Made by a program: the position numbers and the translations under genes
Part shown: positions 1 to 64,000 of the stretch, one piece after another
Position numbering within the stretch: position 1 is the first letter of the stretch
Layout: each line of letters begins with the position of its first letter
From: Oceanotoga teriensis
GTDB lineage: Bacteria > Thermotogota > Thermotogae > Petrotogales > Petrotogaceae
Reading direction: 5' to 3'
Assembly (NCBI RefSeq): GCF_003148465.1
Contig: NZ_QGGI01000014.1
Coordinates: forward strand, 1 to 64,000
DNA length: 64,000 bases
Notes under the pieces: generated by a model
What the model was told of the DNA's origin: nothing
What the model saw: only the letters and a program-made list of their open reading frames with translations
The model's database searches: none

Positions 1-135
1 TTTTGCTATCTTTTTTTCTTTCTTCCCTTCTCTTTTTTCTCTTTTTTATCGCTTTTTATTCCTTTTTTTACTTGTTTTTATTTTTGTTGCTTTTCGTTTA
101 CTTGTTTTTTATTTCATATCCCTTTTTTATTGCTC
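1..135. other. polypyrimidine/polypurine tract
   Basis: The plus strand here is about 87% pyrimidine (16 purines in the first 120 bases), mostly T runs broken by C. A word ACTTGTTTTT appears twice (about 69-78 and 100-109). It lies beyond the stop of the minus-strand YitT gene. No start codon with a ribosome binding site is visible, so I see no gene. It could be AT-rich spacer or the edge of a low-complexity element continuing outside the window. Confidence 0.5.
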
Positions 136-153
136 TATTTTTCAAGTCACTAT

Positions 154-1011
154 TTATATAAAGTTATGAAAATTTTTAAATCCATAACCTATTACATCAA
201 GAGTTTCTTGTATTATTATAAATGCTTTTGGATCTATTTTTTGAATTTTTCTAACTATATCACCCCTTTGTTTTTTATTAACTGCAACATATATAAAATT
301 TTTTTCTTGATTGGTATAAGCACCTTGAGCCTTTATTATAGATGCTCCTCTATCAAGATTATTTAATATATAATTTATTATTTCATCTGTATTTTCAGAA
401 ATTATTGTCAATATATTACTTGTATTCATGCTCTTCATAACAAAATCTACAGTAAGTCCGTTAAATACTACAGAAACTATTGAATACATTCCAACTCTCA
501 AATCATATACAGTACCAGCAGCAATACCTGTTATTAAATCTAATAATAAAAGTGATATTCCAAGTGGCAATCCTGTATATTTATTCATTATTCTTGCAAG
601 TATATCTGTTCCACCAGTCGAAGAATTAACAGAAAATGCTATTCCCATTCCAATGGCCGATATTATAACTCCAAAAAAAACTGCTAAAAACATATCATCA
701 CCATTATATTTTGGAAATGGAACGATTCTATCTAAAAAATCCACAAAAAAGTTTAATAAAAATGTACAAAAAATGCTTCTAAACCCAAACTCTTTTCCAA
801 TAAAAATAAAAGCTATTGAAAATAAAACTATATTAACACCATACATCAAAATTCCTACTGGAATATTTGTAAATCCATTTATAACTATTGCTATTCCATT
901 TGCACCTCCTGCAGCTATATTGTATGGCATTAAAAAAGATACTAATCCAACAGCTGTTAAAAAAACTCCAATAATCGATAATGTATACTCCTTGATAATC
1001 CGTTTATTCAT
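154..1011 (-). CDS. YitT family membrane protein with C-terminal DUF2179 domain
   Basis: The 285-residue product has five to six hydrophobic helices over about residues 10-200, with the glycine-rich segment (SSTGGTDILARI) typical of the YitT_membrane family. A soluble C-terminal domain of about 70 residues matches DUF2179 (ending near QETLDVIGYG). The length is normal for the family. It is expected in the inner membrane; the substrate of this family is unknown. The start has a GGGGAGGA ribosome binding site 6 bases upstream, directly after the U-tract of a terminator that belongs to a cobalamin riboswitch. Expression is therefore probably switched off by a corrinoid, which is a functional hint not available from the protein itself. 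Confidence 0.88.
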   Translation of the reverse strand: MNKRIIKEYTLSIIGVFLTAVGLVSFLMPYNIAAGGANGIAIVINGFTNIPVGILMYGVNIVLFSIAFIFIGKEFGFRSIFCTFLLNFFVDFLDRIVPFPKYNGDDMFLAVFFGVIISAIGMGIAFSVNSSTGGTDILARIMNKYTGLPLGISLLLLDLITGIAAGTVYDLRVGMYSIVSVVFNGLTVDFVMKSMNTSNILTIISENTDEIINYILNNLDRGASIIKAQGAYTNQEKNFIYVAVNKKQRGDIVRKIQKIDPKAFIIIQETLDVIGYGFKNFHNFI

Positions 1012-1025
1012 CCTATATCCTCCCC

Positions 1026-1072
1026 AAAAAAAAATTCTTTCTCTCCATTCCGAAAAATGGCAAGAAAGAATT
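1026..1072 (-). terminator. intrinsic terminator, expression platform of the cobalamin riboswitch
   Basis: On the minus strand an interrupted stem (arms 1033-1050 and 1056-1072, outer pairs AATTCTTT/AAAGAATT, inner CCATT/AATGG) is followed by nine U. It sits about 70 bases after the riboswitch aptamer and directly before the YitT ribosome binding site, so termination here would prevent expression of that gene. Confidence 0.85.
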
Positions 1073-1143
1073 ATTGTATTTTTTTAAATATACAATTATT
1101 TTTCTTACTTTCCAATCCCGGAGAAAGCACAGAATAAATTTTT

Positions 1144-1288
1144 AGGTAGTTCTTCTGACTTACAGCATCAAACCTAATCGTTCCCCTTCCCGAATAATAT
1201 CAGTGGTTTATGGAACTTTCGTATCTGCTCACAGCGGCCGGACCGTTTTGGTTTTTCACCAAATTCTCTATTAAGACTTCCGTCACCT
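1144..1288 (-). promoter_or_regulatory. cobalamin (B12) riboswitch aptamer
   Basis: Read on the minus strand, conserved elements of the cobalamin aptamer appear in order: GGTGAAAAACC, a CGG..CCGGCCGCTGTGAGC stretch, CCACTG, CGGGAAGG, GATGCTGTAAGTCAGAAGA, and a closing ACCT that pairs with the opening AGGT (P1). Spacing between the elements fits the family. It lies between the nrdDG terminator and the YitT gene, on the same strand as both, and is followed by an intrinsic terminator. That arrangement predicts repression of the downstream gene by adenosyl- or another cobalamin. Confidence 0.93.
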
Positions 1289-1316
1289 AAAAAAATTTAT
1301 TTAATTTTACGAATAT

Positions 1317-1325
1317 ATTCTATCA
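1317..1325 (-). promoter_or_regulatory. candidate promoter of the riboswitch-YitT transcript
   Basis: On the minus strand TGATAGAAT is an extended -10 element (TG, one base, TAGAAT) placed about 30 bases before the riboswitch P1 stem and after the nrdDG terminator. There is no good -35 box at 17 bases. It would make the riboswitch-YitT unit an independent transcript. Confidence 0.45.
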
Positions 1326-1340
1326 TAAAGTATACATTTT

Positions 1341-1382
1341 AAAAAAACGAGATAAAACGGTATTTAATACCAGTTTTATCTC
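1341..1382 (-). terminator. intrinsic terminator of nrdD-nrdG
   Basis: On the minus strand a stem of about 15 base pairs (GAGATAAAAC...GTTTTATCTC with GGTATT/ATACC inside) is followed by GTTTTTTT. It overlaps the last codons of nrdG, and separates nrdDG from the riboswitch. Confidence 0.88.
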
Positions 1383-2014
1383 ATTATTAGCTTATCTGTG
1401 TTTATAGTTTCATTTTTTTCAATATTATAAATTTCTGTAGATTTTGCATTTGTTATATAACCTTTTTCAGAATTTAAAAGAAAATTTTCAAAAAATTCTA
1501 TATCTTTTTCATCGGATAATCCTGGAACATAAGTCATTCTAAATTCATAATCAATATCAGAATTTCTCAACATCCAAACACTTTGATATACCTGTTCCCA
1601 ATAATTTTTTACATCTGTGAGATCGCTATATTTATTTGGTCTCGATTTTATATCCATAGCAACATAATCTATATTTTTTGATTTAATAATTTTACTCAAA
1701 AGTTTTGGATTACTACCATTTGTGTCTAATTTTATATAAAAATTAAATTTACTTTTTATATCCCTTATACTTTCATATAACTGTTCATATATAGTAGGTT
1801 CTCCTCCACTTATACAGAGGGCATCTACTCTCTTTTTAGATTTATTTAAATATTTATGAAGTTGCTCTTCATCTATATAATTTTTTTCTTTTTCAAAAGC
1901 TATTTTCCAATTATGACACCATGGACATCTAAAGTTACATCCTGAAGTATAAAGAACTGAACATATTTTTTTAGGATAATCTACAAAACTAAAAGATCTA
2001 TATCCACAATACAT
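1376..2014 (-). CDS. nrdG: anaerobic ribonucleotide reductase activating protein (radical SAM)
   Basis: Radical SAM enzyme that uses a 4Fe-4S cluster and S-adenosylmethionine to install the glycyl radical on NrdD. The cluster motif is CNFRCPWC (CxxxCxxC) near residue 25, followed by the glycine-rich SGGEPT SAM-binding segment. I place the start at the ATG at 2014 (212 residues) because TGGAGGA lies 6 bases before it. A longer open frame back to 2119 overlaps nrdD by 80 bases and has no ribosome binding site. The gene follows nrdD by 25 bases on the same strand, so both are one operon. An alternative reading as a pyruvate-formate-lyase activase is unlikely given the neighbour. Confidence 0.93.
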   Translation of the reverse strand: MYCGYRSFSFVDYPKKICSVLYTSGCNFRCPWCHNWKIAFEKEKNYIDEEQLHKYLNKSKKRVDALCISGGEPTIYEQLYESIRDIKSKFNFYIKLDTNGSNPKLLSKIIKSKNIDYVAMDIKSRPNKYSDLTDVKNYWEQVYQSVWMLRNSDIDYEFRMTYVPGLSDEKDIEFFENFLLNSEKGYITNAKSTEIYNIEKNETINTDKLIMR

Positions 2015-2039
2015 ATGAATTCCTCCAATATTTGAAACA

Positions 2040-3893
2040 CTATATGGTATACTGCTTTCTTTCAACGTATTCTTTTTGTTTACCTTTATTCCAAGCTTGA
2101 ACAGGTCTATAATAACCAACTACTCTTGAATAAACTTCAGACTTCTCTCCACATATAGGGCATTCAAAATGTTCTCCAGAAATATATCCATGATTTTTAC
2201 ATATAGAAAATGTTGGTGTTATACTCATATAAGGTAATGTATGATTTTCAAATGATTTTTTTATAAATTCTTTTAAAACATCTCTATCTGTTATTTTTTC
2301 TCCAACAAATATATGTAAAACTGTTCCACCAGTCCATTTATCTTGAAGACCTTCCTGATGTTCTAATAAATCAAAAGGATCTTCAAAAAATTTTACAGGA
2401 GGATGTACTGAATTTGTATAATAATTAGTATTTTCATCACCAGATTGTATTATATCTGCACCAAATTCTTTAAAATCAAGGCTTGCAAGTCTATAGCTCG
2501 TGCCTTCTGCTGGTGAAGCTTCAAGATTATACAGATTCCCCGTCTCTTTATTATATTCCTCAAGTTTTTTTAACATGTAGTCCATAATTTTTTGTGCAAA
2601 AATCTTACCTTCTGGGTTCAATATCCCATCTTCAATACCAAAATTTAATAAACCTTCATGCATTCCAACAAAACCTATCGTAGAAAAATGATTTGCCCAG
2701 TACTGACCAGTGAGTTTATAAACTCCATCGAGATAAACTTTAGTATATGGGTAAAGTCCACTTTTTGTCCATTGCTCAACATTAATTCTTTTTATTTCAA
2801 GTGATTCTTTAGCAATATTCATAGTATCATCTAAAAGTTCAAAGAATTTTTTCTCTTCTCCATTTGATAAAAACATCAACCTTGGAATATTTAGAGTTAC
2901 TACACCTATAGATCCTGTAAGAGGGTTAGATGCAAATAATCCACCCCTTCTTTTAACTTCATCTGCTTGTTCTTCATTTTTTGTATCATTCACGAAACCA
3001 AAAGAAAGTTGCTCCATATGTTCTTTAACATCCTTATTTGAAAGTTTCAACCTACAACACATACTTCTCGCATCTTCGGGGCTCATATCTGAATTTACAT
3101 AATTTGAAAAATACGGGGTACCATATTTCATAGTCATATCCATTATCATATTTGAAACTTCATCATCCCATGAAAAGTCTTTTGTTATATTATATGTTGG
3201 TATAGGAAATGAAAAAGGTCTTCCATCATAATCGCCTTTCATCATAACTTCTATAAATGCTTTATTGAGCATATTCATTTCAGTTTGAAACTCTTCATAT
3301 GTTTTATCTTTCTCTTTACCACCTATTATTACTTTTTTATTTTTATAAGTATTTGGTACAAATATATCAAGAGTTATATTGCTAAATGGTGATTGAAATC
3401 CAACTCTTGTAGGCACATTCATATTGAATATGAATTCCTGCATACTTTGATAAACTTCTTCATATTTTAATGAATCATAATATATGAAAGGTGCCAAAAG
3501 CGTATCAAAATTTGAAAAGGCCACAGCTCCAGCAGCTTCCCCTTGCATTGTATATAAAAAATTGACTATTTGCATTAAAGCAGTTCTCAAATGATTTGCA
3601 GGGCCAGAAGCAACTTTATTTTCAACTCCATTGAAACCTTTTCTTAAAAGCTCTTCAAGATCCCAGCCTACACAATAACTCGATAAAGATCCAAGATCAT
3701 GTATATGCATATTTCCTCTTTTATGATAATCTTTAATTTTAGAATTATAATTATCATAAACTTCTTCTAACCAGTAATTCTTTATTATTTCCTGATGAAT
3801 ATGATTATTTAATCCTTGTAAAGAATATTGCATATTAGAATTTTCTTTTACTTTCCAATCACTTTGATTCAAATAATTATTTATTATATCCAT
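2040..3893 (-). CDS. nrdD: anaerobic (class III) ribonucleoside-triphosphate reductase
   Basis: Makes deoxyribonucleotides from ribonucleoside triphosphates under anoxic conditions. At 617 residues it is shorter than enterobacterial NrdD, and it begins directly with the catalytic barrel, with no ATP-cone regulatory domain visible at the N-terminus. Visible landmarks are the N-terminal HDLGSLSSYCVGWDL segment, a DARSMCCRL segment, a C-terminal zinc site (C..H then CPIC), and the glycyl radical loop RVVGYYRPVQ with the radical glycine near residue 594. GGAGGG precedes the ATG. nrdG follows. The upstream promoter has a consensus layout and overlaps NrdR-like sites. Confidence 0.96.
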   Translation of the reverse strand: MDIINNYLNQSDWKVKENSNMQYSLQGLNNHIHQEIIKNYWLEEVYDNYNSKIKDYHKRGNMHIHDLGSLSSYCVGWDLEELLRKGFNGVENKVASGPANHLRTALMQIVNFLYTMQGEAAGAVAFSNFDTLLAPFIYYDSLKYEEVYQSMQEFIFNMNVPTRVGFQSPFSNITLDIFVPNTYKNKKVIIGGKEKDKTYEEFQTEMNMLNKAFIEVMMKGDYDGRPFSFPIPTYNITKDFSWDDEVSNMIMDMTMKYGTPYFSNYVNSDMSPEDARSMCCRLKLSNKDVKEHMEQLSFGFVNDTKNEEQADEVKRRGGLFASNPLTGSIGVVTLNIPRLMFLSNGEEKKFFELLDDTMNIAKESLEIKRINVEQWTKSGLYPYTKVYLDGVYKLTGQYWANHFSTIGFVGMHEGLLNFGIEDGILNPEGKIFAQKIMDYMLKKLEEYNKETGNLYNLEASPAEGTSYRLASLDFKEFGADIIQSGDENTNYYTNSVHPPVKFFEDPFDLLEHQEGLQDKWTGGTVLHIFVGEKITDRDVLKEFIKKSFENHTLPYMSITPTFSICKNHGYISGEHFECPICGEKSEVYSRVVGYYRPVQAWNKGKQKEYVERKQYTI

Positions 3894-4007
3894 ATTAACC
3901 CTCCTAAAAAAACATCAAAAAAATAAAAGCATTATTTAATAAAATAAGTTTTATAAAATAATACTTCCAATTAACTATAAGTAGTATGATTTATTTTTCT
4001 TGAATTA

Positions 4008-4036
4008 ATTATACTATATATAATGTTTTTTTTCAA
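4008..4036 (-). promoter_or_regulatory. nrdDG promoter
   Basis: On the minus strand TTGAAA (4036-4031) and TATAAT (4013-4008) are separated by exactly 17 bases, about 115 bases upstream of the nrdD start. This is one of the best promoter matches in the window. Confidence 0.75.
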
Positions 4037-4066
4037 ATTTTACCTTTTCAACACTAAATATTGATA
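4011..4066. promoter_or_regulatory. two NrdR-box-like sites over the nrdDG promoter
   Basis: Site 1 at 4011-4026 (ATACTATATATAATGT) matches the published NrdR consensus acaCwAtATaTwGtgt at 14 of 16 positions and lies between the -35 and -10 boxes. Site 2 at 4051-4066 (ACACTAAATATTGATA) matches 12 of 16, with 9 of 10 in the core, and lies upstream of the -35 box. The centres are 40 bases apart, close to four helical turns, as expected for the tandem sites NrdR uses. The region is AT-rich, so chance matches are possible. The rest of the 3894-4381 gap holds the promoter of the downstream chemoreceptor and otherwise shows no gene. Confidence 0.5.
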
Positions 4067-4278
4067 CATACACAAGTATAGGTTTTTTTAATTCTTCAAC
4101 CAAAAAATCGTTACATTAATTTTTTTTGAACTTTGATTATTTTTATATTAAATTCCTAATTTCTTTATTATATCAACCGATAATATAAAGAAATATATTA
4201 ATTTTATATTTTTATTCTTAATAAAGTTTTAAAAATTAAAATGTTTAATTTTTTTACTTTAAAAGTTGTATTTTTTTG

Positions 4279-4287
4279 TGGTATAAT
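4279..4287 (+). promoter_or_regulatory. candidate promoter of the 4382 chemoreceptor
   Basis: TGGTATAAT is an extended -10 element (TG, one base, TATAAT) about 95 bases before the chemoreceptor start. No convincing -35 box is present at 16-18 bases, which is normal for extended -10 promoters. Confidence 0.5.
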
Positions 4288-4381
4288 TTTTACATAAGTT
4301 ATATTATTAATAATATAATATTATTATATAGTTAATATAAAGATTATATATTTTTATAAACCTAAAAATGGAGGGGTTAAT

Positions 4382-6400
4382 ATGAAAAAAATTAGTCAAC
4401 AAATCTTAATACCTACAATAATAACTATAGTATTGATGACTTTAACACTCGTGATTTTCACCTTATATGAAGGTTCAAAAGCTATAACTGCTGAAGCAAC
4501 TTCAAGGCTTGAACACATGGCTGAAACAGCTACTTTAGACTTCAACTCCATACTTTCAGAGGTCACTTTAAAAGTTGATGCTATAGAAGATTATATTAAA
4601 GCAGAAATAGATACAAAAAGACTTGATGATGATGATTATATGGCTGAATTTACAGAATCAATAAAACCTTTTATGAAAAATATTGCTATAAGTACTCAAG
4701 GAAATGATTCTTCATATATTCACTTTGATCCAGATTATACAGATAAAGCTTATAATGTATATTATAAAGCAGATAAAAATGATTATGTATTACAACCAAC
4801 AACACCAAAAGAAAATTTTGTAGAATCAAGAGATGATATGGTATGGTACTTTGTCCCAAAGAAAACAAAAACAAATTATTTCACAGACCCATATGACTGG
4901 GATGGAACTATGCTAATAACTTATGCAAAACCTATTATAATCAATGGTAGATTTATAGCCGTTGCAGGAATGGATTTTTTATTTGATGATATAAAAAATC
5001 TTGTTTTAAGTGAAAAAGTATATGATACAGGCTATGCATATCTAGTAAATAATGATAATAAATTGATAGTACATAAAGAATTAGAAGGTAATACTTCAAA
5101 ATTGGCTGAAACACTTAAAAATTCCAAATCTGGTTATACCGAAGATGAAGAAAAATTCTTTGGATATTCCACACTTTTAAATGGTTGGAAATATATAATT
5201 TCTGTTCCTAAATCAGAAGTATTGAGTGGATTGAATATACTTATAACTTCGCTTATAATAATTTCAATAGTATCTCTCGCAGTTGTCATTTTAATAATAC
5301 TTTTGATTACTTCTAAAATAGTTAAACCTATAAAAGAAGTTTCTATTGTTGCAGATAGAGTAGCTGAAAATGATTTAACCACAGATGTTGATAAGAAATT
5401 AGTTAATAGAAAAGATGAAATTGGAGTACTTGCAAAATCTTTTGAAAAAATGATAGAAAGCTTGAGAACAATAATAGATAATATGCAAGATTCTTCTAAA
5501 AATATAAATGATTCATCTGCAGATCTCGCATCAGTTGCAGAAGAAACGAGTGCAACAGCCGAAGAATTATCTGCTCAGGTTAATTCAATAACCCATTCAG
5601 CTGAAAATGCTGCAGCAAACGTTGAAGAAGTAAATTCAGGCGTTGAAGAAGTTGCGGCATCTGCACAGGCTATTTCAAAAGCTGCTGCAGAATTAAATGA
5701 ACAATCAAATGATACTAATAGCTCTGCTCTAAGGGGAGTTAATTCGATAAACGGAATTTCAAGCACTGTAAAAAATGCTGTCACAAAATCTAAAAAAACT
5801 GAAGAAGATGTTAAATTACTTGAAGAAAAATCAAATAAAATAGGTGAAATTGTCGATGCAATAAGTTCTATAACAGAACAAACCAATTTACTTGCTTTAA
5901 ATGCTGCTATTGAGGCTGCACGTGCCGGTGAAGCTGGAAAAGGTTTTGCAGTAGTTGCCGATGAAATAAGAAAGTTGGCAGAAGAATCCAGAAAAGCTAC
6001 AGAAGAGATCGAAGCTATACTAAAAGAAATTCAATCGAGCACAAAAAATGTTAATACTTCAACAGAAGATACAGTTGTAACTATAAAAGAAATCGATGAT
6101 GAAATCAAAAAAATATCAGATGAATTTAATTCTATATTAGAAAAAGTACAATTAATGAGATCATCTATTGAAAATATGTCAGCAAGTTCAGAACAGCAAA
6201 GTGCATCGGCAGAAGAAATGAGCTCGGCAATGGACTCAGTAGCAAGAATAGTTAATCAAATTTCAGAAGATCTTTCAGCAGCATCTATTTCTATAACAAA
6301 TCAAGCCGAAGGAGCTCAACAAACGAGTGCAAGTTCAGAAGAATTGGCCTCATTATCTGAAAGTTTTGCACAATTGATAGATAAATTTAAATTAAGATAA
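4382..6400 (+). CDS. methyl-accepting chemotaxis protein with dCache sensor
   Basis: Membrane chemoreceptor of 672 residues: TM1 at about 8-28, a periplasmic double-Cache sensor at about 35-275 ([16 protein letters not shown] is the typical Cache strand-turn), TM2 at about 281-305, HAMP at 306-360, and a long signalling coiled coil. The hairpin tip has the near-invariant [20 protein letters not shown]. Many Glu/Gln-Ala-Ser repeats flank the tip and look like methylation sites. No CheR-tethering pentapeptide is at the C-terminus. GGAGGGG precedes the ATG. It is monocistronic, with a terminator 17 bases after the stop. The ligand cannot be read from sequence; dCache domains often bind amino acids or organic acids. 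Confidence 0.95.
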
Positions 6401-6416
6401 TTATTTAAAATATATT

Positions 6417-6469
6417 AAAAAGTCTCCATTGTAAACTGATTTAAATCAGTTCAATGATGGAGACTTTTT
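6417..6469 (+). terminator. intrinsic terminator after the dCache chemoreceptor
   Basis: Arms AAAAAGTCTCCAT (6417-6429) and ATGGAGACTTTTT (6457-6469) form a 13-bp stem, ending in a T run. The loop contains a second small palindrome (ACTGATTTAAATCAGT). Confidence 0.85.
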
Positions 6470-6524
6470 ATTTTGATTAATAAGGTATAATATAATATAT
6501 TCGATAAACTCAAGAGGTGAAAAT

Positions 6525-7973
6525 ATGTATTTTCCACTTTTTACAGACATCCCTTCTATAATTTATGTTATATATGCAGTTTTTACAACATTTTTGATAA
6601 TAATGGAAAGAAAAAGACCAGAAAAAACTCTAACTTGGATTATAATTTTCGTTTTATTTCCTCCCATCGGAATTTTATTTTACCTTTTAATTGGTAGGAA
6701 TTGGAAAAAGAAAAAAAATAAATTAAATACAACTACAGATGAAATAACAAAAGAGCTTTTTAATATTTATAATACTAAAATAGAAATAAAAAAGTATGAA
6801 CCTTTAACAGAACTATTTGCAAATAATAGTTTTTCTCCGTTATATGGAAACAATGAAATTGAGTTATTCTCAGAAGGAAATCCCCTTTTTAAAAGAATTA
6901 TTGAGGATATAGAAAAAGCAAAAGATCATATTCATTTAGAATATTATATATTCAAAAATGATGATATAGGTTCTAAAATAATAAAAGCACTTATAAAAAA
7001 AGCCAATGAGGGTGTAGAAGTAAGAATAATAGCTGATAAAGTGGGTTCTGTAGATTTAAAAAGAAAAGCTATAAAAGAAATGAAAAAAAATAATATTGAC
7101 TTTGTATTTTATAGTTATTTTCTTGCTCCAATATTAAAACCTTTTAATACTTTAATAAATTATCGTAATCATAGAAAAATTATAGTTATAGATGGTGAAA
7201 TTGGATATGTTGGTGGTTTTAATATTGGTGATGAATATATAAAAAGTAAAAAACTTGGTATATGGAAAGATACTCATATAAGAGTTGCTGGTGATTTTGT
7301 ATATGGTCTTCAAGCATCTTTTCTTGATGATTTTAATAGAATAAAAAAATTATATAAAGAAAAAAATTTTATCAAAGGTAATTATGAAAAATATTTTAAA
7401 ATACATGAACAAACAAAAGATAATATTAAAATGCAATTAATAAAAAGTGGTCCTGATTCAGAAAATCCTTCTATAATGCAAGGAATTCTTCAAATGATAA
7501 ATTTGGCAAAGAAAAATATAAATATAGTAACACCTTATTTTATTCCAAATGATGAAGTTCTTTCAGCTTTAAAAGTTGCTGTTTTAAGCGGTATAGATGT
7601 TAAAATTCTTTTTCCATCCAATATAGATCATTATCTCGTAAGATTTGCATCTATGACTTATTTGCAAGAAATAAGTGAAACAGGGGCAAAGATATATTTT
7701 TTAAATGATAAGTATTTCATACACTCTAAAACTATAAGTATAGATGGTGAAATATGTTCTATAGGAACTGCAAATATGGATATTAGAAGTTATGAACTGA
7801 ATTATGAAATAAATGCAATGATATATGATGATAAAATGACAAGAATTCTTGATGAGGAATTTGAAAATAACCTCCTAAATAGTAGAGCAATAAATTATAA
7901 TTATTTTGAAAATAAAAATATATTCATAATATTTTTAGAATCTTTTGGAAGACTTTTTTCAAATATATTATAA
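6525..7973 (+). CDS. cls: cardiolipin synthase (phospholipase D superfamily)
   Basis: Transfers a phosphatidyl group between two phosphatidylglycerol molecules to make cardiolipin in the inner membrane. The 482-residue length is standard. Two N-terminal membrane helices (about 8-30 and 38-58, PLDc_N type, ending in LLIGRNWKKKK) are followed by two catalytic HKD motifs. These are HRKIIVIDGEIGYVGG at about residue 213 and HSKTISIDGEICSIG at about residue 398. Both have the full HxKxxxxD signature. GAGGTG lies 6 bases before the ATG. It stands alone between a terminator and the apt promoter, and TATAAT at 6486-6491 may be its -10 box. Confidence 0.94.
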   Translation: MYFPLFTDIPSIIYVIYAVFTTFLIIMERKRPEKTLTWIIIFVLFPPIGILFYLLIGRNWKKKKNKLNTTTDEITKELFNIYNTKIEIKKYEPLTELFANNSFSPLYGNNEIELFSEGNPLFKRIIEDIEKAKDHIHLEYYIFKNDDIGSKIIKALIKKANEGVEVRIIADKVGSVDLKRKAIKEMKKNNIDFVFYSYFLAPILKPFNTLINYRNHRKIIVIDGEIGYVGGFNIGDEYIKSKKLGIWKDTHIRVAGDFVYGLQASFLDDFNRIKKLYKEKNFIKGNYEKYFKIHEQTKDNIKMQLIKSGPDSENPSIMQGILQMINLAKKNINIVTPYFIPNDEVLSALKVAVLSGIDVKILFPSNIDHYLVRFASMTYLQEISETGAKIYFLNDKYFIHSKTISIDGEICSIGTANMDIRSYELNYEINAMIYDDKMTRILDEEFENNLLNSRAINYNYFENKNIFIIFLESFGRLFSNIL

Positions 7974-7978
7974 ATCAA

Positions 7979-8007
7979 TTGAAAAAGATTCTTTTTGAAG
8001 GTATAAT
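7979..8007 (+). promoter_or_regulatory. promoter of apt-pgi-coaE
   Basis: TTGAAA (7979-7984) and TATAAT (8002-8007) are separated by 17 bases. The predicted leader to apt is about 138 bases. A second possible pair, TTGGTT (8017-8022) and TATAAT (8041-8046) with 18 bases between, lies inside that leader. I see no riboswitch class in it. Confidence 0.7.
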
Positions 8008-8151
8008 TATACTGGTTTGGTTTTTCCTTTTTTGGGTCTATATAATTTAAATATTTAGATTATAATTTATTATTAACACTAATATGATAAAATAAACCTT
8101 GTTTTTGTGAATATTTTTGTTCATATTACAAGTTTAAAGGAGGATTTTTCA

Positions 8152-8664
8152 ATGAACATAAATGATTATGTGAGAGATATTCCAGATTTCCCTAAGAAAG
8201 GTATTATTTTTAAAGATATAACTCCAGCTTTAAAAAGTCCAGAGGCTTTCAAATATATTATTGATAAATTCGAAAGTACAGTAAAAGATATAGATTTTGA
8301 TGTAATAATAGGACCTGAATCAAGAGGTTTCATATTTGGAGCACCTCTTGCATATAAAATGGGTAAAGAATTTGTTCCAGTTAGAAAACCTGGAAAATTG
8401 CCTTCAGAAAAGGTTAGCATTTCTTATGAGCTCGAATATGGTTCAGCAACTCTTGAAATGCACAAAGATGCTATATCTAAAGGTCAAAAAGTTATTATTG
8501 TAGATGATATTTTAGCAACTGGAGGAACTACTGAAGCCATAATAGAATTAGTCAAGAGATGTGGTGGAGAAGTAGTAGCTACTTTATTTTTTGCAGAACT
8601 TGCTTTTTTAAATCCGAGGGAAAAACTTCAAAATGTTTTAGTTGAAAGTTTAATCCAATTTTAG
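8152..8664 (+). CDS. apt: adenine phosphoribosyltransferase
   Basis: Salvages adenine with PRPP to give AMP. The PRPP-binding motif VIIVDDILATGGT is at about residues 118-130, and the N-terminal region DIPDFPKKGIIFKDITP is the family signature. I choose the ATG at 8152 (170 residues, the usual length) because AAAGGAGGA sits 7 bases before it. A frame extending to 8107 has no ribosome binding site. pgi follows after 12 bases and overlaps coaE, so the three form one operon. Confidence 0.95.
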   Translation: MNINDYVRDIPDFPKKGIIFKDITPALKSPEAFKYIIDKFESTVKDIDFDVIIGPESRGFIFGAPLAYKMGKEFVPVRKPGKLPSEKVSISYELEYGSATLEMHKDAISKGQKVIIVDDILATGGTTEAIIELVKRCGGEVVATLFFAELAFLNPREKLQNVLVESLIQF

Positions 8665-8676
8665 GGAGGGTCTTTT

Positions 8677-10050
8677 ATGAAAGGTATAAAATTTGATTTT
8701 ACAAATCTCTTTCAACCTAATGTAGAAACTGGTGTAACAGAAGATCAAATTAATGATCACAAAGATAAAATTAAAAGTATCATTGAAGAAATTATAGAAG
8801 AAAAACCTGGTTTCATGAGTGTTCCTTTTAATAGAAAATGGATAGATAATGTACTCGATATTAAAAATCTTGTTCAATCCTTTGAAAGTGTAGTTGTTCT
8901 TGGAATAGGTGGATCAGCACTTGGAAATCAAGCTTTACAAACAGCATTGAATCCTTTGAATTATAATTCCATGAATTCATGTGATAGAAAAACTCCTAAA
9001 GTTTTTATTTTAGATAATGTAGATCCAGACTTTATAGCATCCGTTTTAGATCAAATAGATCCTAAAAAAACTTTATTTAATGTCATATCAAAATCTGGTA
9101 CAACAGCAGAAGCAATGTCAAATTATTTGATAGCAAGGGGCATACTTGAAACATATGGTGTTAAACCTTCAAAAAATTTATTGTTCACAACAGATCCAGA
9201 AAATGGAATTTTGAGAAAGATAGCAGAAGAAGAAAACATAAGATGTCTTGAAATTCCTCCAGAAGTTGGTGGAAGATTTAGTGTATTAACACCTGTTGGT
9301 CTTTTATCAGCTGTTGCGGGTGGAATAGATATAATAGATCTTTTCAATGGTGCAAAAGATATGTATGATAAAGTTATAAATACTGATGTTTGGGAAAATC
9401 CAGCAGCATTGAACGCTTTAATTCATTATATCTTATACAATGACGGGTATAATATTTCTGTTATGATGTCTTACTCAAACAGACTACTTCTATTAGCTGA
9501 TTGGTATAGACAATTATGGGCTGAATCACTTGGTAAAAAAGTAGATTTAGATGGCAAAGAAGTACATGTTGGACAAACTCCAGTTAAAGCACTTGGAGCA
9601 ACTGACCAACATTCACAAGTTCAATTATACAATGAAGGTCCTTTCGATAAAGTATTTACTTTTTTAAAACTTGAAAGATTTGATAGAGAAATAACTATTC
9701 CAAATATACATTGTGATATTCCAGAATTGAATTACTTGGGTGGTAAAAGACTTTCAAATCTTCTAAATACTGAACTTACTGGAACAGAATACGCTTTAGT
9801 TGAACATAAAAGACCTAATATGAAAGTTATTTTTCCAGCCATAAATCCTTATAATATAGGTCAATTTTTCTTTGCTTATGAATTTCAAACTGCTGTTATG
9901 GGAAAATTACTCAATATAAACACATATGATCAACCTGGAGTAGAACTTGGTAAAAAAGTTACTTATGCTCTAATGGGAAGAAAAGGTTATGAAAATATGG
10001 AAAAAGAAGTTATGAGTAAATTGGAAGGAAAGAAACAGGTGATTTTATGA
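8677..10050 (+). CDS. pgi: glucose-6-phosphate isomerase
   Basis: Interconverts glucose 6-phosphate and fructose 6-phosphate in glycolysis. The 457-residue product is of the short bacterial type. Visible features are the VVLGIGGSALGNQAL phosphate-binding loop, a VISKSGTTAE segment, the VGGRFSVLTPVGLLSA signature and ATDQHSQVQLYNEGP near the active site. AGGGAGGG precedes the ATG. Its TGA overlaps the ATG of coaE (ATGA), so translation is coupled. Confidence 0.97.
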   Translation: MKGIKFDFTNLFQPNVETGVTEDQINDHKDKIKSIIEEIIEEKPGFMSVPFNRKWIDNVLDIKNLVQSFESVVVLGIGGSALGNQALQTALNPLNYNSMNSCDRKTPKVFILDNVDPDFIASVLDQIDPKKTLFNVISKSGTTAEAMSNYLIARGILETYGVKPSKNLLFTTDPENGILRKIAEEENIRCLEIPPEVGGRFSVLTPVGLLSAVAGGIDIIDLFNGAKDMYDKVINTDVWENPAALNALIHYILYNDGYNISVMMSYSNRLLLLADWYRQLWAESLGKKVDLDGKEVHVGQTPVKALGATDQHSQVQLYNEGPFDKVFTFLKLERFDREITIPNIHCDIPELNYLGGKRLSNLLNTELTGTEYALVEHKRPNMKVIFPAINPYNIGQFFFAYEFQTAVMGKLLNINTYDQPGVELGKKVTYALMGRKGYENMEKEVMSKLEGKKQVIL

Positions 10051-10622
10051 TTTTAGGTTTAACTGGACCTGCTGGTTCTGGAAAATCTACTGTTTCAAAC
10101 ATTATAAAAAATAATTTTGATAAAACTTATGTAATAGATGTTGACAGGGTAGGTCATGATGTACTAACCCTGTCTTTTGTTCAGGATAAACTTAAAGATA
10201 CCTTTGGATCTTCTATATTCGAAAATGATGAAATTAATAGGAAAGAGTTGGGAAAGATTGTATTTAAAGACAAAAATAAATTAAATATACTTAATTCTAT
10301 TGTACATCCCGCAATGTTTAATAAAATTGAAACTTTTATAAAAAAAGATTTAAAAAACTATGATATAATTATTATAGATGCAGCATTGTTATTTAAAATA
10401 AAACTTCATACCCTGTGTGATAAAATAATTTTTGTTGATGCAGATGAAAAAGTAAGAATTAAAAGACTCACCCAGAAAAGAGCTTTGACTTTAGATAAAG
10501 CTCTTTCAATTGTCCAAAGTCAAAAAAACTTAGATTTTGGTCCTCATGATATTGAAATAAAAAATAATTATGATGATTTAAAATACATAAAAAAAATCAT
10601 TTTTGATCTCATTAAACCTTAA
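10047..10622 (+). CDS. coaE: dephospho-CoA kinase
   Basis: Phosphorylates dephospho-CoA in the last step of coenzyme A synthesis. The P-loop GPAGSGKST is at residues 7-15. The DADR-equivalent segment (DVDRVGHDV) and the IVHP motif typical of CoaE follow. At 191 residues it is the normal size. Its start overlaps the pgi stop by 4 bases. Other P-loop kinases such as guanylate or thymidylate kinase fit poorly because the N-terminal and IVHP motifs are specific. Confidence 0.92.
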   Translation: MILGLTGPAGSGKSTVSNIIKNNFDKTYVIDVDRVGHDVLTLSFVQDKLKDTFGSSIFENDEINRKELGKIVFKDKNKLNILNSIVHPAMFNKIETFIKKDLKNYDIIIIDAALLFKIKLHTLCDKIIFVDADEKVRIKRLTQKRALTLDKALSIVQSQKNLDFGPHDIEIKNNYDDLKYIKKIIFDLIKP

Positions 10623-10655
10623 CTAAACACATATTTTGATTGGGAGGTGCTCTTG

Positions 10656-11948
10656 GTGAAAAAGCTTTTAGCAGTACTTTTAACTGTTTTAATCTTTAGT
10701 TTTGCTTTTTCTGAAAAAGTAGTTTTTGAATTTTGGCATGCTATGGGTGGTGGATTAGGAGAAACTTTATCTTATCTAATCGAAAACTTTAATAAAGAAA
10801 ATCCTGATATTGAAGTTAAACCTATTTATGTTGGAAACTACTCAGCTTTAAACCAGAAATTATTATCTACCATAACTGCTTATAATCAAGGTACAAGAAG
10901 TGAATTACCTACTATGGCTCAAGCTTATGGTAACTGGATCGCAAAGTACTTATTCTCAGATGTTATTCAACCATTAAATGAATACATCGAAAATGACAAA
11001 GAAATGAAAGATGCATGGGATAATGAAATATATGATGTTTTCAAAGAAATGTCTACTTGGGATGAAAATATTTATTCTATGCCTTATAATAAATCTGTTT
11101 ATACTTATTATTACAACACAGATTTATTTGATTTATATGGAGTTGAACCACCAAAATCTTTTGATGATTTAATTGAAGTTTCACAATACTTAACAGAAGA
11201 TATTGATGAAGATGGAAATGTAGATCAATATGGATTAGGTTCAAGAACTTTCGTTGATGATTTCCAATTACTATTATATGCTTATGATCAGAGAATATTA
11301 GTAGATAAAGGAAATGGAAAATATGCTGTTTCTTTAGATAAAACTAAATTTAAAGAAGCTTTGAGTATCGTCAAAGAATTAAAAGAAAATGATAATGCTT
11401 TATTCCAAGGTGGATATCTTGATGGTCCTTTCGGTTCAGGTCAAATAGCTGCTTATATGGGAACTATAGCTGGTAAGAGTTATGCCGATAGATCTTCTCA
11501 AGGAAAACATGGTTGGACATGGTCAGCATTACCTTCAGTTGATGGAGTTCCTCATTCTCCTATAGCTGGTACAGATTTAACTGTATTTAAATGGGCTTCA
11601 GATGAAGAAAAAGAAGCTGCTTTTAGATTCTTAAAATATTTAATGGATCCTGTTAATATGGCTTATTGGGCTATAAATTCAGGCTATGTTCCTGTTAGAA
11701 AAGATGTTACACAAACAGAACAGTGGAAAGTTTATACAGCTACAGATGAAAAACCAACAATAGCTTTAAATTCTCTTGAAACTGCTTATTCAGATCCAAA
11801 ACCAGCAGCTTGGAATGATATAAGAGGAGAACTTTCTAATATTTATTCTGATTTCTTAAATGACAAAATAGATTCTGATGAAGCTTATAGCAGAACTATA
11901 AGATCTTTAGAAACATTGCTTGCTGAAACAGATGAATTAGCTAAATAA
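10656..11948 (+). CDS. ABC transporter sugar-binding protein (extracellular solute-binding family 1)
   Basis: Periplasmic binding protein of 430 residues with a Sec signal peptide (hydrophobic residues 4-20, cleavage near FAFS-EK). The mature protein begins VVFEFWHAMGGG, as in UgpB/maltose-type binding proteins. I place the start at GTG 10656, 6 bases after GGGAGGTG; an upstream GTG at 10647 overlaps that site. No permease or ATPase gene is adjacent, so it is an orphan component here. The ligand is not predictable from sequence. A strong terminator follows, so it ends the transcript. Confidence 0.9.
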   Translation: MKKLLAVLLTVLIFSFAFSEKVVFEFWHAMGGGLGETLSYLIENFNKENPDIEVKPIYVGNYSALNQKLLSTITAYNQGTRSELPTMAQAYGNWIAKYLFSDVIQPLNEYIENDKEMKDAWDNEIYDVFKEMSTWDENIYSMPYNKSVYTYYYNTDLFDLYGVEPPKSFDDLIEVSQYLTEDIDEDGNVDQYGLGSRTFVDDFQLLLYAYDQRILVDKGNGKYAVSLDKTKFKEALSIVKELKENDNALFQGGYLDGPFGSGQIAAYMGTIAGKSYADRSSQGKHGWTWSALPSVDGVPHSPIAGTDLTVFKWASDEEKEAAFRFLKYLMDPVNMAYWAINSGYVPVRKDVTQTEQWKVYTATDEKPTIALNSLETAYSDPKPAAWNDIRGELSNIYSDFLNDKIDSDEAYSRTIRSLETLLAETDELAK

Positions 11949-11955
11949 AAAATAC

Positions 11956-11979
11956 CCCGGCTTTTCAGCCGGGTTTTTT
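11956..11979 (+). terminator. intrinsic terminator after the orphan sugar-binding protein
   Basis: A GC-rich 7-bp stem CCCGGCT/AGCCGGG with a TTTC loop is followed by six T. Confidence 0.92.
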
Positions 11980-11980
11980 A

Positions 11981-12535
11981 TTATTCTCTTTCTTTATTTA
12001 ATTCAAGGAAATTTATTACTATTTTTACTTCTTCTTTTATAACTTCTGGATATACATATCCTTTAAATCCAAGACCTATTAAAAATGTTTTTATGACATC
12101 TGCAATAGTAAATGAAGAGTCTACATCAAAACCCCTTGCTCTGAGTATATCTTTTATTATCAAATTAAATTCTTCATCTATACCCTGTATATCTGATAAA
12201 GTTACTTTAGATCTATAAGGATAAGTTATTATTTGTGAAAAAGCTGCCATCTTATCTGGTGGTGAAAATAAGGTTAAAATTTTGTCTTCTATTTCTCCTG
12301 GTGTTTCAAATATATCTTTTATCCAAGTATCGAGTATATATCTCGCCGTTTCTACCATAGCTCCATCTTTTGAGCCAAAATAATAATGTAAAGATGCTAT
12401 AGTTAAGTTCGCCTCTGTAGCTATTTTTCTCGTTGTAGTTCCACTTATACTATTTTGATTGATGATGTTTATTATAGACTCTATTAATTCCAATTTTCTT
12501 TTTTCTCTTAGTTCAGGATTTGGTCTCCTGGCCAT
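11981..12535 (-). CDS. TetR/AcrR family transcriptional regulator
   Basis: DNA-binding repressor-type protein of 184 residues. The N-terminal helix-turn-helix runs over about residues 15-60 (TTTRKIATEANLTIASLHYYFGSKDG), with the YYFGSKD turn typical of TetR. The ligand-binding C-terminal half is not recognisable. AGAGGGG is 7 bases before the ATG at 12535, which is better placed than an upstream GTG at 12544. It faces the orphan sugar-binding gene and has no divergent partner, so its target is unclear. The 12536-12754 gap has GGTATAAT on the minus strand (12572-12565) as a possible -10 box and nothing else I can support. Confidence 0.88.
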   Translation of the reverse strand: MARRPNPELREKRKLELIESIINIINQNSISGTTTRKIATEANLTIASLHYYFGSKDGAMVETARYILDTWIKDIFETPGEIEDKILTLFSPPDKMAAFSQIITYPYRSKVTLSDIQGIDEEFNLIIKDILRARGFDVDSSFTIADVIKTFLIGLGFKGYVYPEVIKEEVKIVINFLELNKERE

Positions 12536-12754
12536 TCGGTTCACCCCTCTTTCTTTTATTTAAAATTATACCCTGTAATTTTATTATATTAATATATGAA
12601 AAATCTATTTATAATTATATCATAATATCTTAAATATTTAAAATACATTTATTTAAATATGATTAATTATCTTTTTTTAAGGTGTTTGTTTATAATAATT
12701 TTTTAATCATGTTTCATTATAATATTATTATATCACATGATTATCATTTTTTAT

Positions 12755-12794
12755 CAAAAAAATATTGCACCGTCTTTTGGCGATGCAATATTTT
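12755..12794 (-). terminator. intrinsic terminator ending the long minus-strand operon
   Basis: On the minus strand AAATATTGCA and TGCAATATTT (12793-12784 and 12769-12760) enclose a 14-base loop that holds a CG/CG clamp. A run of T follows. It lies 14 bases after the stop of the polysaccharide export gene. Confidence 0.85.
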
Positions 12795-12807
12795 ATATAA
12801 TTAATTT

Positions 12808-15054
12808 TTATTTTACCTTTCCATATATGTCCAAACCTTTATCTACAAAGTTCATAAAAGTAGTTACTGTAGATACAACTTCTAATACATTTGTAATTGC
12901 ATTTTTAGGTACATATATTATATCTCCAGGTTTCAATTCTGGATTCATTCCTGTTTTTAAAGGTGCTGCATTTATAACTCCAGATATATCTAATTTTACT
13001 GGAGCATTTTCAGGACCTTCCTTGAAAAGATACACACTTCCAAGTTCAGCAGATTTAGTTATATTACCTGATTTTAATATAGCTTCAACTGTTGTCATTC
13101 CTTTTATATACTGAACGATACCAGGTCTTGATACTTCTCCAAAAACATATACGAATATGTTTTCAACATCTGGTACATATACTATAGATCCTGGTTCTAC
13201 AAATTTATTTCTCAATTCTTCTATATTTGAAATATCTATCATAGTTTTATTTCCATTGATAGGATATAGTATTATATTATTTTGGAATTCCCATTTTATA
13301 CTTGTTCCAGCTAATATTTCTACTAAACTCAAAGGTACATCTGTCCTTATACTTCTTGGGGCTATATTACCCATAACTGTTATATAAGAGTACTTTGCTT
13401 CTGGTTGAACTACAACATAACTTCCCTTTGGTATTTGTATTAATGGATTATTTATTATATCTTCTTGGGTATAATTTGCTATTTGTTCTCCATTTTTCAT
13501 AACCTTTATATTTCCATCATCTACAGGAGCAAATCCACCTACTGCAGCTACAACGTCTTGTAATCTTACTATATTTTTGTTTATAATTTCCATATTTCCT
13601 TCTTTATATACTATCACTTGATCATTTTTTTCTTTTGTTAATTCTATGAATACTTTTCCTTTTAAAGGTACTTCTTTTAATGATTCTATATTTTCCAAAT
13701 CAATTTCTTTTTCTTCATTTTCTATTCTATATCTCAATGTATATGAATTGTTTAAATTATTTCTTAAAACAAAATCATACAATGTGTCTCCATTTTTATA
13801 TGTCTCTATTTTTGAAATATCTCCCATAACATATATAATTTTTTCTTCCATTTGAGCTATTAAAGTAGATCCAGGTAAAATATTTATTTCATTTGATTCT
13901 TGAAGATTGGCTGGATTTATATATAAATTTTTTGTACTCCCATCAGGATTTATCAATGTTATATTTCCAGAAAATTCTGTACTAAATCCTTTTGCAAGTG
14001 ATATCAATTTTATAAGTGTCATATCTTCTCCAAATTCAAAACCCATTCTTCCACTATAATTAAATGCACCAGTTAAATAAACATAATTTTTCTTCATTTT
14101 TATGTTTATAAAACTTTTATTTTGAAGTTTTTCGTTCAACTTTATTTCTTTATCTTCTATAGTTACTTCATCAACATATGAAGGATTTATACCAAGTTTC
14201 ATCAACAATATTTTTAATGTCATATCTTCATTTTTTTCAAATGGAACTTTACTCGAATTTGTTTCTGATATTACATAGACATAATTTTCTGCTTTTTTTA
14301 TTATGATGGTATCTTCTGATTTTAATTGTATATCTTCTTTTGTTATTACTTGTTCGAATGAGTATTTACTTATTTCGTCATCTCTAATTATAGTTATTTC
14401 ATCATCTATTCTATCAGAAGAAATTTTTGATTCTGATATGAGAGTTTTTAATGTCAATCCTTCATAATAATCTAAAGAATATGTACCAAAATCCGAAAAT
14501 AAATTGACTTTATTTGTAAATTCATATGGAATGATAACAAATGTATCTTCGTATATATAAGGATTTTCTCCATTTTCACCTTTTAATATCCAATCTATAT
14601 TAACTGTTTTTTCATTTCCATCGGAATATTTTATTATGGCTTTTGATGATTTTGAAGGTTCTCTCAAACCACCTACCATTGCTATTAAGTCAGAAAGTTT
14701 TATTTTATCTGTTTTTATATCTAACATACCATTCTTTACTACATTACCAAGTATGTTTACTTTAAATGGTGCATAGTTTACTATTCCAACTGTAACTTTT
14801 GCAGATTTTATATAATCTTTTATTTTTTCATTTATTATTTTTTCAACTTGTTCAATGTTTTTACCTTCTACATTGATTCTTCCAATTGGAGGAATTGTTA
14901 TATTTCCATCAGGACCTACATAAATACTATTTGAAGAGTAGTCCGGATATCCAAATACCCATACTCCAAGAACATCACCAACTCTTAAGTTGTATGTAAA
15001 AGCTATAATTGGAAGCAATAATATAGCTAAGAAAATTAACTTAGTTTTTTTCAC
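12808..15054 (-). CDS. polysaccharide export protein with repeated SLBB domains
   Basis: Envelope protein of 748 residues with a Sec signal peptide (hydrophobic 4-18, no lipobox cysteine). The N-terminal Poly_export (Wza-type) domain starts LRVGDVLGVWVFGYPDYS. It is followed by several SLBB-like units, each recognisable by a V.G.V...G.Y repeat (for example VNILGNVVKNG, YVIS, VYLTGAFNYSGR, VMGDISK, TVMGNIAP, VFGEVSRPG). It is about twice the size of enterobacterial Wza, because of the extra SLBB copies. No lipid modification site was seen, unlike Wza. It is the last gene of the operon, 13 bases after the TPR gene. It likely forms part of an exopolysaccharide export pore, but no glycosyltransferase genes are in the window. 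Confidence 0.85.
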   Translation of the reverse strand: MKKTKLIFLAILLLPIIAFTYNLRVGDVLGVWVFGYPDYSSNSIYVGPDGNITIPPIGRINVEGKNIEQVEKIINEKIKDYIKSAKVTVGIVNYAPFKVNILGNVVKNGMLDIKTDKIKLSDLIAMVGGLREPSKSSKAIIKYSDGNEKTVNIDWILKGENGENPYIYEDTFVIIPYEFTNKVNLFSDFGTYSLDYYEGLTLKTLISESKISSDRIDDEITIIRDDEISKYSFEQVITKEDIQLKSEDTIIIKKAENYVYVISETNSSKVPFEKNEDMTLKILLMKLGINPSYVDEVTIEDKEIKLNEKLQNKSFINIKMKKNYVYLTGAFNYSGRMGFEFGEDMTLIKLISLAKGFSTEFSGNITLINPDGSTKNLYINPANLQESNEINILPGSTLIAQMEEKIIYVMGDISKIETYKNGDTLYDFVLRNNLNNSYTLRYRIENEEKEIDLENIESLKEVPLKGKVFIELTKEKNDQVIVYKEGNMEIINKNIVRLQDVVAAVGGFAPVDDGNIKVMKNGEQIANYTQEDIINNPLIQIPKGSYVVVQPEAKYSYITVMGNIAPRSIRTDVPLSLVEILAGTSIKWEFQNNIILYPINGNKTMIDISNIEELRNKFVEPGSIVYVPDVENIFVYVFGEVSRPGIVQYIKGMTTVEAILKSGNITKSAELGSVYLFKEGPENAPVKLDISGVINAAPLKTGMNPELKPGDIIYVPKNAITNVLEVVSTVTTFMNFVDKGLDIYGKVK

Positions 15055-15067
15055 TTTAATTTCCTCC

Positions 15068-15523
15068 TCATCTCCATAACATATTTTCTATTAATTCTAA
15101 TTCTTGAGAATTAAAACCAGCCATTTTTAAAGTATTTATTATTTTTTTTGCTTGTTGAATTTTAGAAAGCTTTATGGCAGATTTCAATTTTAACATGTTT
15201 ATATCTATATAGTATTTATTATTTCTTTTTTCTTTAAATGATAAAACATCTGAATAATTTTCTATTTCATATAATGCACTTACAAGATAAAGTTCTGTTT
15301 CATCTATTTTTGTACCTTTTTCAAAAGCACGTTTTAATAGTGTAATAGCTCTTTGTTTTTCTTCTAATATGAGTAAACATACTCCTGCATTATGGTAGAA
15401 TACTGATTCTTCATCGTACAAAGAAATTGCTTTTAAATAAAAATCTAAAGCTTGATTATAATCTTTTTTTTGCATGAAAAGATTACCCATATTATTATAC
15501 TCACGAGCTTTATTTTCATTCAC
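15068..15523 (-). CDS. TPR-repeat protein
   Basis: Soluble 151-residue protein with about three tetratricopeptide helices pairs, the clearest being NNMGNLFMQKKDYNQALDFY and VFYHNAGVCLLILEEKQRAI. No signal peptide or membrane segment. The start is a GTG (15523) that overlaps the upstream gene stop by 8 bases; AGGTGTAGGA lies in front. Translational coupling and position between the TPR/propeller protein and the polysaccharide export gene suggest a scaffold role in the same process, which is inference only. Confidence 0.8.
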   Translation of the reverse strand: MNENKAREYNNMGNLFMQKKDYNQALDFYLKAISLYDEESVFYHNAGVCLLILEEKQRAITLLKRAFEKGTKIDETELYLVSALYEIENYSDVLSFKEKRNNKYYIDINMLKLKSAIKLSKIQQAKKIINTLKMAGFNSQELELIENMLWR

Positions 15524-17291
15524 TTCCTACACCTTCAGTATAATAATATAATGTATCGCTTAAAATTTTATCAGATAAATTTAAAGATACCTTTGTTTGT
15601 TTTATTCCTTCTATTAATGGAGGATATACACTATATTTTAAATAATCCATAGGCTTGTATGAATTATTTAAGTAATCCTTCAAATAATCATGATATTTTT
15701 CAGGCATTATAATTCCTCCAGAATAATATATCATATCTATAAAACTTTGAGGTATTTCTTGTTCTGAATTCACATAATATATAGAACTACCCGTTATTAA
15801 TATTGGAATTAAACTCTTTATTTCAAAATTTTGATTGATTTCATTTTTTAATATTATTTTTGAATCTGTTTTTATTTGAGATATACCAGTTTGAAAAAAA
15901 TCGTCCATATTCTCAAATTCATATGTATTGGTTTTAGAATATATTCTATAATAGTCAAAAGCAACTCTTCCTCCAGAGTCTTCAACAGATATGTCTTTTG
16001 TAGGATATTCTATTATTTCACCTGAAAGTGTATTCGAATTAAATTTTGCTGTGACAGTTAAATCTTCTTTATTAAAATTTAATCCATAAACATTTAAATT
16101 ATACATATTTAAATCATTTTGATTATATAATCTGTTGAGTGATACTTCATAATTTTGAAGATTATTTTTTATAAATATTCCATTTTTTATTTTGAGTTTT
16201 CCTATAAACTCTTCATCATTAAGTTTATAAAACTCACCATCTTTTTCTATTTCTATACTATCTTCGAGGGTAGAAACAAGTATTTTTCCCCATGGTAATA
16301 TTTCTATGGAAAGATAATCTTTATCTGGAAGTTTTATCTTTTGTATGATAGCATTTTTTAATTCATCATATATATATATTTGTCTGTTTTTTCTTTCAAG
16401 CAAGAATATTTTATTATTGTATATCTTACCATCTATAAATATTTCATCATTTTTGAAGTTTAATATATTTAAGTCACTTCCATCATAGCCAGTATAGTTT
16501 ATTTGGTTTAAGTATGGATTATAACTTATTATTCTTCCTGCACGATCTACACCTAAAATATATGCTTGAATATTTTCTTTTAAAATTTTGAAGTTTTCTT
16601 CTGAAGTATTAGGAGTTAATAAAGGTGTAGAATCTTCTGATATTTCTTTATATGAAAACTTTGTACTTGGTTCAAAATAATATATACCTTTTTCAGAGCC
16701 AAGATATATTCTATTCAAATTTTTATCAGAAGCTATAGTATTAAATTTTTTATCTTCTGGAAGTTTTATCCATTTTTCTTCAAAGTTATTCGATTTGAAT
16801 ATTAAATTGTTTTTCGAATCCAATAAATATGCCGTAGAATTTATTACTTCTAAATCATCTATTGTATAAAATCTTTCAAAAGCATCCTTGTTTCCAGATA
16901 TTTTTACTATTTCATAATATGATGGAGTAGAATAATTTGTTAATGAAAAATTTTCCATCGTTCTTATAAAATTTAAAAGTGTTTCAACTTCTTCATCTTG
17001 ATTTGTAAATAATAGTATATTATTTATATCTTCTTTTGCTTTTTCTATTAAACCAAGCTGTAAATCAAGTTTAGCCGCATAATACCAAAATTTAGGAATA
17101 TCATTTAAATAAACTTCTCCATTCATAGCTTCATTTAATTTTAATCTTGCATCGAATTTTTTCTCTTTAAAAAGTAATTCCAGACTTTCTGAAAATAGTT
17201 GTCTGGATTTTTTTTCTGAACTATTTAATTCATTTGAAAAAGCTAAAAGCCCCACAATAATCATCAATATAATACATAAAGTTTTTTTCAT
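15516..17291 (-). CDS. exported TPR/beta-propeller-like protein of unknown function
   Basis: I do not recognise a named family. The 591-residue product has a signal peptide (hydrophobic 4-18, LLAFS-NE). A helical TPR-like part follows at about 25-110 (KFWYYAAKLDLQLGLIEKAKEDINNIL). From about 130 to 390 short beta-strand units of the form YLLDSKNNLIF, RIYLGSEKGIYYF, IFLLERKNRQIYIYD suggest a beta-propeller. A C-terminal part of mixed character includes a YRIYSKTN... segment. Its ATG overlaps the plsY stop by 4 bases and its own stop overlaps the TPR gene. It probably works in the periplasm with the downstream export protein. Confidence 0.7.
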   Translation of the reverse strand: MKKTLCIILMIIVGLLAFSNELNSSEKKSRQLFSESLELLFKEKKFDARLKLNEAMNGEVYLNDIPKFWYYAAKLDLQLGLIEKAKEDINNILLFTNQDEEVETLLNFIRTMENFSLTNYSTPSYYEIVKISGNKDAFERFYTIDDLEVINSTAYLLDSKNNLIFKSNNFEEKWIKLPEDKKFNTIASDKNLNRIYLGSEKGIYYFEPSTKFSYKEISEDSTPLLTPNTSEENFKILKENIQAYILGVDRAGRIISYNPYLNQINYTGYDGSDLNILNFKNDEIFIDGKIYNNKIFLLERKNRQIYIYDELKNAIIQKIKLPDKDYLSIEILPWGKILVSTLEDSIEIEKDGEFYKLNDEEFIGKLKIKNGIFIKNNLQNYEVSLNRLYNQNDLNMYNLNVYGLNFNKEDLTVTAKFNSNTLSGEIIEYPTKDISVEDSGGRVAFDYYRIYSKTNTYEFENMDDFFQTGISQIKTDSKIILKNEINQNFEIKSLIPILITGSSIYYVNSEQEIPQSFIDMIYYSGGIIMPEKYHDYLKDYLNNSYKPMDYLKYSVYPPLIEGIKQTKVSLNLSDKILSDTLYYYTEGVGSE

Positions 17292-17902
17292 TTTTTAACA
17301 CCCTTTGACATAATATTTAATATATCTGTCTTGTTTTCTTCTCCATTTATAAGTCTTTTTATATTACTTCTATGTTTGTAAGCACTTATCCCAGCAAGAA
17401 TAAGATATATTATTGCAGCTTTATAATCGAATATGAATACAAGTATAGCAACAACGAACATAGATGTTATAGATGCAAGAGAAACATATTTAGTTTTGAA
17501 TGCTATTGGAAACCAAATCAAAAAAAATATAAATCCAGATAGAGGATGTGTTGATATATATCCTCCAACTGTTGTTGCTACACCTTTTCCACCTTTAAAT
17601 TTTAAAAAAACAGAGTAATCATGTCCTAAAACTGCTGCTAAGATCATTAAATATGGTATCCAAGATTCATTTGTATAAATCATAACTCCAACAAAACCTG
17701 GCATTAAACCTTTTAAACAGTCCAAAACCATGGCTGTTAATCCATATCCAAATCCAAGATTTCTTAAGACATTCGTTCCTCCAACATTTCCACTACCTTT
17801 TTTACGAACATCAATACCTTTTAGTTTTGGTACTATAAAACTAAAAGGTATTGTTCCTATAAAATATGAAATTATTATAAGTAATGATGCAGATAATATC
17901 AT
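17288..17902 (-). CDS. plsY: glycerol-3-phosphate acyltransferase (acyl phosphate dependent)
   Basis: Integral membrane enzyme that acylates glycerol 3-phosphate with acyl phosphate in phospholipid synthesis. Five membrane helices span the 204 residues. The signature motifs are present: the N-terminal IGTIPFSFIV followed by KKGSGNVGGTNVLRNLG (motif 1), FKGGKGVATTVGG (motif 2) and the YKHRSNIKRLINGEE end (motif 3). GGGGGTG precedes the ATG. It overlaps the next gene by 4 bases (ATGA) and follows der by 15 bases, as part of a long operon. Confidence 0.95.
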   Translation of the reverse strand: MILSASLLIIISYFIGTIPFSFIVPKLKGIDVRKKGSGNVGGTNVLRNLGFGYGLTAMVLDCLKGLMPGFVGVMIYTNESWIPYLMILAAVLGHDYSVFLKFKGGKGVATTVGGYISTHPLSGFIFFLIWFPIAFKTKYVSLASITSMFVVAILVFIFDYKAAIIYLILAGISAYKHRSNIKRLINGEENKTDILNIMSKGVKK

Positions 17903-17917
17903 TAATTCACCCCCAAA

Positions 17918-19261
17918 TTACCTTTTTCTCTCTTCAAACTTTAAAAATAAAGGAGAACCTTCAAATGGGTCTATATACTTTCTTATCATATTTCTTATAC
18001 TTTGCTGATATGATTTAGAAAGTTCTTTAGGCATATTTGCATAAAAAGTAAATACAGGAGGTCTAACACCTACTTGAACTCCATAATATAATTTTACTCT
18101 CTTTCCTTTCTTTATAGGAGGAGGTGTCATCATCATATGTCTTTCTAAAGCTTGATTTAAAATACTTGTACTTATTTCTCTATTTCTTGATTCATTTACT
18201 TGTACTATCTTTTTTATTACTTCTTTTATCCCCTTTGAATTTTTAGCCTCTGTAAATATTACAGGACTATAATTTATAAAATAAAGTTCTTTTTTTGCTT
18301 TATTTATGAACTCTTCTCTTTTTTCTTGTTCTATTAAATCCCATTTATTAAATACTATTATAGTTCCTTTACCATTGTTTTCTGCCAATCCAGCTACTTT
18401 TTTATCTTGTTGTGTAACACCTTCAGTTGCATCTATGAGTAGAACAACTACATCTGATTTTTCTATTGTTTTTATAGTTCTTATTATTGAATACATTTCT
18501 ATCGTTCCATATTTAACTGTAGACTTTTTTCTCATTCCAGCAGTATCTATAAATTTAAAGGTGTTTTCATCTATAGTCACTATTTGATCTACTGTATCTC
18601 TTGTTGTTCCAGGAATATCTGATACTATAGCCTTTTTCATGCCGGTTATTGCATTGAATAAAGAAGATTTACCAGCATTAGGTTTCCCTATAAAAGCAAC
18701 TTTTATAGTATTCTCATCTTCTTCAATTTCTTTTACATATCTTATACTGATTCCTTTATTTTCAAGTTTTTCTACAACTTCATCCAAAAGTTCATCTATA
18801 TTTCTATTATGCTCGGCAGAAACTGGTATTGGTTCTCCAAATCCCAATTGATAAAGATCGGGTTTTATAAAAGATTCATATTTTTCAAAACCTTCAGCCT
18901 TATTAGCTGCAAGTACCACATCAACTCCTGCTTTTCTTATGAATTCTGCTATATGATGATCTTCTGAAGTCAATCCATTTTTACCATCAACCACAAATAT
19001 TACGAGTGCTGCTTCTCTTATAGAATTTAATACAACTTCTTTTTGTTGTTTTGCAATTATTTCTTCTGGATCTTCAAATATTCCACATGTATCTACGAGC
19101 ATGAAGGCACGCTCATCCCAGCGCGCCTCAGCATATACATGATCTCTTGTAACTCCTGGATAATCTAATACTATTGATTTTTTTTCTTTTATTATTCTAT
19201 TAAATAATGTTGATTTTCCAACATTTGGTTTTCCTACTACTAATACTAATGGATTTGACAA
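17918..19261 (-). CDS. der: ribosome biogenesis GTPase Der (EngA)
   Basis: Tandem-GTPase needed for 50S ribosomal subunit maturation. Two G domains are visible, with P-loops GKPNVGKST near the N-terminus and GKPNAGKSS near residue 195. They carry DTCGIFED and DTAGMRKK switch regions, NKAEG and NKWD guanine motifs. A KH-like C-terminal domain ends at FEERKR. I prefer the TTG at 19261 (447 residues) because AAGGAG is 8 bases upstream; the GTG at 19270 overlaps that site. The gene follows rpsA by 29 bases. Confidence 0.95.
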   Translation of the reverse strand: MSNPLVLVVGKPNVGKSTLFNRIIKEKKSIVLDYPGVTRDHVYAEARWDERAFMLVDTCGIFEDPEEIIAKQQKEVVLNSIREAALVIFVVDGKNGLTSEDHHIAEFIRKAGVDVVLAANKAEGFEKYESFIKPDLYQLGFGEPIPVSAEHNRNIDELLDEVVEKLENKGISIRYVKEIEEDENTIKVAFIGKPNAGKSSLFNAITGMKKAIVSDIPGTTRDTVDQIVTIDENTFKFIDTAGMRKKSTVKYGTIEMYSIIRTIKTIEKSDVVVLLIDATEGVTQQDKKVAGLAENNGKGTIIVFNKWDLIEQEKREEFINKAKKELYFINYSPVIFTEAKNSKGIKEVIKKIVQVNESRNREISTSILNQALERHMMMTPPPIKKGKRVKLYYGVQVGVRPPVFTFYANMPKELSKSYQQSIRNMIRKYIDPFEGSPLFLKFEERKR

Positions 19262-19290
19262 GTCGATCACTCCTTAAAAAAGGAAAGCTT

Positions 19291-20889
19291 TTATTCTTCT
19301 TCAGAATTCATTTCTTCCATTATTTTTAAGCCTTCTTCTTTTTCCTTTTCTTTTATATAATCTAATACACTCAAAACTAAGTTTCCTCTTTGTTGATCAC
19401 TTTGAAATTCTATATCGAGTACTTTTCCAGTTATAGGGCTTCCTACCTCTAAGACTTCTTTTATGTCATCTGTTCTGTTTTCTGTTGCCTTACTTCCAGG
19501 CATAAAAGCTTCTACTTCATAATCATTTATCAATACAACAGCACCTTTATCTACAAATCTTGTTATTTTTCCTGTGAGTATGTCTCCCTTTTGTACTTTT
19601 TCTGATATCAATTTCCATGGATTTTCTTTGGCCTGTTTTAAAGATAATTTTATTTTTTGATTTTCTTTATCAAGATTCAATATTTTAACTTTTATTTTTT
19701 CTCCTTCTTTTAAAACATCTTCAACATTATCTACAAAATTCCAAGATAATTCAGATACATGTAAAAATCCGGTAAGTCCTTCTTCAAGTTTTATTATTGC
19801 TCCATTTGCAAGTATTTTTTCCACTATTCCATTAACTATATTTCCTTCAAGATACTTTTCTTCTGCTTCTTCCCAAGGATTTCCCAATGCCTGTTTATAA
19901 CTTAAACTTATTCTATTTCTTCCTTTATCTATATCTAATACCTTTACTTCTACTCTATCTCCTTCTGAAGCAATATCAGCTATTTTTCCTTTTCTACCCC
20001 AGAATATTTCAGATTCATGAACCAATCCTTCAACAGCATTTTCAAGTTTTACAGTGAATCCAAATGGAAATAGTTTTGTAATATTTCCTTTTTGAACTGA
20101 TCCTATTGGGTATTTCTTTTCAACATCTTCCCATGGATCTTCTTTTAATTGTTTTAAAGACATTGATATTTTTTTAGCATTTTTATCTAAATTTATGATT
20201 ACGCCTCTTACTTTTTCACCTTCTGAAAGCTGTTTATTTATTCTTGTGTTCTTATCCCAGCTAACTTCACTTCTCGGTATTAAAGCTGTAACATGTTCAT
20301 TCAACTTAACAAAAGCACCAAAATCTTTTATGCTTTCAACTATACCTTCAACTATCATATTTTCTTTATAATTTTCATAAACTTCTTTTATGGATTCTTC
20401 AACTGCATCTCTTTTAGATACAACTACTTTTCTTCCTCTTTTTTGTATTACTTTCATTCTTTGAGAATCTTTTGGCATTTCATCTTCTGGTCTCAACATC
20501 GATAATGAACCTGGTAAAAACGCCTTTATTGCATTTTCTATCAATACAATATAGCCATTTTTAGCTCTTGATTCAAATTTAACATTTACAAGGCTTCCTT
20601 CTTCTATTTCATCCATTAATTTTTCTGCCTGTGCTCTTTTTTCAGATGCTGTGTTAAATCCTTCAGCATCATTTGTTTTTATAACTTTTACAGTTATTTT
20701 TTCACCTATTTTATATTCAGAAATATTTTTTAATAATTCTTCTCTTTTAACAAAAACATCCCCTGTGGCATCGAGAGCAACCCATATACCATCTGAGCTT
20801 TTATTTAATAAAACTCCCTCTAATACCTTTCCTTTTTTCAGTTCGTTTATTTCTTCTTCCTTCAATAAGTCTTCGAAATTTTCGTTCAT
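19291..20889 (-). CDS. rpsA: 30S ribosomal protein S1
   Basis: RNA-binding protein of 532 residues with about six S1 motifs. The last four are clear, each with GAFVKL/GFTVKL/GAIIKL-type strands and a KISMSLKQ.. or RISLSYKQ.. end followed by NPW. The first two are divergent, as usual in S1. It works on the 30S subunit in translation initiation. GGGAGG precedes the ATG. It follows ispH by 22 bases. The fusion of an S1 protein to IspH seen in some Firmicutes is not present; the two are separate genes. Confidence 0.94.
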   Translation of the reverse strand: MNENFEDLLKEEEINELKKGKVLEGVLLNKSSDGIWVALDATGDVFVKREELLKNISEYKIGEKITVKVIKTNDAEGFNTASEKRAQAEKLMDEIEEGSLVNVKFESRAKNGYIVLIENAIKAFLPGSLSMLRPEDEMPKDSQRMKVIQKRGRKVVVSKRDAVEESIKEVYENYKENMIVEGIVESIKDFGAFVKLNEHVTALIPRSEVSWDKNTRINKQLSEGEKVRGVIINLDKNAKKISMSLKQLKEDPWEDVEKKYPIGSVQKGNITKLFPFGFTVKLENAVEGLVHESEIFWGRKGKIADIASEGDRVEVKVLDIDKGRNRISLSYKQALGNPWEEAEEKYLEGNIVNGIVEKILANGAIIKLEEGLTGFLHVSELSWNFVDNVEDVLKEGEKIKVKILNLDKENQKIKLSLKQAKENPWKLISEKVQKGDILTGKITRFVDKGAVVLINDYEVEAFMPGSKATENRTDDIKEVLEVGSPITGKVLDIEFQSDQQRGNLVLSVLDYIKEKEKEEGLKIMEEMNSEEE

Positions 20890-20911
20890 AACGATAAACC
20901 TCCCTTTTATA

Positions 20912-21757
20912 TTAAGAAATATTGCCTTCTATATGTTTTTTTATGTTTTCAAGTTGCCATAAAGGAGTAGAGGCCCCTGTCAATATACCTATTTTGTCTT
21001 CTTTATTTATAACAACCTCTTTAATTTCTTCAATTGATTCTATATGATAAGAGTTTTTACAATTCATTTTAGAGATTTTATAAAGCTTTGTTGTATTCGA
21101 ACTGTTTTTACCTCCAATAACAAAAACTTTATCAGCCCATTGAGATATTTCCAGAGCTTGCTGTTCTCTCATATATGTCTCTCTACATATAGTATTTTTT
21201 ATAATTATATCAGAAAATTGATTTATTTCCAGCATTTTTAAATAGAATTTTTTAAATGAAGGATAGTCAACCGTAGTTTGTGAAATTATACACACCTTGC
21301 TTTTGTTTTGAAGTTTCAAAGGCTCTTTTGTTATAAGTATTTTATCTTCAGAAAGATTTCCTTTTAACCCTCTCATTTCAGGATGGCTTTCTTTACCATA
21401 AACTACTATATAATATCCTTTTTCTTGTATACCTTTAGAAAGTTTTATAAGGTTTGTTACTATTGGACATGTCATATCAATGACTTGTTTGAAGTTTTTT
21501 TCAAGTATTTCTCTTTCTTTACTCGTTATTCCATGAGCCCTTATTATTACTGTGCTTTTATAACTATTTTCTGGAAGATTATCTATATTCTCAAATATTT
21601 TTATTCCAGTATTTGTTATCTTTTCGATAACAGAATTATTATGTACTAGTTGTCCATACATATATATGTTTTTTTTGTCATTTAATTTAATTGTATTATT
21701 AAATGCTCTATTCACTCCATAACAAAATCCAACATTATCTGAAATTCTAATTTCCAT
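20912..21757 (-). CDS. ispH: 4-hydroxy-3-methylbut-2-enyl diphosphate reductase
   Basis: Last enzyme of the non-mevalonate (MEP) isoprenoid pathway, a 4Fe-4S protein that gives IPP and DMAPP. Family landmarks are VGFCYGVNRA at residues 9-18 (cluster cysteine 12), QLVHNN, IIRAHGI, DMTCPIV (second cysteine) and IKNTICRET (third cysteine), ending in GILTGASTPLWQ. The 281-residue length is normal. Its start overlaps the cmk stop by 11 bases, which implies coupling. Confidence 0.95.
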   Translation of the reverse strand: MEIRISDNVGFCYGVNRAFNNTIKLNDKKNIYMYGQLVHNNSVIEKITNTGIKIFENIDNLPENSYKSTVIIRAHGITSKEREILEKNFKQVIDMTCPIVTNLIKLSKGIQEKGYYIVVYGKESHPEMRGLKGNLSEDKILITKEPLKLQNKSKVCIISQTTVDYPSFKKFYLKMLEINQFSDIIIKNTICRETYMREQQALEISQWADKVFVIGGKNSSNTTKLYKISKMNCKNSYHIESIEEIKEVVINKEDKIGILTGASTPLWQLENIKKHIEGNIS

Positions 21758-22406
21758 AATTTTTTTCCTTTATTATTTCAATAATCTTTTTTGTAACTTC
21801 TTCTATATCCATATTTGTAGTATTTATTTTTATAGCCTCTTCAGCTGGCTTTAAAGGGGCTATACTTCTTGAACTATCAGCTTTATCTCTAAATATTATT
21901 TGTTCTAATATACTTTTATAATCTACTTTTTTACCCTTTTCAGAAAGTTCATCATATCTTCTTTTTGCTCTTTCTTCAACTGAAGCTGTTAAAAATATTT
22001 TTATCTCTGCATCAGGAATAACAACAGTTCCTATGTCTCTTCCATCTATCACAGTAGACATCTCTTGAGACATAGTTCTTAATATTTGATTTATTTTTTC
22101 TCTTACTTCAGGAACTTTAGCAACCATAGAGGCATAATTCCCTGATTCAGCATTTCTTATTTGTTCGGATATTTCTTCATCGTTTAGAAAATACTTATGA
22201 TCTTTCAGGTCTATTTTTATTTGAGGTAAAATATCTTTTATGCTTTTTTTATCTTCAAGATCTATATTATTTTTAACACAATAATAACCAATGATTCTGT
22301 ATAAAGCTCCACTATCGAGATAATTAATTTTAAGTTTATTCGCTATTATTTTTGCCATAGTCGATTTTCCGGAACCGGCTGGTCCGTCTATTGCTATTCT
22401 TATCAA
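21747..22406 (-). CDS. cmk: cytidylate kinase
   Basis: Phosphorylates CMP and dCMP. The P-loop GPAGSGKST is at residues 8-16, followed by YLDSGALYR, the VIDGRDIGTVV CMP-binding segment and the KRRYDEL region. At 219 residues it is the usual bacterial CMP kinase. The start is a TTG (22406) with AGGAAGG just upstream. It follows the STAS gene by 14 bases. The cmk-ispH-rpsA-der order is shared with other Thermotogota, as far as I recall. Confidence 0.94.
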   Translation of the reverse strand: MIRIAIDGPAGSGKSTMAKIIANKLKINYLDSGALYRIIGYYCVKNNIDLEDKKSIKDILPQIKIDLKDHKYFLNDEEISEQIRNAESGNYASMVAKVPEVREKINQILRTMSQEMSTVIDGRDIGTVVIPDAEIKIFLTASVEERAKRRYDELSEKGKKVDYKSILEQIIFRDKADSSRSIAPLKPAEEAIKINTTNMDIEEVTKKIIEIIKEKNYGN

Positions 22407-22420
22407 GATTACCTTCCTCT

Positions 22421-22750
22421 CTAAACTTCTTCAATCGTATCTTCTGTTCTTATTATTTTATCAAGTTTTGTCATTTCAAATATTCTTCTTATTTGATTTT
22501 GTAAAGAAAGAAGAACTACTTCTTTTTCATGTTTTTTTGATTCTTTTATTAAAGATACAATAGCTCCAAGTCCCGCACTATCTATATATGAAACTTCTGA
22601 TAGGTCAACAGCTATTATCTTCTTATCGATATTATCCATATGTTCTATTATCTTTTGCTTAAATGTTGCCGAATGATAAGCATCTATATCTCCTGATACC
22701 TTTGCAACAAAAGCTTTTTCATTTTCACTAAAAGTTATAACAAAGTCCAT
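22421..22750 (-). CDS. STAS-domain anti-anti-sigma factor-like protein
   Basis: Single STAS domain of 109 residues, SpoIIAA/RsbV type. The phosphorylation loop VSYIDSAGLGAIVSL has Ser58 in the usual DSxGLG context. Proteins like this bind an anti-sigma factor kinase when unphosphorylated, but no kinase or sigma factor gene is in the window, so the partner is unknown. GGAGGGG precedes the ATG. It sits at the head of the cmk-to-export operon, a position I recall for the solved T. maritima homologue TM1442. Confidence 0.9.
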   Translation of the reverse strand: MDFVITFSENEKAFVAKVSGDIDAYHSATFKQKIIEHMDNIDKKIIAVDLSEVSYIDSAGLGAIVSLIKESKKHEKEVVLLSLQNQIRRIFEMTKLDKIIRTEDTIEEV

Positions 22751-22787
22751 TTTACCCCTCCTAAATAATTGTTCAAATTATAAGATG

Positions 22788-22810
22788 TTAAAGGAGTTAT
22801 ACTCCTTTAA
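22788..22810 (-). other. stem-loop between aspS and the STAS gene
   Basis: A perfect 10-bp inverted repeat TTAAAGGAGT / ACTCCTTTAA with a 3-base loop lies directly after the aspS stop codon. No U-run follows on the minus strand, so it is a weak or leaky terminator, or an RNA-processing or stability hairpin. TATAAT on the minus strand lies 7 bases further on, so a new promoter could start here. Confidence 0.5.
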
Positions 22811-24574
22811 CTAATCATTTTTTAAAATTATATTTAATTCTTTGAGTTGATACTCAGATAATTTTGATGGTGCTTCTGCCATTGGATCTGAACCTGTAGC
22901 CGTTTTTGGAAAAGCTATTACTTCTTTTATTGAATCTTCTCCTGCCATTACAGCTACTAATCTATCCATTCCCAATGCTGCTCCAGCATGTGGCGGTGGA
23001 CCATATCTAAAAGCTTCAAGTAAAAAACCGAATTTATCAGTTATTTCTTCTTCTTTTAATCCTATTATTTCAAATACTTTGTTTTGAATATCTTTTCTAT
23101 GTATTCTGACACTTCCACTTGCCATTTCATAGCCATTTATTACGAGATCATAAGATTGAGAATTTATTTTAAGCGGTTCATCTTTATACATTTCAAGATC
23201 TTCAACGTTAGGCATTGTAAATGGATGATGTTCTGCTTCAAGTCTTTGTTCTTCTTCATTCCATGAGAACATAGGAAAATCTGTTATCCACATTATATCA
23301 AAACCATCTTTTTTAACATATTCGTCTCTTATAATAGTTGCCCTTAATTGACCCAATATTTTATTAACTTTTGATAATTCTCCCGCAACTATTAACATGA
23401 CTTCTCCATCGTTTATTATACCATCATTTAAAAGATTATTAATTTCTTCTTCAGCTAATTTTTTTATTGTGGATTTTACATCTTTATTTTCTTCTTTTGA
23501 TATCCAAATCAATCCTGATGCACCAAATTGTTTTGCAAGATCTGTTAATTCATCAAATTTTTTTCTTGAAAATTCATTAGCTTTTTCAGGTATTGAAAAT
23601 CCTTTTATAACACCGTTTTCATCTATTACGCTTTTTAAGAATTTAGCTTTTGTATTTTTAAAGTATTCAGTTATATCATTTAATTCCATACCATATCTCG
23701 TATCTGGTTTATCACTTCCATATTTGTTCATAGCTTCTTTATATGTCATTCTTTTAAATGGAGTTTCTATTTCAATATTGAGACCTTTATCAAAACATTC
23801 TTTTACAAGGCCTTCTCCTATTTCAAAAATATCTTCTTTATCAACAAATGAAGCTTCAAAATCTATTTGAGTGAATTCAGGCTGTCTATCAGCTCTAAAA
23901 TCTTCATCTCTAAAACATCTTGCAATTTGGAAATATTTATCCATACCTGAAACCATCAAAAGTTGTTTAAAAATTTGTGGTGATTGTGGAAGGGCATAAA
24001 AATTCCCCTTTTTTATTCTGGATGGAACTACAAAATCTCTTGCTCCTTCTGGTGTTGATTTGTTTAAAAATGGAGTCTCTATTTCAAGAAAATCTTTGTT
24101 TGAAAGATAATTTCTAGCCGCTTGCATTACTCTATGTCTTAAAATAATATTTTTTTGCATCTTTTCTTTTCTTAAATCTAAATATCTATACTTTAATCTC
24201 AAATTTTCTGATATCTCTTCATCTCTATTAACATAAATAGGTGGAGTTTCTGATTCTGAAAGGATTTCTAATTCTGTTGCATGAATCTCGATATCACCTG
24301 TCTTCATGTCTGTATTTATTGCATCTGCTGGTCTTTCTTTTACTATACCTTTGATTGATACAGTATATTCATTACCGAGTTTTAAAGCCTTTTGATATAA
24401 ATCTTGATTTTCATTTGGATCAAAGAAAACCTGTGTTTTACCGTATCTGTCTCTGAGCATTATGAATTTTATTCCGCCAAGATCTCTTATTCTATCTACC
24501 CAACCATTTAGAATAACTTCTTGACCTGAATTTGAAGAATTTAATTCTCCACAAGTATGAGTCCTTTTTAACAA
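22811..24574 (-). CDS. aspS: aspartyl-tRNA synthetase
   Basis: Class II synthetase of 587 residues in the bacterial layout: OB-fold anticodon domain, catalytic domain with the QSPQIFKQLLM and FRDEDFRADRQPEFTQ motif 2 region, inserted GAD domain (about 280-410), and motif 3 GAALGMDRLVAVMAG. The true start is the TTG at 24574: GGAGGTG lies 7 bases upstream of it, inside a longer frame that begins at 24595. Whether it is discriminating or tRNA-Asp/Asn non-discriminating cannot be read here. The STAS/cmk operon follows after 60 bases. Confidence 0.95.
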   Translation of the reverse strand: MLKRTHTCGELNSSNSGQEVILNGWVDRIRDLGGIKFIMLRDRYGKTQVFFDPNENQDLYQKALKLGNEYTVSIKGIVKERPADAINTDMKTGDIEIHATELEILSESETPPIYVNRDEEISENLRLKYRYLDLRKEKMQKNIILRHRVMQAARNYLSNKDFLEIETPFLNKSTPEGARDFVVPSRIKKGNFYALPQSPQIFKQLLMVSGMDKYFQIARCFRDEDFRADRQPEFTQIDFEASFVDKEDIFEIGEGLVKECFDKGLNIEIETPFKRMTYKEAMNKYGSDKPDTRYGMELNDITEYFKNTKAKFLKSVIDENGVIKGFSIPEKANEFSRKKFDELTDLAKQFGASGLIWISKEENKDVKSTIKKLAEEEINNLLNDGIINDGEVMLIVAGELSKVNKILGQLRATIIRDEYVKKDGFDIMWITDFPMFSWNEEEQRLEAEHHPFTMPNVEDLEMYKDEPLKINSQSYDLVINGYEMASGSVRIHRKDIQNKVFEIIGLKEEEITDKFGFLLEAFRYGPPPHAGAALGMDRLVAVMAGEDSIKEVIAFPKTATGSDPMAEAPSKLSEYQLKELNIILKND

Positions 24575-24658
24575 AATTGAACACCTCCAAAACATCTAAC
24601 ATATAAAAATTTTTTATTGTTTTCTAAGTTTGCTAATGTATTATAGCCTAAGGACATT

Positions 24659-24718
24659 ACTATTTTACCATCTTTTATGATAAAATAGTAATAGAAAAAA
24701 ACTATTTTACAGGGGGTG
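24659..24718 (+). promoter_or_regulatory. structured 5' leader of the Omp-alpha-like gene
   Basis: The word ACTATTTTA occurs at 24659-24667 and again at 24701-24709, and its complement TAAAATAGT lies between them at 24681-24689. The middle arm can pair with either copy, giving two mutually exclusive hairpins. The second copy touches the ribosome binding site AGGGGGTG (24711-24718). A possible promoter is TTGTTT (24617-24622) and TATTAT (24639-24644), 16 bases apart, which would put both hairpins in the mRNA. TATAAT on the minus strand (24645-24640) could serve aspS. Confidence 0.5.
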
Positions 24719-24723
24719 TCGTT

Positions 24724-25677
24724 GTGAAAAAACTACTTATCATCACAATGGTTTTAACGTTAGCTTTTGGTTCAGCTTTTGCCCAAACATTTAAGGATGT
24801 TCCTGTTAATCACTGGGCATACGATGCTGTACAAAAAATTTCTTCTATCGGTATTTTAGAAGGATATCCTGATGGTACCTTTAAAGGTATGGACACAGTT
24901 AATAGATATCAATTAACTTTAACTGTATCAAGAACTATCGATTACACACAGCAAAATCTTATAGCTCCTTTAGCTGAAAAAATTTCTCAACTTGACAAAA
25001 AAGTAAGTTCTATGTCATCTGGAAATACTTCTTCAGCTTCTAATTCAGAGGTTAATGCTTTATCAGTTAGGGTTAATAAAGTTGAAAATTCTTTGAATCA
25101 ATTACAGAGTTCTTATGAATTATTGAGTTATGCAACTGTAAAAATAGATGAATTGGAATCTAAAGTAAAAGATATGACAAATTCATCTATAAATCAAGAT
25201 TCTATTTCTAATATAAATACAAGACTTGCAAGAATGGAAAATGAAAATAATGCTTTATTGGAAAATATTCAAAACCTTTCTTCTGCAAATACATCTATTC
25301 AATCTAAACTAAATAATGTTTCTAATGAAACATATTCAAATCAAAAAGAAATAGAAAGAATAAATACTCTTTTATCTAATTTGAATTCTAAAATAGATAT
25401 GAAATCTGATTCAATGAGTATAAGTGATGTACAAAGTAAAATCAAAGCACTTGAGAATTCTATAGTTGATATAGATACCAATAGAAAAGATATTTCTAAT
25501 ATAAAATCTTCTTTGAATACAGTTCAAAGCTCTGTTGATGAACTTTCAAAAGAAGTAGAAGCTAATAAAAAAGCTGTAGCAGAATCTGGAAATGGCGGAG
25601 TAGATATACTAGATATATTGATCTCAGTTGTTATATCAGCTGGTGTAGCTTTTGCATTTACACAATTTATAAAATAA
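24724..25677 (+). CDS. Omp-alpha-type outer membrane anchor protein (SLH, coiled coil, C-terminal membrane helix)
   Basis: Secreted rod protein of 317 residues. Signal peptide 1-20 (ending SAFA-QT), then a single SLH domain at about 22-70 (FKDVPVNHWAYDAVQKISSIG, GYPDGTFKG, VNRYQLTLTVSR), a long alpha-helical coiled coil from about 80 to 290 rich in Ser/Asn, and a C-terminal membrane helix (ILDILISVVISAGVAFAF). This is the architecture of Thermotoga Omp-alpha, which spans the periplasm and ties the toga to the peptidoglycan. It starts with GTG after AGGGGGTG. It supports assignment to Thermotogota. Slp-type SLH porins of Thermus differ by having a beta-barrel. Confidence 0.9.
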   Translation: MKKLLIITMVLTLAFGSAFAQTFKDVPVNHWAYDAVQKISSIGILEGYPDGTFKGMDTVNRYQLTLTVSRTIDYTQQNLIAPLAEKISQLDKKVSSMSSGNTSSASNSEVNALSVRVNKVENSLNQLQSSYELLSYATVKIDELESKVKDMTNSSINQDSISNINTRLARMENENNALLENIQNLSSANTSIQSKLNNVSNETYSNQKEIERINTLLSNLNSKIDMKSDSMSISDVQSKIKALENSIVDIDTNRKDISNIKSSLNTVQSSVDELSKEVEANKKAVAESGNGGVDILDILISVVISAGVAFAFTQFIK

Positions 25678-25691
25678 TAATTCTTAAAAAA

Positions 25692-25718
25692 AATAATGAC
25701 GTCAATGACGTCATTATT
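25692..25718. terminator. bidirectional terminator between the Omp-alpha-like and NYN genes
   Basis: Arms AATAATGACGT and ACGTCATTATT form a stem of at least 11 bp, with A runs on the left and T runs on the right. It can stop transcription from both convergent genes and overlaps the NYN stop codon. Confidence 0.85.
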
Positions 25719-27051
25719 TTTTATCTTTATACTTATAATATGGCTTTTCATAGAATACATCTTTTGTTTTTATCATGAAATCCAAAACCTTTTTCGTCTT
25801 TTCATGATCTTTATCATTAAAAACATGTATTGAAACTTTATCTAACTGTCCTTCATTTATATTTTCATCTTTCAAAATTCTTTTAACATAAAAAGTATCA
25901 AGCGTGAGTTTAAATTCTTCATATGTCCCATTTAATTTAACGGGAGTTTTTAAACTTACATAATCACTTCCATCTTTTCCGATAAACATACCAGAAAATT
26001 TTAATGCTATACCAAAAGAACCTATTACTTTATTTGTAAGATTTAAATTTTCTTTTGAAACATGTAAGGCCTCTGATATCGTACTTACTTTTCTCTTCAT
26101 AAATAATTCATATACATGTTTCCCAAATTCAGCTCTAAGTTCTGGATAAGGAAGAATTTTATCATATTTTATTTCCCATCTTCTCGGTGCTGGAACATAT
26201 AAAAACTTATCTTTTGTTTCTTTTAATTTTCCAGAACCTATCATGTTCTGGATAAAATTTTCAAGGCTATCTAAATTTGAGTTTTTAGATATCCATTGAT
26301 GTCTTGATTTAGCTATTTTTTCAAGCTTTTCAACATCAAAAGGTGTATTCGATGTTGCAACAAGTCTTTCTAAAAACCTCATATAATTCTCTTCATACTC
26401 TGAATATTCATAAGATTCTTTGAACATCTTTTTTCTTATATTTTTTAAAAGACCTTCAACAAAATCTCCCATAGTTTTATATCCAAAGTTTCCATAATAA
26501 ACTCCCATTCCAGTTACTATTCTTTTTACAACAGTTTCATCTGGTTGAAGACTTTTTTCATCCATTATTCTTATCATTTCATCGACTAAATCTTCAAAAG
26601 AATCAGTTGAATTAACTTTTTCAGATTTTACTATTTCTTCATAAGGGATATATGTGTCAGCTGCAAATTGCATATCTGGAGAAGTATTTTTACTTCTACC
26701 TATTACATAAACTGTTTTTCCGTATGTCCTCAATTTTTTTACAAGAGGTACAAAATCAGCATCTCCGGTTACCAAAACAAAGGTTTCAATATGGGGAAGA
26801 GAAAACATTGTTTCAATTGCGTCTACGGCAAGTTTTATATCATTTCCTTTTTTGTTTCCAAATCCATCTTCCGGCATTTCAATTAATTCTATTCCATGCC
26901 TTGAAAATGAAAACATCGTTGCCGGATATTTCGACCAATGTCCATAAGCTTTTCCTCCAACTAATTTTCCATGTTCTTCTAATTTTTGTACAACTAATTC
27001 CGGGTCAACTGGTTGGTTTTGATAGTCCATAAATACAAATATATTGTTCAA
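25714..27051 (-). CDS. NYN-domain (PIN-like) protein with C-terminal winged-helix-like domains
   Basis: Putative RNA-processing nuclease of 445 residues. The N-terminal NYN/LabA-type domain (about 1-150) shows FMDYQNQ, GNDIKLAVDAIETM and VTGDADFVPLVKKLR, which supply the conserved acidic residues of PIN-fold nucleases. After that, two or three helical units (about 150-225, 230-310 and 325-440) look like winged helices or OST-HTH/LOTUS domains, but I cannot prove the family. The start is TTG (27051), 7 bases after GAGGTG. It follows ileS after a hairpin with no U-run, so the two may be co-transcribed. Confidence 0.82.
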   Translation of the reverse strand: MNNIFVFMDYQNQPVDPELVVQKLEEHGKLVGGKAYGHWSKYPATMFSFSRHGIELIEMPEDGFGNKKGNDIKLAVDAIETMFSLPHIETFVLVTGDADFVPLVKKLRTYGKTVYVIGRSKNTSPDMQFAADTYIPYEEIVKSEKVNSTDSFEDLVDEMIRIMDEKSLQPDETVVKRIVTGMGVYYGNFGYKTMGDFVEGLLKNIRKKMFKESYEYSEYEENYMRFLERLVATSNTPFDVEKLEKIAKSRHQWISKNSNLDSLENFIQNMIGSGKLKETKDKFLYVPAPRRWEIKYDKILPYPELRAEFGKHVYELFMKRKVSTISEALHVSKENLNLTNKVIGSFGIALKFSGMFIGKDGSDYVSLKTPVKLNGTYEEFKLTLDTFYVKRILKDENINEGQLDKVSIHVFNDKDHEKTKKVLDFMIKTKDVFYEKPYYKYKDKK

Positions 27052-27076
27052 ATCTTATCACCTCAGTTCAATGAGA

Positions 27077-27095
27077 GCGTGGCTTTTAGCCACGC
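27077..27095 (-). other. stem-loop between ileS and the NYN gene
   Basis: An 8-bp GC-rich inverted repeat GCGTGGCT / AGCCACGC with a 3-base loop. No T-run follows on either strand, so it is not a typical terminator. It may attenuate or stabilise the transcript. Confidence 0.5.
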
Positions 27096-27102
27096 CAATT
27101 AT

Positions 27103-29859
27103 TTAATTTTCTCTTTCTCCCCTTAAAACAGCTGCACATCTTGGACATGTTCCTTCATGTTGTTCATCTTCACCTGTTTTTGGATCTATTTTCCAACATC
27201 TTTCACACTTTTCTCCTTCTGCTTTAACAACGGCAACCTTAACTTTTTCTCCTTCAAATCCTTTTTCTACATTATTTATTTCTATCTGAGAAGTTATGAA
27301 CACATCAGATAATAGATAAGGATCTGTAGATGATAAAGCTTCTTTTATTTCTTCATTTTTAGGTTCTATTATTACTTTAGCTTCGAGAGAATTTCCTATA
27401 AATTTTTCTCTTCTTTTCTCTTCAAGAGCTTTTGTAACATCATCCCTTACAGAAAGTATTAAATTCCATTTTTGAATTAGATTTTCATCTTTATTTATAT
27501 TTAATTTTGGCCATTCTTCTAATTGTATTGTGTCATACTTTCTTGCACTTTCTGGAAGATATTTATATATTTCTTCGGCTGTAAAAGTTAGTATAGGAGC
27601 CATCATTTTAGTTAATGCCATAGCTATTTCATACATAACTGTTTGTGCAGATCTTCTGAGTTTTGACTTCTTTCCTTCTGTATATATTCTATCTTTTATT
27701 ATATCGAGATAAATAGAACTCATATCTGTAGTACAGAAATTATTTAGTAAATGATGAACTCTATAAAATTCATAATTTTCATAAAATCCAGTAACCTTTT
27801 CTATTAAATCATTAAGCCTTATCATAGCCCATTTATCTATTTCATAAAGATCATTAAATTCAACATAATCATTATTTGGATCAAAATCTGATATATTACC
27901 CAATAAGAATCTCAATGTATTTCTAAATTTTCTGTATACTTCACTTTGTTGTTTAAGTATTTCAAAAGATATTCTTATATCTCCTCTGTAATCAGATGAA
28001 GCAACCCAAAGTCTTAATAAATCAGCACCATCTTTTTCAATTATATCATTAGGACTTATTCCATTTCCTTTGGATTTTGACATTTTTTCTCCTTCTTCAT
28101 CTTTTATAAATCCATGAGTGAGAACAGATTTATAAGGAGCAACTCCATTTTTACCCACTGAGAGGAACATAGAACTTTGGAACCATCCTCTATGTTGATC
28201 AGATCCTTCAAGATATAAATCAACAGGGTATTTATTCAAGGCCTCTCTTGAATTTACAACGGACTCCCAAGAAGCTCCAGAGTCTATCCAAACATCGAGT
28301 ATATCTTCTTCTTTTGTAAAATGTATTCCACCACATTTAGGACATTTAAATCCTTCTGGTATGAGTTCTTTTATGTCTTTCTCAAACCACGAATCAGTTC
28401 CTTCTTTTTTAACTATATCTATAAAATGATTCATCTGTTCAACTGTTAATGTTACTTCGCCACATTCGTCACACTTGATGGCAGGTATAGGTATTCCCCA
28501 AGCTCTTTGTCTTGATATACACCAATCTGGTTTATCTTGAACCATACCCTTAAATCTTTTTTCTCCCCATTCCGGTATCCATTGAACTTTATCAATCTCA
28601 TCAAGAACTTTTTCTCTCAAACCATTATGATCAACACTTATAAACCATTGCTCTGTAGCTCTAAATATTATAGGATTTTTACATCTCCAACAATGTGGAT
28701 ATGAATGTTCTATATTCTGTAATGCAACGAGATAACCACTGTTTTTGAGATCTTCAATTATTACTTTGTTTCCTTCCCAAATTTTAAGTCCTTCATATTT
28801 TCCTGCTTCTTCAGTAAATTCGCCTTTATAATCAACTGGAGAAAGAACTGGTAATTTATTTTTTAATCCTGTTATATAGTCATCAGCTCCATGACCTGGT
28901 GCAGTGTGAACACATCCTGTACCATCTTCAAGTGTTACATAATCTGCTAATACTATTTTTGATTCTCTATCTATAAACGGATGTTTTGCAGATTTATTTT
29001 CTAAATCTTTTCCCTTAAATCTTTCAACTATTTCATATTTCTCTTTTCCAGCTATTTTCATAACTTTTTCAACCAATGCTTCGGCCATTATCCATTTTTC
29101 ACCCTCAACTTCAACTTTTACATAATCAAAACTTCTATGAAGTGCTATAGCTACATTAGCAGGAAGTGTCCATGGAGTTGTAGTCCAAATTATTATATAA
29201 GTATTTTTATCTTCAAATGGAAATTTCACATATATAGATGGAGAAGAATGATCATGATACTCTACTTCAGCCTCAGCCAAAGCCGTTTGACATTCAGTAC
29301 ACCAATATATAGGCTTTTTATTTCTGTATACATTACCTGTTTCAACCAAAGATTTTAATGTCTCAAGAACTCCTGATTCATAAACTGGATCAAGAGTTAT
29401 ATATGGATTATCCCATTCTCCTCTTATACCAAGTCTTTCAAATCCCTTTTTTTGTTTTTCAACATGTTTTAAAGCATATTTTTTACATAATTTCCTTATT
29501 TCAAGTTTTGTCATATGTTTAGCTTTTTCGCCAAGTTCAGTTGTAACTTTATGTTCTATTGGGAGACCATGAGTATCCCAACCCGGAACATATGGTACAT
29601 TATGTCCACTCATAGTTTTATATTTAATAACTATATCTTTTAAAACTTTATTCAATGCATGCCCCATATGAATTTCTCCATTTGCATATGGAGGTCCATC
29701 ATGTAAAAGAAATTTTGGCATTTCTGATTTTTCTTTTCTTACTTTTTTTTCAAGATCCATTTTTCGCCATTCTTTTAATGTTAATGGCTCTTTATCCTTT
29801 AAATTAGCTTTCATTTTAAAGTTGGTCTTTGGTAGATTCAACGAATCTTTGTAGTCCAT
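27103..29859 (-). CDS. ileS: isoleucyl-tRNA synthetase
   Basis: Class Ia synthetase of 918 residues. HIGH motif [11 protein letters not shown] near residue 60, the CP1 editing domain (about 190-390), KMSKS motif [12 protein letters not shown] near residue 590, and a C-terminal zinc finger (CERCWKI and CPRCAA). The C-terminal zinc is that of the bacterial type sensitive to mupirocin-like compounds. GGAGGTG precedes the ATG. It has its own promoter at 29946-29975. I looked for a T-box leader; the 90-base leader is too short. Confidence 0.96.
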
Positions 29860-29945
29860 TTTTTACACCTCCGAGTTTTGTATTATTTAGAATATAAAAT
29901 ATTTTATTTAATATTTTTAGTTTATTATACAATTGTTTTTATTAT

Positions 29946-29975
29946 ATTATATTTTTTTTGCAAATATATTGACAA
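29946..29975 (-). promoter_or_regulatory. ileS promoter
   Basis: On the minus strand TTGTCA (29975-29970) and TATAAT (29951-29946) are 18 bases apart, about 85 bases before the ileS start. The -35 box abuts the terminator of the upstream response regulator. Confidence 0.65.
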
Positions 29976-30001
29976 AATTGTGCCTAAAAAGGCACAATTT
30001 T
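29974..30001. terminator. terminator downstream of the response regulator
   Basis: A 12-bp stem AAAATTGTGCCT / AGGCACAATTTT with a 4-base loop. On the minus strand, which carries the response regulator, only a short U-tract follows (TTTTG). The better T-run is on the plus strand. Confidence 0.75.
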
Positions 30002-30024
30002 TTATTATTAAAATGTTTAATAAA

Positions 30025-30378
30025 CTAAATCTTTAATATATTAGCTATTATATCTTTTAATTCTGTTAAATCCATAGATTTTACAACATAAGCATCTGCT
30101 GCCCAAGATGCCATCTCGCTCTTATAATGAGAATAAGCGGTCAAAAGTATTATTTTTGTTTCTGAATATTTTTTTCTTATCTCTCCGGCAAGTTCTAAAC
30201 CATTCATATCCGGCATTTCTATGTCTGTACATAATAAATCTATATCTTCTTCTTTGAATATTTCTAAAGCTTTTTTTGCACTTGATGCATCTATTACATC
30301 GTATCCAGCTTCTTCAAGTTCTTCTTTTATAAGTAATCTTAAGTTATCCTCATCGTCTACAATTAATATTCTTGCCAT
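30025..30378 (-). CDS. single-domain response regulator (CheY-like)
   Basis: A lone receiver domain of 117 residues. The acidic pair is D8/D9, the phosphorylation site D52 (CTDIEMPDMNG), the switch Thr80 (LLTAYS) and Lys100 (YVVKS, with Ser in place of the usual Pro). There is no output domain. It lies 20 bases after the histidine kinase and is most likely its target. The lack of an output domain implies a protein-protein output or a phosphorelay step. Confidence 0.93.
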   Translation of the reverse strand: MARILIVDDEDNLRLLIKEELEEAGYDVIDASSAKKALEIFKEEDIDLLCTDIEMPDMNGLELAGEIRKKYSETKIILLTAYSHYKSEMASWAADAYVVKSMDLTELKDIIANILKI

Positions 30379-30398
30379 TTTAAATCCCTCCCTAAATG

Positions 30399-33131
30399 TT
30401 AATTAATAGGTATTTCAAACTTGAAAACTGTTCCATCTTCATTCGATTTTACCAAATATAGTTTTCCTTTATGTTCTTCCTCTATTATTTTTTTACAAAT
30501 TGGCAATCCCAAACCAGTACCATTTGTTTTTGTAGTGAAAAAAGGCATAAATAATTTTTCTTTCGCTTCTTCAGGTATGGGCTCTCCATCATTGTATATC
30601 TCAAAGTATGCTGTTTTTTGTTTTTCTATACCAGTCTTTATTCTTATATTTCCTTCATCAGAAACTACTTCTATTGCATTTTTTATTAGATTTATCAACA
30701 CCTGTTTTATTCTATTTCTATCTATATCCATGTTTATTATATCTGTATTTTTCATTATTTTTAAATCTATATTTTTTTGTTCTACAAAGTCTTCATACAT
30801 CATCAATACATCATCTATTAAATCATTAAAGTTTATTTTCTCAAATCTTGGCAATTTACTTCCTCTTGAATATTCAAGTATTTCTGAAACTATATCCTCA
30901 AGTCTAACGAGTTCAGAATTTATTATATCTGTATATTTCTTAACTGAATTAGGATCATCTATTTTTTTATTCATTCTTTTTAAGAATCCTCCAATAACAG
31001 TTAAAGGATTTCTTATTTCATGTGCTATTCTTGAAGTCATTTCTCCTATTGCTGCAAGTTTTTCTCTTTTTTCCATTTCTTTTTGAAGCGAAAATAACTC
31101 TGTAACATCATCCAAAAGTATTATTACCCCTTCTAAAAAACCAAGATCTGGATTTCTCAATGGTGAAAATTGTATATCAAAAACCTTTTTATCTTCTCCT
31201 ATATTCAATTTATAGCTCGGATATTTTAAATTTGTTTGTTTTTCATACACCTCATCTATAGTATTTATAATATCTTCACCAAAAGTCTCTTTCATTATAC
31301 TTATATTTTGTCCTATTACATTTTCTCTTGGTTTAGAAAACATTAATTCAGATTTTTGATTCCATTCTATAATCTCACCTTGTCTATCAACAACTATTAT
31401 TCCAACAACAAGATTTTGGAGAATATTTTCTTTAAATCTTCTATAATAATCCATCATATTTTTTTGTTCTTCAAGAGTTTTATTTTTATGTCTTAGTTCA
31501 TTATAATTTTCTATCATTTCAAAGGCTAGCCCTGTACTATCAAGAAATAATTTTATTATTTCAGAATCGAGATCGCTTATTTCATTTCTGGTAACTATAT
31601 TATCCACTATAACTACACCTTTTGTTTCTGTTCTACCAGTTATCGGAAATATTAAAAATTCTTCACATTTTATTATATCGTATATATCTTCTAATTCCTC
31701 ACCCTTCACCTTTAAAACATTTGGTTTAACATGAACTATTTGTCTTTTTTGAACTACTCTTTCAAGAACAGGATGACCTTTATATGCAAGAACTTTGTTT
31801 CCAACACTTTCTGTTAATTTATTTGTATCCGGCAAATTAACAGCTTCTTCTCTCAAATATTGAGATATTTCTCCATATTTAAGTGCTCTTCTATCGGCTT
31901 CTTCCCAAACTTGATGAACATTTTCAAAATTATCTGGGCCTATCCAAAGTTTTGGAACAAGAAATCCTCTTAAATTATCTTTTTCAAGATAAAGTGCTCT
32001 ATTAAACCTCAAACCTCTTCCAGAAGTAAGACCTATTAACATTATTTTAATTGCCATATTTTTATCATATGTAGATCTTATAGCTTGAGAAATTTTATGT
32101 AAAGAGTTCATCTTATCAAGTTGATTGTTTTGAAGCTCTATAAGATTTTCCGTAGATTCTTTTAAACTTTTTAATTCATCATTTTCACTTTTTATTTTAT
32201 TGTACAAGTTTATTCTACTAACACCTATACTCATCTTTTTTACTGTCTCTTTAAAGAAATCAAAATCAAGTTCATCAAAATTTTTATATAATCTCAATCC
32301 CGATATATTTCTGTTATAAATTCCAAATAAACCTTTTTTTTCTCCATCAACTATCAATGTCGAAAACATGGCTGATTTTAAGTCTATATCAAATATTTTT
32401 TCATAATTCAAAAAAGATTTTCTACCTATTATAAGTTTATCTGTCTTTTTAAATGCTTCATATTCTAAAGAATTTTCACATAATTCTTTTTTTAATATTT
32501 CATTTTTATCTATACCATATCCATATTTAAAAACAAGCTTTTCATCATGTAGTTCCCAATAAATAACTTTTTCAGCATGTAAAAAATCATTCAATATCTT
32601 TATATATTTAGTATATAATTGTTCTATTTCAAGTGTCTCTTGAATTAGATCTGTTATTTTTTCTATAAGTAAAACTCTTTCCCTAATTTCTTTTATGCTG
32701 AGATTTTCCATCACCATTTTTAATATTATTTCATAAGAAGAAAAGGTTTTCTCTAAAGTATCAATATTTATGTTTTCTTTAAATAATCCAACAACACCTA
32801 AAAGTTTTTCTTCTGATATCAAAGGATATATATATATATAATCTGTATTCAAAGCCTTAAGTTCATCATTTATTTTATACTTCAATAAAGATTTTTTAGA
32901 AAGTTCTTTTTCGATTTTTTCTTCTTTAGTCATTATTTTACAACCATTTATTTCTTTCTTTTCAGTTGTATTACCTATGAGTCTAAGAACCTTTCTTGAA
33001 GGCTCATAAATAAATAATAAAATATCTTCTTTTAATTTATTTTTCATCTGTTGTGAGATTTCTTCAACTATCGATTTTAACAATTTTTCAGGTTCTTCTC
33101 TAGCTATTATTCCTATTAAATTGTCCATCAT
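30399..33131 (-). CDS. cytoplasmic sensor histidine kinase with GAF and PAS domains
   Basis: A 910-residue kinase with no membrane helix. The N-terminal 550 residues hold two or three GAF-like domains, separated by coiled coil (about 320-350). A PAS domain is at about 570-680 (NLVVGIIVVDRQGEIIEWNQKSELMF). The HisKA box has the phospho-His in GEMTSRIAHEIRNPLTVIGG, and the ATPase has NLIKNAIEV and GTGLGLPICKKI. I place the start at ATG 33131, 8 bases after GGGGGG; a GTG at 33140 overlaps that site. The signal is unknown. It forms an operon with the receiver protein. Confidence 0.92.
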   Translation of the reverse strand: MMDNLIGIIAREEPEKLLKSIVEEISQQMKNKLKEDILLFIYEPSRKVLRLIGNTTEKKEINGCKIMTKEEKIEKELSKKSLLKYKINDELKALNTDYIYIYPLISEEKLLGVVGLFKENINIDTLEKTFSSYEIILKMVMENLSIKEIRERVLLIEKITDLIQETLEIEQLYTKYIKILNDFLHAEKVIYWELHDEKLVFKYGYGIDKNEILKKELCENSLEYEAFKKTDKLIIGRKSFLNYEKIFDIDLKSAMFSTLIVDGEKKGLFGIYNRNISGLRLYKNFDELDFDFFKETVKKMSIGVSRINLYNKIKSENDELKSLKESTENLIELQNNQLDKMNSLHKISQAIRSTYDKNMAIKIMLIGLTSGRGLRFNRALYLEKDNLRGFLVPKLWIGPDNFENVHQVWEEADRRALKYGEISQYLREEAVNLPDTNKLTESVGNKVLAYKGHPVLERVVQKRQIVHVKPNVLKVKGEELEDIYDIIKCEEFLIFPITGRTETKGVVIVDNIVTRNEISDLDSEIIKLFLDSTGLAFEMIENYNELRHKNKTLEEQKNMMDYYRRFKENILQNLVVGIIVVDRQGEIIEWNQKSELMFSKPRENVIGQNISIMKETFGEDIINTIDEVYEKQTNLKYPSYKLNIGEDKKVFDIQFSPLRNPDLGFLEGVIILLDDVTELFSLQKEMEKREKLAAIGEMTSRIAHEIRNPLTVIGGFLKRMNKKIDDPNSVKKYTDIINSELVRLEDIVSEILEYSRGSKLPRFEKINFNDLIDDVLMMYEDFVEQKNIDLKIMKNTDIINMDIDRNRIKQVLINLIKNAIEVVSDEGNIRIKTGIEKQKTAYFEIYNDGEPIPEEAKEKLFMPFFTTKTNGTGLGLPICKKIIEEEHKGKLYLVKSNEDGTVFKFEIPIN

Positions 33132-33196
33132 AAGGTTCACCCCCCATTATATTTAATTATACCTTAATAACTTTTAAAATTAAAATATATTTATAA

Positions 33197-33223
33197 TAAA
33201 AAAAGATGCCTTAGGGCATCTTT
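33197..33223 (-). terminator. terminator after the small beta-barrel-like gene
   Basis: On the minus strand the stem AAAGATGCC / GGCATCTTT is followed by a run of seven T. It overlaps the stop codon of the 33222-33629 gene. Confidence 0.85.
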
Positions 33224-33629
33224 AAAATTCAAATCCTAAAAATAATTTAAACGGACTTATCCAAGCACCTGCTTTAAAATATCCACCAGCTACTCCCACC
33301 AATGCTCCAAGTGATATTCCATCAGTCCCAAATGTTCCAAAAGCTTTTGTTGAATATGTTCCTGCTTTTAGGACAAATCTTATATCCATGTCTTTATTAT
33401 ATTTGCCCACACCTATACCCATCGTAGATACAAAATCATTATCATATGCAAATGATATAATAGGTAATTCTGCTCCTGCACCAATTCCAGCAGTTTTAAA
33501 ATCAGTTACAAATAATAAATCACCATTAACATTTTTTAATGTTGGCGGAACTACATTTACTCTAAGGGTAGCAGAAAATGTAAAAATAGATATAATAACC
33601 ATCATAATGATCAGAATACTTTTTTTCAT
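33222..33629 (-). CDS. small exported beta-barrel-like protein
   Basis: No family recognised. From the ATG at 33629 (AGGAGGT 8 bases before) the product has 135 residues, with a signal peptide (MKKSILIIMMVIISIFTFSA). The rest alternates polar and hydrophobic residues in short strands (LRVNVVPP, GIGAGAELPIISFAY, MDIRFVLKAGTY, GGYFKAGAWI) and ends in LFLGFEF with a terminal Phe. A C-terminal aromatic residue is typical of outer-membrane beta-barrels, so I infer a small outer-membrane protein. A frame that starts at 33656 lacks a ribosome binding site. Confidence 0.65.
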   Translation of the reverse strand: MKKSILIIMMVIISIFTFSATLRVNVVPPTLKNVNGDLLFVTDFKTAGIGAGAELPIISFAYDNDFVSTMGIGVGKYNKDMDIRFVLKAGTYSTKAFGTFGTDGISLGALVGVAGGYFKAGAWISPFKLFLGFEF

Positions 33630-33721
33630 TTTTTTTACCTCCTCAAATATATTCATTCAATTTTATAATAATAAAATTAAATTTAAATAAAAAATCTTTA
33701 AATATATAAAATATCTTTTAT

Positions 33722-33749
33722 TTGTAAAAAAAGGTTTTTGATGTATAAT
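33722..33749 (+). promoter_or_regulatory. promoter of the SLC13/ArsB-type transporter
   Basis: TTGTAA (33722-33727) and TATAAT (33744-33749) are 16 bases apart. The leader to the ATG is about 70 bases. Confidence 0.5.
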
Positions 33750-33826
33750 GTAATTAGTTAGAAGCTGAAATTATATTTATTAGTACTTTTTAGGCTTTTA
33801 AAACATTTTTATGCAGGAGGAATAAC

Positions 33827-35110
33827 ATGATTTCCAAGATTGTTGTGGTAGGTATTCTTTTATTGACATACTACTTTATAATTTTTGGAAAAGTCAATAA
33901 ATCAGTTATTGCTTTTAGTATGGGTTTATTGGCTTTATTGATTAAAGTTTCAGATGAAATGAAAGTAGAAAACATAAGTGAGTATGTCGATTTTAATACT
34001 ATAGGTATCTTAATGGGAATGATGATTCTCGTTGGAATACTTAAGAGCACGGGTGTTTTCCAAGCTATTGCAGGATATATAGTAAAATTTTCAAAGGGAA
34101 ATATAAATACTATATTCATAACAACCCTTGCCACTGTCGCAGTACTATCCAGTATATTGGATAATGTAACAACATTACTTCTTTTTTCACCAGTTATACT
34201 TTTGATATGTCAGGAAGCTGAAATTAAACCTGAAGCCATAATATTTCCAATGATTTTTGCGGCAAATATAGGTGGTACGGCAACAATGATTGGTGATCCT
34301 CCTAACATATTGGTTGCAAGTGCTTCTCAAAAAAGTTTTGTAGAGTTTTTCTCGGTAATGGTTATTCCAGCAGTTTTAGCTTTTTTTATATCAACACTTT
34401 ATTTTTTATTATACAATAAAGAGTTTAAAAAGGCCACTCCAGATAAATTCAAAAATCTTTTGAATATTGAGCCTAAAAAAGCTATAACAAACAAACCACT
34501 TTTGATAAAGGGAAGTATAGTTTTCTTTGCTGTAGTTGCGGGATTTTTAATTCATGAGTACCTCGATTATGAAGCAGCACTTATAGCTCTTACAGGTGGA
34601 GCAATAATGCTTTTGATATCGGGAAAATCTTTTGAAGAAGTTTCAAAAGAGATAGAATGGGATACGATTTTTTTCTTCATTGGTCTGTTCACAATAGTAA
34701 AAGCTTTAGAACTTGCTGAAGTAATTGATGATATAACTTCATTGATCTTTAACTTTTCAAGCCATCCTACACTATTAATAATATTAGTCCTTTGGATATC
34801 CGGTATATTATCTGCTTTTATAGGAGCTGTTCCAGTTGTCACAATATTTATTCCTATAGTTAAAGCATTAGTTCCAGAAATACCAAATGGTCCAGAACTT
34901 TGGTGGGCTCTTGCTTTAGGAGCTTCATTCGGTGGTAATGGAACCATTAGTGGAGCAGCATCAAATATGGTTGTGGTTGGTATGTTAGAATCAAATTTTA
35001 AAGAAAAAATTAAATTTACAGATTTCATGAAACCTGGTATGCTTGTAGCCATAATGGGTTTGACTTTATCTACAGGCTATCTTCTTTTGAGAATAAATGT
35101 TTTTAATTAA
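33827..35110 (+). CDS. SLC13/ArsB/NhaD-type ion transporter (IT superfamily)
   Basis: Inner-membrane transporter of 427 residues with about 11 hydrophobic helices. The paired signature regions ILDNVTTLLLFSPV and GGTATMIGDPPNI in the first half and IGAVPVVTIFIPIV and FGGNGTISGAASN in the second half are those of the ArsB/NhaD/citrate group. The substrate could be Na+, arsenite or an anion, and sequence alone does not settle it. GCAGGAGGA precedes the ATG. It has its own promoter and terminator. Confidence 0.85.
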   Translation: MISKIVVVGILLLTYYFIIFGKVNKSVIAFSMGLLALLIKVSDEMKVENISEYVDFNTIGILMGMMILVGILKSTGVFQAIAGYIVKFSKGNINTIFITTLATVAVLSSILDNVTTLLLFSPVILLICQEAEIKPEAIIFPMIFAANIGGTATMIGDPPNILVASASQKSFVEFFSVMVIPAVLAFFISTLYFLLYNKEFKKATPDKFKNLLNIEPKKAITNKPLLIKGSIVFFAVVAGFLIHEYLDYEAALIALTGGAIMLLISGKSFEEVSKEIEWDTIFFFIGLFTIVKALELAEVIDDITSLIFNFSSHPTLLIILVLWISGILSAFIGAVPVVTIFIPIVKALVPEIPNGPELWWALALGASFGGNGTISGAASNMVVVGMLESNFKEKIKFTDFMKPGMLVAIMGLTLSTGYLLLRINVFN

Positions 35111-35146
35111 ATCAGGAGCATATTTTTTACTCCTGATTATTTTTTT
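35110..35146 (+). terminator. terminator after the transporter gene
   Basis: Arms AATCAGGAG and CTCCTGATT (9 bp) flank an 11-base loop and are followed by ATTTTTTT. It overlaps the 3' end of the convergent acetyltransferase gene. Confidence 0.85.
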
Positions 35147-35672
35147 GTTTAAATTCACTTTTTAATATTCCCATTATTATTTCATCATTATATTTTCCAT
35201 TTCTATAAATTTCTTCTCTCAATACACCTTCTTTAACAAATCCAACTTTCTCATAGCATCTTATACCTCTTTTATTAAAATCATAAACATTTAATTTGAC
35301 TTTATTTATATTCATTTCATTGAAAATAAAATTCAAAAGTACATTTAAAGAGTCAGTTCCATATCCTTTATTCCAAAATTCTTTAGCTAAAAATAATCCT
35401 ATTGAGGCTACAGAATTTTTCCAATCAACAGAATTTACACCTATTCCACCCATATATTCTCCAGTTTCTAAATTTTCAATGGCCATACTGTAAGTTCCAT
35501 CCCCTTTTGGATTTAAACGCTCATACCATTTAAGTTCATCTTCATATTTTAATGGAAATGGAATAGATGGATCTAAATATTGTTTCACTTCAAAATCATT
35601 AATACTTTTTAAAGCATTTTTCACATCATCTTTGTTATAAGCCCTCAATATAACTTTATCTCCCTTAAGCAT
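35127..35672 (-). CDS. GNAT family N-acetyltransferase (RimJ/RimL type)
   Basis: Acetyl-CoA-dependent transferase of 181 residues. The pattern GLFLAKEFWNKGYGTDSL matches motif A of the GNAT fold (Q/RxxGxG/A-type pyrophosphate loop), and the end RGIRCYEKVGFVKEGVLREEIYRNGKYNDEIIMGIL is typical of RimJ/RimL relatives. I use the ATG at 35672, which has GGAGGTG 8 bases before it. A longer frame to 35729 lacks one. The acceptor could be ribosomal protein, spermidine or a toxin; this cannot be resolved. Confidence 0.88.
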   Translation of the reverse strand: MLKGDKVILRAYNKDDVKNALKSINDFEVKQYLDPSIPFPLKYEDELKWYERLNPKGDGTYSMAIENLETGEYMGGIGVNSVDWKNSVASIGLFLAKEFWNKGYGTDSLNVLLNFIFNEMNINKVKLNVYDFNKRGIRCYEKVGFVKEGVLREEIYRNGKYNDEIIMGILKSEFKQKNNQE

Positions 35673-35733
35673 ATTTGCACCTCCTAATATTATAGATCTC
35701 TTAAAATATAAATATTTTAATATTAACACAAAA

Positions 35734-35775
35734 AAAAAGAAGTTTCAACTATTATTAATATTGAAACTTCTTTTT
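35734..35775 (-). terminator. terminator after the Prx-like/nitroreductase gene
   Basis: Arms of 15 bp (AAAAAGAAGTTTCAA / TTGAAACTTCTTTTT) with a 12-base loop. On the minus strand a T-run of eight follows. Confidence 0.9.
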
Positions 35776-35789
35776 ATATCAAAAACTAT

Positions 35790-36791
35790 TTAATTCCATT
35801 TGAGTATATCATCTAATTCTTTTCTTATCCTCGGTCCATTTTCTACTTCAATATGTTTTTCAGTTAAATATTCACCTGCACCAGGATATCCAACAGCTAT
35901 AACAGTTATCAAAACAGACTCATCATCGATATTTAAAAATTTTTTTAATTTTTCAGATTTATATCCTGCAACCGGATGAGCTATTATCCCCATTTTTGTT
36001 GCTTGTAACAATAGATTAGCAACAGACATTCCAGTATCAAACAAAAAATAATCTCGTGAATCATTTAATGCACAATCATCTTCTTTTTTTGAATATACTG
36101 CTATCAAAGCCGATGAATATTTCATCCAGTAATTCCCATCTGGTATGTATTCAAAAGATTTTTTTAATTTTTCATCAGAATTTATAACATGATATCTCCA
36201 AGGTTGATTATTAAAACACGATGGAGCTTTAGTGGCAGCTTCTATAATTTTTTTGATCTCTAAATCGCTAACTTTTTTTATAGAGAAAGATCTTTTAGCC
36301 CTTCTAAACTCTATATTGTTATCGATAGAAAAATCATCAAATACAATATTTTCTATCTTTTCGTACAATTTGTCAACAAAAATTGGATTTGTATCTTCAC
36401 AAACATCTCTCAATCTTACCCATCTATCCAAAATATAAGCTTTTCTCTGTACAGAATCTCTTTCAATGACATTAAAAAGATTTGAAATCTCAAGATTTTT
36501 ATCAGAAATAAATGTTATATCTAAATCATTTTCATCTCTCAAACCTGCCAAATACTCTTCAGTATCGGGTGTGACAATGATTAAATTCACATCAAATCCT
36601 TCAATTCCGGAAATCTTATTGTATTTAATATGTTGCTGTGATATTTGGAGAACTTCTTCCGAATATTCTCCTGGAAGATGTTTTGGGTAAAATATTAAAA
36701 TAGTATAATTCCCTTTTAAATCATCTTTACTTAAAATATTTCTTCTATCATCAATACCTTTAAAATAAGGAACTTCTTCATACTTTTTCAT
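35790..36791 (-). CDS. peroxiredoxin-like / nitroreductase fusion protein
   Basis: A 333-residue two-domain protein. Residues about 10-150 have the peroxiredoxin (AhpC/TSA) fold pattern, with ILIFYPKHLPG corresponding to the FYPKDxTPGC segment. The peroxidatic cysteine position is Glu42 (PGEYS), and the only cysteine in this domain is C131. Residues about 160-333 are an FMN nitroreductase (RRAKRSFSIKKVS, APSCFNNQPWRYHVI, DTGMSVANLLLQATKMGI). A Prx-nitroreductase hybrid is known from Thermotoga maritima. GGGAGGT precedes the ATG. It is monocistronic. The N-terminal domain is probably not a peroxidase here. Confidence 0.85.
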   Translation of the reverse strand: MKKYEEVPYFKGIDDRRNILSKDDLKGNYTILIFYPKHLPGEYSEEVLQISQQHIKYNKISGIEGFDVNLIIVTPDTEEYLAGLRDENDLDITFISDKNLEISNLFNVIERDSVQRKAYILDRWVRLRDVCEDTNPIFVDKLYEKIENIVFDDFSIDNNIEFRRAKRSFSIKKVSDLEIKKIIEAATKAPSCFNNQPWRYHVINSDEKLKKSFEYIPDGNYWMKYSSALIAVYSKKEDDCALNDSRDYFLFDTGMSVANLLLQATKMGIIAHPVAGYKSEKLKKFLNIDDESVLITVIAVGYPGAGEYLTEKHIEVENGPRIRKELDDILKWN

Positions 36792-36905
36792 ATTTTTTAC
36801 CTCCCCTCAGAATAAAATTATATCATTTTATTACATCATATTCAAATTTTAGAAAAAATTATTATTTTTTTTATATAATATAATAATTATTAATAAAATT
36901 AAGTT

Positions 36906-36940
36906 ATAATAAAAATGATATTATTCATAATAAAAATGAT
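36906..36940 (+). repeat. 14-bp direct repeats upstream of the H-NOX chemoreceptor
   Basis: ATAATAAAAATGAT occurs exactly twice, at 36906-36919 and 36927-36940, 21 bases start to start (two helical turns). TATAAT at 36905-36910 overlaps the first copy and may be the -10 box. A regulator site is possible, but the AT content makes repeats easier to find by chance. Confidence 0.45.
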
Positions 36941-36985
36941 GTAAAATATATCATATGGATGTGAAAAAACTGGAGGTGTATTTTT

Positions 36986-38803
36986 TTGAAAGGTATGGTC
37001 GTGAGCACCTGGTTGGAAACCTGGCGAAAATTATATGGTGATAATACTGTAAATAATGTTATGAATGAAGTTGGAATGAATAAAGATAAAATATTTACTC
37101 CCATAGAAGAAGTAGAGGATAAAGATGTTTATAAGATGGTTGATTCTATATCTAAGAAAACTGGTCATAGTAAAAAAGATATATTAAAAACCATGGGTAA
37201 AAAAAATATTTATACATTTCATAGTTATTATCCAAACTTTTTTAAGAGAGAAGGAGTACTTGCCTTTTTATCTTCTATGAATGATGTACACAAATCTTTA
37301 ACAAAAAGGATAAAAGGAGCCAAACCACCGAGAATTGACTTTGAAATAGTAAATAATAAACAAGCAATAATTACTTATTCTTCATTTAGAGATATGAGAT
37401 ATTACTTCTTAGGTCTTTTAGAGGGCTCTGCTGAATATTTTAATGATGCCATCGAATACGATATTATAGAAGATATATCAAATGATAAAAATTATTCTAT
37501 AAAAGTTAAAGTTAAAGCTCAAAAAGAATTTGCTCAAATAACTAAGTTAAAATTATTCTCAATTTTAGGACTTGGTATTTTAAAAAGATTCGTGACTAGT
37601 TCTGTCTTTTTGATATTTTTAACAACATTTATATTTTCTATAATTTTTGGAAATATTATGAATAATAATATAATTTCAGCATTATTGACGGCAATTCTTA
37701 GTGGAACCTCTTTTGCATTTTTAGGCGTTTACTTTAAAAAAGGTCTTAGAACAACTAATTCAAGTATAGAAAATATGAAAAAAAATAAATTTGATACTCC
37801 TGTATTGGTAAAAGGTGAAAAAGAATTAGAAAATCAAACAAAACAACTCGAAGATTTAAGAATAAGTTTGAGTGGCCTTTTTATAGATCTCGTTGGAGAT
37901 ATAGAAGAAATAGAAATCTTCACTTCAAAAGTTGGAGACAAAGCATCTGAAATGAAAGAACTTTCCGATTCTATGGGTGATCTCGTTGAACAAGTTGCGG
38001 ATGGTTCTGTACAAATAAGTACAGATGCTGAAGAAATATCTAATGTGGTTGAATCAAATGTAAATTCAATAAACAATATAATTCAAAGAGAAAACTCTAT
38101 GGTAAATGAATTAGAAAATGCTGTAAATCAAATAAATAATTCTTCAAAAATGGTTGAATCTTCTTCAGATGGAATAGAAAAAATGTCTTATAGATTCAAT
38201 GATCTTGTAAAAAATAGTAAAAATTTAGAAAATGATGCCCATGAAATAATGAATGTAGTTCAAACAGTTACATCTATAGCCGATCAAACAGATCTTTTAG
38301 CTTTAAATGCTGCGATAGAAGCAGCTCGTGCCGGTGAAGCGGGAAGAGGATTCTCTGTAGTTGCCGAAGAAATAAGACAATTAGCAGAAAGCTCTAAAAA
38401 TGCAGCTTCTCAAATAAGTAATATACTTGGAAAAATATCTTCAGGAATAGATTCTCTTAATAAAAATGTTGAAAATGAATACAATATAATGACTGAAGAA
38501 GCTAAAAAACTAAAAGATAGCTCTTCTACAAATTTGAGTTCTTCAAATAATATAAAGAAAATCTCTTCTGAAATAGAAAATGTTTTAACTGAATTGAAAA
38601 CAGAAGGAGAAAAATTAACAGGTTTAACCGCAAGTGTTCAAAACTTACTTGCAATTTCAGAAGAAGGCTCTGCAACGGCAGAAGAAATATCTTCTTCAGT
38701 AAGAGAATTCATAAGAAATCTAAAAGGTATACTCGATGATCTTGAAAAAACCAATGCTTTTATAAAAGGATTCAAGAAAAATTTCGAAAAAATAAACTTC
38801 TAA
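36986..38803 (+). CDS. chemoreceptor with an N-terminal H-NOX haem gas-sensing domain
   Basis: Chemotaxis receptor of 605 residues. Residues 1-180 are an H-NOX (HNOB) domain. Proximal haem ligand His102 (NDVHKSL), the YxSxR haem-propionate motif Y131/S133/R135 and Pro115 are present. The distal residues Trp9, Asn74 and Tyr140 match, residue for residue, those that bind O2 in the Caldanaerobacter Tar4 H-NOX. Two membrane helices (about 205-225 and 232-252) form a hairpin with no periplasmic domain. The signalling domain has [20 protein letters not shown]. The start is TTG (36986), 7 bases after GGAGGTG, and gives the MKG N-terminus expected for H-NOX. The rbr-sor-rd genes follow on the same strand. 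Confidence 0.96.
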
Positions 38804-38809
38804 ATGTTA

Positions 38810-38854
38810 ATTTCAACCTTTTGAAATAAATTCTTCAAAAATAAATGTTATAAT
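38810..38854 (+). promoter_or_regulatory. candidate promoter and inverted repeats before rubrerythrin
   Basis: ATTTCAA / TTGAAAT (38810-38827, 4-base loop) and an overlapping TTTTGAA / TTCAAAA pair (spaced 8) precede an extended -10 TGTTATAAT (38846-38854). The TTCAA palindromes could be an operator for an O2- or peroxide-responsive regulator, or a weak terminator of the H-NOX gene; no long T-run follows, so I favour the first. Confidence 0.45.
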
Positions 38855-38908
38855 TAACAAGACGATTGAATTTTAATTATATCATAATAGACAAGGGGGA
38901 ATTTCAAA

Positions 38909-39418
38909 ATGGTTAAAAGAGAAATGACAAGACAATTCTTAGAGGATGCTTTTTGTGGAGAATCAAAAGCACATATGAAATATTTAATTTTTGCAGAAGA
39001 AGCCGAAAGAAAAGGTTTAAAAAATTTAGCCAGAATGTGGAAAGCTATTGCATATGCAGAATTTACTCATGCAAGAAATCATTTTAAAGCTTTAGGTTAT
39101 ATAGGCTCTACAGATGAAAATCTTCAAAGTTCTTATGATGGAGAACATTTTGAAATAGAAGAAATGTATCCTGTATATAATAACTCTGCTGAATTCCAAA
39201 CTGAACCAGAAGCTGTTAGAACAACTCATTTTGCTCTTGAAGCTGAAAAGATTCATGAAAAAATGTATAAAGATGCACAAGAAAAAACTAAAGATGGAAA
39301 TGATATAGAAGATTCAAAATTCTATATATGCAATGTTTGTGGTTATACAACTGAAGATGAAGTACCTGAAAAATGTCCTGTATGTGGTGCTTCTAAAGAG
39401 ATGTTTAAAGAGTTTTAA
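38909..39418 (+). CDS. rbr: rubrerythrin
   Basis: Peroxide-reducing non-haem diiron protein of 169 residues. The four-helix domain supplies diiron ligands in FCGESKAHMKY, AYAEFTH and ALEAEKIHEKMY. The C-terminal rubredoxin-like domain has the two Fe-binding pairs CNVCG and CPVCG. GGGGG precedes the ATG. It is followed by superoxide reductase (22 bases) and rubredoxin, the standard electron-transfer set of O2-exposed anaerobes. Confidence 0.95.
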   Translation: MVKREMTRQFLEDAFCGESKAHMKYLIFAEEAERKGLKNLARMWKAIAYAEFTHARNHFKALGYIGSTDENLQSSYDGEHFEIEEMYPVYNNSAEFQTEPEAVRTTHFALEAEKIHEKMYKDAQEKTKDGNDIEDSKFYICNVCGYTTEDEVPEKCPVCGASKEMFKEF

Positions 39419-39440
39419 TCAATCAAAAGGGGGAATTAAA

Positions 39441-39794
39441 ATGTTAGGTGATATCATAAAAAAAGATGACTTCAAAAATGAAAAACATGTTCCAGTAATA
39501 GAATGTCCCGATAAAGTTAAAGCTGGAGAAGAATTCATGGTAGAAGTTCAAGTTGGAAAAGAAATAGCACATCCAAATACAGTTGAACATCATATTGCAT
39601 GGATAGACTTATTTATTCATTATGATGGAGATCCTAATACAGTAAATCTTGGAAGATTTGAATTTGGTGCTGTTGTTGGACAACCTCATGTAAAGCATGT
39701 TATAAAATTAGACAAACCTGGTAAATTAATAGCTCTTTCTTATTGTAATATTCATGGTCTTTGGGAAAGTTCAAAAGAAATAGTGGTAGAATAA
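39441..39794 (+). CDS. sor: superoxide reductase (neelaredoxin type)
   Basis: Reduces superoxide to peroxide with electrons from rubredoxin. At 117 residues it is a one-iron SOR with no desulforedoxin domain. Ligands are visible: the lid Glu14-Lys15 with His16 (EKHVP), His44, His50, Cys102 and His105 (SYCNIHGLW). I use the ATG at 39441 because AGGGGGAATTAAA precedes it; a frame extending back to 39333 overlaps rbr without a ribosome binding site. Rubrerythrin then removes the peroxide it makes. Confidence 0.95.
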   Translation: MLGDIIKKDDFKNEKHVPVIECPDKVKAGEEFMVEVQVGKEIAHPNTVEHHIAWIDLFIHYDGDPNTVNLGRFEFGAVVGQPHVKHVIKLDKPGKLIALSYCNIHGLWESSKEIVVE

Positions 39795-39830
39795 TATAAA
39801 ATAAATATTCCTTAAAAGGAGTGGATACCT

Positions 39831-39992
39831 ATGAAAAAGTACAGATGTATAATTTGTGGATACATTTATGACCCTGCTGAAGGAGATCCAGATAATGGAG
39901 TAAATCCAGGCACATCTTTTGATGATATTCCAGAAGATTGGGTATGCCCTTTATGTGGTGCTTCTAAAGAAGATTTTGAAGTAGTAGAATAA
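39831..39992 (+). CDS. rd: rubredoxin
   Basis: Small electron carrier of 53 residues with a single Fe(SCys)4 centre from CIICG (residues 6-9 region) and CPLCG (residues 39-42). The aromatic core residues Y4, Y11, Y13 and W37 are in their usual places. AAAGGAG precedes the ATG. It lies 36 bases after sor and delivers electrons to SOR and rubrerythrin. Confidence 0.95.
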
Positions 39993-40001
39993 ATATAATA
40001 A

Positions 40002-40036
40002 AATGTGGAGATTATTTATCTCCACATTATTTTATT
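40002..40036. terminator. bidirectional terminator between rubredoxin and clpC
   Basis: AATGTGGAGAT / ATCTCCACATT, 11 bp with a 5-base loop, followed on the plus strand by ATTTTATTATG. It touches the clpC stop codon. Confidence 0.85.
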
Positions 40037-42500
40037 ATGATCTTTCTGATATTTCTTTTTTTGTTTTTATATCTCCACCTGTTTTTCTTAAATTCAATTT
40101 ATCTTCTATTAACTCTACCATCACAGAATCTCCTTCTTTTACTTCCTCATTTATTATTTGATTTGCAAGAGGAGTTTCAATATACTTCTCAATAACTCTT
40201 CTCAAAGGTCTCGCACCAAATAATGGATCATACCCTTTTTCAGAAAGAGCTTTTTTAGCCGGTTCTGTAACTTCTATTTTAATTTTTTTCTCATTTAACC
40301 TTTTTTCAAGTTTTAAAATCATTATATCAACTATACTCTTCATATCATTTAATGTTAATGGTTTAAATACAACTATATCATCAAGTCTATTAACAAATTC
40401 TGGTCTAAAAGCTTTTTTCACTTTATCCATAACTTGATCTTTCATATCTTGATACTGTTCTTCACTGTCTTCACTTATAAACCCTAAAGTTCTTTTAGTC
40501 TTTGTAATCCTTTCAGATCCTAAATTAGAAGTCATTATTATTATTGTATTGGCAAAATTTACAGTTCTTCCTTGAGAATCAGTAAGTCTACCATCATCCA
40601 TTATTTGAAGTAAAATATTAAAAATATCTGGATGTGCTTTTTCAATCTCATCAAGAAGTATCACGGAATAAGGTCTTCTCCTAACTCTTTCCGTTAATTG
40701 TCCACCTTCTTCATAACCAACATAACCAGGAGCAGCTCCTATTAATCTTGAAACAGAATATTTTTCCATATATTCACTCATATCTATTCTTATCATAGAA
40801 TTTTCATCACCAAATAAATATTCTGCAATTGATTTTGCCAATTCTGTTTTACCTACTCCTGTTGGTCCAAGAAACAAAAAACTTCCTGTAGGTCTTCTTG
40901 GATCTTTTAGCCCTGCCCTTGATTTTCTTATAGTTTGCGAAATAACATTAACAGCTTCATCTTGTCCAACCATTCTTTTATGTATCTCCATCTCAAGATT
41001 TATTAATTTTTTTCTTTCATCTGATAACATTTTCGTAACAGGAATTCCCGTCCACTGTTGAACAACATAAGCTATAGTTTCTTTATCTACTATATTATGA
41101 ATAGAATCTTCTTCTTTTTTTACATTTTTCATAGCATTTTCAAGCTCTTTTTGTACATCAAAATAATCGGCTTTCTTTTTTGCCGCTTCTTCATATTTTT
41201 CTTCAAATGTTAATTGATTTATTTCATCTTCGAGCCTTAACATTTTTTTCTCTATCTCTCTTACTTCTGTAGGTTTTGTAGTATTTTTTAATTTCACTTT
41301 AGCCGATGCTTCATCTATTAAATCTATAGCTTTATCTGGTAAAAATCTATCTGTTATATACCTTTGAGAAAGTTTAACAGCTGATTCAACAGCATCATCA
41401 GTTATTTCAACACCATGATGTTTTTCATAACTCAATTTCAATCCTTTTAAAATTTGTATAGAATCCTCTACAGTAGGTTCTCCAACATCTATAGGTTGAA
41501 ATCTTCTTGAAAGAGCTTTATCTTTTTCAACATGTTTTCTATATTCTTCCATGGTTGTAGCACCAATAATTTTAAGTTCACCTCTTGCTAAAGAAGGTTT
41601 TAAAATATTTGCAGCATCCATTGTATTTCCCTCAGTAGCACCTGCTCCCATTATGGTGTGTAACTCATCTATAAAAAGAATTACTTGATCTTTCATCTTT
41701 CTTGCTTTATCTATAACTGATTTTAATCTTTCTTCAAAATCACCTCTAAATTTAGTTCCTGCGAGCAAACCTGCCATATCGAGTTCAAGAAGTTTTTTAT
41801 CTTTCAAATAATAAGGGGCTTCTTCATCCACAATTAATTGAGCTAAACCTTCAACAATAGCTGTTTTTCCAACACCTGCATCCCCTACAAGAACTGGATT
41901 ATTTTTATTTTTTCTCGATAATATTTCAACCATTCTCTGAATTTCATTTTCTCTTCCTATAACAGGACTTAATTTACCTTTTTTAGCTTCTTGTGTAAGA
42001 TCTATAGTAAATTTTTTTAGAGGATCTATTTCTGCATTTTCATACTCATCCGAACCTTCTTCTATATATTGAGTTAATATTTTTCTTATCTTTTTTTCAT
42101 CAGTATAAGCTTTAAGTATCTTGGCAGCAAAAGAATTTTTTTCAAGATATATACCAAGAACAAGACCCAATAAAGTTATTTTCTTTAACTTATAAGCTCT
42201 TATTTCTTTTTTTGCTATTTCAATAGCATTTGTAAGATTATTGGATAAAAAAATTCCATTCTGATTTCCAGAATAAAATACTCCAATATCTTGTTCAAGA
42301 TTATTGTTCAAGTCTTTTTTTAATGCTTCTATCTCATTATTTTCAAATAAAGCATTAATTCCTTCATCATTCATATCGGCTATAGAAAGCATCAAATGTT
42401 CTGGCTTCACTATATTACCACCAGAAGATGTCAACATTATCTGTGCATCTTGCAAAGCATTTAAAGCTTTTTCTGTAAAATCATTTGGATTCATTCTCAT
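40035..42500 (-). CDS. clpC: AAA+ ATPase ClpC, unfoldase of the Clp protease
   Basis: Unfolds substrates for ClpP. The 821 residues are laid out as an N-terminal double-Clp-N repeat (about 5-145), AAA1 with Walker A GDAGVGKT (about 195), a short middle domain with a UVR-like helix (EEKYEEAAKKKADYF), and AAA2 with GPTGVGKT (about 545), ending in the C-terminal small domain. The short middle domain points to ClpC rather than ClpB, which has a longer coiled coil. GGAGGTG is 9 bases before the ATG (42500). It overlaps an upstream 41-codon ORF by 20 bases. A promoter and palindrome lie further upstream, fitting stress control. No ctsR, mcsA or mcsB is adjacent. Confidence 0.93.
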   Translation of the reverse strand: MRMNPNDFTEKALNALQDAQIMLTSSGGNIVKPEHLMLSIADMNDEGINALFENNEIEALKKDLNNNLEQDIGVFYSGNQNGIFLSNNLTNAIEIAKKEIRAYKLKKITLLGLVLGIYLEKNSFAAKILKAYTDEKKIRKILTQYIEEGSDEYENAEIDPLKKFTIDLTQEAKKGKLSPVIGRENEIQRMVEILSRKNKNNPVLVGDAGVGKTAIVEGLAQLIVDEEAPYYLKDKKLLELDMAGLLAGTKFRGDFEERLKSVIDKARKMKDQVILFIDELHTIMGAGATEGNTMDAANILKPSLARGELKIIGATTMEEYRKHVEKDKALSRRFQPIDVGEPTVEDSIQILKGLKLSYEKHHGVEITDDAVESAVKLSQRYITDRFLPDKAIDLIDEASAKVKLKNTTKPTEVREIEKKMLRLEDEINQLTFEEKYEEAAKKKADYFDVQKELENAMKNVKKEEDSIHNIVDKETIAYVVQQWTGIPVTKMLSDERKKLINLEMEIHKRMVGQDEAVNVISQTIRKSRAGLKDPRRPTGSFLFLGPTGVGKTELAKSIAEYLFGDENSMIRIDMSEYMEKYSVSRLIGAAPGYVGYEEGGQLTERVRRRPYSVILLDEIEKAHPDIFNILLQIMDDGRLTDSQGRTVNFANTIIIMTSNLGSERITKTKRTLGFISEDSEEQYQDMKDQVMDKVKKAFRPEFVNRLDDIVVFKPLTLNDMKSIVDIMILKLEKRLNEKKIKIEVTEPAKKALSEKGYDPLFGARPLRRVIEKYIETPLANQIINEEVKEGDSVMVELIEDKLNLRKTGGDIKTKKEISERS

Positions 42501-42606
42501 TTATCTCTTCACCTCCAATAGTAAATATGTTTTCATAATAATTTTCAAATAACTCTTCATAAGGATCAAAAAATATATTTTCAATACTTTCTTTTTTTAA
42601 ATTCAT
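42481..42606 (-). CDS. 41-residue acidic small ORF overlapping the clpC start
   Basis: On the minus strand GGAGGTG lies 6 bases before an ATG at 42606, opening 41 codons ending in TGA (42483-42481). The clpC ATG (42500) is inside it, so the two overlap by 20 bases in different frames. The clpC ribosome binding site is part of its coding sequence (codons Gly-Gly-Glu-Glu). The peptide begins MNLKKESIENIFFDPYEEL and is rich in Glu, Asp, Tyr and Asn, with three Lys and no Arg. No family recognised. It could be a microprotein or a leader that couples translation to clpC. Confidence 0.6.
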   Translation of the reverse strand: MNLKKESIENIFFDPYEELFENYYENIFTIGGEEINENESK

Positions 42607-42664
42607 ATAAACACCTCCAGCGTTTAATCAATTGTTACATTTATTTGCTAATAATATTATAAAA

Positions 42665-42689
42665 AATATAAGGGAAAATCCCTTATATT
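42665..42689. promoter_or_regulatory. 25-bp palindrome at the predicted clpC transcription start
   Basis: Perfect 10-bp arms (AATATAAGGG and its complement CCCTTATATT) flank a 5-base centre. The site begins 2 bases after the -10 box of the clpC promoter, over the predicted start of transcription, as expected for a repressor operator. The same sequence would form an RNA hairpin. It is not the CIRCE element and not the CtsR direct repeat. Confidence 0.55.
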
Positions 42690-42690
42690 A

Positions 42691-42719
42691 ATTATATCAA
42701 AAAAACAAAGAAGAGTCAA
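42691..42719 (-). promoter_or_regulatory. promoter of the clpC unit
   Basis: On the minus strand TTGACT (42719-42714) and TATAAT (42696-42691) are separated by exactly 17 bases. The -35 box lies inside the terminator of the upstream chemoreceptor. The leader to the small ORF is about 75 bases. Confidence 0.7.
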
Positions 42720-42735
42720 AACTCTTCTTTGTTTT
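42697..42735 (-). terminator. terminator of the 4-helix-bundle chemoreceptor
   Basis: Arms of 15 bp (AAAACAAAGAAGAGT / ACTCTTCTTTGTTTT) with a 4-base loop, followed on the minus strand by a T-run. It overlaps the chemoreceptor stop and the clpC promoter. Confidence 0.85.
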
Positions 42736-44743
42736 ATATGTTAAATTTTTTAATGATATTTATTAATCCTTTAGAAAGTTCCGTTAATCTATCTGCCGAT
42801 TCGCTTAGAGTTAATGCTGATTTAGATTCTTGTTCTATTCCCTGATTTAATTCTTCTATTTGTTCTTTAATATCAGTCAATCTTTCAGATGATTTTTCCA
42901 TAAGCCCTGTTATTTCCTCTGTTGAAGCACTTTGCTCCTGTATTGTTGCTGTCGTATTTTCTATACCAGTATTCATTTCTTTTACCTGTTGAAGTATATG
43001 TGAAAATTTAGTTGAACCAGTTGTTATTTTTTCGCCTGTATTAACTATAAGATTTACAACCTCTTCTACAGAATTATTAACTTCACCCGTTTTTCCTTGA
43101 ACATTTTTCAAAATTTTATCTATATCAGAAGTAGCTTTTTTAGAATCATCTGCTAATTTTCTTATTTCATCTGCAACTACAGCAAATCCTTTTCCTGCTT
43201 CTCCTGCACGAGCAGCTTCTATTGCTGCATTTAAAGATAATAAACTCGTTTGTTCTGTTATTGAATTTATAGTATCTACTATCTTCAAAATATTTTCCGA
43301 CATTTCTTTTAGTTCATTAACCGTTATTTGACTCACAGTAGCTTTTTCTACAACATTATTCATTTCTATCATTATTTGATTCATTGTTTTCACACCATCT
43401 GCAGCTGAATTTTCAGTTATGTTAGATGCATTAGATAAATTTTGAGAATTCTCTGATAAATTTTGTGATGAAATAGATATCTCTTCAATTCCAGAAACAA
43501 GTTCAGAAAATAGATCATTTATCTCTTCTACAAAATTTTTTATATCTTCTGATTTTGTAGAAAGTTCTTCTGTGGTTGCCGATGTTTCTTCTGCTAAACT
43601 CGCAAGATCATGTGAAGATTCATCAACTGTTTTTGCAGATTTGTCTATTTCAATTATTGTTTTTCTTAAATTATTTCCCATATTATTTAAACTTTTATTC
43701 ATTTTTCCTATTTCATCATTAGATAAAATATTAAACTTCGTATTCAAATTACCATTTCCAAATTCTTGAATTTTTTCATTCATACTTTTAAGAGGTCTTT
43801 TTATAAATAATAATATCAACATTGCTGAAAAAATTGAAAATGTTATATTTATTATTATTATCCATTTTACCTTTGAGATAGTTGAATTATTATCCTTTAT
43901 TAAGGTTGTTCCAAGTATTTTTTGTTCTTTCATGAGTGTATCTTCAACAGTTTTTATATTTTCATATATTTTTAATCCTATTTTATCCATTTCATTTATG
44001 ATAAATTGTTCATCATACATAATACCTATTAATTCTCCAAGGTAACCTTCATAATTTTCTTTATCTTTTATTAAATCATTTAAAATACTTTTGATATTTA
44101 AATCTTGATTTTTCTGTATAAGATTTATACTATCATCAGCATATACAAAATTTTCATATATTCCATCAACATATTTCTCATCATTATAATAAAGATATTT
44201 ATAAAGAGAAAGCCTTGCATTCGATAAAAAATCAAGTGTCTTAAATCCAGCTGTCAATTTTTGTTCATCCATCTTATCTACATAATTTAAATATCTCCAA
44301 GAAGAATCATAAATAGACTTTCCACTTTTATCAAGATTACTGATTATAGAATTTTTATTTTTCTTATAATCTTGTATAGTCTGAAAATGATTATTGTATA
44401 AATTTAGTTGATCATTGATTTCATTATAAGTGTGAGTAGAATTAAAAGTTATATTTATCTCTTCTAAATATTCTTTCATTTGAGAATAAAATATGTTAAA
44501 ATTTTCAATAGATATTTCATTTTCATCTTTTATATAATCTTTGACTTGAATTCTCAAATTCTGAAAATTGTTTTCTATTTCAGAAAAAGCTGAATATTCA
44601 TTGCTGAGTTTTTCATAACTTTCAAAACCTTCATTCGATTTGATCAAACTTTTTATACTAAAAAAACTGGAAAAAATTAAGAATACTATTATAACTATAA
44701 AACCAAATACAATTTTTAAACTTAAATTATTAAGTTTTTTCAT
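42734..44743 (-). CDS. methyl-accepting chemotaxis protein with four-helix-bundle sensor
   Basis: Chemoreceptor of 669 residues: TM1 about 8-30, an all-helical periplasmic domain of about 255 residues with long amphipathic helices (4HB_MCP or similar), TM2 about 290-312, HAMP about 313-365, and a signalling coiled coil with [20 protein letters not shown]. The sensor has no Cache strands and is more helical than those of the other receptors here. The ligand is unknown. A TTCACT/TATAAT promoter precedes it. Confidence 0.94.
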
Positions 44744-44791
44744 AAAAACACCTCCATAATATCCCCAAAATACTAATATATAATATAGTCC

Positions 44792-44820
44792 ATTATACCT
44801 TAATACATATTATAAGTGAA
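44792..44820 (-). promoter_or_regulatory. promoter of the four-helix-bundle chemoreceptor
   Basis: On the minus strand TTCACT (44820-44815) and TATAAT (44797-44792) are 17 bases apart, in a GGTATAAT context, about 45 bases before the start codon. Confidence 0.55.
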
Positions 44821-44833
44821 GTTTTAAAAGTTA

Positions 44834-44842
44834 TGTTATACT
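44834..44842 (+). promoter_or_regulatory. candidate promoter of the laccase-domain gene
   Basis: TGTTATACT is an extended -10 element. Transcription would begin near 44849, which rules out the open-frame ATG at 44833 and leaves only a very short leader before 44860. Confidence 0.4.
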
Positions 44843-44859
44843 TAGTTAAGATGGAGGTG

Positions 44860-45582
44860 ATGAAAATATTTAAAGAATCTATGATCAAAGGTAAAAGATA
44901 TCTTTATATCGAAGAGTTTGAAAAATTAAATATTTTTACATTTTTTTCAACTATAGATTTTGATTTTTCTTCTAAAAATAGATCTTCAAATTTGAATTTT
45001 ATTAAAAATACATTTAAAATAAACATGATTTCTTCATCAGACCAAACACATTCGGATAATATAAAAATAATAGAAAACTCTGAAGAAATAGTAAAAAATA
45101 CAGATGCTCTTATAACAAATAAATCAAATATCTATTTGTTTACATTACATGCTGATTGTACACCTATTTATATTTTAGATAAAAAAAATAGAATTGTAGC
45201 TCTTATTCATTCAGGATGGAGAGGTACTCATAAAAAAATTCTCGAAAAAACTTTAAAAAAAATGTTATATTCTTTTAATTCAAAACCAGAAGATATAATA
45301 GTTGCCTTCGGACCTTCTATAAGAAAAGATAGTTTTGAAGTGGATTATGATGTATATAAATTATTTAAAGAAAAATTCAAAAATGATATATATTATGAAA
45401 AAAGAGATAATAAATATTTAATAGATTTACCAAAAATAAATACAGATATCGCTAAAAAATTTGGTGTATCTCAAATTATAGATTCAAATATATGTACATA
45501 TGAAGATAAAAGATTTTATTCTTTTAGAAAAACACATGGAAACGAAAAAATGGGAGCTATAATAGGAATTAAAAATCATTAA
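44860..45582 (+). CDS. laccase-domain protein (polyphenol oxidase / purine nucleoside phosphorylase, YfiH-DUF152)
   Basis: Family enzyme with purine nucleoside phosphorylase and adenosine deaminase activity in studied members, and multicopper-like oxidase activity claimed in others. The zinc/copper motif appears as LHADCTPIYILD, then HSGWRGTHKKI, then CTYEDKRFYSFRKTHG near the end. The true start is uncertain: GGAGG lies only 2 bases before the ATG at 44860 (240 residues), and the next Met is 20 bases further. The family is 230-260 residues, so 44860 or 44881 both fit. Confidence 0.82.
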   Translation: MKIFKESMIKGKRYLYIEEFEKLNIFTFFSTIDFDFSSKNRSSNLNFIKNTFKINMISSSDQTHSDNIKIIENSEEIVKNTDALITNKSNIYLFTLHADCTPIYILDKKNRIVALIHSGWRGTHKKILEKTLKKMLYSFNSKPEDIIVAFGPSIRKDSFEVDYDVYKLFKEKFKNDIYYEKRDNKYLIDLPKINTDIAKKFGVSQIIDSNICTYEDKRFYSFRKTHGNEKMGAIIGIKNH

Positions 45583-45583
45583 T

Positions 45584-45620
45584 AAAAAACCTGATTTCAT
45601 AAATAGAAATCAGGTTTTTT
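45584..45620. terminator. bidirectional terminator between the laccase-domain gene and GH31
   Basis: Arms AAAAAACCTGATTT and AAATCAGGTTTTTT (14 bp) with a 9-base loop; T-runs are present on both strands. Confidence 0.9.
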
Positions 45621-45630
45621 ATATTTATTT

Positions 45631-47814
45631 TTATTTTAAAGATAGTGTTTGATTAAATCTATTTCCAAATTCATCATAAATCTCAAGTTTGATCTCTTTT
45701 AAAAGAGGTATATAATCTTCAGATGTATCTATTTCAGCTTCAACCTCATATTCTCCCTCTTTTTTAGAAACATTTACTGATATTTCGGCATAATTACCTT
45801 TTTTATATTCATTAGTAACACCATCATCTTCATAATATGTATAAGATCCTTTATCAGTTATAAGTCCTGTTAAAATTATTTTTTCAATATTTTTTTCACC
45901 AACATATTTTGTAGGTTCACTTAAAACTATCATGTGATTTTCTCTTATAAAAACAGGAATTTCTTTTAAATCTGCTTCTATATAATAATCACCATTTTGT
46001 AAAACTTTCATACTCCTATTTGAATAATTCGAAGCTATCCAAACAAGCCACTTATCTTCTGGCAAATGAACATATCTTCCCCTTGAATTTGGGGTATAAA
46101 TTGGTGCTACCATAAGTGATTCACCATACATATATTGATCTTCTATTTGTTTAACCCTATCATTATCGAATTCTAAAAATAAAGGTCTTATGAATGGGGT
46201 TAAGTCTTCAACAGATTTCATATATTCTGAATATGAATAAGGTAAAAAAGCATATCTCAATTTAATTATATCTGTTAAAATATCTTCTGTTTTACTATCA
46301 AAAGACCATGGTTCTTGATTTCTTGTACCAAGAGCAGCATGATTTCTATATAATGGTGTAAATGCTCCCAATTGCATCCATCTTATAACAAGTTCAGGAT
46401 TTGAATTACATCCAAATCCTCCCACATCTGCCCCAGTGTAAAAGAACCCCGATAAATTAAGAGACTGAATCATCCTTATATGAACAAGCATATGTTCCCA
46501 CCAAGAGTGATTGTCTCCTGTCCATATAGTAGCATATCTATGATGTCCTGTATAAGAACTCCTTGATAACAAGAAGTATCTATAATCAGGAATCAATTTA
46601 TCAAATCCTTGGACTGTAGCTCTGGTCATATTAAATCCATATAAATTGTGAACATCATCATGATTAATTTTATTTCCAGAATCATCAATATGGTAAAATG
46701 ACTTATAATCTTCCCTTGAATTGGACATTGCAAGCATTTTATCTTTTGCAAGAAATGCATTTATTCCCATATTGACATCATTTTTCATATTTTCTGCCGC
46801 TTTAACAACATTATTAAAGCTTCTCAAAGTATAGAATATAGCTGGTTCATTCATATCATTCCAAAAAGAATAGATACCAAGATCTGTAAAAATTCCATAT
46901 TTTTTACCCCACCAATTTCTTGTTTCATTGTTTAAAAAATCCGGAAAATGTGTAAGACCTGGCCAAACAGCAGTGACAAAATCGTTTCCATCTTTATTTT
47001 TACAAAAATAATTTTGTTTTACACCTTCCTCATAAATAGAATATTCTTTTTCTATCTTTACTCCTGGATCTATAATCGGTACTAAATTGAAACCTTCTTC
47101 TTTTAAATCTTTTACCATCTTTTCAAATTCTGGGAATTTTTTTCTATCAATTGTAAACACTTTATAATTTTCCATATAATCTATATCCATATAAATTGCA
47201 TCACAAGGAATTCCCTTACTTCTAAATTTATTGGCTATATCTTTTATAGTTTTTTCATCTGGATAACTCCATCTACATTGTTGATATCCCCAAGCCCATT
47301 TTGGTGGAACAAAAGGTTTTCCTGTTAAAGTTAAATATTCTTTTATTATTTCATTTTTATCTTCTTCATCAAATATATAAAGTTCAAAATCTTTTGATTT
47401 TATCTCTATTTTAATTTCATTTATATTTTCATATCCTATATCAAATATTATTTCTCCTGGATAATCTATTAAAAGTCCAAATTTTTCTTTACCATCTACT
47501 ATTATAAAAGGATGAGAACCATAAAGAGCTTCTTTTTCAGGAGTGTGATTTGGATCATCTGTTGCATACATTCTATATTTTCTACCTCTTTTATTTAAAG
47601 AACCTAAATTTTCACCAAGACCAAAAATATAATCATTTTCATTCATTTTATATTTTAAAAATGTACTTTCTCCTTCATTATATATATCAAAATACATCAA
47701 TTTAGAATTATCATCATAAAGAAACTCTTCTTTATTGATAATAACAGCCTCCGTTTCAAATGGATTACCAAATCTGTAGAATTCAGTAAAATTAAGAATT
47801 GTAGAATGTTTCAT
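45631..47814 (-). CDS. glycoside hydrolase family 31, alpha-glucosidase
   Basis: Retaining alpha-glycosidase of 727 residues with no signal peptide, so probably cytoplasmic. The catalytic nucleophile motif is WNDMNEPAIF (Asp near residue 322), the acid/base is in YATIWTGDNHSWW (Asp near residue 432), and GGFGCNSNPELVIRWMQLGAF is the family segment after it. I use the ATG at 47814 because AAGGAGGA is 8 bases upstream; a frame to 47862 lacks one. Typical substrates are maltose or isomaltose types, which I cannot separate. It is convergent with the laccase-domain gene and lies next to manA. Confidence 0.92.
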   Translation of the reverse strand: MKHSTILNFTEFYRFGNPFETEAVIINKEEFLYDDNSKLMYFDIYNEGESTFLKYKMNENDYIFGLGENLGSLNKRGRKYRMYATDDPNHTPEKEALYGSHPFIIVDGKEKFGLLIDYPGEIIFDIGYENINEIKIEIKSKDFELYIFDEEDKNEIIKEYLTLTGKPFVPPKWAWGYQQCRWSYPDEKTIKDIANKFRSKGIPCDAIYMDIDYMENYKVFTIDRKKFPEFEKMVKDLKEEGFNLVPIIDPGVKIEKEYSIYEEGVKQNYFCKNKDGNDFVTAVWPGLTHFPDFLNNETRNWWGKKYGIFTDLGIYSFWNDMNEPAIFYTLRSFNNVVKAAENMKNDVNMGINAFLAKDKMLAMSNSREDYKSFYHIDDSGNKINHDDVHNLYGFNMTRATVQGFDKLIPDYRYFLLSRSSYTGHHRYATIWTGDNHSWWEHMLVHIRMIQSLNLSGFFYTGADVGGFGCNSNPELVIRWMQLGAFTPLYRNHAALGTRNQEPWSFDSKTEDILTDIIKLRYAFLPYSYSEYMKSVEDLTPFIRPLFLEFDNDRVKQIEDQYMYGESLMVAPIYTPNSRGRYVHLPEDKWLVWIASNYSNRSMKVLQNGDYYIEADLKEIPVFIRENHMIVLSEPTKYVGEKNIEKIILTGLITDKGSYTYYEDDGVTNEYKKGNYAEISVNVSKKEGEYEVEAEIDTSEDYIPLLKEIKLEIYDEFGNRFNQTLSLK

Positions 47815-47986
47815 AATAATTCCTCCTTCATAAATAGTTTTATAATTTTTTATTAATTCCAAAAACTTTTACACTTTTATTATTATGATATCAATGAAAT
47901 ATTTTTATTTTATTAACTTTGAAAAATGTTTTTATCAATATTTTTTGGAATCGCTTTCTTATTTATTTAAAAAATTAAATAAAAAT

Positions 47987-48037
47987 GCCTTCAAAGCAGA
48001 TTCTTATTTTTTTAATTTCTTTTTCCACTTTGAAGGC
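47987..48037 (-). terminator. terminator after manA
   Basis: Arms GCCTTCAAAG and CTTTGAAGGC (10 bp) enclose a 31-base loop, followed on the minus strand by ATTTTTATTTAATTTTTT. The loop is larger than usual, so confidence is moderate. Confidence 0.65.
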
Positions 48038-48043
48038 TTAATT

Positions 48044-48856
48044 TTATATTATACCTTTCCAACCATTCATATTTATTTTATACTCAACCCATTCACCTTC
48101 AAAATAATACTTTACTTTATCATCGAGATAAATAGTTTTATAATCTTTTAATGATACATATATACCTTTACCAATTTTTTCTTCATTTTTAAATTTATTA
48201 AATGAAAAATATTTAGTTTCCATACCATTTGTACTTCTATTAACACAATAAGAAGTTTTCACATTTTTCAAAACCTCTTTAGATTTTTCTACATGTATTT
48301 CTCTTGGTCTACCCCAATCATAAAGTCTATAAGTTATATCAGAACTTTGTTGTATTTCAAGTATTGTACAATTTGGACCTAATGTATGAACAGTACCCGC
48401 AGGAATAAAAATTGTATCAAACTTATTAAATTCAATTTCTTCAAGACATTTATCCCAAGAATTATCTTTAAATGAATTCATAACTCCTTCATTATCATTT
48501 GAGACTTTTATTTTTCCACCATCTTTCAAAAAATACCAAGCTTCAGACTTACCTATACTTTGATTTTCAAGTTTCTCTGCAAAATCATCATCTGGATGAA
48601 CCTGAACAGATAACCATGATGAAGTAGATATTAATTTCAACAGCAATGGAAAATCTTTGATTATATCCGTTGATTTATAAGTTTTACCTGTTTCAACTCC
48701 TTTTAAGGTAGTTTCCATACCTTCAACAACAGAAAAAAGCCAAACTTCACCAACTGGATTTTCTCCTAAGTTATGCTTAAAAACTTCATTTAAATCTTTA
48801 TTCCCCCAAACTTTTTCAGAAAGAACAGGTTTACAAATTAAAGGTTCATTGATCAC
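48044..48856 (-). CDS. manA: mannose-6-phosphate isomerase (type I-like)
   Basis: Interconverts mannose 6-phosphate and fructose 6-phosphate, a zinc cupin enzyme. At 270 residues it is the short form. Metal and active-site motifs are QVHPDDDFAEKLE, GKSEAWYFL and IPAGTVHTLGPNCTILEIQQ with the DWGRPREIH end. The start is a GTG (48856), 8 bases after GGAGGCG. It links mannose use to glycolysis next to the GH31 gene. Confidence 0.92.
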   Translation of the reverse strand: MINEPLICKPVLSEKVWGNKDLNEVFKHNLGENPVGEVWLFSVVEGMETTLKGVETGKTYKSTDIIKDFPLLLKLISTSSWLSVQVHPDDDFAEKLENQSIGKSEAWYFLKDGGKIKVSNDNEGVMNSFKDNSWDKCLEEIEFNKFDTIFIPAGTVHTLGPNCTILEIQQSSDITYRLYDWGRPREIHVEKSKEVLKNVKTSYCVNRSTNGMETKYFSFNKFKNEEKIGKGIYVSLKDYKTIYLDDKVKYYFEGEWVEYKINMNGWKGII

Positions 48857-48890
48857 AAAAAATCGCCTCCATAAATAGCTTATTTAGAAC

Positions 48891-49484
48891 TTAATAATTT
48901 ATTAAAAAATAATTATAATCCTCTTCTATATTTTTAAGTTCATTCAATATTTTTCTTTCATATTCGGTAGATCCTCCATTATAATGATAATATACTTTAT
49001 TTTCATATTTATTTCTCAAATAATTCAAGTATAAAATAGCTGTTAAAATTTGTATATCAGCTCTCTCTTCTACATAAGACCATTTCCATGGCAAATTAAT
49101 AAAATCTAATTCATAAAAAAGATCACTATAAATACTTTTCACAAACCAATAAGTTGATTCTTGAATTTGAAAATAACCAAGACTATCGCCTTCATCTCCG
49201 ATTATATTTCTAAATCTCGTTTCAACGTGTCCAATAGCTAAAATATCAAAAATAGATACATTATTATAAATATCTGGATATTCTTTTTTTATTTTATATA
49301 TTATATTCATAAAATCTATTATAATTAATTCAGAAACATCATAATTATTCTCAAGATAAATCTTAAAGAAATCCATTTGTTTTACATATGTAATTTTTTT
49401 ATCATTTTCTATTACAATATAAGAAAAAAGAGTTATTACAAACATTATTATAATTATCAAAAAGATATTTTTGATTTTATTCAT
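48891..49484 (-). CDS. membrane-anchored lytic transglycosylase-like protein (SLT fold)
   Basis: A 197-residue protein with one N-terminal membrane helix (residues 6-26) and a lysozyme-like domain facing the periplasm. The catalytic Glu88 is in GHVETRF, followed by GDSLGYFQIQ and HYNGGSTEYERK, the standard SLT motifs. It would cut peptidoglycan. GGAGTG precedes the ATG. It follows manA by 34 bases on the same strand but has no obvious functional link. Confidence 0.82.
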   Translation of the reverse strand: MNKIKNIFLIIIIMFVITLFSYIVIENDKKITYVKQMDFFKIYLENNYDVSELIIIDFMNIIYKIKKEYPDIYNNVSIFDILAIGHVETRFRNIIGDEGDSLGYFQIQESTYWFVKSIYSDLFYELDFINLPWKWSYVEERADIQILTAILYLNYLRNKYENKVYYHYNGGSTEYERKILNELKNIEEDYNYFLINY

Positions 49485-49663
49485 AACAACACTCCAAAAA
49501 TTGTTCTCATATATTAATTATATCATCATATAATTTTTGATAAAATAAAATATCGAAACTCAAAATAATAATTAATTCTTGTTAAATTAATTTTTTGGTT
49601 AAAGATTTATATTATAATTAAATTTGTCTGCAATTAAATATATAATTGAAAGGTTGGGAATAA

Positions 49664-50455
49664 ATGTTTATAGATAATGTAGCTTTAGGAAGATATGTAG
49701 AAAAAAACTCTTTAATGCATAAGCTCGATCCAAGAGCTAAACTACTTGGTTTATTTGTTCTTGCAGGATTCGCTTTTTCAATAAATAGTGCTATAGATAT
49801 AATTGTAATGAGTGTTTATACGATAATATTGATGCTTTTATCAAAACTGAGCTTAACCTATTATGCAAAATCTTTAAAATCTATATGGTTTATAGTGGTT
49901 TTTGCCTTTATAATTCAACTTTTTTCAGTAGATGGAGATATAATTTTTAAATTGGGATTTATAAAATTAACTGATAAAGGTCTGTTCAATGCAACTATAA
50001 TAACTTTTAGAATATTATTTGCTATAATGCTTTCGAGTGTTTTAACTTTAACTACATCACCAACATCTCTCGCACATGCTATGGAAGATGTTTTAAGATG
50101 GCTCTTTGTACCTAAATCATTTGCACATGAACTCTCAATGGTAATGACTATTGCCATAAGATTTATACCTGTTATGGCTTCTGAAGCTGATAGAATCATA
50201 AAAGCTCAATTGAGTAGAGGTGCAAATTTTGATGATAGAAAATTTTCTGGAAAAGTTAAAGGAGCAGTTTCAATAATTATTCCTTTATTAGTATCAGCTT
50301 TAAGAAGAGCTGAAGAATTAAGTGTTGCAATGGAAGCAAGAGGTTATTCTGGTTGGGAAGGAAGAACAAGATACAAAAAATTTGAATGGGAAATAATAGA
50401 CACTCTTTTTACACTCTCATTTATTCTAATTGGAGTAACGATTATAATAATTTAA
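49664..50455 (+). CDS. ecfT: energy-coupling factor transporter T component (EcfT)
   Basis: Membrane scaffold of ECF vitamin/metal transporters, 263 residues, about six hydrophobic helices. The two ARG-type coupling motifs are SRGANFDDR near residue 186 and EARGYSGWEG near residue 225. The ATPase (EcfA) and substrate (S) genes are not adjacent, so it probably works as the shared T unit for several S components. The ribosome binding site is a weak GAAAGG. The 49485-49663 gap has TATAAT at 49613-49618. Confidence 0.9.
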   Translation: MFIDNVALGRYVEKNSLMHKLDPRAKLLGLFVLAGFAFSINSAIDIIVMSVYTIILMLLSKLSLTYYAKSLKSIWFIVVFAFIIQLFSVDGDIIFKLGFIKLTDKGLFNATIITFRILFAIMLSSVLTLTTSPTSLAHAMEDVLRWLFVPKSFAHELSMVMTIAIRFIPVMASEADRIIKAQLSRGANFDDRKFSGKVKGAVSIIIPLLVSALRRAEELSVAMEARGYSGWEGRTRYKKFEWEIIDTLFTLSFILIGVTIIII

Positions 50456-50469
50456 TCCAGAGGTGAAAA

Positions 50470-51804
50470 ATGAAAAAAATTATATTTTTTATATTGATTA
50501 TTTCTACCATTTTATTGTTAAACTCTTGCATAAGCAAACCAAAAGATGGCTCTTTATTAAAAAACAAATTAATATATGGAAATTTTGATAAAGAATTGAT
50601 ATTTTCCGAAAATATTTCCAAAATCACCATAGATGGTCAAACTATAATAAATCAAGATAAAAATAATAGAATAATAATATCAAAAGATTTTTTTAAAAAT
50701 TCTGATAACTCAATAAAAATAAAATATGAAACAATATACGGTAGAATTTACGAAGAAAATATTCCAATTATTCATCCAGACTTGCAAATATTTTTTTATG
50801 CTGGTGGCGAAACAAGTGGTGGATCACTTGGAAATTTCATACCAAATGATATACAAGAGATGAAAGATGGCATAATAAAATCTTCAAAAATAATTTCAAT
50901 AAACATAGTAGCTGACTACAATGATAGCCCAGATAAAATCATAAGTATTAATAATGTAAATGGATTAATCTCACAAACAATAAACTTTCCTCAAGAATAT
51001 GGATTAGATGAAGAATTAAAAGTTTCAGACCCAGAAACATTAAATTTTTTTATGGATGAACTAATAGATAAAAATAATTCCTCTAAATTATTTATGATAT
51101 TATGGAATCATGGAAGCGGTTGGATTGGAGAAGGAACAAAAAGATACCATTATTTAAATAATAATTATTCATCAAAATCAATAATAATAGAAGATAATGC
51201 AAATTATTTGAGAATAAATGAGTTAAAAAATTTATTATATTTATTTAACTCAAAATACAATAAAATTCCAGATATAATAGGATTTGATGCCTGTAATATG
51301 TCAATGATAGAGATAATATATGAATTATCAGATTATACAGATTATTTGGTGAGCTCTGTGAATTTAATTCCTGGAACTGGCTGGAATTATAAATTTTTAT
51401 CAAAATATGATGATAACATTGACGTTTTATTACAAAATCTGGTACAATATTATAAAGAGACCTATGAAAATAAAGATAATATTCCTTATAAAACTTCATT
51501 GACAGCTTTAAAAACAAATGGTTTAAAGTTAGAATTGGACAATTTTTTTAAAAATTATGTTTCATCTTCATCTGATAAAGAATTCAAAACTTATTACACA
51601 TTTGGAAATTATAATTCCATAAAGAATACAGATATAAATCAAACTGGATTTAAAATAGAAGATTATATATTATCTTCTTATGTTGAAGATAATCCTAATT
51701 TATCTGGAATTGGACTTGCATTGAAAGTTCCATCCTCTTACAAAGAGGATTATGAAGCTTTAACATTCTATAAAAATAAATTGTGGAACCCTGTATTTGA
51801 ATAG
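50470..51804 (+). CDS. clostripain-like (peptidase C11) lipoprotein
   Basis: Predicted cysteine protease of 444 residues in the envelope. The lipobox LLNSC puts a diacylated Cys at about residue 18. The clan CD dyad is His near 214 (LWNHGSGWIGEGTKR) and Cys near 275 (GFDACNMSMIEIIYEL). The preceding FYAGGETSGGSLG and NDIQEMKDG fit the C11 family fold. Clostripain cuts after Arg or Lys, but specificity here is unknown. It starts 14 bases after the ecfT stop with GAGGTG, so it shares its transcript. Confidence 0.88.
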   Translation: MKKIIFFILIISTILLLNSCISKPKDGSLLKNKLIYGNFDKELIFSENISKITIDGQTIINQDKNNRIIISKDFFKNSDNSIKIKYETIYGRIYEENIPIIHPDLQIFFYAGGETSGGSLGNFIPNDIQEMKDGIIKSSKIISINIVADYNDSPDKIISINNVNGLISQTINFPQEYGLDEELKVSDPETLNFFMDELIDKNNSSKLFMILWNHGSGWIGEGTKRYHYLNNNYSSKSIIIEDNANYLRINELKNLLYLFNSKYNKIPDIIGFDACNMSMIEIIYELSDYTDYLVSSVNLIPGTGWNYKFLSKYDDNIDVLLQNLVQYYKETYENKDNIPYKTSLTALKTNGLKLELDNFFKNYVSSSSDKEFKTYYTFGNYNSIKNTDINQTGFKIEDYILSSYVEDNPNLSGIGLALKVPSSYKEDYEALTFYKNKLWNPVFE

Positions 51805-51849
51805 ATATATTCAAGCTGGTTCGACTCACCTTGATTCATCCTTCATCAT

Positions 51850-51879
51850 ATGGCGTATCTACTAATGTAGATATGCCAT
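51850..51879 (+). terminator. terminator after the clostripain-like gene
   Basis: ATGGC...ATCTAC / GTAGAT...GCCAT, an 11-bp stem with a 2-bp internal mismatch and a TAAT loop, followed by TTAATTATTTTTTC. Confidence 0.8.
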
Positions 51880-51882
51880 TAA

Positions 51883-52671
51883 TTATTTTTTCATATCTTC
51901 TTTTTGTATACTCTTAGCTATCTTTGCAGCAAAACTACTACTAACAAACCTTGTAGAAAAAACACTGCATTTATTTAAAAAGCCAGGAATAATTCTTTTC
52001 TTTCCCTTAAAAAGACACTTTATAGCATATTTTGCAACCTTTTCAGCACTCATGACTCCTTTTCCTTTAAAAAGATTAGATCTATTCATTCCTGCTCTTT
52101 CTTTAAATCCAGTATTCACAGGACCTGGGCAAAGAGAAGAAACGGTTATTCCATACTGTTTTGATTCATTTGAAATAGCTTGTGTAAAAGACTCAACATA
52201 AGCTTTTGATGCATAGTAAACAGACATGAGAGGTCCAGGCTGAAAAGCTGCTATAGAAGATACGTTTAATATTTTACCATTTCTTTTTTCAATCATATCT
52301 TTTAAAAATAACTTAGTTAACATGGTCAAAGCCATAATATTTAAATTTATTTGTGAAAGATCTGTATCTAAATCAATAGAATGAAATTCTCCAAAGCTTG
52401 CAAAGCCCGCATTATTAATAAGTATTTCAACATTTATTTCTTCAATGTTACAAAAAGAATATATATCTTTTATAGATTCTATATCGGTCAAATCTTTGGA
52501 TAAAATTAAAACTTTTATATTATTTTTCTTTTCAATTTTATTCTTAATATCATTGAGCTTCTCAAAGTTTCTTGCAATTAAAAGTAAATTAAAACCCATT
52601 TCAGCAAAAATATAAGCCATTTCTTTTCCTATCCCATTTGAAGCTCCCGTTATCAAAACAAAATTTTCCAT
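51883..52671 (-). CDS. short-chain dehydrogenase/reductase
   Basis: Classical SDR of 262 residues. The dinucleotide loop is TGASNGIG (residues 8-15), the NNAG motif is at about 85, and the Ser/Tyr/Lys triad sits in NVSSIAAFQ and YYASKAYVESF. Basic residues in IARNFEKL after the second strand suggest NADP(H). The substrate is not predictable. It stands alone, with the upstream terminator of the FMN-binding gene. Confidence 0.9.
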   Translation of the reverse strand: MENFVLITGASNGIGKEMAYIFAEMGFNLLLIARNFEKLNDIKNKIEKKNNIKVLILSKDLTDIESIKDIYSFCNIEEINVEILINNAGFASFGEFHSIDLDTDLSQINLNIMALTMLTKLFLKDMIEKRNGKILNVSSIAAFQPGPLMSVYYASKAYVESFTQAISNESKQYGITVSSLCPGPVNTGFKERAGMNRSNLFKGKGVMSAEKVAKYAIKCLFKGKKRIIPGFLNKCSVFSTRFVSSSFAAKIAKSIQKEDMKK

Positions 52672-52692
52672 AAAATCTCACCTCAAAAATAA

Positions 52693-52717
52693 AAAAAGCC
52701 TCTATTAGAGGCTTTTT
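52693..52717 (-). terminator. terminator of the FMN-binding protein gene
   Basis: AAAAAGCCTCT / AGAGGCTTTTT (11 bp, 3-base loop); a T-run follows on the minus strand. Confidence 0.88.
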
Positions 52718-52727
52718 CTAAATATAA

Positions 52728-53162
52728 TTACTTTAAATTAACTGTTATTGTTTGGCCTAATTTTCCATCTTCTAAAATAGCCTTAACTAATTTAACAAAA
52801 TTATGTGTTGCATGTGTAGCTCCAGAAACAATATCCACTTTATCTGGATTTTGTTCTTTTAACAATTGCATAGCAAGATCTGTATAAAATTTTGAAGGAT
52901 AAGTTCCAGTTTTAGGTTCCATATTTGCTCTATAGCCTTCATCATTTGACTTTAATTTTCCATCTGCACTAACTTCATCAGCAACGACTTTAACTATTTT
53001 TCCATTATCGATTTCAAGCATAACAAATGCTGTATAACCATAACTTGCTTCAGATGCCTGTGCACCATAAATACCATCTTTCAAATTTATCTTTGCAGCA
53101 AAAGCTGATACAACAACTAATAAAAGCACTAAAAATACACTAAATACTCTTTTTGATGTCAT
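52728..53162 (-). CDS. exported FMN-binding domain protein
   Basis: A secreted 144-residue protein: signal peptide (MTSKRVFSVFLVLLLVVVSAFA) and one FMN_bind domain (YTAFVMLEIDNGKIVKVVADE...). The covalent-FMN motif normally reads SGATxT; here it is SGATHAT, so the usual flavinylated Thr/Ser position is Ala and the next residue is Thr. GGGAGGT is 8 bases before the ATG at 53162; a frame starting at 53198 has no site. Members receive FMN from ApbE and carry electrons outside the membrane. No apbE is in the window. Confidence 0.85.
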   Translation of the reverse strand: MTSKRVFSVFLVLLLVVVSAFAAKINLKDGIYGAQASEASYGYTAFVMLEIDNGKIVKVVADEVSADGKLKSNDEGYRANMEPKTGTYPSKFYTDLAMQLLKEQNPDKVDIVSGATHATHNFVKLVKAILEDGKLGQTITVNLK

Positions 53163-53213
53163 ACTGTGACCTCCCCATATAAGTTTGTGAAAAAACATTT
53201 CTTATTCAGATAC

Positions 53214-53222
53214 ATTATATCA
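53214..53222 (-). promoter_or_regulatory. promoter of the FMN-binding gene
   Basis: On the minus strand TGATATAAT is an extended -10, about 45 bases before the start. The rest of 53223-53440 is AT-rich and shows no gene; GGTATAAT on the minus strand (53275-53268) and TATAAT on the plus strand (53315-53320) are the only other signals. Confidence 0.55.
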
Positions 53223-53441
53223 TAAATAAAAAAAATTTTAAAGATTAATGAAAGAAACTTTGAACCAATTATACCTATAGAACTATTGTTAAATAATAAA
53301 ATATTTAATTTCTATATAATAAAATTTCTATTTTTAAAATAAATTTAAAAATTACAGCTTAAATATAAACAATTGGTTATAAATTAGTGAAACCAGACTC
53401 AATCATTTGAAATCGAGTTTTATTTTATATTAATTATGTTT

Positions 53442-53467
53442 TATAATAAGTTTAATTAACCGGTTAA
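53442..53467 (+). promoter_or_regulatory. lacI -10 box with palindromic operator
   Basis: TATAAT (53442-53447) is followed 8 bases later by the palindrome TTAACCGGTTAA (53456-53467), which covers the predicted transcription start and ends 6 bases before the ribosome binding site. The central CG and symmetrical arms are typical LacI-family sites. An identical palindrome precedes the GH94 gene, so this is probably autoregulation. Confidence 0.75.
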
Positions 53468-53484
53468 GTAATTGGAGGAATAAA

Positions 53485-54486
53485 ATGAAAAAAAACAATA
53501 TCACAATAAAAGATATAGCAAATAAAGCAGGAGTTTCAAAAGCCACAGTTTCTTATGTTATAAATAATAAACCAGGCGTGAGTGAAAAAATAAGAAACAA
53601 AATACTTAAAATAATGAAAGAAATGAACTATATTCCCAATGCAGTTGCAAGAGGTTTAGCAGGTAAAAAAACTCATTATATAGGTTTAATAATACCTGAT
53701 ATTTCAGACATGTTTTATGCAGATATAATAAAAGGTGTTGAAAATAAAACAAATTCTAATAATTATCTTTTAAATCTTGTAACTACACATGCTGAAAAAG
53801 CCAAAGAAAAACAAGTCATAGACCTTTTTACTGGTGGAATAGTAGATGGTGTAATAATAATGGCCTATCATATAAATGAAGAGTATATAAAAATTTTAAA
53901 AGAAAGAAATGTACCCTTTGTTTTTATAGATTATCCTTTCACTACAAATTCAGTTTATACAGTAACTGTTGATAATTTTGATGGTGGTTATAAAGCTACA
54001 GAATATTTAATAAAAGCAGGATGTAAAAAAATAGCTTTTTTAAAAGGATCTTCCGTTGCTTGGGATTCTGAAAACAGATTCAAAGGATATTTAAAAGCTT
54101 TAAATGATTATTCAATAAAAATAGATGATTCAATAATAAAAGATGCAAATTTCAGAAGAGAAGAAGGTTATACAAAAACACTTGAAATTCTTTCAAACAA
54201 AGATATAGATGGAGTTTTTGCTGCCAATGATCAAATGGCTTTAGGTGCTATGAAAGCTATAAAAGAAAAAAATTTGAATATTCCAGAAGATATCTCAGTA
54301 ATAGGCTTTGATAATATAGAATCTTCAAAATTTTCTGAGCCTACACTTTCCACCGTTGAGCAACCTCTATGCAAAATGGGAGAAAAATCTGTAGAATTAT
54401 TATTAGAATTAATAGATGAAAAAAAACCTAAATCTAAAAAAATATCTTTAAAAACTGAATTAATTAAAAGAAAATCAACAAAATAG
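53485..54486 (+). CDS. LacI family transcriptional regulator of the sugar locus
   Basis: A 333-residue repressor. The N-terminal helix-turn-helix is ITIKDIANKAGVSKATVSYV with hinge helix YIPNAVARGL. The rest is a periplasmic-binding-protein-like sugar-sensing core (IGLIIPDISDMFYADIIKGVE, DNFDGGYKATEYLI, VFAANDQMALGAMKAI, IGFDNIESSKF). GGAGG precedes the ATG. It is the first gene of the 53.5-62 kb sugar locus and the same 12-bp palindrome lies before it and before the GH94 gene. The inducer is likely the imported oligosaccharide or its breakdown product. Confidence 0.94.
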   Translation: MKKNNITIKDIANKAGVSKATVSYVINNKPGVSEKIRNKILKIMKEMNYIPNAVARGLAGKKTHYIGLIIPDISDMFYADIIKGVENKTNSNNYLLNLVTTHAEKAKEKQVIDLFTGGIVDGVIIMAYHINEEYIKILKERNVPFVFIDYPFTTNSVYTVTVDNFDGGYKATEYLIKAGCKKIAFLKGSSVAWDSENRFKGYLKALNDYSIKIDDSIIKDANFRREEGYTKTLEILSNKDIDGVFAANDQMALGAMKAIKEKNLNIPEDISVIGFDNIESSKFSEPTLSTVEQPLCKMGEKSVELLLELIDEKKPKSKKISLKTELIKRKSTK

Positions 54487-54502
54487 AGTATACTCTATTT
54501 TT
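54481..54502 (+). terminator. palindrome and weak terminator after lacI
   Basis: AAATAGAGTATACTCTATTT is a perfect palindrome that spans the lacI stop codon and ends in TTTT. The loop is very tight, so it may be a partial terminator. It contains TATACT, a possible -10 for the GH94 gene. Confidence 0.5.
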
Positions 54503-54512
54503 ACCCAACTAC

Positions 54513-54524
54513 TTAACCGGTTAA
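54513..54524 (+). promoter_or_regulatory. LacI-type operator before the GH94 gene
   Basis: TTAACCGGTTAA is identical to the site before lacI and sits 28 bases upstream of the GH94 start. Within the window I noticed it only at these two places. Confidence 0.8.
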
Positions 54525-54552
54525 CTAAAAATAAAATCAGGAGGATATATTA

Positions 54553-56901
54553 ATGTTCGAAACTAAATACGGTTATTTTTCAGAAGATCAAAATGAATAT
54601 ATAATAAAAACACCAAAAACACCGAGACCTTGGGTTAATATAATTTCAAATGGTGATTATGGTGTTGCTGTTTCTCAAAATGGTTCGGGATATAGCTGGA
54701 AAACACATGCTTCCTTAAACAGAATAAATAGATGGGAACAAGATATCATAAAAGACGAATGGGGAAAGTACTTTTATATCAAAAACAATGAAAATGATGA
54801 ATTATTTACTCCTACTTTTAAACCAATGTGTAAAAAAAATATTGATTATAAAATAATACACGGATTTGGTTATTCTAAATTTTTAGCCGAAAATAAAGAT
54901 TTAAAAACCGAATTAACTTTAACGGTACCTAAAGATTCTTCGTTAGAAATATGGATGCTAAAAATAAAAAATAAAACCAAAAATAAATTAAATTTATCTG
55001 TTTTTTCTTATTTAGAATGGAATCTTGGTACTGCTCCAGATTGGCATAGAGAATTCCATAAAACATTTATAGATACATATTTTATGAATGATGTGATAAA
55101 AGCTGAAAAAAGAATGTGGGATATACCAAATGAAAATGGTGAACATTGGAATAGAAACTGGGAATACACAGCTTTTAATTCGGTTAATGAAAAGACATCT
55201 TCAGCAACATCTTGTAAAGAAGATTTTTTGGGGAATTTCGGATCTGTATCAAATCCAGAAGGATTAAAAAATAAAAAGTTAAACAATATATTTGGCAAAT
55301 ACCAAGATTCAATTGCTTCATTACACAATGAAGTGATAATAGATTCTGATGAAGAAAAAATACTCATTTATACCATAGGATTGGTAGAAAAAAATGATAC
55401 TAAAGAAATAGATAATATAAAAAAAATATATTCCACTGAAAAATCAGTTTTAAATGAAATAGAAAAAAACAAAAAAATGTGGAAAGATATATTTGAAAAA
55501 AATATGGTAGAAACCCCAGATATAGGTTTCAACTTAATGAACAACAAATGGCTAAAATATCAAGCAATATCGGGAAGATTATGGGGAAGAACCGGTTATT
55601 ATCAAACAGGTGGTGCTTTTGGTTTTAGAGATCAATTACAAGATAGTCAAATATTTTTATATGTTGATCCAAATAAAACAGCCGAACAAATAAAATTGCA
55701 TGCAAAACATCAATTCATAGATGGTAGTGTTTATCACTGGTGGCATCCAATATCAGAAATTGGATTAAAAAATAATATTTCAGATAACAGATTATGGTTA
55801 GCTTTTATAACACTAAGATATTTAAAAGAAACAAATAATTTTAATTTTTTAAATGAAATGGTCCCTTATATAGATTATGAAGATGAAAGCATTTATGATC
55901 ATTGTATAAAAGCTATAAAATATAATTTATCAAAATTAAGTTCAAGAGGATTGCCATTAATAGGTTCTGGAGATTGGAATGATGGTATGAGTGCTGTGGG
56001 TACTGATGGTAAAGGAGAAAGTATTTGGCTTGGTCATTTTCTATATGGTATATTAAATGATTTTTCTTATATTTGTAATAAACAAAAAGACTATGAAAAT
56101 GAAGATTTATTTAAAAAAGAAGCTTTAAAATTAAAAAATTCTATAAATAAATATGCTTGGGATGGTGAATGGTTTATAAGAGCTTTTAAAGATGATGGAA
56201 AATCTATTGGAAGCTCAAAATGCTCAGAGGGGAAAATATTCTTAAATGCTCAAACATGGGCTATTTTAAACAATTCAACAACTGAAGAAAGAAAAGAAAA
56301 AGCATATGAATCTCTAAAAAAATATCTTTTCAAAGAGTTTGGACCTTTATTATTCCAGCCAGCTTATTCAAAACCAGACAAAGAAATAGGTTATTTATCA
56401 AGATATGCTCCTGGAGTACGTGAAAATGGCGGACTTTATACACATGCTGGAACATGGGGTGTATTGGCTGCATGTAAAATGAATGATGAAAATTCATATA
56501 AAATTTATAAATCATTTATGCCAGTTTATAGAGGAATGAATCCCGATAAATATTTCACTGAACCATATGTAACCCCAGGCAATGTAGATGGACCTGATTC
56601 TCCTAATTTTGGTCGTGGAGGTTGGTCATGGTATACAGGATCTGCAAGTTGGTACTTTATAACTGGAATGGAAGGTATTCTTGGCATAACACCAGAATGG
56701 AATGGATTAAAAATATCTCCAGTAATGCCAAAAGAATGGGACAAAGTCTTCGTAAAAAGATATTTCAGAAATTGTCTGTATAATATAAACTTTATAAGAT
56801 CTAAAAATAAAAAAATTATTGTAAATGAGAATGAAATAGATGGAAATATAATAAATAATGAAAATAATGAAAAGACTTTAAATATATTTGTTTATTTCTG
56901 A
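54553..56901 (+). CDS. glycoside hydrolase family 94 phosphorylase
   Basis: Inverting phosphorylase of 782 residues, releasing a sugar 1-phosphate from a beta-glucoside. The catalytic loop is SGDWNDGMSAVG (Asp near 474), preceded by TGYYQTGGAFGFRDQLQD and HWWHPISE. Typical cellobiose phosphorylases have GIGFRDSNQD at that place, so this is another subgroup. Its motif is closer to the phosphorylase domain of cyclic glucan synthases, though it is a free-standing enzyme without a glucosyltransferase part. The N-terminal YGYFSEDQNEYII and GYSWKTHASLNRINRWEQD are the usual sandwich domain. The exact linkage used is open. GGAGG precedes the ATG. Confidence 0.88.
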   Translation: MFETKYGYFSEDQNEYIIKTPKTPRPWVNIISNGDYGVAVSQNGSGYSWKTHASLNRINRWEQDIIKDEWGKYFYIKNNENDELFTPTFKPMCKKNIDYKIIHGFGYSKFLAENKDLKTELTLTVPKDSSLEIWMLKIKNKTKNKLNLSVFSYLEWNLGTAPDWHREFHKTFIDTYFMNDVIKAEKRMWDIPNENGEHWNRNWEYTAFNSVNEKTSSATSCKEDFLGNFGSVSNPEGLKNKKLNNIFGKYQDSIASLHNEVIIDSDEEKILIYTIGLVEKNDTKEIDNIKKIYSTEKSVLNEIEKNKKMWKDIFEKNMVETPDIGFNLMNNKWLKYQAISGRLWGRTGYYQTGGAFGFRDQLQDSQIFLYVDPNKTAEQIKLHAKHQFIDGSVYHWWHPISEIGLKNNISDNRLWLAFITLRYLKETNNFNFLNEMVPYIDYEDESIYDHCIKAIKYNLSKLSSRGLPLIGSGDWNDGMSAVGTDGKGESIWLGHFLYGILNDFSYICNKQKDYENEDLFKKEALKLKNSINKYAWDGEWFIRAFKDDGKSIGSSKCSEGKIFLNAQTWAILNNSTTEERKEKAYESLKKYLFKEFGPLLFQPAYSKPDKEIGYLSRYAPGVRENGGLYTHAGTWGVLAACKMNDENSYKIYKSFMPVYRGMNPDKYFTEPYVTPGNVDGPDSPNFGRGGWSWYTGSASWYFITGMEGILGITPEWNGLKISPVMPKEWDKVFVKRYFRNCLYNINFIRSKNKKIIVNENEIDGNIINNENNEKTLNIFVYF

Positions 56902-57715
56902 GGAGGGGGAAAAATATGTAAAAAAAGAAGATATAAAAAATAAATATGCAAAAAATTCATTAAAAATTATTGGGTTTGAAGAAAAAAAATCTGAATATGC
57001 TGTAACTCCTGATTACAAAAAAGAATTTGAGAAATTAATGAAAGCTCCATCACAAAAAATCGCAATAGCAAAAAAAACTAATAAAAAAATAATTATTGAT
57101 GGAAATATTGATGAATATTCAGATTCAAATAAATATACAATAGATGAAACTATGAATGTTCCTGCAGGTGGTGTTTCAAAAGTAGATCCAAAAAAACAAG
57201 TTTTAAATTCAATATTCTATTTATTATGGGATGATGAAAATTTATATTTTGCAACAAATGTTTCAGATGAATATATAGTCAACAATTTAACTCCAGAAGA
57301 TAAATCTGGTTTTTATAGAACAGATTCAATAGAAATTTATTTGGATCCCGAAAAAGCTGGAATTAATGATAAATTAATGAAACTCGCTATAATTCCATTT
57401 GATACACAAAATAATGTTCAAGGTACAAGACATGAAGATTCAAATTCAGGTGCCATAGAAGAAACAGCTCCTGAAATACAATTGGCTTCTAACAAAACTA
57501 ATACAGGTTATACAATCGAAGTTAAAATTCCTTTTAAATATCTTGGAATAACCCCTAAAGCAGGGATAAATTTAGGATTTTCAACAACAATACATAATTC
57601 AAATAAAAAAGATGCTGCAAAAGGGGAATATGTAAGAGAAAATCTACTATCTTGGACTAATTTACCAGAAATATGGTCAAATAAAGAATTATGGGGAACT
57701 TTAGAATTAAAATAA
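56888..57715 (+). CDS. CBM9/DOMON-like carbohydrate-binding protein with an unclear or damaged start
   Basis: The 275-codon frame contains a carbohydrate-binding family 9-like fold from about residue 70 (KIIIDGNIDEYSD, FYLLWDDENLYFATNVSDEY, SIEIYLDP, GYTIEVKIPFKYLGI). No signal peptide or membrane helix is present. AGGAGGGGGA (56901-56910) is a strong site, but the ATG it serves (56916) is followed at once by TAA and is out of frame. The in-frame start TTG (56888) has no ribosome binding site. Removing two bases (TA) after that ATG would give a normal start. The gene may be slightly damaged, use an unusual start, or hold a sequencing error. Confidence 0.6.
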   Translation: MFISEEGEKYVKKEDIKNKYAKNSLKIIGFEEKKSEYAVTPDYKKEFEKLMKAPSQKIAIAKKTNKKIIIDGNIDEYSDSNKYTIDETMNVPAGGVSKVDPKKQVLNSIFYLLWDDENLYFATNVSDEYIVNNLTPEDKSGFYRTDSIEIYLDPEKAGINDKLMKLAIIPFDTQNNVQGTRHEDSNSGAIEETAPEIQLASNKTNTGYTIEVKIPFKYLGITPKAGINLGFSTTIHNSNKKDAAKGEYVRENLLSWTNLPEIWSNKELWGTLELK

Positions 57716-57728
57716 GGGAGGATTTAAA

Positions 57729-58916
57729 ATGAAAAAAGTTTTTATTATCTTATTTGTATTATCATTAACTATTTTAAGTTTTTCAAAAACCTTAACTATA
57801 TGGGCAATGGGTGAAGAAGCTAAAAAATTAAATATAATTGCCGATGACTTTATTAAAGAAAATCCAAATATTGAAGTTAAAATTCAAGCAATACCTTGGG
57901 GTTCAGCACATGATAAATTAATAACTGGAATAGCTGGAAACACAAATCCAGATCTCGCACAAATGGGAACAACTTGGATGGCGGAATTTGGTTCGATGGG
58001 TGTTTTTGAAAATTTAGAAAAGGATTTAAAAAATTCTGCTACAGTTTCAAAAGATATTTTTTTTGAAGGACCTTTTGAAACTACCATAGTAGATAATAAA
58101 ATATATGGATTACCATGGTATGTTGATACAAGAGTGCTTTTTTATAGAACAGATTTATTAAAATCTGTTGGATATGAAAATGGTCCAGAAAATTGGGAAG
58201 AATTATATGATGCTGCAAAAAAATTATCTGAAAAAGGTAAATACGGTCTAACGATGCAAACAATGGAATATCAAGAAATAATGCCTTTTATATGGCAAAA
58301 CAATGCAGATATACTCGATGAAAAAGGAAATATAACCGTAACAACTCCTGAATTTATAGAAGCAATAGATTTTTATTCTAAATTTTTTAAAGAAAAAATT
58401 GCTCCTTTGAGCTTAAGTGGAACTTTATTTCAAGAATTTGCAAATGGTACAGTCCCAATGTATTTCTCCGGTCCATGGATGATAAACATGACAAAAGAAC
58501 AAACCCCTGAAATAAAAGATAAATTTAATGTAAAAGTTGTTCCTTCAAAAAAACATGGAACTTCTTTTGTAGGTGGAAGCAATTTAGTGATGTTCAAAAA
58601 CTCAAAAAACAAAGATATAGCTTGGAAATTCATGGAATTCGTCTCAAGACCAGAAGTACAATTAAAATGGTATAAAGAAGTTGGATCATTACCTTCAGTA
58701 AAAGAAACATGGGAAGATAATTACTTAAAAAATAATTCTATGATGAGTACATTCGGAAAGCAACTCGAAAAATCTAAAGCTCCAGTTAATAGACCTGAAT
58801 GGGCTCAAATAGAAGATGCACTGGAGAGAAGAGTACAAGAAGCATGTTATGGTACTAAAACTCCAGAAGAAGCAGCAAAAGATTTAAAAAAAGATTTAGA
58901 AAAAATCTTAAGATAA
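57729..58916 (+). CDS. ABC transporter sugar-binding protein
   Basis: Periplasmic binding protein of 395 residues, solute-binding family 1. A signal peptide (hydrophobic 4-18, ending LSFS-KT) precedes LTIWAMGEEAKKLNIIADDF. The middle has YGLPWYVDTRVLFYRTDLL and the late section GTSFVGGSNLVMFKNSKNK, typical of oligosaccharide binders. GGGAGGA precedes the ATG. It leads two permease genes after a hairpin at 58924-58954, which should raise its mRNA level over theirs. No ATPase gene is in the locus, so a shared MsmX-like ATPase is expected elsewhere. Confidence 0.93.
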   Translation: MKKVFIILFVLSLTILSFSKTLTIWAMGEEAKKLNIIADDFIKENPNIEVKIQAIPWGSAHDKLITGIAGNTNPDLAQMGTTWMAEFGSMGVFENLEKDLKNSATVSKDIFFEGPFETTIVDNKIYGLPWYVDTRVLFYRTDLLKSVGYENGPENWEELYDAAKKLSEKGKYGLTMQTMEYQEIMPFIWQNNADILDEKGNITVTTPEFIEAIDFYSKFFKEKIAPLSLSGTLFQEFANGTVPMYFSGPWMINMTKEQTPEIKDKFNVKVVPSKKHGTSFVGGSNLVMFKNSKNKDIAWKFMEFVSRPEVQLKWYKEVGSLPSVKETWEDNYLKNNSMMSTFGKQLEKSKAPVNRPEWAQIEDALERRVQEACYGTKTPEEAAKDLKKDLEKILR

Positions 58917-58923
58917 AAACATT

Positions 58924-58954
58924 AATCTACCTCCTTTTTAAGGAGGTTAGATTT
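58924..58954 (+). other. intercistronic stem-loop between binding protein and permease
   Basis: A stem of about 13 bp (AATCTACCTCCTT / AAGGAGGTTAGATT, one bulge) with a 3-base loop, followed by TTTAAAG. Such hairpins often partly terminate or stabilise the mRNA and favour the binding protein over the permeases. Confidence 0.7.
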
Positions 58955-58972
58955 TAAAGAAAGGTGAAAATT

Positions 58973-59854
58973 ATGCGAACTCGAACATCTACTAAATCAA
59001 TAATAATGTTTCTAGGTCCTGCAATAATACTTTTAATGATTTTTTTAATTTTACCGATGATAACTTCTTTTTTTATAAGTTTAACTAATTTTAATACTTT
59101 TGCACTTGCAGATTGGAGCAAAGCAAAATTTATAGGTTTTGAAAATTTTATAGATCTTTTTGAAGATGAATTATTTTGGAAATCCCTATTTAATACCTTT
59201 TATGCCTTAATAATAGCAATGCCTTTAACTATAATATTGGCTCTTTTTTTTGCCGTGCTTATAAATAGAGAACAAACTTATTTCAAAAATTTTTTTAAAG
59301 TTGGTTTTTATCTTCCTTTTGTAACGAATACAGTTGCAATTGCAATAGTGTGGAAATGGATTTTAAATCCAGAATATGGTCTTTTGAATTGGTTTCTTGG
59401 ACTTTTTGGTATAAATGGACCTAATTGGATAGGAGATCCTAATTGGGCTATGCCATCTATAATAATGCTTGTAGTGTGGAAAGCTCTTGGTTATAACATA
59501 ATAATATTTTATGCTGGATTACAAAACATACCAGAGTTTTTATATGAAGCAGCGGAATTAGATGGAGCATCAAGATGGCAACAATTTTTAAAAATAACAG
59601 TCCCCATGCTAAGACCAACAACATATTTTGTAAGTGTTATGGTTTTAATTGGTTATTTACAATTATTCGAAGAACCTTATATGTTAACAAATGGAGGACC
59701 TTTAGATTCAACATTATCAGTAGTTTTATATCTTTACAGACAAGGCTTTAAATTTTTTAATCTCGGATATGCATCTTCAATTGCAGTAATTTTATTTTTA
59801 ATAATATTCATATTAACTATACTGCAGACAAAATTAAAAAAAACGGAATATTAA
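58973..59854 (+). CDS. ABC sugar transporter permease (MalF type)
   Basis: Inner-membrane protein of 293 residues with about six helices. The cytoplasmic EAA loop is EAAELDGASRWQQFLKITVPM, which contacts the ATPase. The ATG at 58973 has GAAAGGTG 8 bases before it; an upstream GTG at 58964 overlaps that site. It pairs with the next permease. Confidence 0.93.
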   Translation: MRTRTSTKSIIMFLGPAIILLMIFLILPMITSFFISLTNFNTFALADWSKAKFIGFENFIDLFEDELFWKSLFNTFYALIIAMPLTIILALFFAVLINREQTYFKNFFKVGFYLPFVTNTVAIAIVWKWILNPEYGLLNWFLGLFGINGPNWIGDPNWAMPSIIMLVVWKALGYNIIIFYAGLQNIPEFLYEAAELDGASRWQQFLKITVPMLRPTTYFVSVMVLIGYLQLFEEPYMLTNGGPLDSTLSVVLYLYRQGFKFFNLGYASSIAVILFLIIFILTILQTKLKKTEY

Positions 59855-59874
59855 AATATTAGGAGATGAGCATA

Positions 59875-60708
59875 ATGAGAAAAAGAAAAGTCAGTATTAC
59901 AGAACAAATAATAGTACATTTTATATTAATCTTAGGTGTTCTAAGTATGATTCTTCCATTTTTATGGATGGTTTCAACATCGTTTAAAAATTCAGACGAA
60001 ATATTTGTTTTTCCACCACGTTGGATACCAAATAATCCAACTTTTCAAAACTATATAGATCTCTTTAAAACTCTCGATTTTGGAAGACCTCTTTTAAACA
60101 CTATTATAGTTGCATTATCTATAACTTTTTTATCACTGTTGATTTCATCAATGGCAGGATATGCTTTTGCTAAATTCAAATTCAAAGGTAAAAATAAAAT
60201 TTTCATGATTGTTTTGGGAACATTGATGGTACCTGGACAAATAACAATGATACCAGTATTTTTACTCTTAAGACAAATGGGTTTACTGAACTCATTCGCT
60301 GGATTAATATTACCAGCAATGGTAAGTGCTTATAATATATTTTTCATGAAACAATTTATACAGGGTTTACCAGATGAGCTAATTGAAGCGGCTAAAATAG
60401 ATGGTGCTGGTGAAGGGTTCATATTTTTTAGAATTATATTACCTCTTGCAAAACCGGCACTAGCTGCATTATCTATATTTACATTTACTGGATCATGGAA
60501 CTCTTTTTTATGGCCTTTAATAATATCTTCTGATGAAAGTATGTATACATTACCAGTTGCAATATCTGTTATAGGTGGTCAATATGAAGTACAATATGGG
60601 TTACAAATGGCTGGAGCTGTTGTTGTAATACTTCCACTTATAATAGTATTTTTGTCTGCACAAAAATATTTCATAAAGGGAATATCACTAACAGGAATGA
60701 AAGGATGA
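59875..60708 (+). CDS. ABC sugar transporter permease (MalG type)
   Basis: Inner-membrane protein of 277 residues with six predicted helices. EAA loop ELIEAAKIDGAGEGFIFFRI and the MalG-like C-terminal YFIKGISLTGMKG. I place the start at ATG 59875, 9 bases after GGAG; the ATG at 59866 is too close to it. It ends 4 bases before the GH1 start, and its stop is followed by TAG, so the two genes are coupled. Confidence 0.93.
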   Translation: MRKRKVSITEQIIVHFILILGVLSMILPFLWMVSTSFKNSDEIFVFPPRWIPNNPTFQNYIDLFKTLDFGRPLLNTIIVALSITFLSLLISSMAGYAFAKFKFKGKNKIFMIVLGTLMVPGQITMIPVFLLLRQMGLLNSFAGLILPAMVSAYNIFFMKQFIQGLPDELIEAAKIDGAGEGFIFFRIILPLAKPALAALSIFTFTGSWNSFLWPLIISSDESMYTLPVAISVIGGQYEVQYGLQMAGAVVVILPLIIVFLSAQKYFIKGISLTGMKG

Positions 60709-60712
60709 TAGA

Positions 60713-62026
60713 ATGTTTGAAAAAGATTTTGAATGGGGTGTATCAACCTCAGCTTATCAAATAGAAGGAGCTTGGAAAAAAGATGGAAAAGGAATCTCAA
60801 TATGGGATGAATTTTCACATCAAATAAATCATATTAAAAACGATGAAAATGGTGATATTGCATGTAATCATTATGAATTATATCCAGAAGATTTTAAAAT
60901 TATGAAAGATCTTGGAATCAAAAATTATAGAATGTCATTATCTTGGACAAGAATAATGCCAGATGGTGTAAATATAAATCAAAAAGGTATTATATTTTAT
61001 AAAAAATTATTTGAAGAAATGAAAAAAAATGGTATAAAGCCTTTTGTAACTTTATATCATTGGGATTTACCATATGAATTACAAAAAATTGGAGGATGGG
61101 AAAACCCTAATATCTCTGATATATTTGAAAACTATGCCAAAATATGTTTTGAAAATTTCTCAGAATACGTTGATAAATGGATAACTATAAATGAACCTTG
61201 GGTAATAGTTAATGGTGGTTATGTTGGTGGAGATATGCCACCTGCTGTAAAAGACAGAAAAAGATCTTTGATAGTATCTCATAATTTAAATCTTTCACAT
61301 GCAAAAGCTTATAAAATTTATAAAAAAATGAATTATAAAGGTAAAATAGGTATAACTTTGAATCTCGTACCTATATACCCTTATTCTAAAGATAAAAAAG
61401 ATTTAGAATCTGCAGAAATCTATGATGAATTTTTCAATAAATGGTATATATATCCTATTTTCAAAGGATATTATCCAAAAAAAATATCTCAAATTTACAA
61501 AGAAAAATTAAACCTTAATTCTTTTCCTGAAGATGAATTAAATTATATAAAAAACACTTCAGATTTTCTCGGTATAAATTATTATATGAGAACAATAATA
61601 AAATACTCTTCAGAAAATAAACTATTCAATACTGAACCTGTTGAAATTGGTGGAGAATATACTGAAATGAAATGGGAAGTATATCCAGAAGGTTTATACA
61701 AACTTTTAAAAGATCTATCAAAAGAGTTTCCAAAAATGCCATTATATATAACAGAAAATGGTGCTGCTTATCAAGATGAAATAGAAAACGGTGAAATCCA
61801 TGATATAAGAAGATTGAATTATATAAAAGAACATATAGATGTCATAAAAAAAGCCAAAGAAAATAATATAAACTTAAAAGGATATTATTTATGGTCTTTC
61901 CTTGATAATTTTGAATGGTCTGCTGGTTATTCAAAAAGATTTGGAATTGTATATATAGATTATAAAACTCAAAAAAGAATTGTAAAAGACTCTGGAAAAT
62001 TTTATTCATCTATAATAAAAAAATAA
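60713..62026 (+). CDS. bglA: glycoside hydrolase family 1 beta-glucosidase
   Basis: Retaining beta-glycosidase of 437 residues, cytoplasmic (no signal peptide). The acid/base is in TINEP (Glu near 160), the nucleophile in ITENGA (Glu near 349). The N-terminal FEWGVSTSAYQIEGAW and the C-terminal LWSFLDNFEWSAGYSKRFG are family signatures. AAAGGATG precedes the ATG. It is the last gene of the sugar locus; it would complete degradation of the imported beta-glucoside. Whether it prefers glucosides, galactosides or cellobiose cannot be read here. The gene name is a generic label. Confidence 0.93.
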   Translation: MFEKDFEWGVSTSAYQIEGAWKKDGKGISIWDEFSHQINHIKNDENGDIACNHYELYPEDFKIMKDLGIKNYRMSLSWTRIMPDGVNINQKGIIFYKKLFEEMKKNGIKPFVTLYHWDLPYELQKIGGWENPNISDIFENYAKICFENFSEYVDKWITINEPWVIVNGGYVGGDMPPAVKDRKRSLIVSHNLNLSHAKAYKIYKKMNYKGKIGITLNLVPIYPYSKDKKDLESAEIYDEFFNKWYIYPIFKGYYPKKISQIYKEKLNLNSFPEDELNYIKNTSDFLGINYYMRTIIKYSSENKLFNTEPVEIGGEYTEMKWEVYPEGLYKLLKDLSKEFPKMPLYITENGAAYQDEIENGEIHDIRRLNYIKEHIDVIKKAKENNINLKGYYLWSFLDNFEWSAGYSKRFGIVYIDYKTQKRIVKDSGKFYSSIIKK

Positions 62027-62068
62027 AAAAAGAAGTTTTCATATTGAAAAATATGAAAACTTCTTTTT
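62027..62068. terminator. terminator after the sugar locus
   Basis: A 19-bp perfect stem starting AAAAAGAAGTTTTCATATT, with a GAAA loop, and T-runs on both strands. It stops the GH1 transcript and the convergent chemoreceptor. Confidence 0.92.
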
Positions 62069-62070
62069 GA

Positions 62071-64000
62071 TCAAATCTTAAAAAAACTAACTTTTTTATG
62101 CAATTTTTCTGAAAGCTCTGATAATATTTGAGCATTTTCACTTATATTCTCAGATGAAGAACTCTGTGTTTCTACAGCAGAAACAGCTTCTAACAATTGT
62201 TCATCTATATCTTTAACCATAGAAGCAGCTTTTTCCATAGAAGATGTTATCTCTTCGGAACTTGCACTTTGTTCTTGTATAGCCGCTGAAACATTCTCTA
62301 TCTCAGATGCTACATGCATTATAGAACTCCTTATATTTTTAAACTTTCCATCAACAACTTCTGATTCCATTTTTATATCTTTTATTATTTGTGCAGAACT
62401 ATCTTGAGAAACTTCTACAGCTTTAGAAGCTTTCATAAGATTTTCAATTATCAAACTTATTTGATGAGTAGCCGTTTTAGAACTATCAGCAAGCTTTCTT
62501 ATCTCATCTGCAACAACAGCAAAACCCTTTCCAGCTTCTCCTGCACGTGCTGCTTCTATAGCAGCATTTAAAGCTAAAAGACTCGTTTGTTCCGTTATTG
62601 ATTCTATAGTTTCTATTATCTTTTCAACTTCTTTTACATCATTATTCAAAGCATCAACATCTTCTTTAGTTTTATCTGTCTTTTCTATAGCTTTCTTTAT
62701 TATATTGACTATTGATTTTACCGAATTTTCTCCATCAAGAGCAGCCTCATTTGTTTCATTAGCTTTTTCATTCAATTCATTTATAATTCTTGATAAACTC
62801 TGTGATGATGCAGAAATTTCTTCTATAGAAGATAAAACTTCTTCGATAAAAGAAGATATGTTATTAGAATTAGATTTTATATTCTCTATTTGAGCTCCAA
62901 GTTCTTCTGATGTGGCAGTAGTTTCTTCAGAAACAGCTGAAAGTTCATTGGCTGATTTATCAACCTCATCTGAAGAATCTTTTATACTCCCTATAATACT
63001 TTTTTGACTTCTAATGAGTTTATCAAATGAATTCGCAAGATTTCCAACCTCATCTTTTAATGCTTTAACTTTATCATCAATTTCAATTTTTAAATCTCCA
63101 TTTGAAAGTTTTTCAGCATCTTCTGAAATGATTTTTATAGGTTTAACAATTTTATTAGTTAAAAACATTATTAAAATTATGGAAAGAACTATTATTATAA
63201 TTGTAACTATTAAAATAATATTAGCCATGCTATATATGCCTTCAAATAATTCAGAATCTTCAACTCTCAAAACAATTACCCAATCATTAAATAAAGTATA
63301 AAAACCAGCTGTATAATTTATATCATTATATTTATATGAAGAACTACCTTTTTCATTATTAACAACAGTATTTTGAAGTTCTTTGAGACCAAGTTGTTCA
63401 AAATACTTTCCTTCATGATCCTCACTAACAATTATTTTGCCTTTAGAATCTAACAACATGGCTTTTCCTGTATCATATTTGCTTAGATTTAAAATATCAT
63501 TCCTAAAAGAGGTAAAATTCAAATCAGTTCCAACAACAGCGATTATTTTATTATCAATAAAAACTGGCATACTATGACTTAATATTATTTCACCATCCCA
63601 TTCATAAGGATCTGTCCAAATTAAATTTCTCTCTTTTATTGTCTGTTCAAGCCATTGCATATCAATATCATCATATTTACTTTTCTCTACCATTTTTTCC
63701 CTTTTAATACCCTCACTTTTATTGTACAAACTCAAATTAAAAACCTCTGAACTGTATTCAGGATTTATAAAAAAATATAAGTTATTCATTTCTTTAGAAC
63801 TCTTTAATAAACTTGACATAAAATTATATAACACACTTTCACTATAACCCTCAAGATAAGTTATTCCAGAACTTTCAAATTCTTCTAAAGAAAATGTCTC
63901 TGAAACATATTCAGCCAAATCCATAACTTTCATATCGGCCCTATGTAAAGCATTGGTTAGATCTTGAAAAGAAGCTGTTACATTCTCAATGTTCTTAACC
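62071..64000 (-). CDS. methyl-accepting chemotaxis protein with dCache sensor (5' end outside the window)
   Basis: The reading frame is open through 64000, so the N-terminus is missing. The ATG at 63933 is not preceded by a good ribosome binding site, and upstream codons ([17 protein letters not shown]) continue the protein. Visible are a Cache strand ([19 protein letters not shown]), TM2 and HAMP at about 62850-63250, and the signalling tip [20 protein letters not shown]. Its sensor resembles that of the 4382 receptor (YEWDGE against YDWDGT), so they may be paralogues. It lies convergent to the sugar locus, but no direct link can be shown. Confidence 0.93.

Follow-up and report, generated by a model that had tools for sequence, protein, structure and literature searches.

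Organisation of the receptor locus

The window analysed here, a stretch of 64,000 nucleotides from Oceanotoga teriensis, carries on its forward strand a single open frame at 36986-38803 (stop codon at 38801-38803) that encodes a 605-residue H-NOX-MCP chemoreceptor. The first-pass annotation had proposed such a receptor at this position, and Pfam bears this out with an HNOB domain (PF07700) at residues 2-158 (E 2e-44; 151.8 bits against a curated cut-off of 25.5) and an MCPsignal domain at residues 389-542 (E 2.5e-33). The haem domain (residues 1 to ~180) is followed by two hydrophobic segments (about 193-226 and 228-250) and a cytoplasmic MCP region that runs to the C-terminus, giving the membrane-anchored MCP fusion of the O2-type H-NOX class. 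Both the H-NOX and the MCP domains are expected on the cytoplasmic side of the membrane, since the protein has no large extracytoplasmic part; the full-length AlphaFold model is of moderate confidence (mean pLDDT 74) and was used for topology alone. There is no cysteine anywhere in the 605 residues. A ribosome-binding-like GGAGGTG (36972-36978, forward strand) precedes the TTG codon at 36986 and supports a start there (MKG...) over an ATG three codons downstream, and the MKG start is kept in aligned relatives. An open reading frame scan found no long frame on the reverse strand opposite the gene.

Directly 3' of the receptor, on the same strand, lie genes for a 169-residue rubrerythrin (38909-39418), a diiron peroxidase with a rubredoxin-like domain; a 117-residue superoxide reductase (SOR) of the desulfoferrodoxin/neelaredoxin family (39441-39794); and a 53-residue rubredoxin (39831-39992), which is kept in seven relatives and is the probable electron donor to the other two. 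A terminator-like hairpin on the forward strand (40002-40028; 11 pairs, T-rich on both strands) separates the rubredoxin gene from a convergent gene for a ClpB-like chaperone (40035-42500, reverse strand), which ends the conserved block and is probably not functionally part of it. The divergent upstream neighbour of the receptor (35790-36791, reverse strand) encodes a fusion of AhpC/TSA peroxiredoxin-like and nitroreductase domains, and this gene does not adjoin H-NOX in relatives.

Seven further genomes, from three genera, have the same order H-NOX, rubrerythrin, SOR, rubredoxin, and contig positions indicate it in one more (G054) from another genus, which makes nine genomes of five genera with O. 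teriensis included. Sequence inspection places an extended -10-like site, TGTTATAAT, at 38846-38854 on the forward strand ahead of the rubrerythrin gene, and the motif TGnTATAATTWAC precedes rubrerythrin in seven relatives, with one base off in one. Because this motif is conserved, the rubrerythrin cassette probably also has a promoter of its own. The cassette persists without H-NOX in four genomes (G036, G037, G050 and G052), which together with the conserved -10-like site weakens a reading of the four genes as a single hnox-rbr-sor-rd operon.

The neighbours differ in other families. In genus g5, each of the seven genomes has the receptor lined up with a 1-Cys peroxiredoxin (within about 3-4 kb), a Cache-HD protein and an adenosine-specific kinase. 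An HD-domain gene takes the position directly upstream of the receptor in many f8 loci and in some from other families, which hints at a connection with cyclic-di-GMP or a similar signal. This gene encodes an HD_5 domain with a partial HDOD and often overlaps the H-NOX-MCP gene (L054, L056-L062, L064 and others, in f8 and f4). Neither rubrerythrin nor SOR was present within the fetched flanks of any of 80 other loci, which are mostly from Clostridia, with a few from Thermotogota and one from Calditrichota. Gene context supports O2 as the signal in the family to which O. teriensis itself belongs, yet not universally. We found no paper treating H-NOX and rubrerythrin together in the open literature, a scope outside which most subscription journals fall, and the literature naming H-NOX and Thermotoga appears, from its titles and abstracts, not to be about such a receptor.

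An O2-type haem pocket

Residues 1-180 align without gaps to Caldanaerobacter H-NOX (1xbn/1u4h; phmmer against PDB, E about 2e-37), and W9, N74, H102, P115, Y131, S133, R135 and Y140 carry the same numbers as their equivalents there, as had been claimed from a residue count against the Tar4 protein. The YFLGL motif common to both proteins anchors Tyr140, rather than the adjacent Tyr139, as the equivalent distal tyrosine. An AlphaFold model of the haem domain (pLDDT 92.3) reaches a TM of 0.92 to 1u4h, and its best 18 PDB matches are all O2-binding Caldanaerobacter H-NOX (TM to 0.93). By sequence and by predicted fold the pocket corresponds to the one in the O2-binding protein, with Trp9, Asn74 and Tyr140 in matching positions, and the earlier assignment to the O2 type stands. 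The protein thus combines the H-NOX fold, the proximal His102 and the Y-x-S-x-R haem-propionate motif of the H-NOX family with the distal Tyr140, Trp9 and Asn74 of the O2-type class.

An alignment of 35 sequences has 19 invariant columns, and all eight pocket positions are among them. The probability that eight random columns would all be invariant is 2.6e-9, so these residues, as read from the alignment, are under constraint, yet they are ordinary for the H-NOX-MCP family. Among the MCP-type Thermotogota domains aligned, W9/N74/Y140 are kept in 43/43 at a mean pairwise identity of 47%, and the pocket residues are among 21 invariant columns. The haem-contact residues H102, Y131, S133, R135 and P115 are invariant in both alignments.

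NO-selective H-NOX proteins (Shewanella, Vibrio, Nostoc) and soluble guanylate cyclase have the same fold, and the NO-selective structures rank lower against our domain model (TM about 0.8-0.86). The proximal His and the YxSxR motif are common to the NO-selective and O2-type proteins. According to PMC8738867, the NO-selective H-NOX of facultative anaerobes are without the distal Tyr that the O. teriensis receptor has; they exclude O2 and occur for the most part as separate proteins that partner kinases or enzymes of cyclic-di-GMP.

The closest known system is the Tar4 H-NOX of Caldanaerobacter subterraneus (Thermoanaerobacter tengcongensis; 1u4h, 1xbn, 1u55, 1u56), which along the gapless 180-residue alignment agrees in haem ligand, in the YxSxR motif and in the W9/N74/Y140 triad and which is likewise an MCP fusion from a thermophilic anaerobe (PMC9814294). 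It differs in sequence (37% identity over the domain; Ile5 in place of the Val5 of O. teriensis) and in setting, as the O. teriensis receptor adjoins the rubrerythrin, SOR and rubredoxin genes and its host has a second H-NOX-MCP and no known haem synthesis. The H-NOX-MCPs of Clostridia (Alkalithermobacter, Clostridium, Sporomusa), a group that includes the Clostridium botulinum H-NOX protein named in PMC7356049, are similar in domain order, length (about 600 aa) and pocket residues. The Thermotogota proteins nonetheless form a separate, well-supported clade, and the clostridial loci, unlike that of O. teriensis, have no rubrerythrin or SOR in the fetched flanks.

Distribution and phylogeny

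H-NOX is present in 46/103 Thermotogota genomes, so a receptor of this kind is no rarity in such an organism. The W9/N74/Y140 set is kept in every full-length Thermotogota H-NOX read, and the pocket residues are identical in 80/80 related loci from other genomes, which have MCP-fusion length where complete. The O. teriensis receptor is a member of the known O2-type H-NOX-MCP class of obligate anaerobes. Maximum-likelihood analysis groups the MCP-fused Thermotogota proteins in one clade (support 100/97) amid Bacillota sequences, a placement that suggests a single exchange of H-NOX-MCP between the two phyla, in either direction.

A second H-NOX-MCP of 609 residues is encoded elsewhere in the O. 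teriensis genome (C4:98636-100465; L032:6637-8466). It is 43% identical over the domain, sits on a long branch and keeps W9/N74/Y140, with a one-residue insertion ahead of Tyr140. New here are the single supported Thermotogota clade and this divergent second copy, as well as the position of the gene directly ahead of the rubrerythrin-SOR-rubredoxin cassette in five genera. The sole Thermotogota exception to the pocket is a stand-alone 180-residue H-NOX with Leu9/Phe140 (L014/L052, G004:C269); with its NO-type residues, 5.3-kb contig and very long branch, it may be assembly contamination.

Haem supply

Profile searches found ferrochelatase (PF00762) in 0/103 Thermotogota genomes, and HemB and HemC only in the same four of them. 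In O. teriensis, whose genome is a 45-contig draft of 99.86% completeness in which a profile-based absence would miss an unrecognised haem pathway, HemB and HemC were absent and the search for AhbD returned only low-scoring radical-SAM proteins, none convincing. The expectation in the first-pass annotation that haem synthesis would be incomplete is thereby confirmed. One radical-SAM protein (C4:88299) matches the AhbD model over its full length, but scores 91 bits against a cut-off of 500; it lies near the second H-NOX, among ABC-transporter genes of a peptide-type cluster, and was set aside as AhbD. The sole complete-looking sirohaem-dependent Ahb haem cluster seen among the 103 Thermotogota (G015:C56, L161) comes with a possible multihaem-type cytochrome gene, in a genome without H-NOX.

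Because the O. teriensis genome is without a known route of haem synthesis, we infer that haem for the receptor is imported and that its occupancy depends on uptake. Also new is the finding that the host of this receptor has no known route to haem and that ferrochelatase is missing from every Thermotogota carrier. The genome has 12 matches to FecCD-type permeases (10 full-length), whereas most relatives have 2-3. As candidate haem importers these FecCD-family systems were not borne out, with none of six substrate-binding partners tested reaching any named NCBIfam cut-off.

Haem auxotrophy may extend to H-NOX-MCP carriers beyond the Thermotogota, since in 48 such carriers a strong AhbD-like gene is present in 17 and a weak ferrochelatase fragment in no more than one. 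Clostridial carriers thus have AhbD-type haem synthesis in about a third of cases, unlike O. teriensis.

Two further clusters may concern tetrapyrroles. Late genes resembling those of anaerobic cobalamin synthesis (CbiC, D, E/T, F, G, H, J, A, P and B, named from sequence reading) lie at C1 about 232000-247000 (L200, L170, L201) with a BtuCDF-like importer; occurring without HemB or HemC, they point either to uptake of a tetrapyrrole intermediate or to a pathway remnant. On C6 (L167:691-7790), a NifH/CfbC-like gene and two NifD/K-like genes stand beside a FecBCDE iron-siderophore-type ABC importer, and this nitrogenase-like cluster possibly acts on a tetrapyrrole or metal complex.

Proposed function and alternatives

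According to the literature, a distal Tyr in the H-NOX of obligate anaerobes goes with O2 binding and with fusion to an MCP (PMC8738867, PMC9814294); this Tyr is needed for O2 binding and marks this obligate-anaerobe class (PMC8738867), and the Trp9-Asn74-Tyr140 triad stabilises O2 (PMC7356049). We consider it probable that the O. teriensis receptor is an O2-type H-NOX chemoreceptor working with imported haem and, most plausibly, steering the cell away from O2. In this mechanism a b-type haem, scavenged from outside, would be held by His102 and the Tyr131-x-Ser133-x-Arg135 motif. O2 would bind in the distal pocket, where Tyr140, positioned by Trp9 and Asn74, would stabilise it through a hydrogen bond. 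Binding would alter the shape of haem and domain, and the change would pass through the membrane hairpin and the cytoplasmic MCP rod to CheA/CheW, whose output would change swimming, most plausibly away from O2. The O. teriensis genome carries CheW-domain genes, among them two long frames that would fit CheA, so that CheA signalling in response to O2 is possible. That the domain is loaded with haem, that it senses O2 and that the cell responds by moving away are all points that we infer; such avoidance is plausible for an anaerobe, and O2 tolerance varies among Thermotogota (PMC7795431).

Homology supports the O2-type reading well, and gene context supports it in part, through the rubrerythrin cassette and the 1-Cys peroxiredoxin near the receptor in genus g5. 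Counting against our preferred explanation are the promoter-like site of the cassette and its survival where H-NOX was lost, the differing neighbours in other families, the dependence of haem occupancy on uptake and the capacity of the same H-NOX pocket to bind NO and CO (PMC9814294). The O2-sensing role of the Caldanaerobacter protein is itself merely presumed (PMC9814294), and its structure 1xbn was deposited under the title 'bacterial nitric oxide sensor'. If the receptor were a sensor of NO, very low concentrations of that gas would trigger it and the distal Tyr would just tune affinity. We think this unlikely: the invariant residues are the O2-stabilising set, the neighbouring genes encode enzymes of O2, superoxide and peroxide with no NO enzyme among them, and reviews prefer O2 for the MCP-fused class (PMC8738867). 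The rubrerythrin-SOR-rubredoxin neighbours thus favour O2 over NO as the signal.

The missing HemB, HemC, ferrochelatase and convincing AhbD would fit a protein that does without haem, either as an apo-protein sensor of redox state or temperature or with another tetrapyrrole bound. The invariance of all five haem contacts makes this very unlikely, and the Cys/Zn redox mode of Vibrio cholerae H-NOX, as described in PMC7108781, is excluded because the receptor has no cysteine. Haem auxotrophy of the host, together with the lack of H-NOX in several relatives, could also be taken as a sign that the gene is non-functional or decaying. Set against an intact frame, a conserved MCP tip, strict conservation of the pocket at a mean identity of 47% and retention in 46/103 genomes, such decay is scarcely credible.

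The O2 receptor that we favour allows a tentative extension, which we regard as possible though on balance doubtful. A haem-auxotroph lineage would keep a haem-dependent O2 receptor on scavenged haem only, and the receptor would work only where O2 and outside haem co-occur, a sign of lysed or aerobic neighbours. In Petrotoga-type genera it would be set beside enzymes that remove superoxide and peroxide, linking escape and detoxification.

This receptor class was already known from anaerobic clostridia and is seen here across much of the heat-loving phylum Thermotogota. Should this class sense O2, close to half of the Thermotogota genomes sampled could perceive it by means of a haem cofactor for which nearly all of them show no known route of synthesis. 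The rubrerythrin-SOR-rubredoxin neighbourhood offers a gene-context argument for O2, and two questions become directly testable: which signal an MCP-fused H-NOX perceives in vivo, and from where an organism without haem synthesis obtains its haem.
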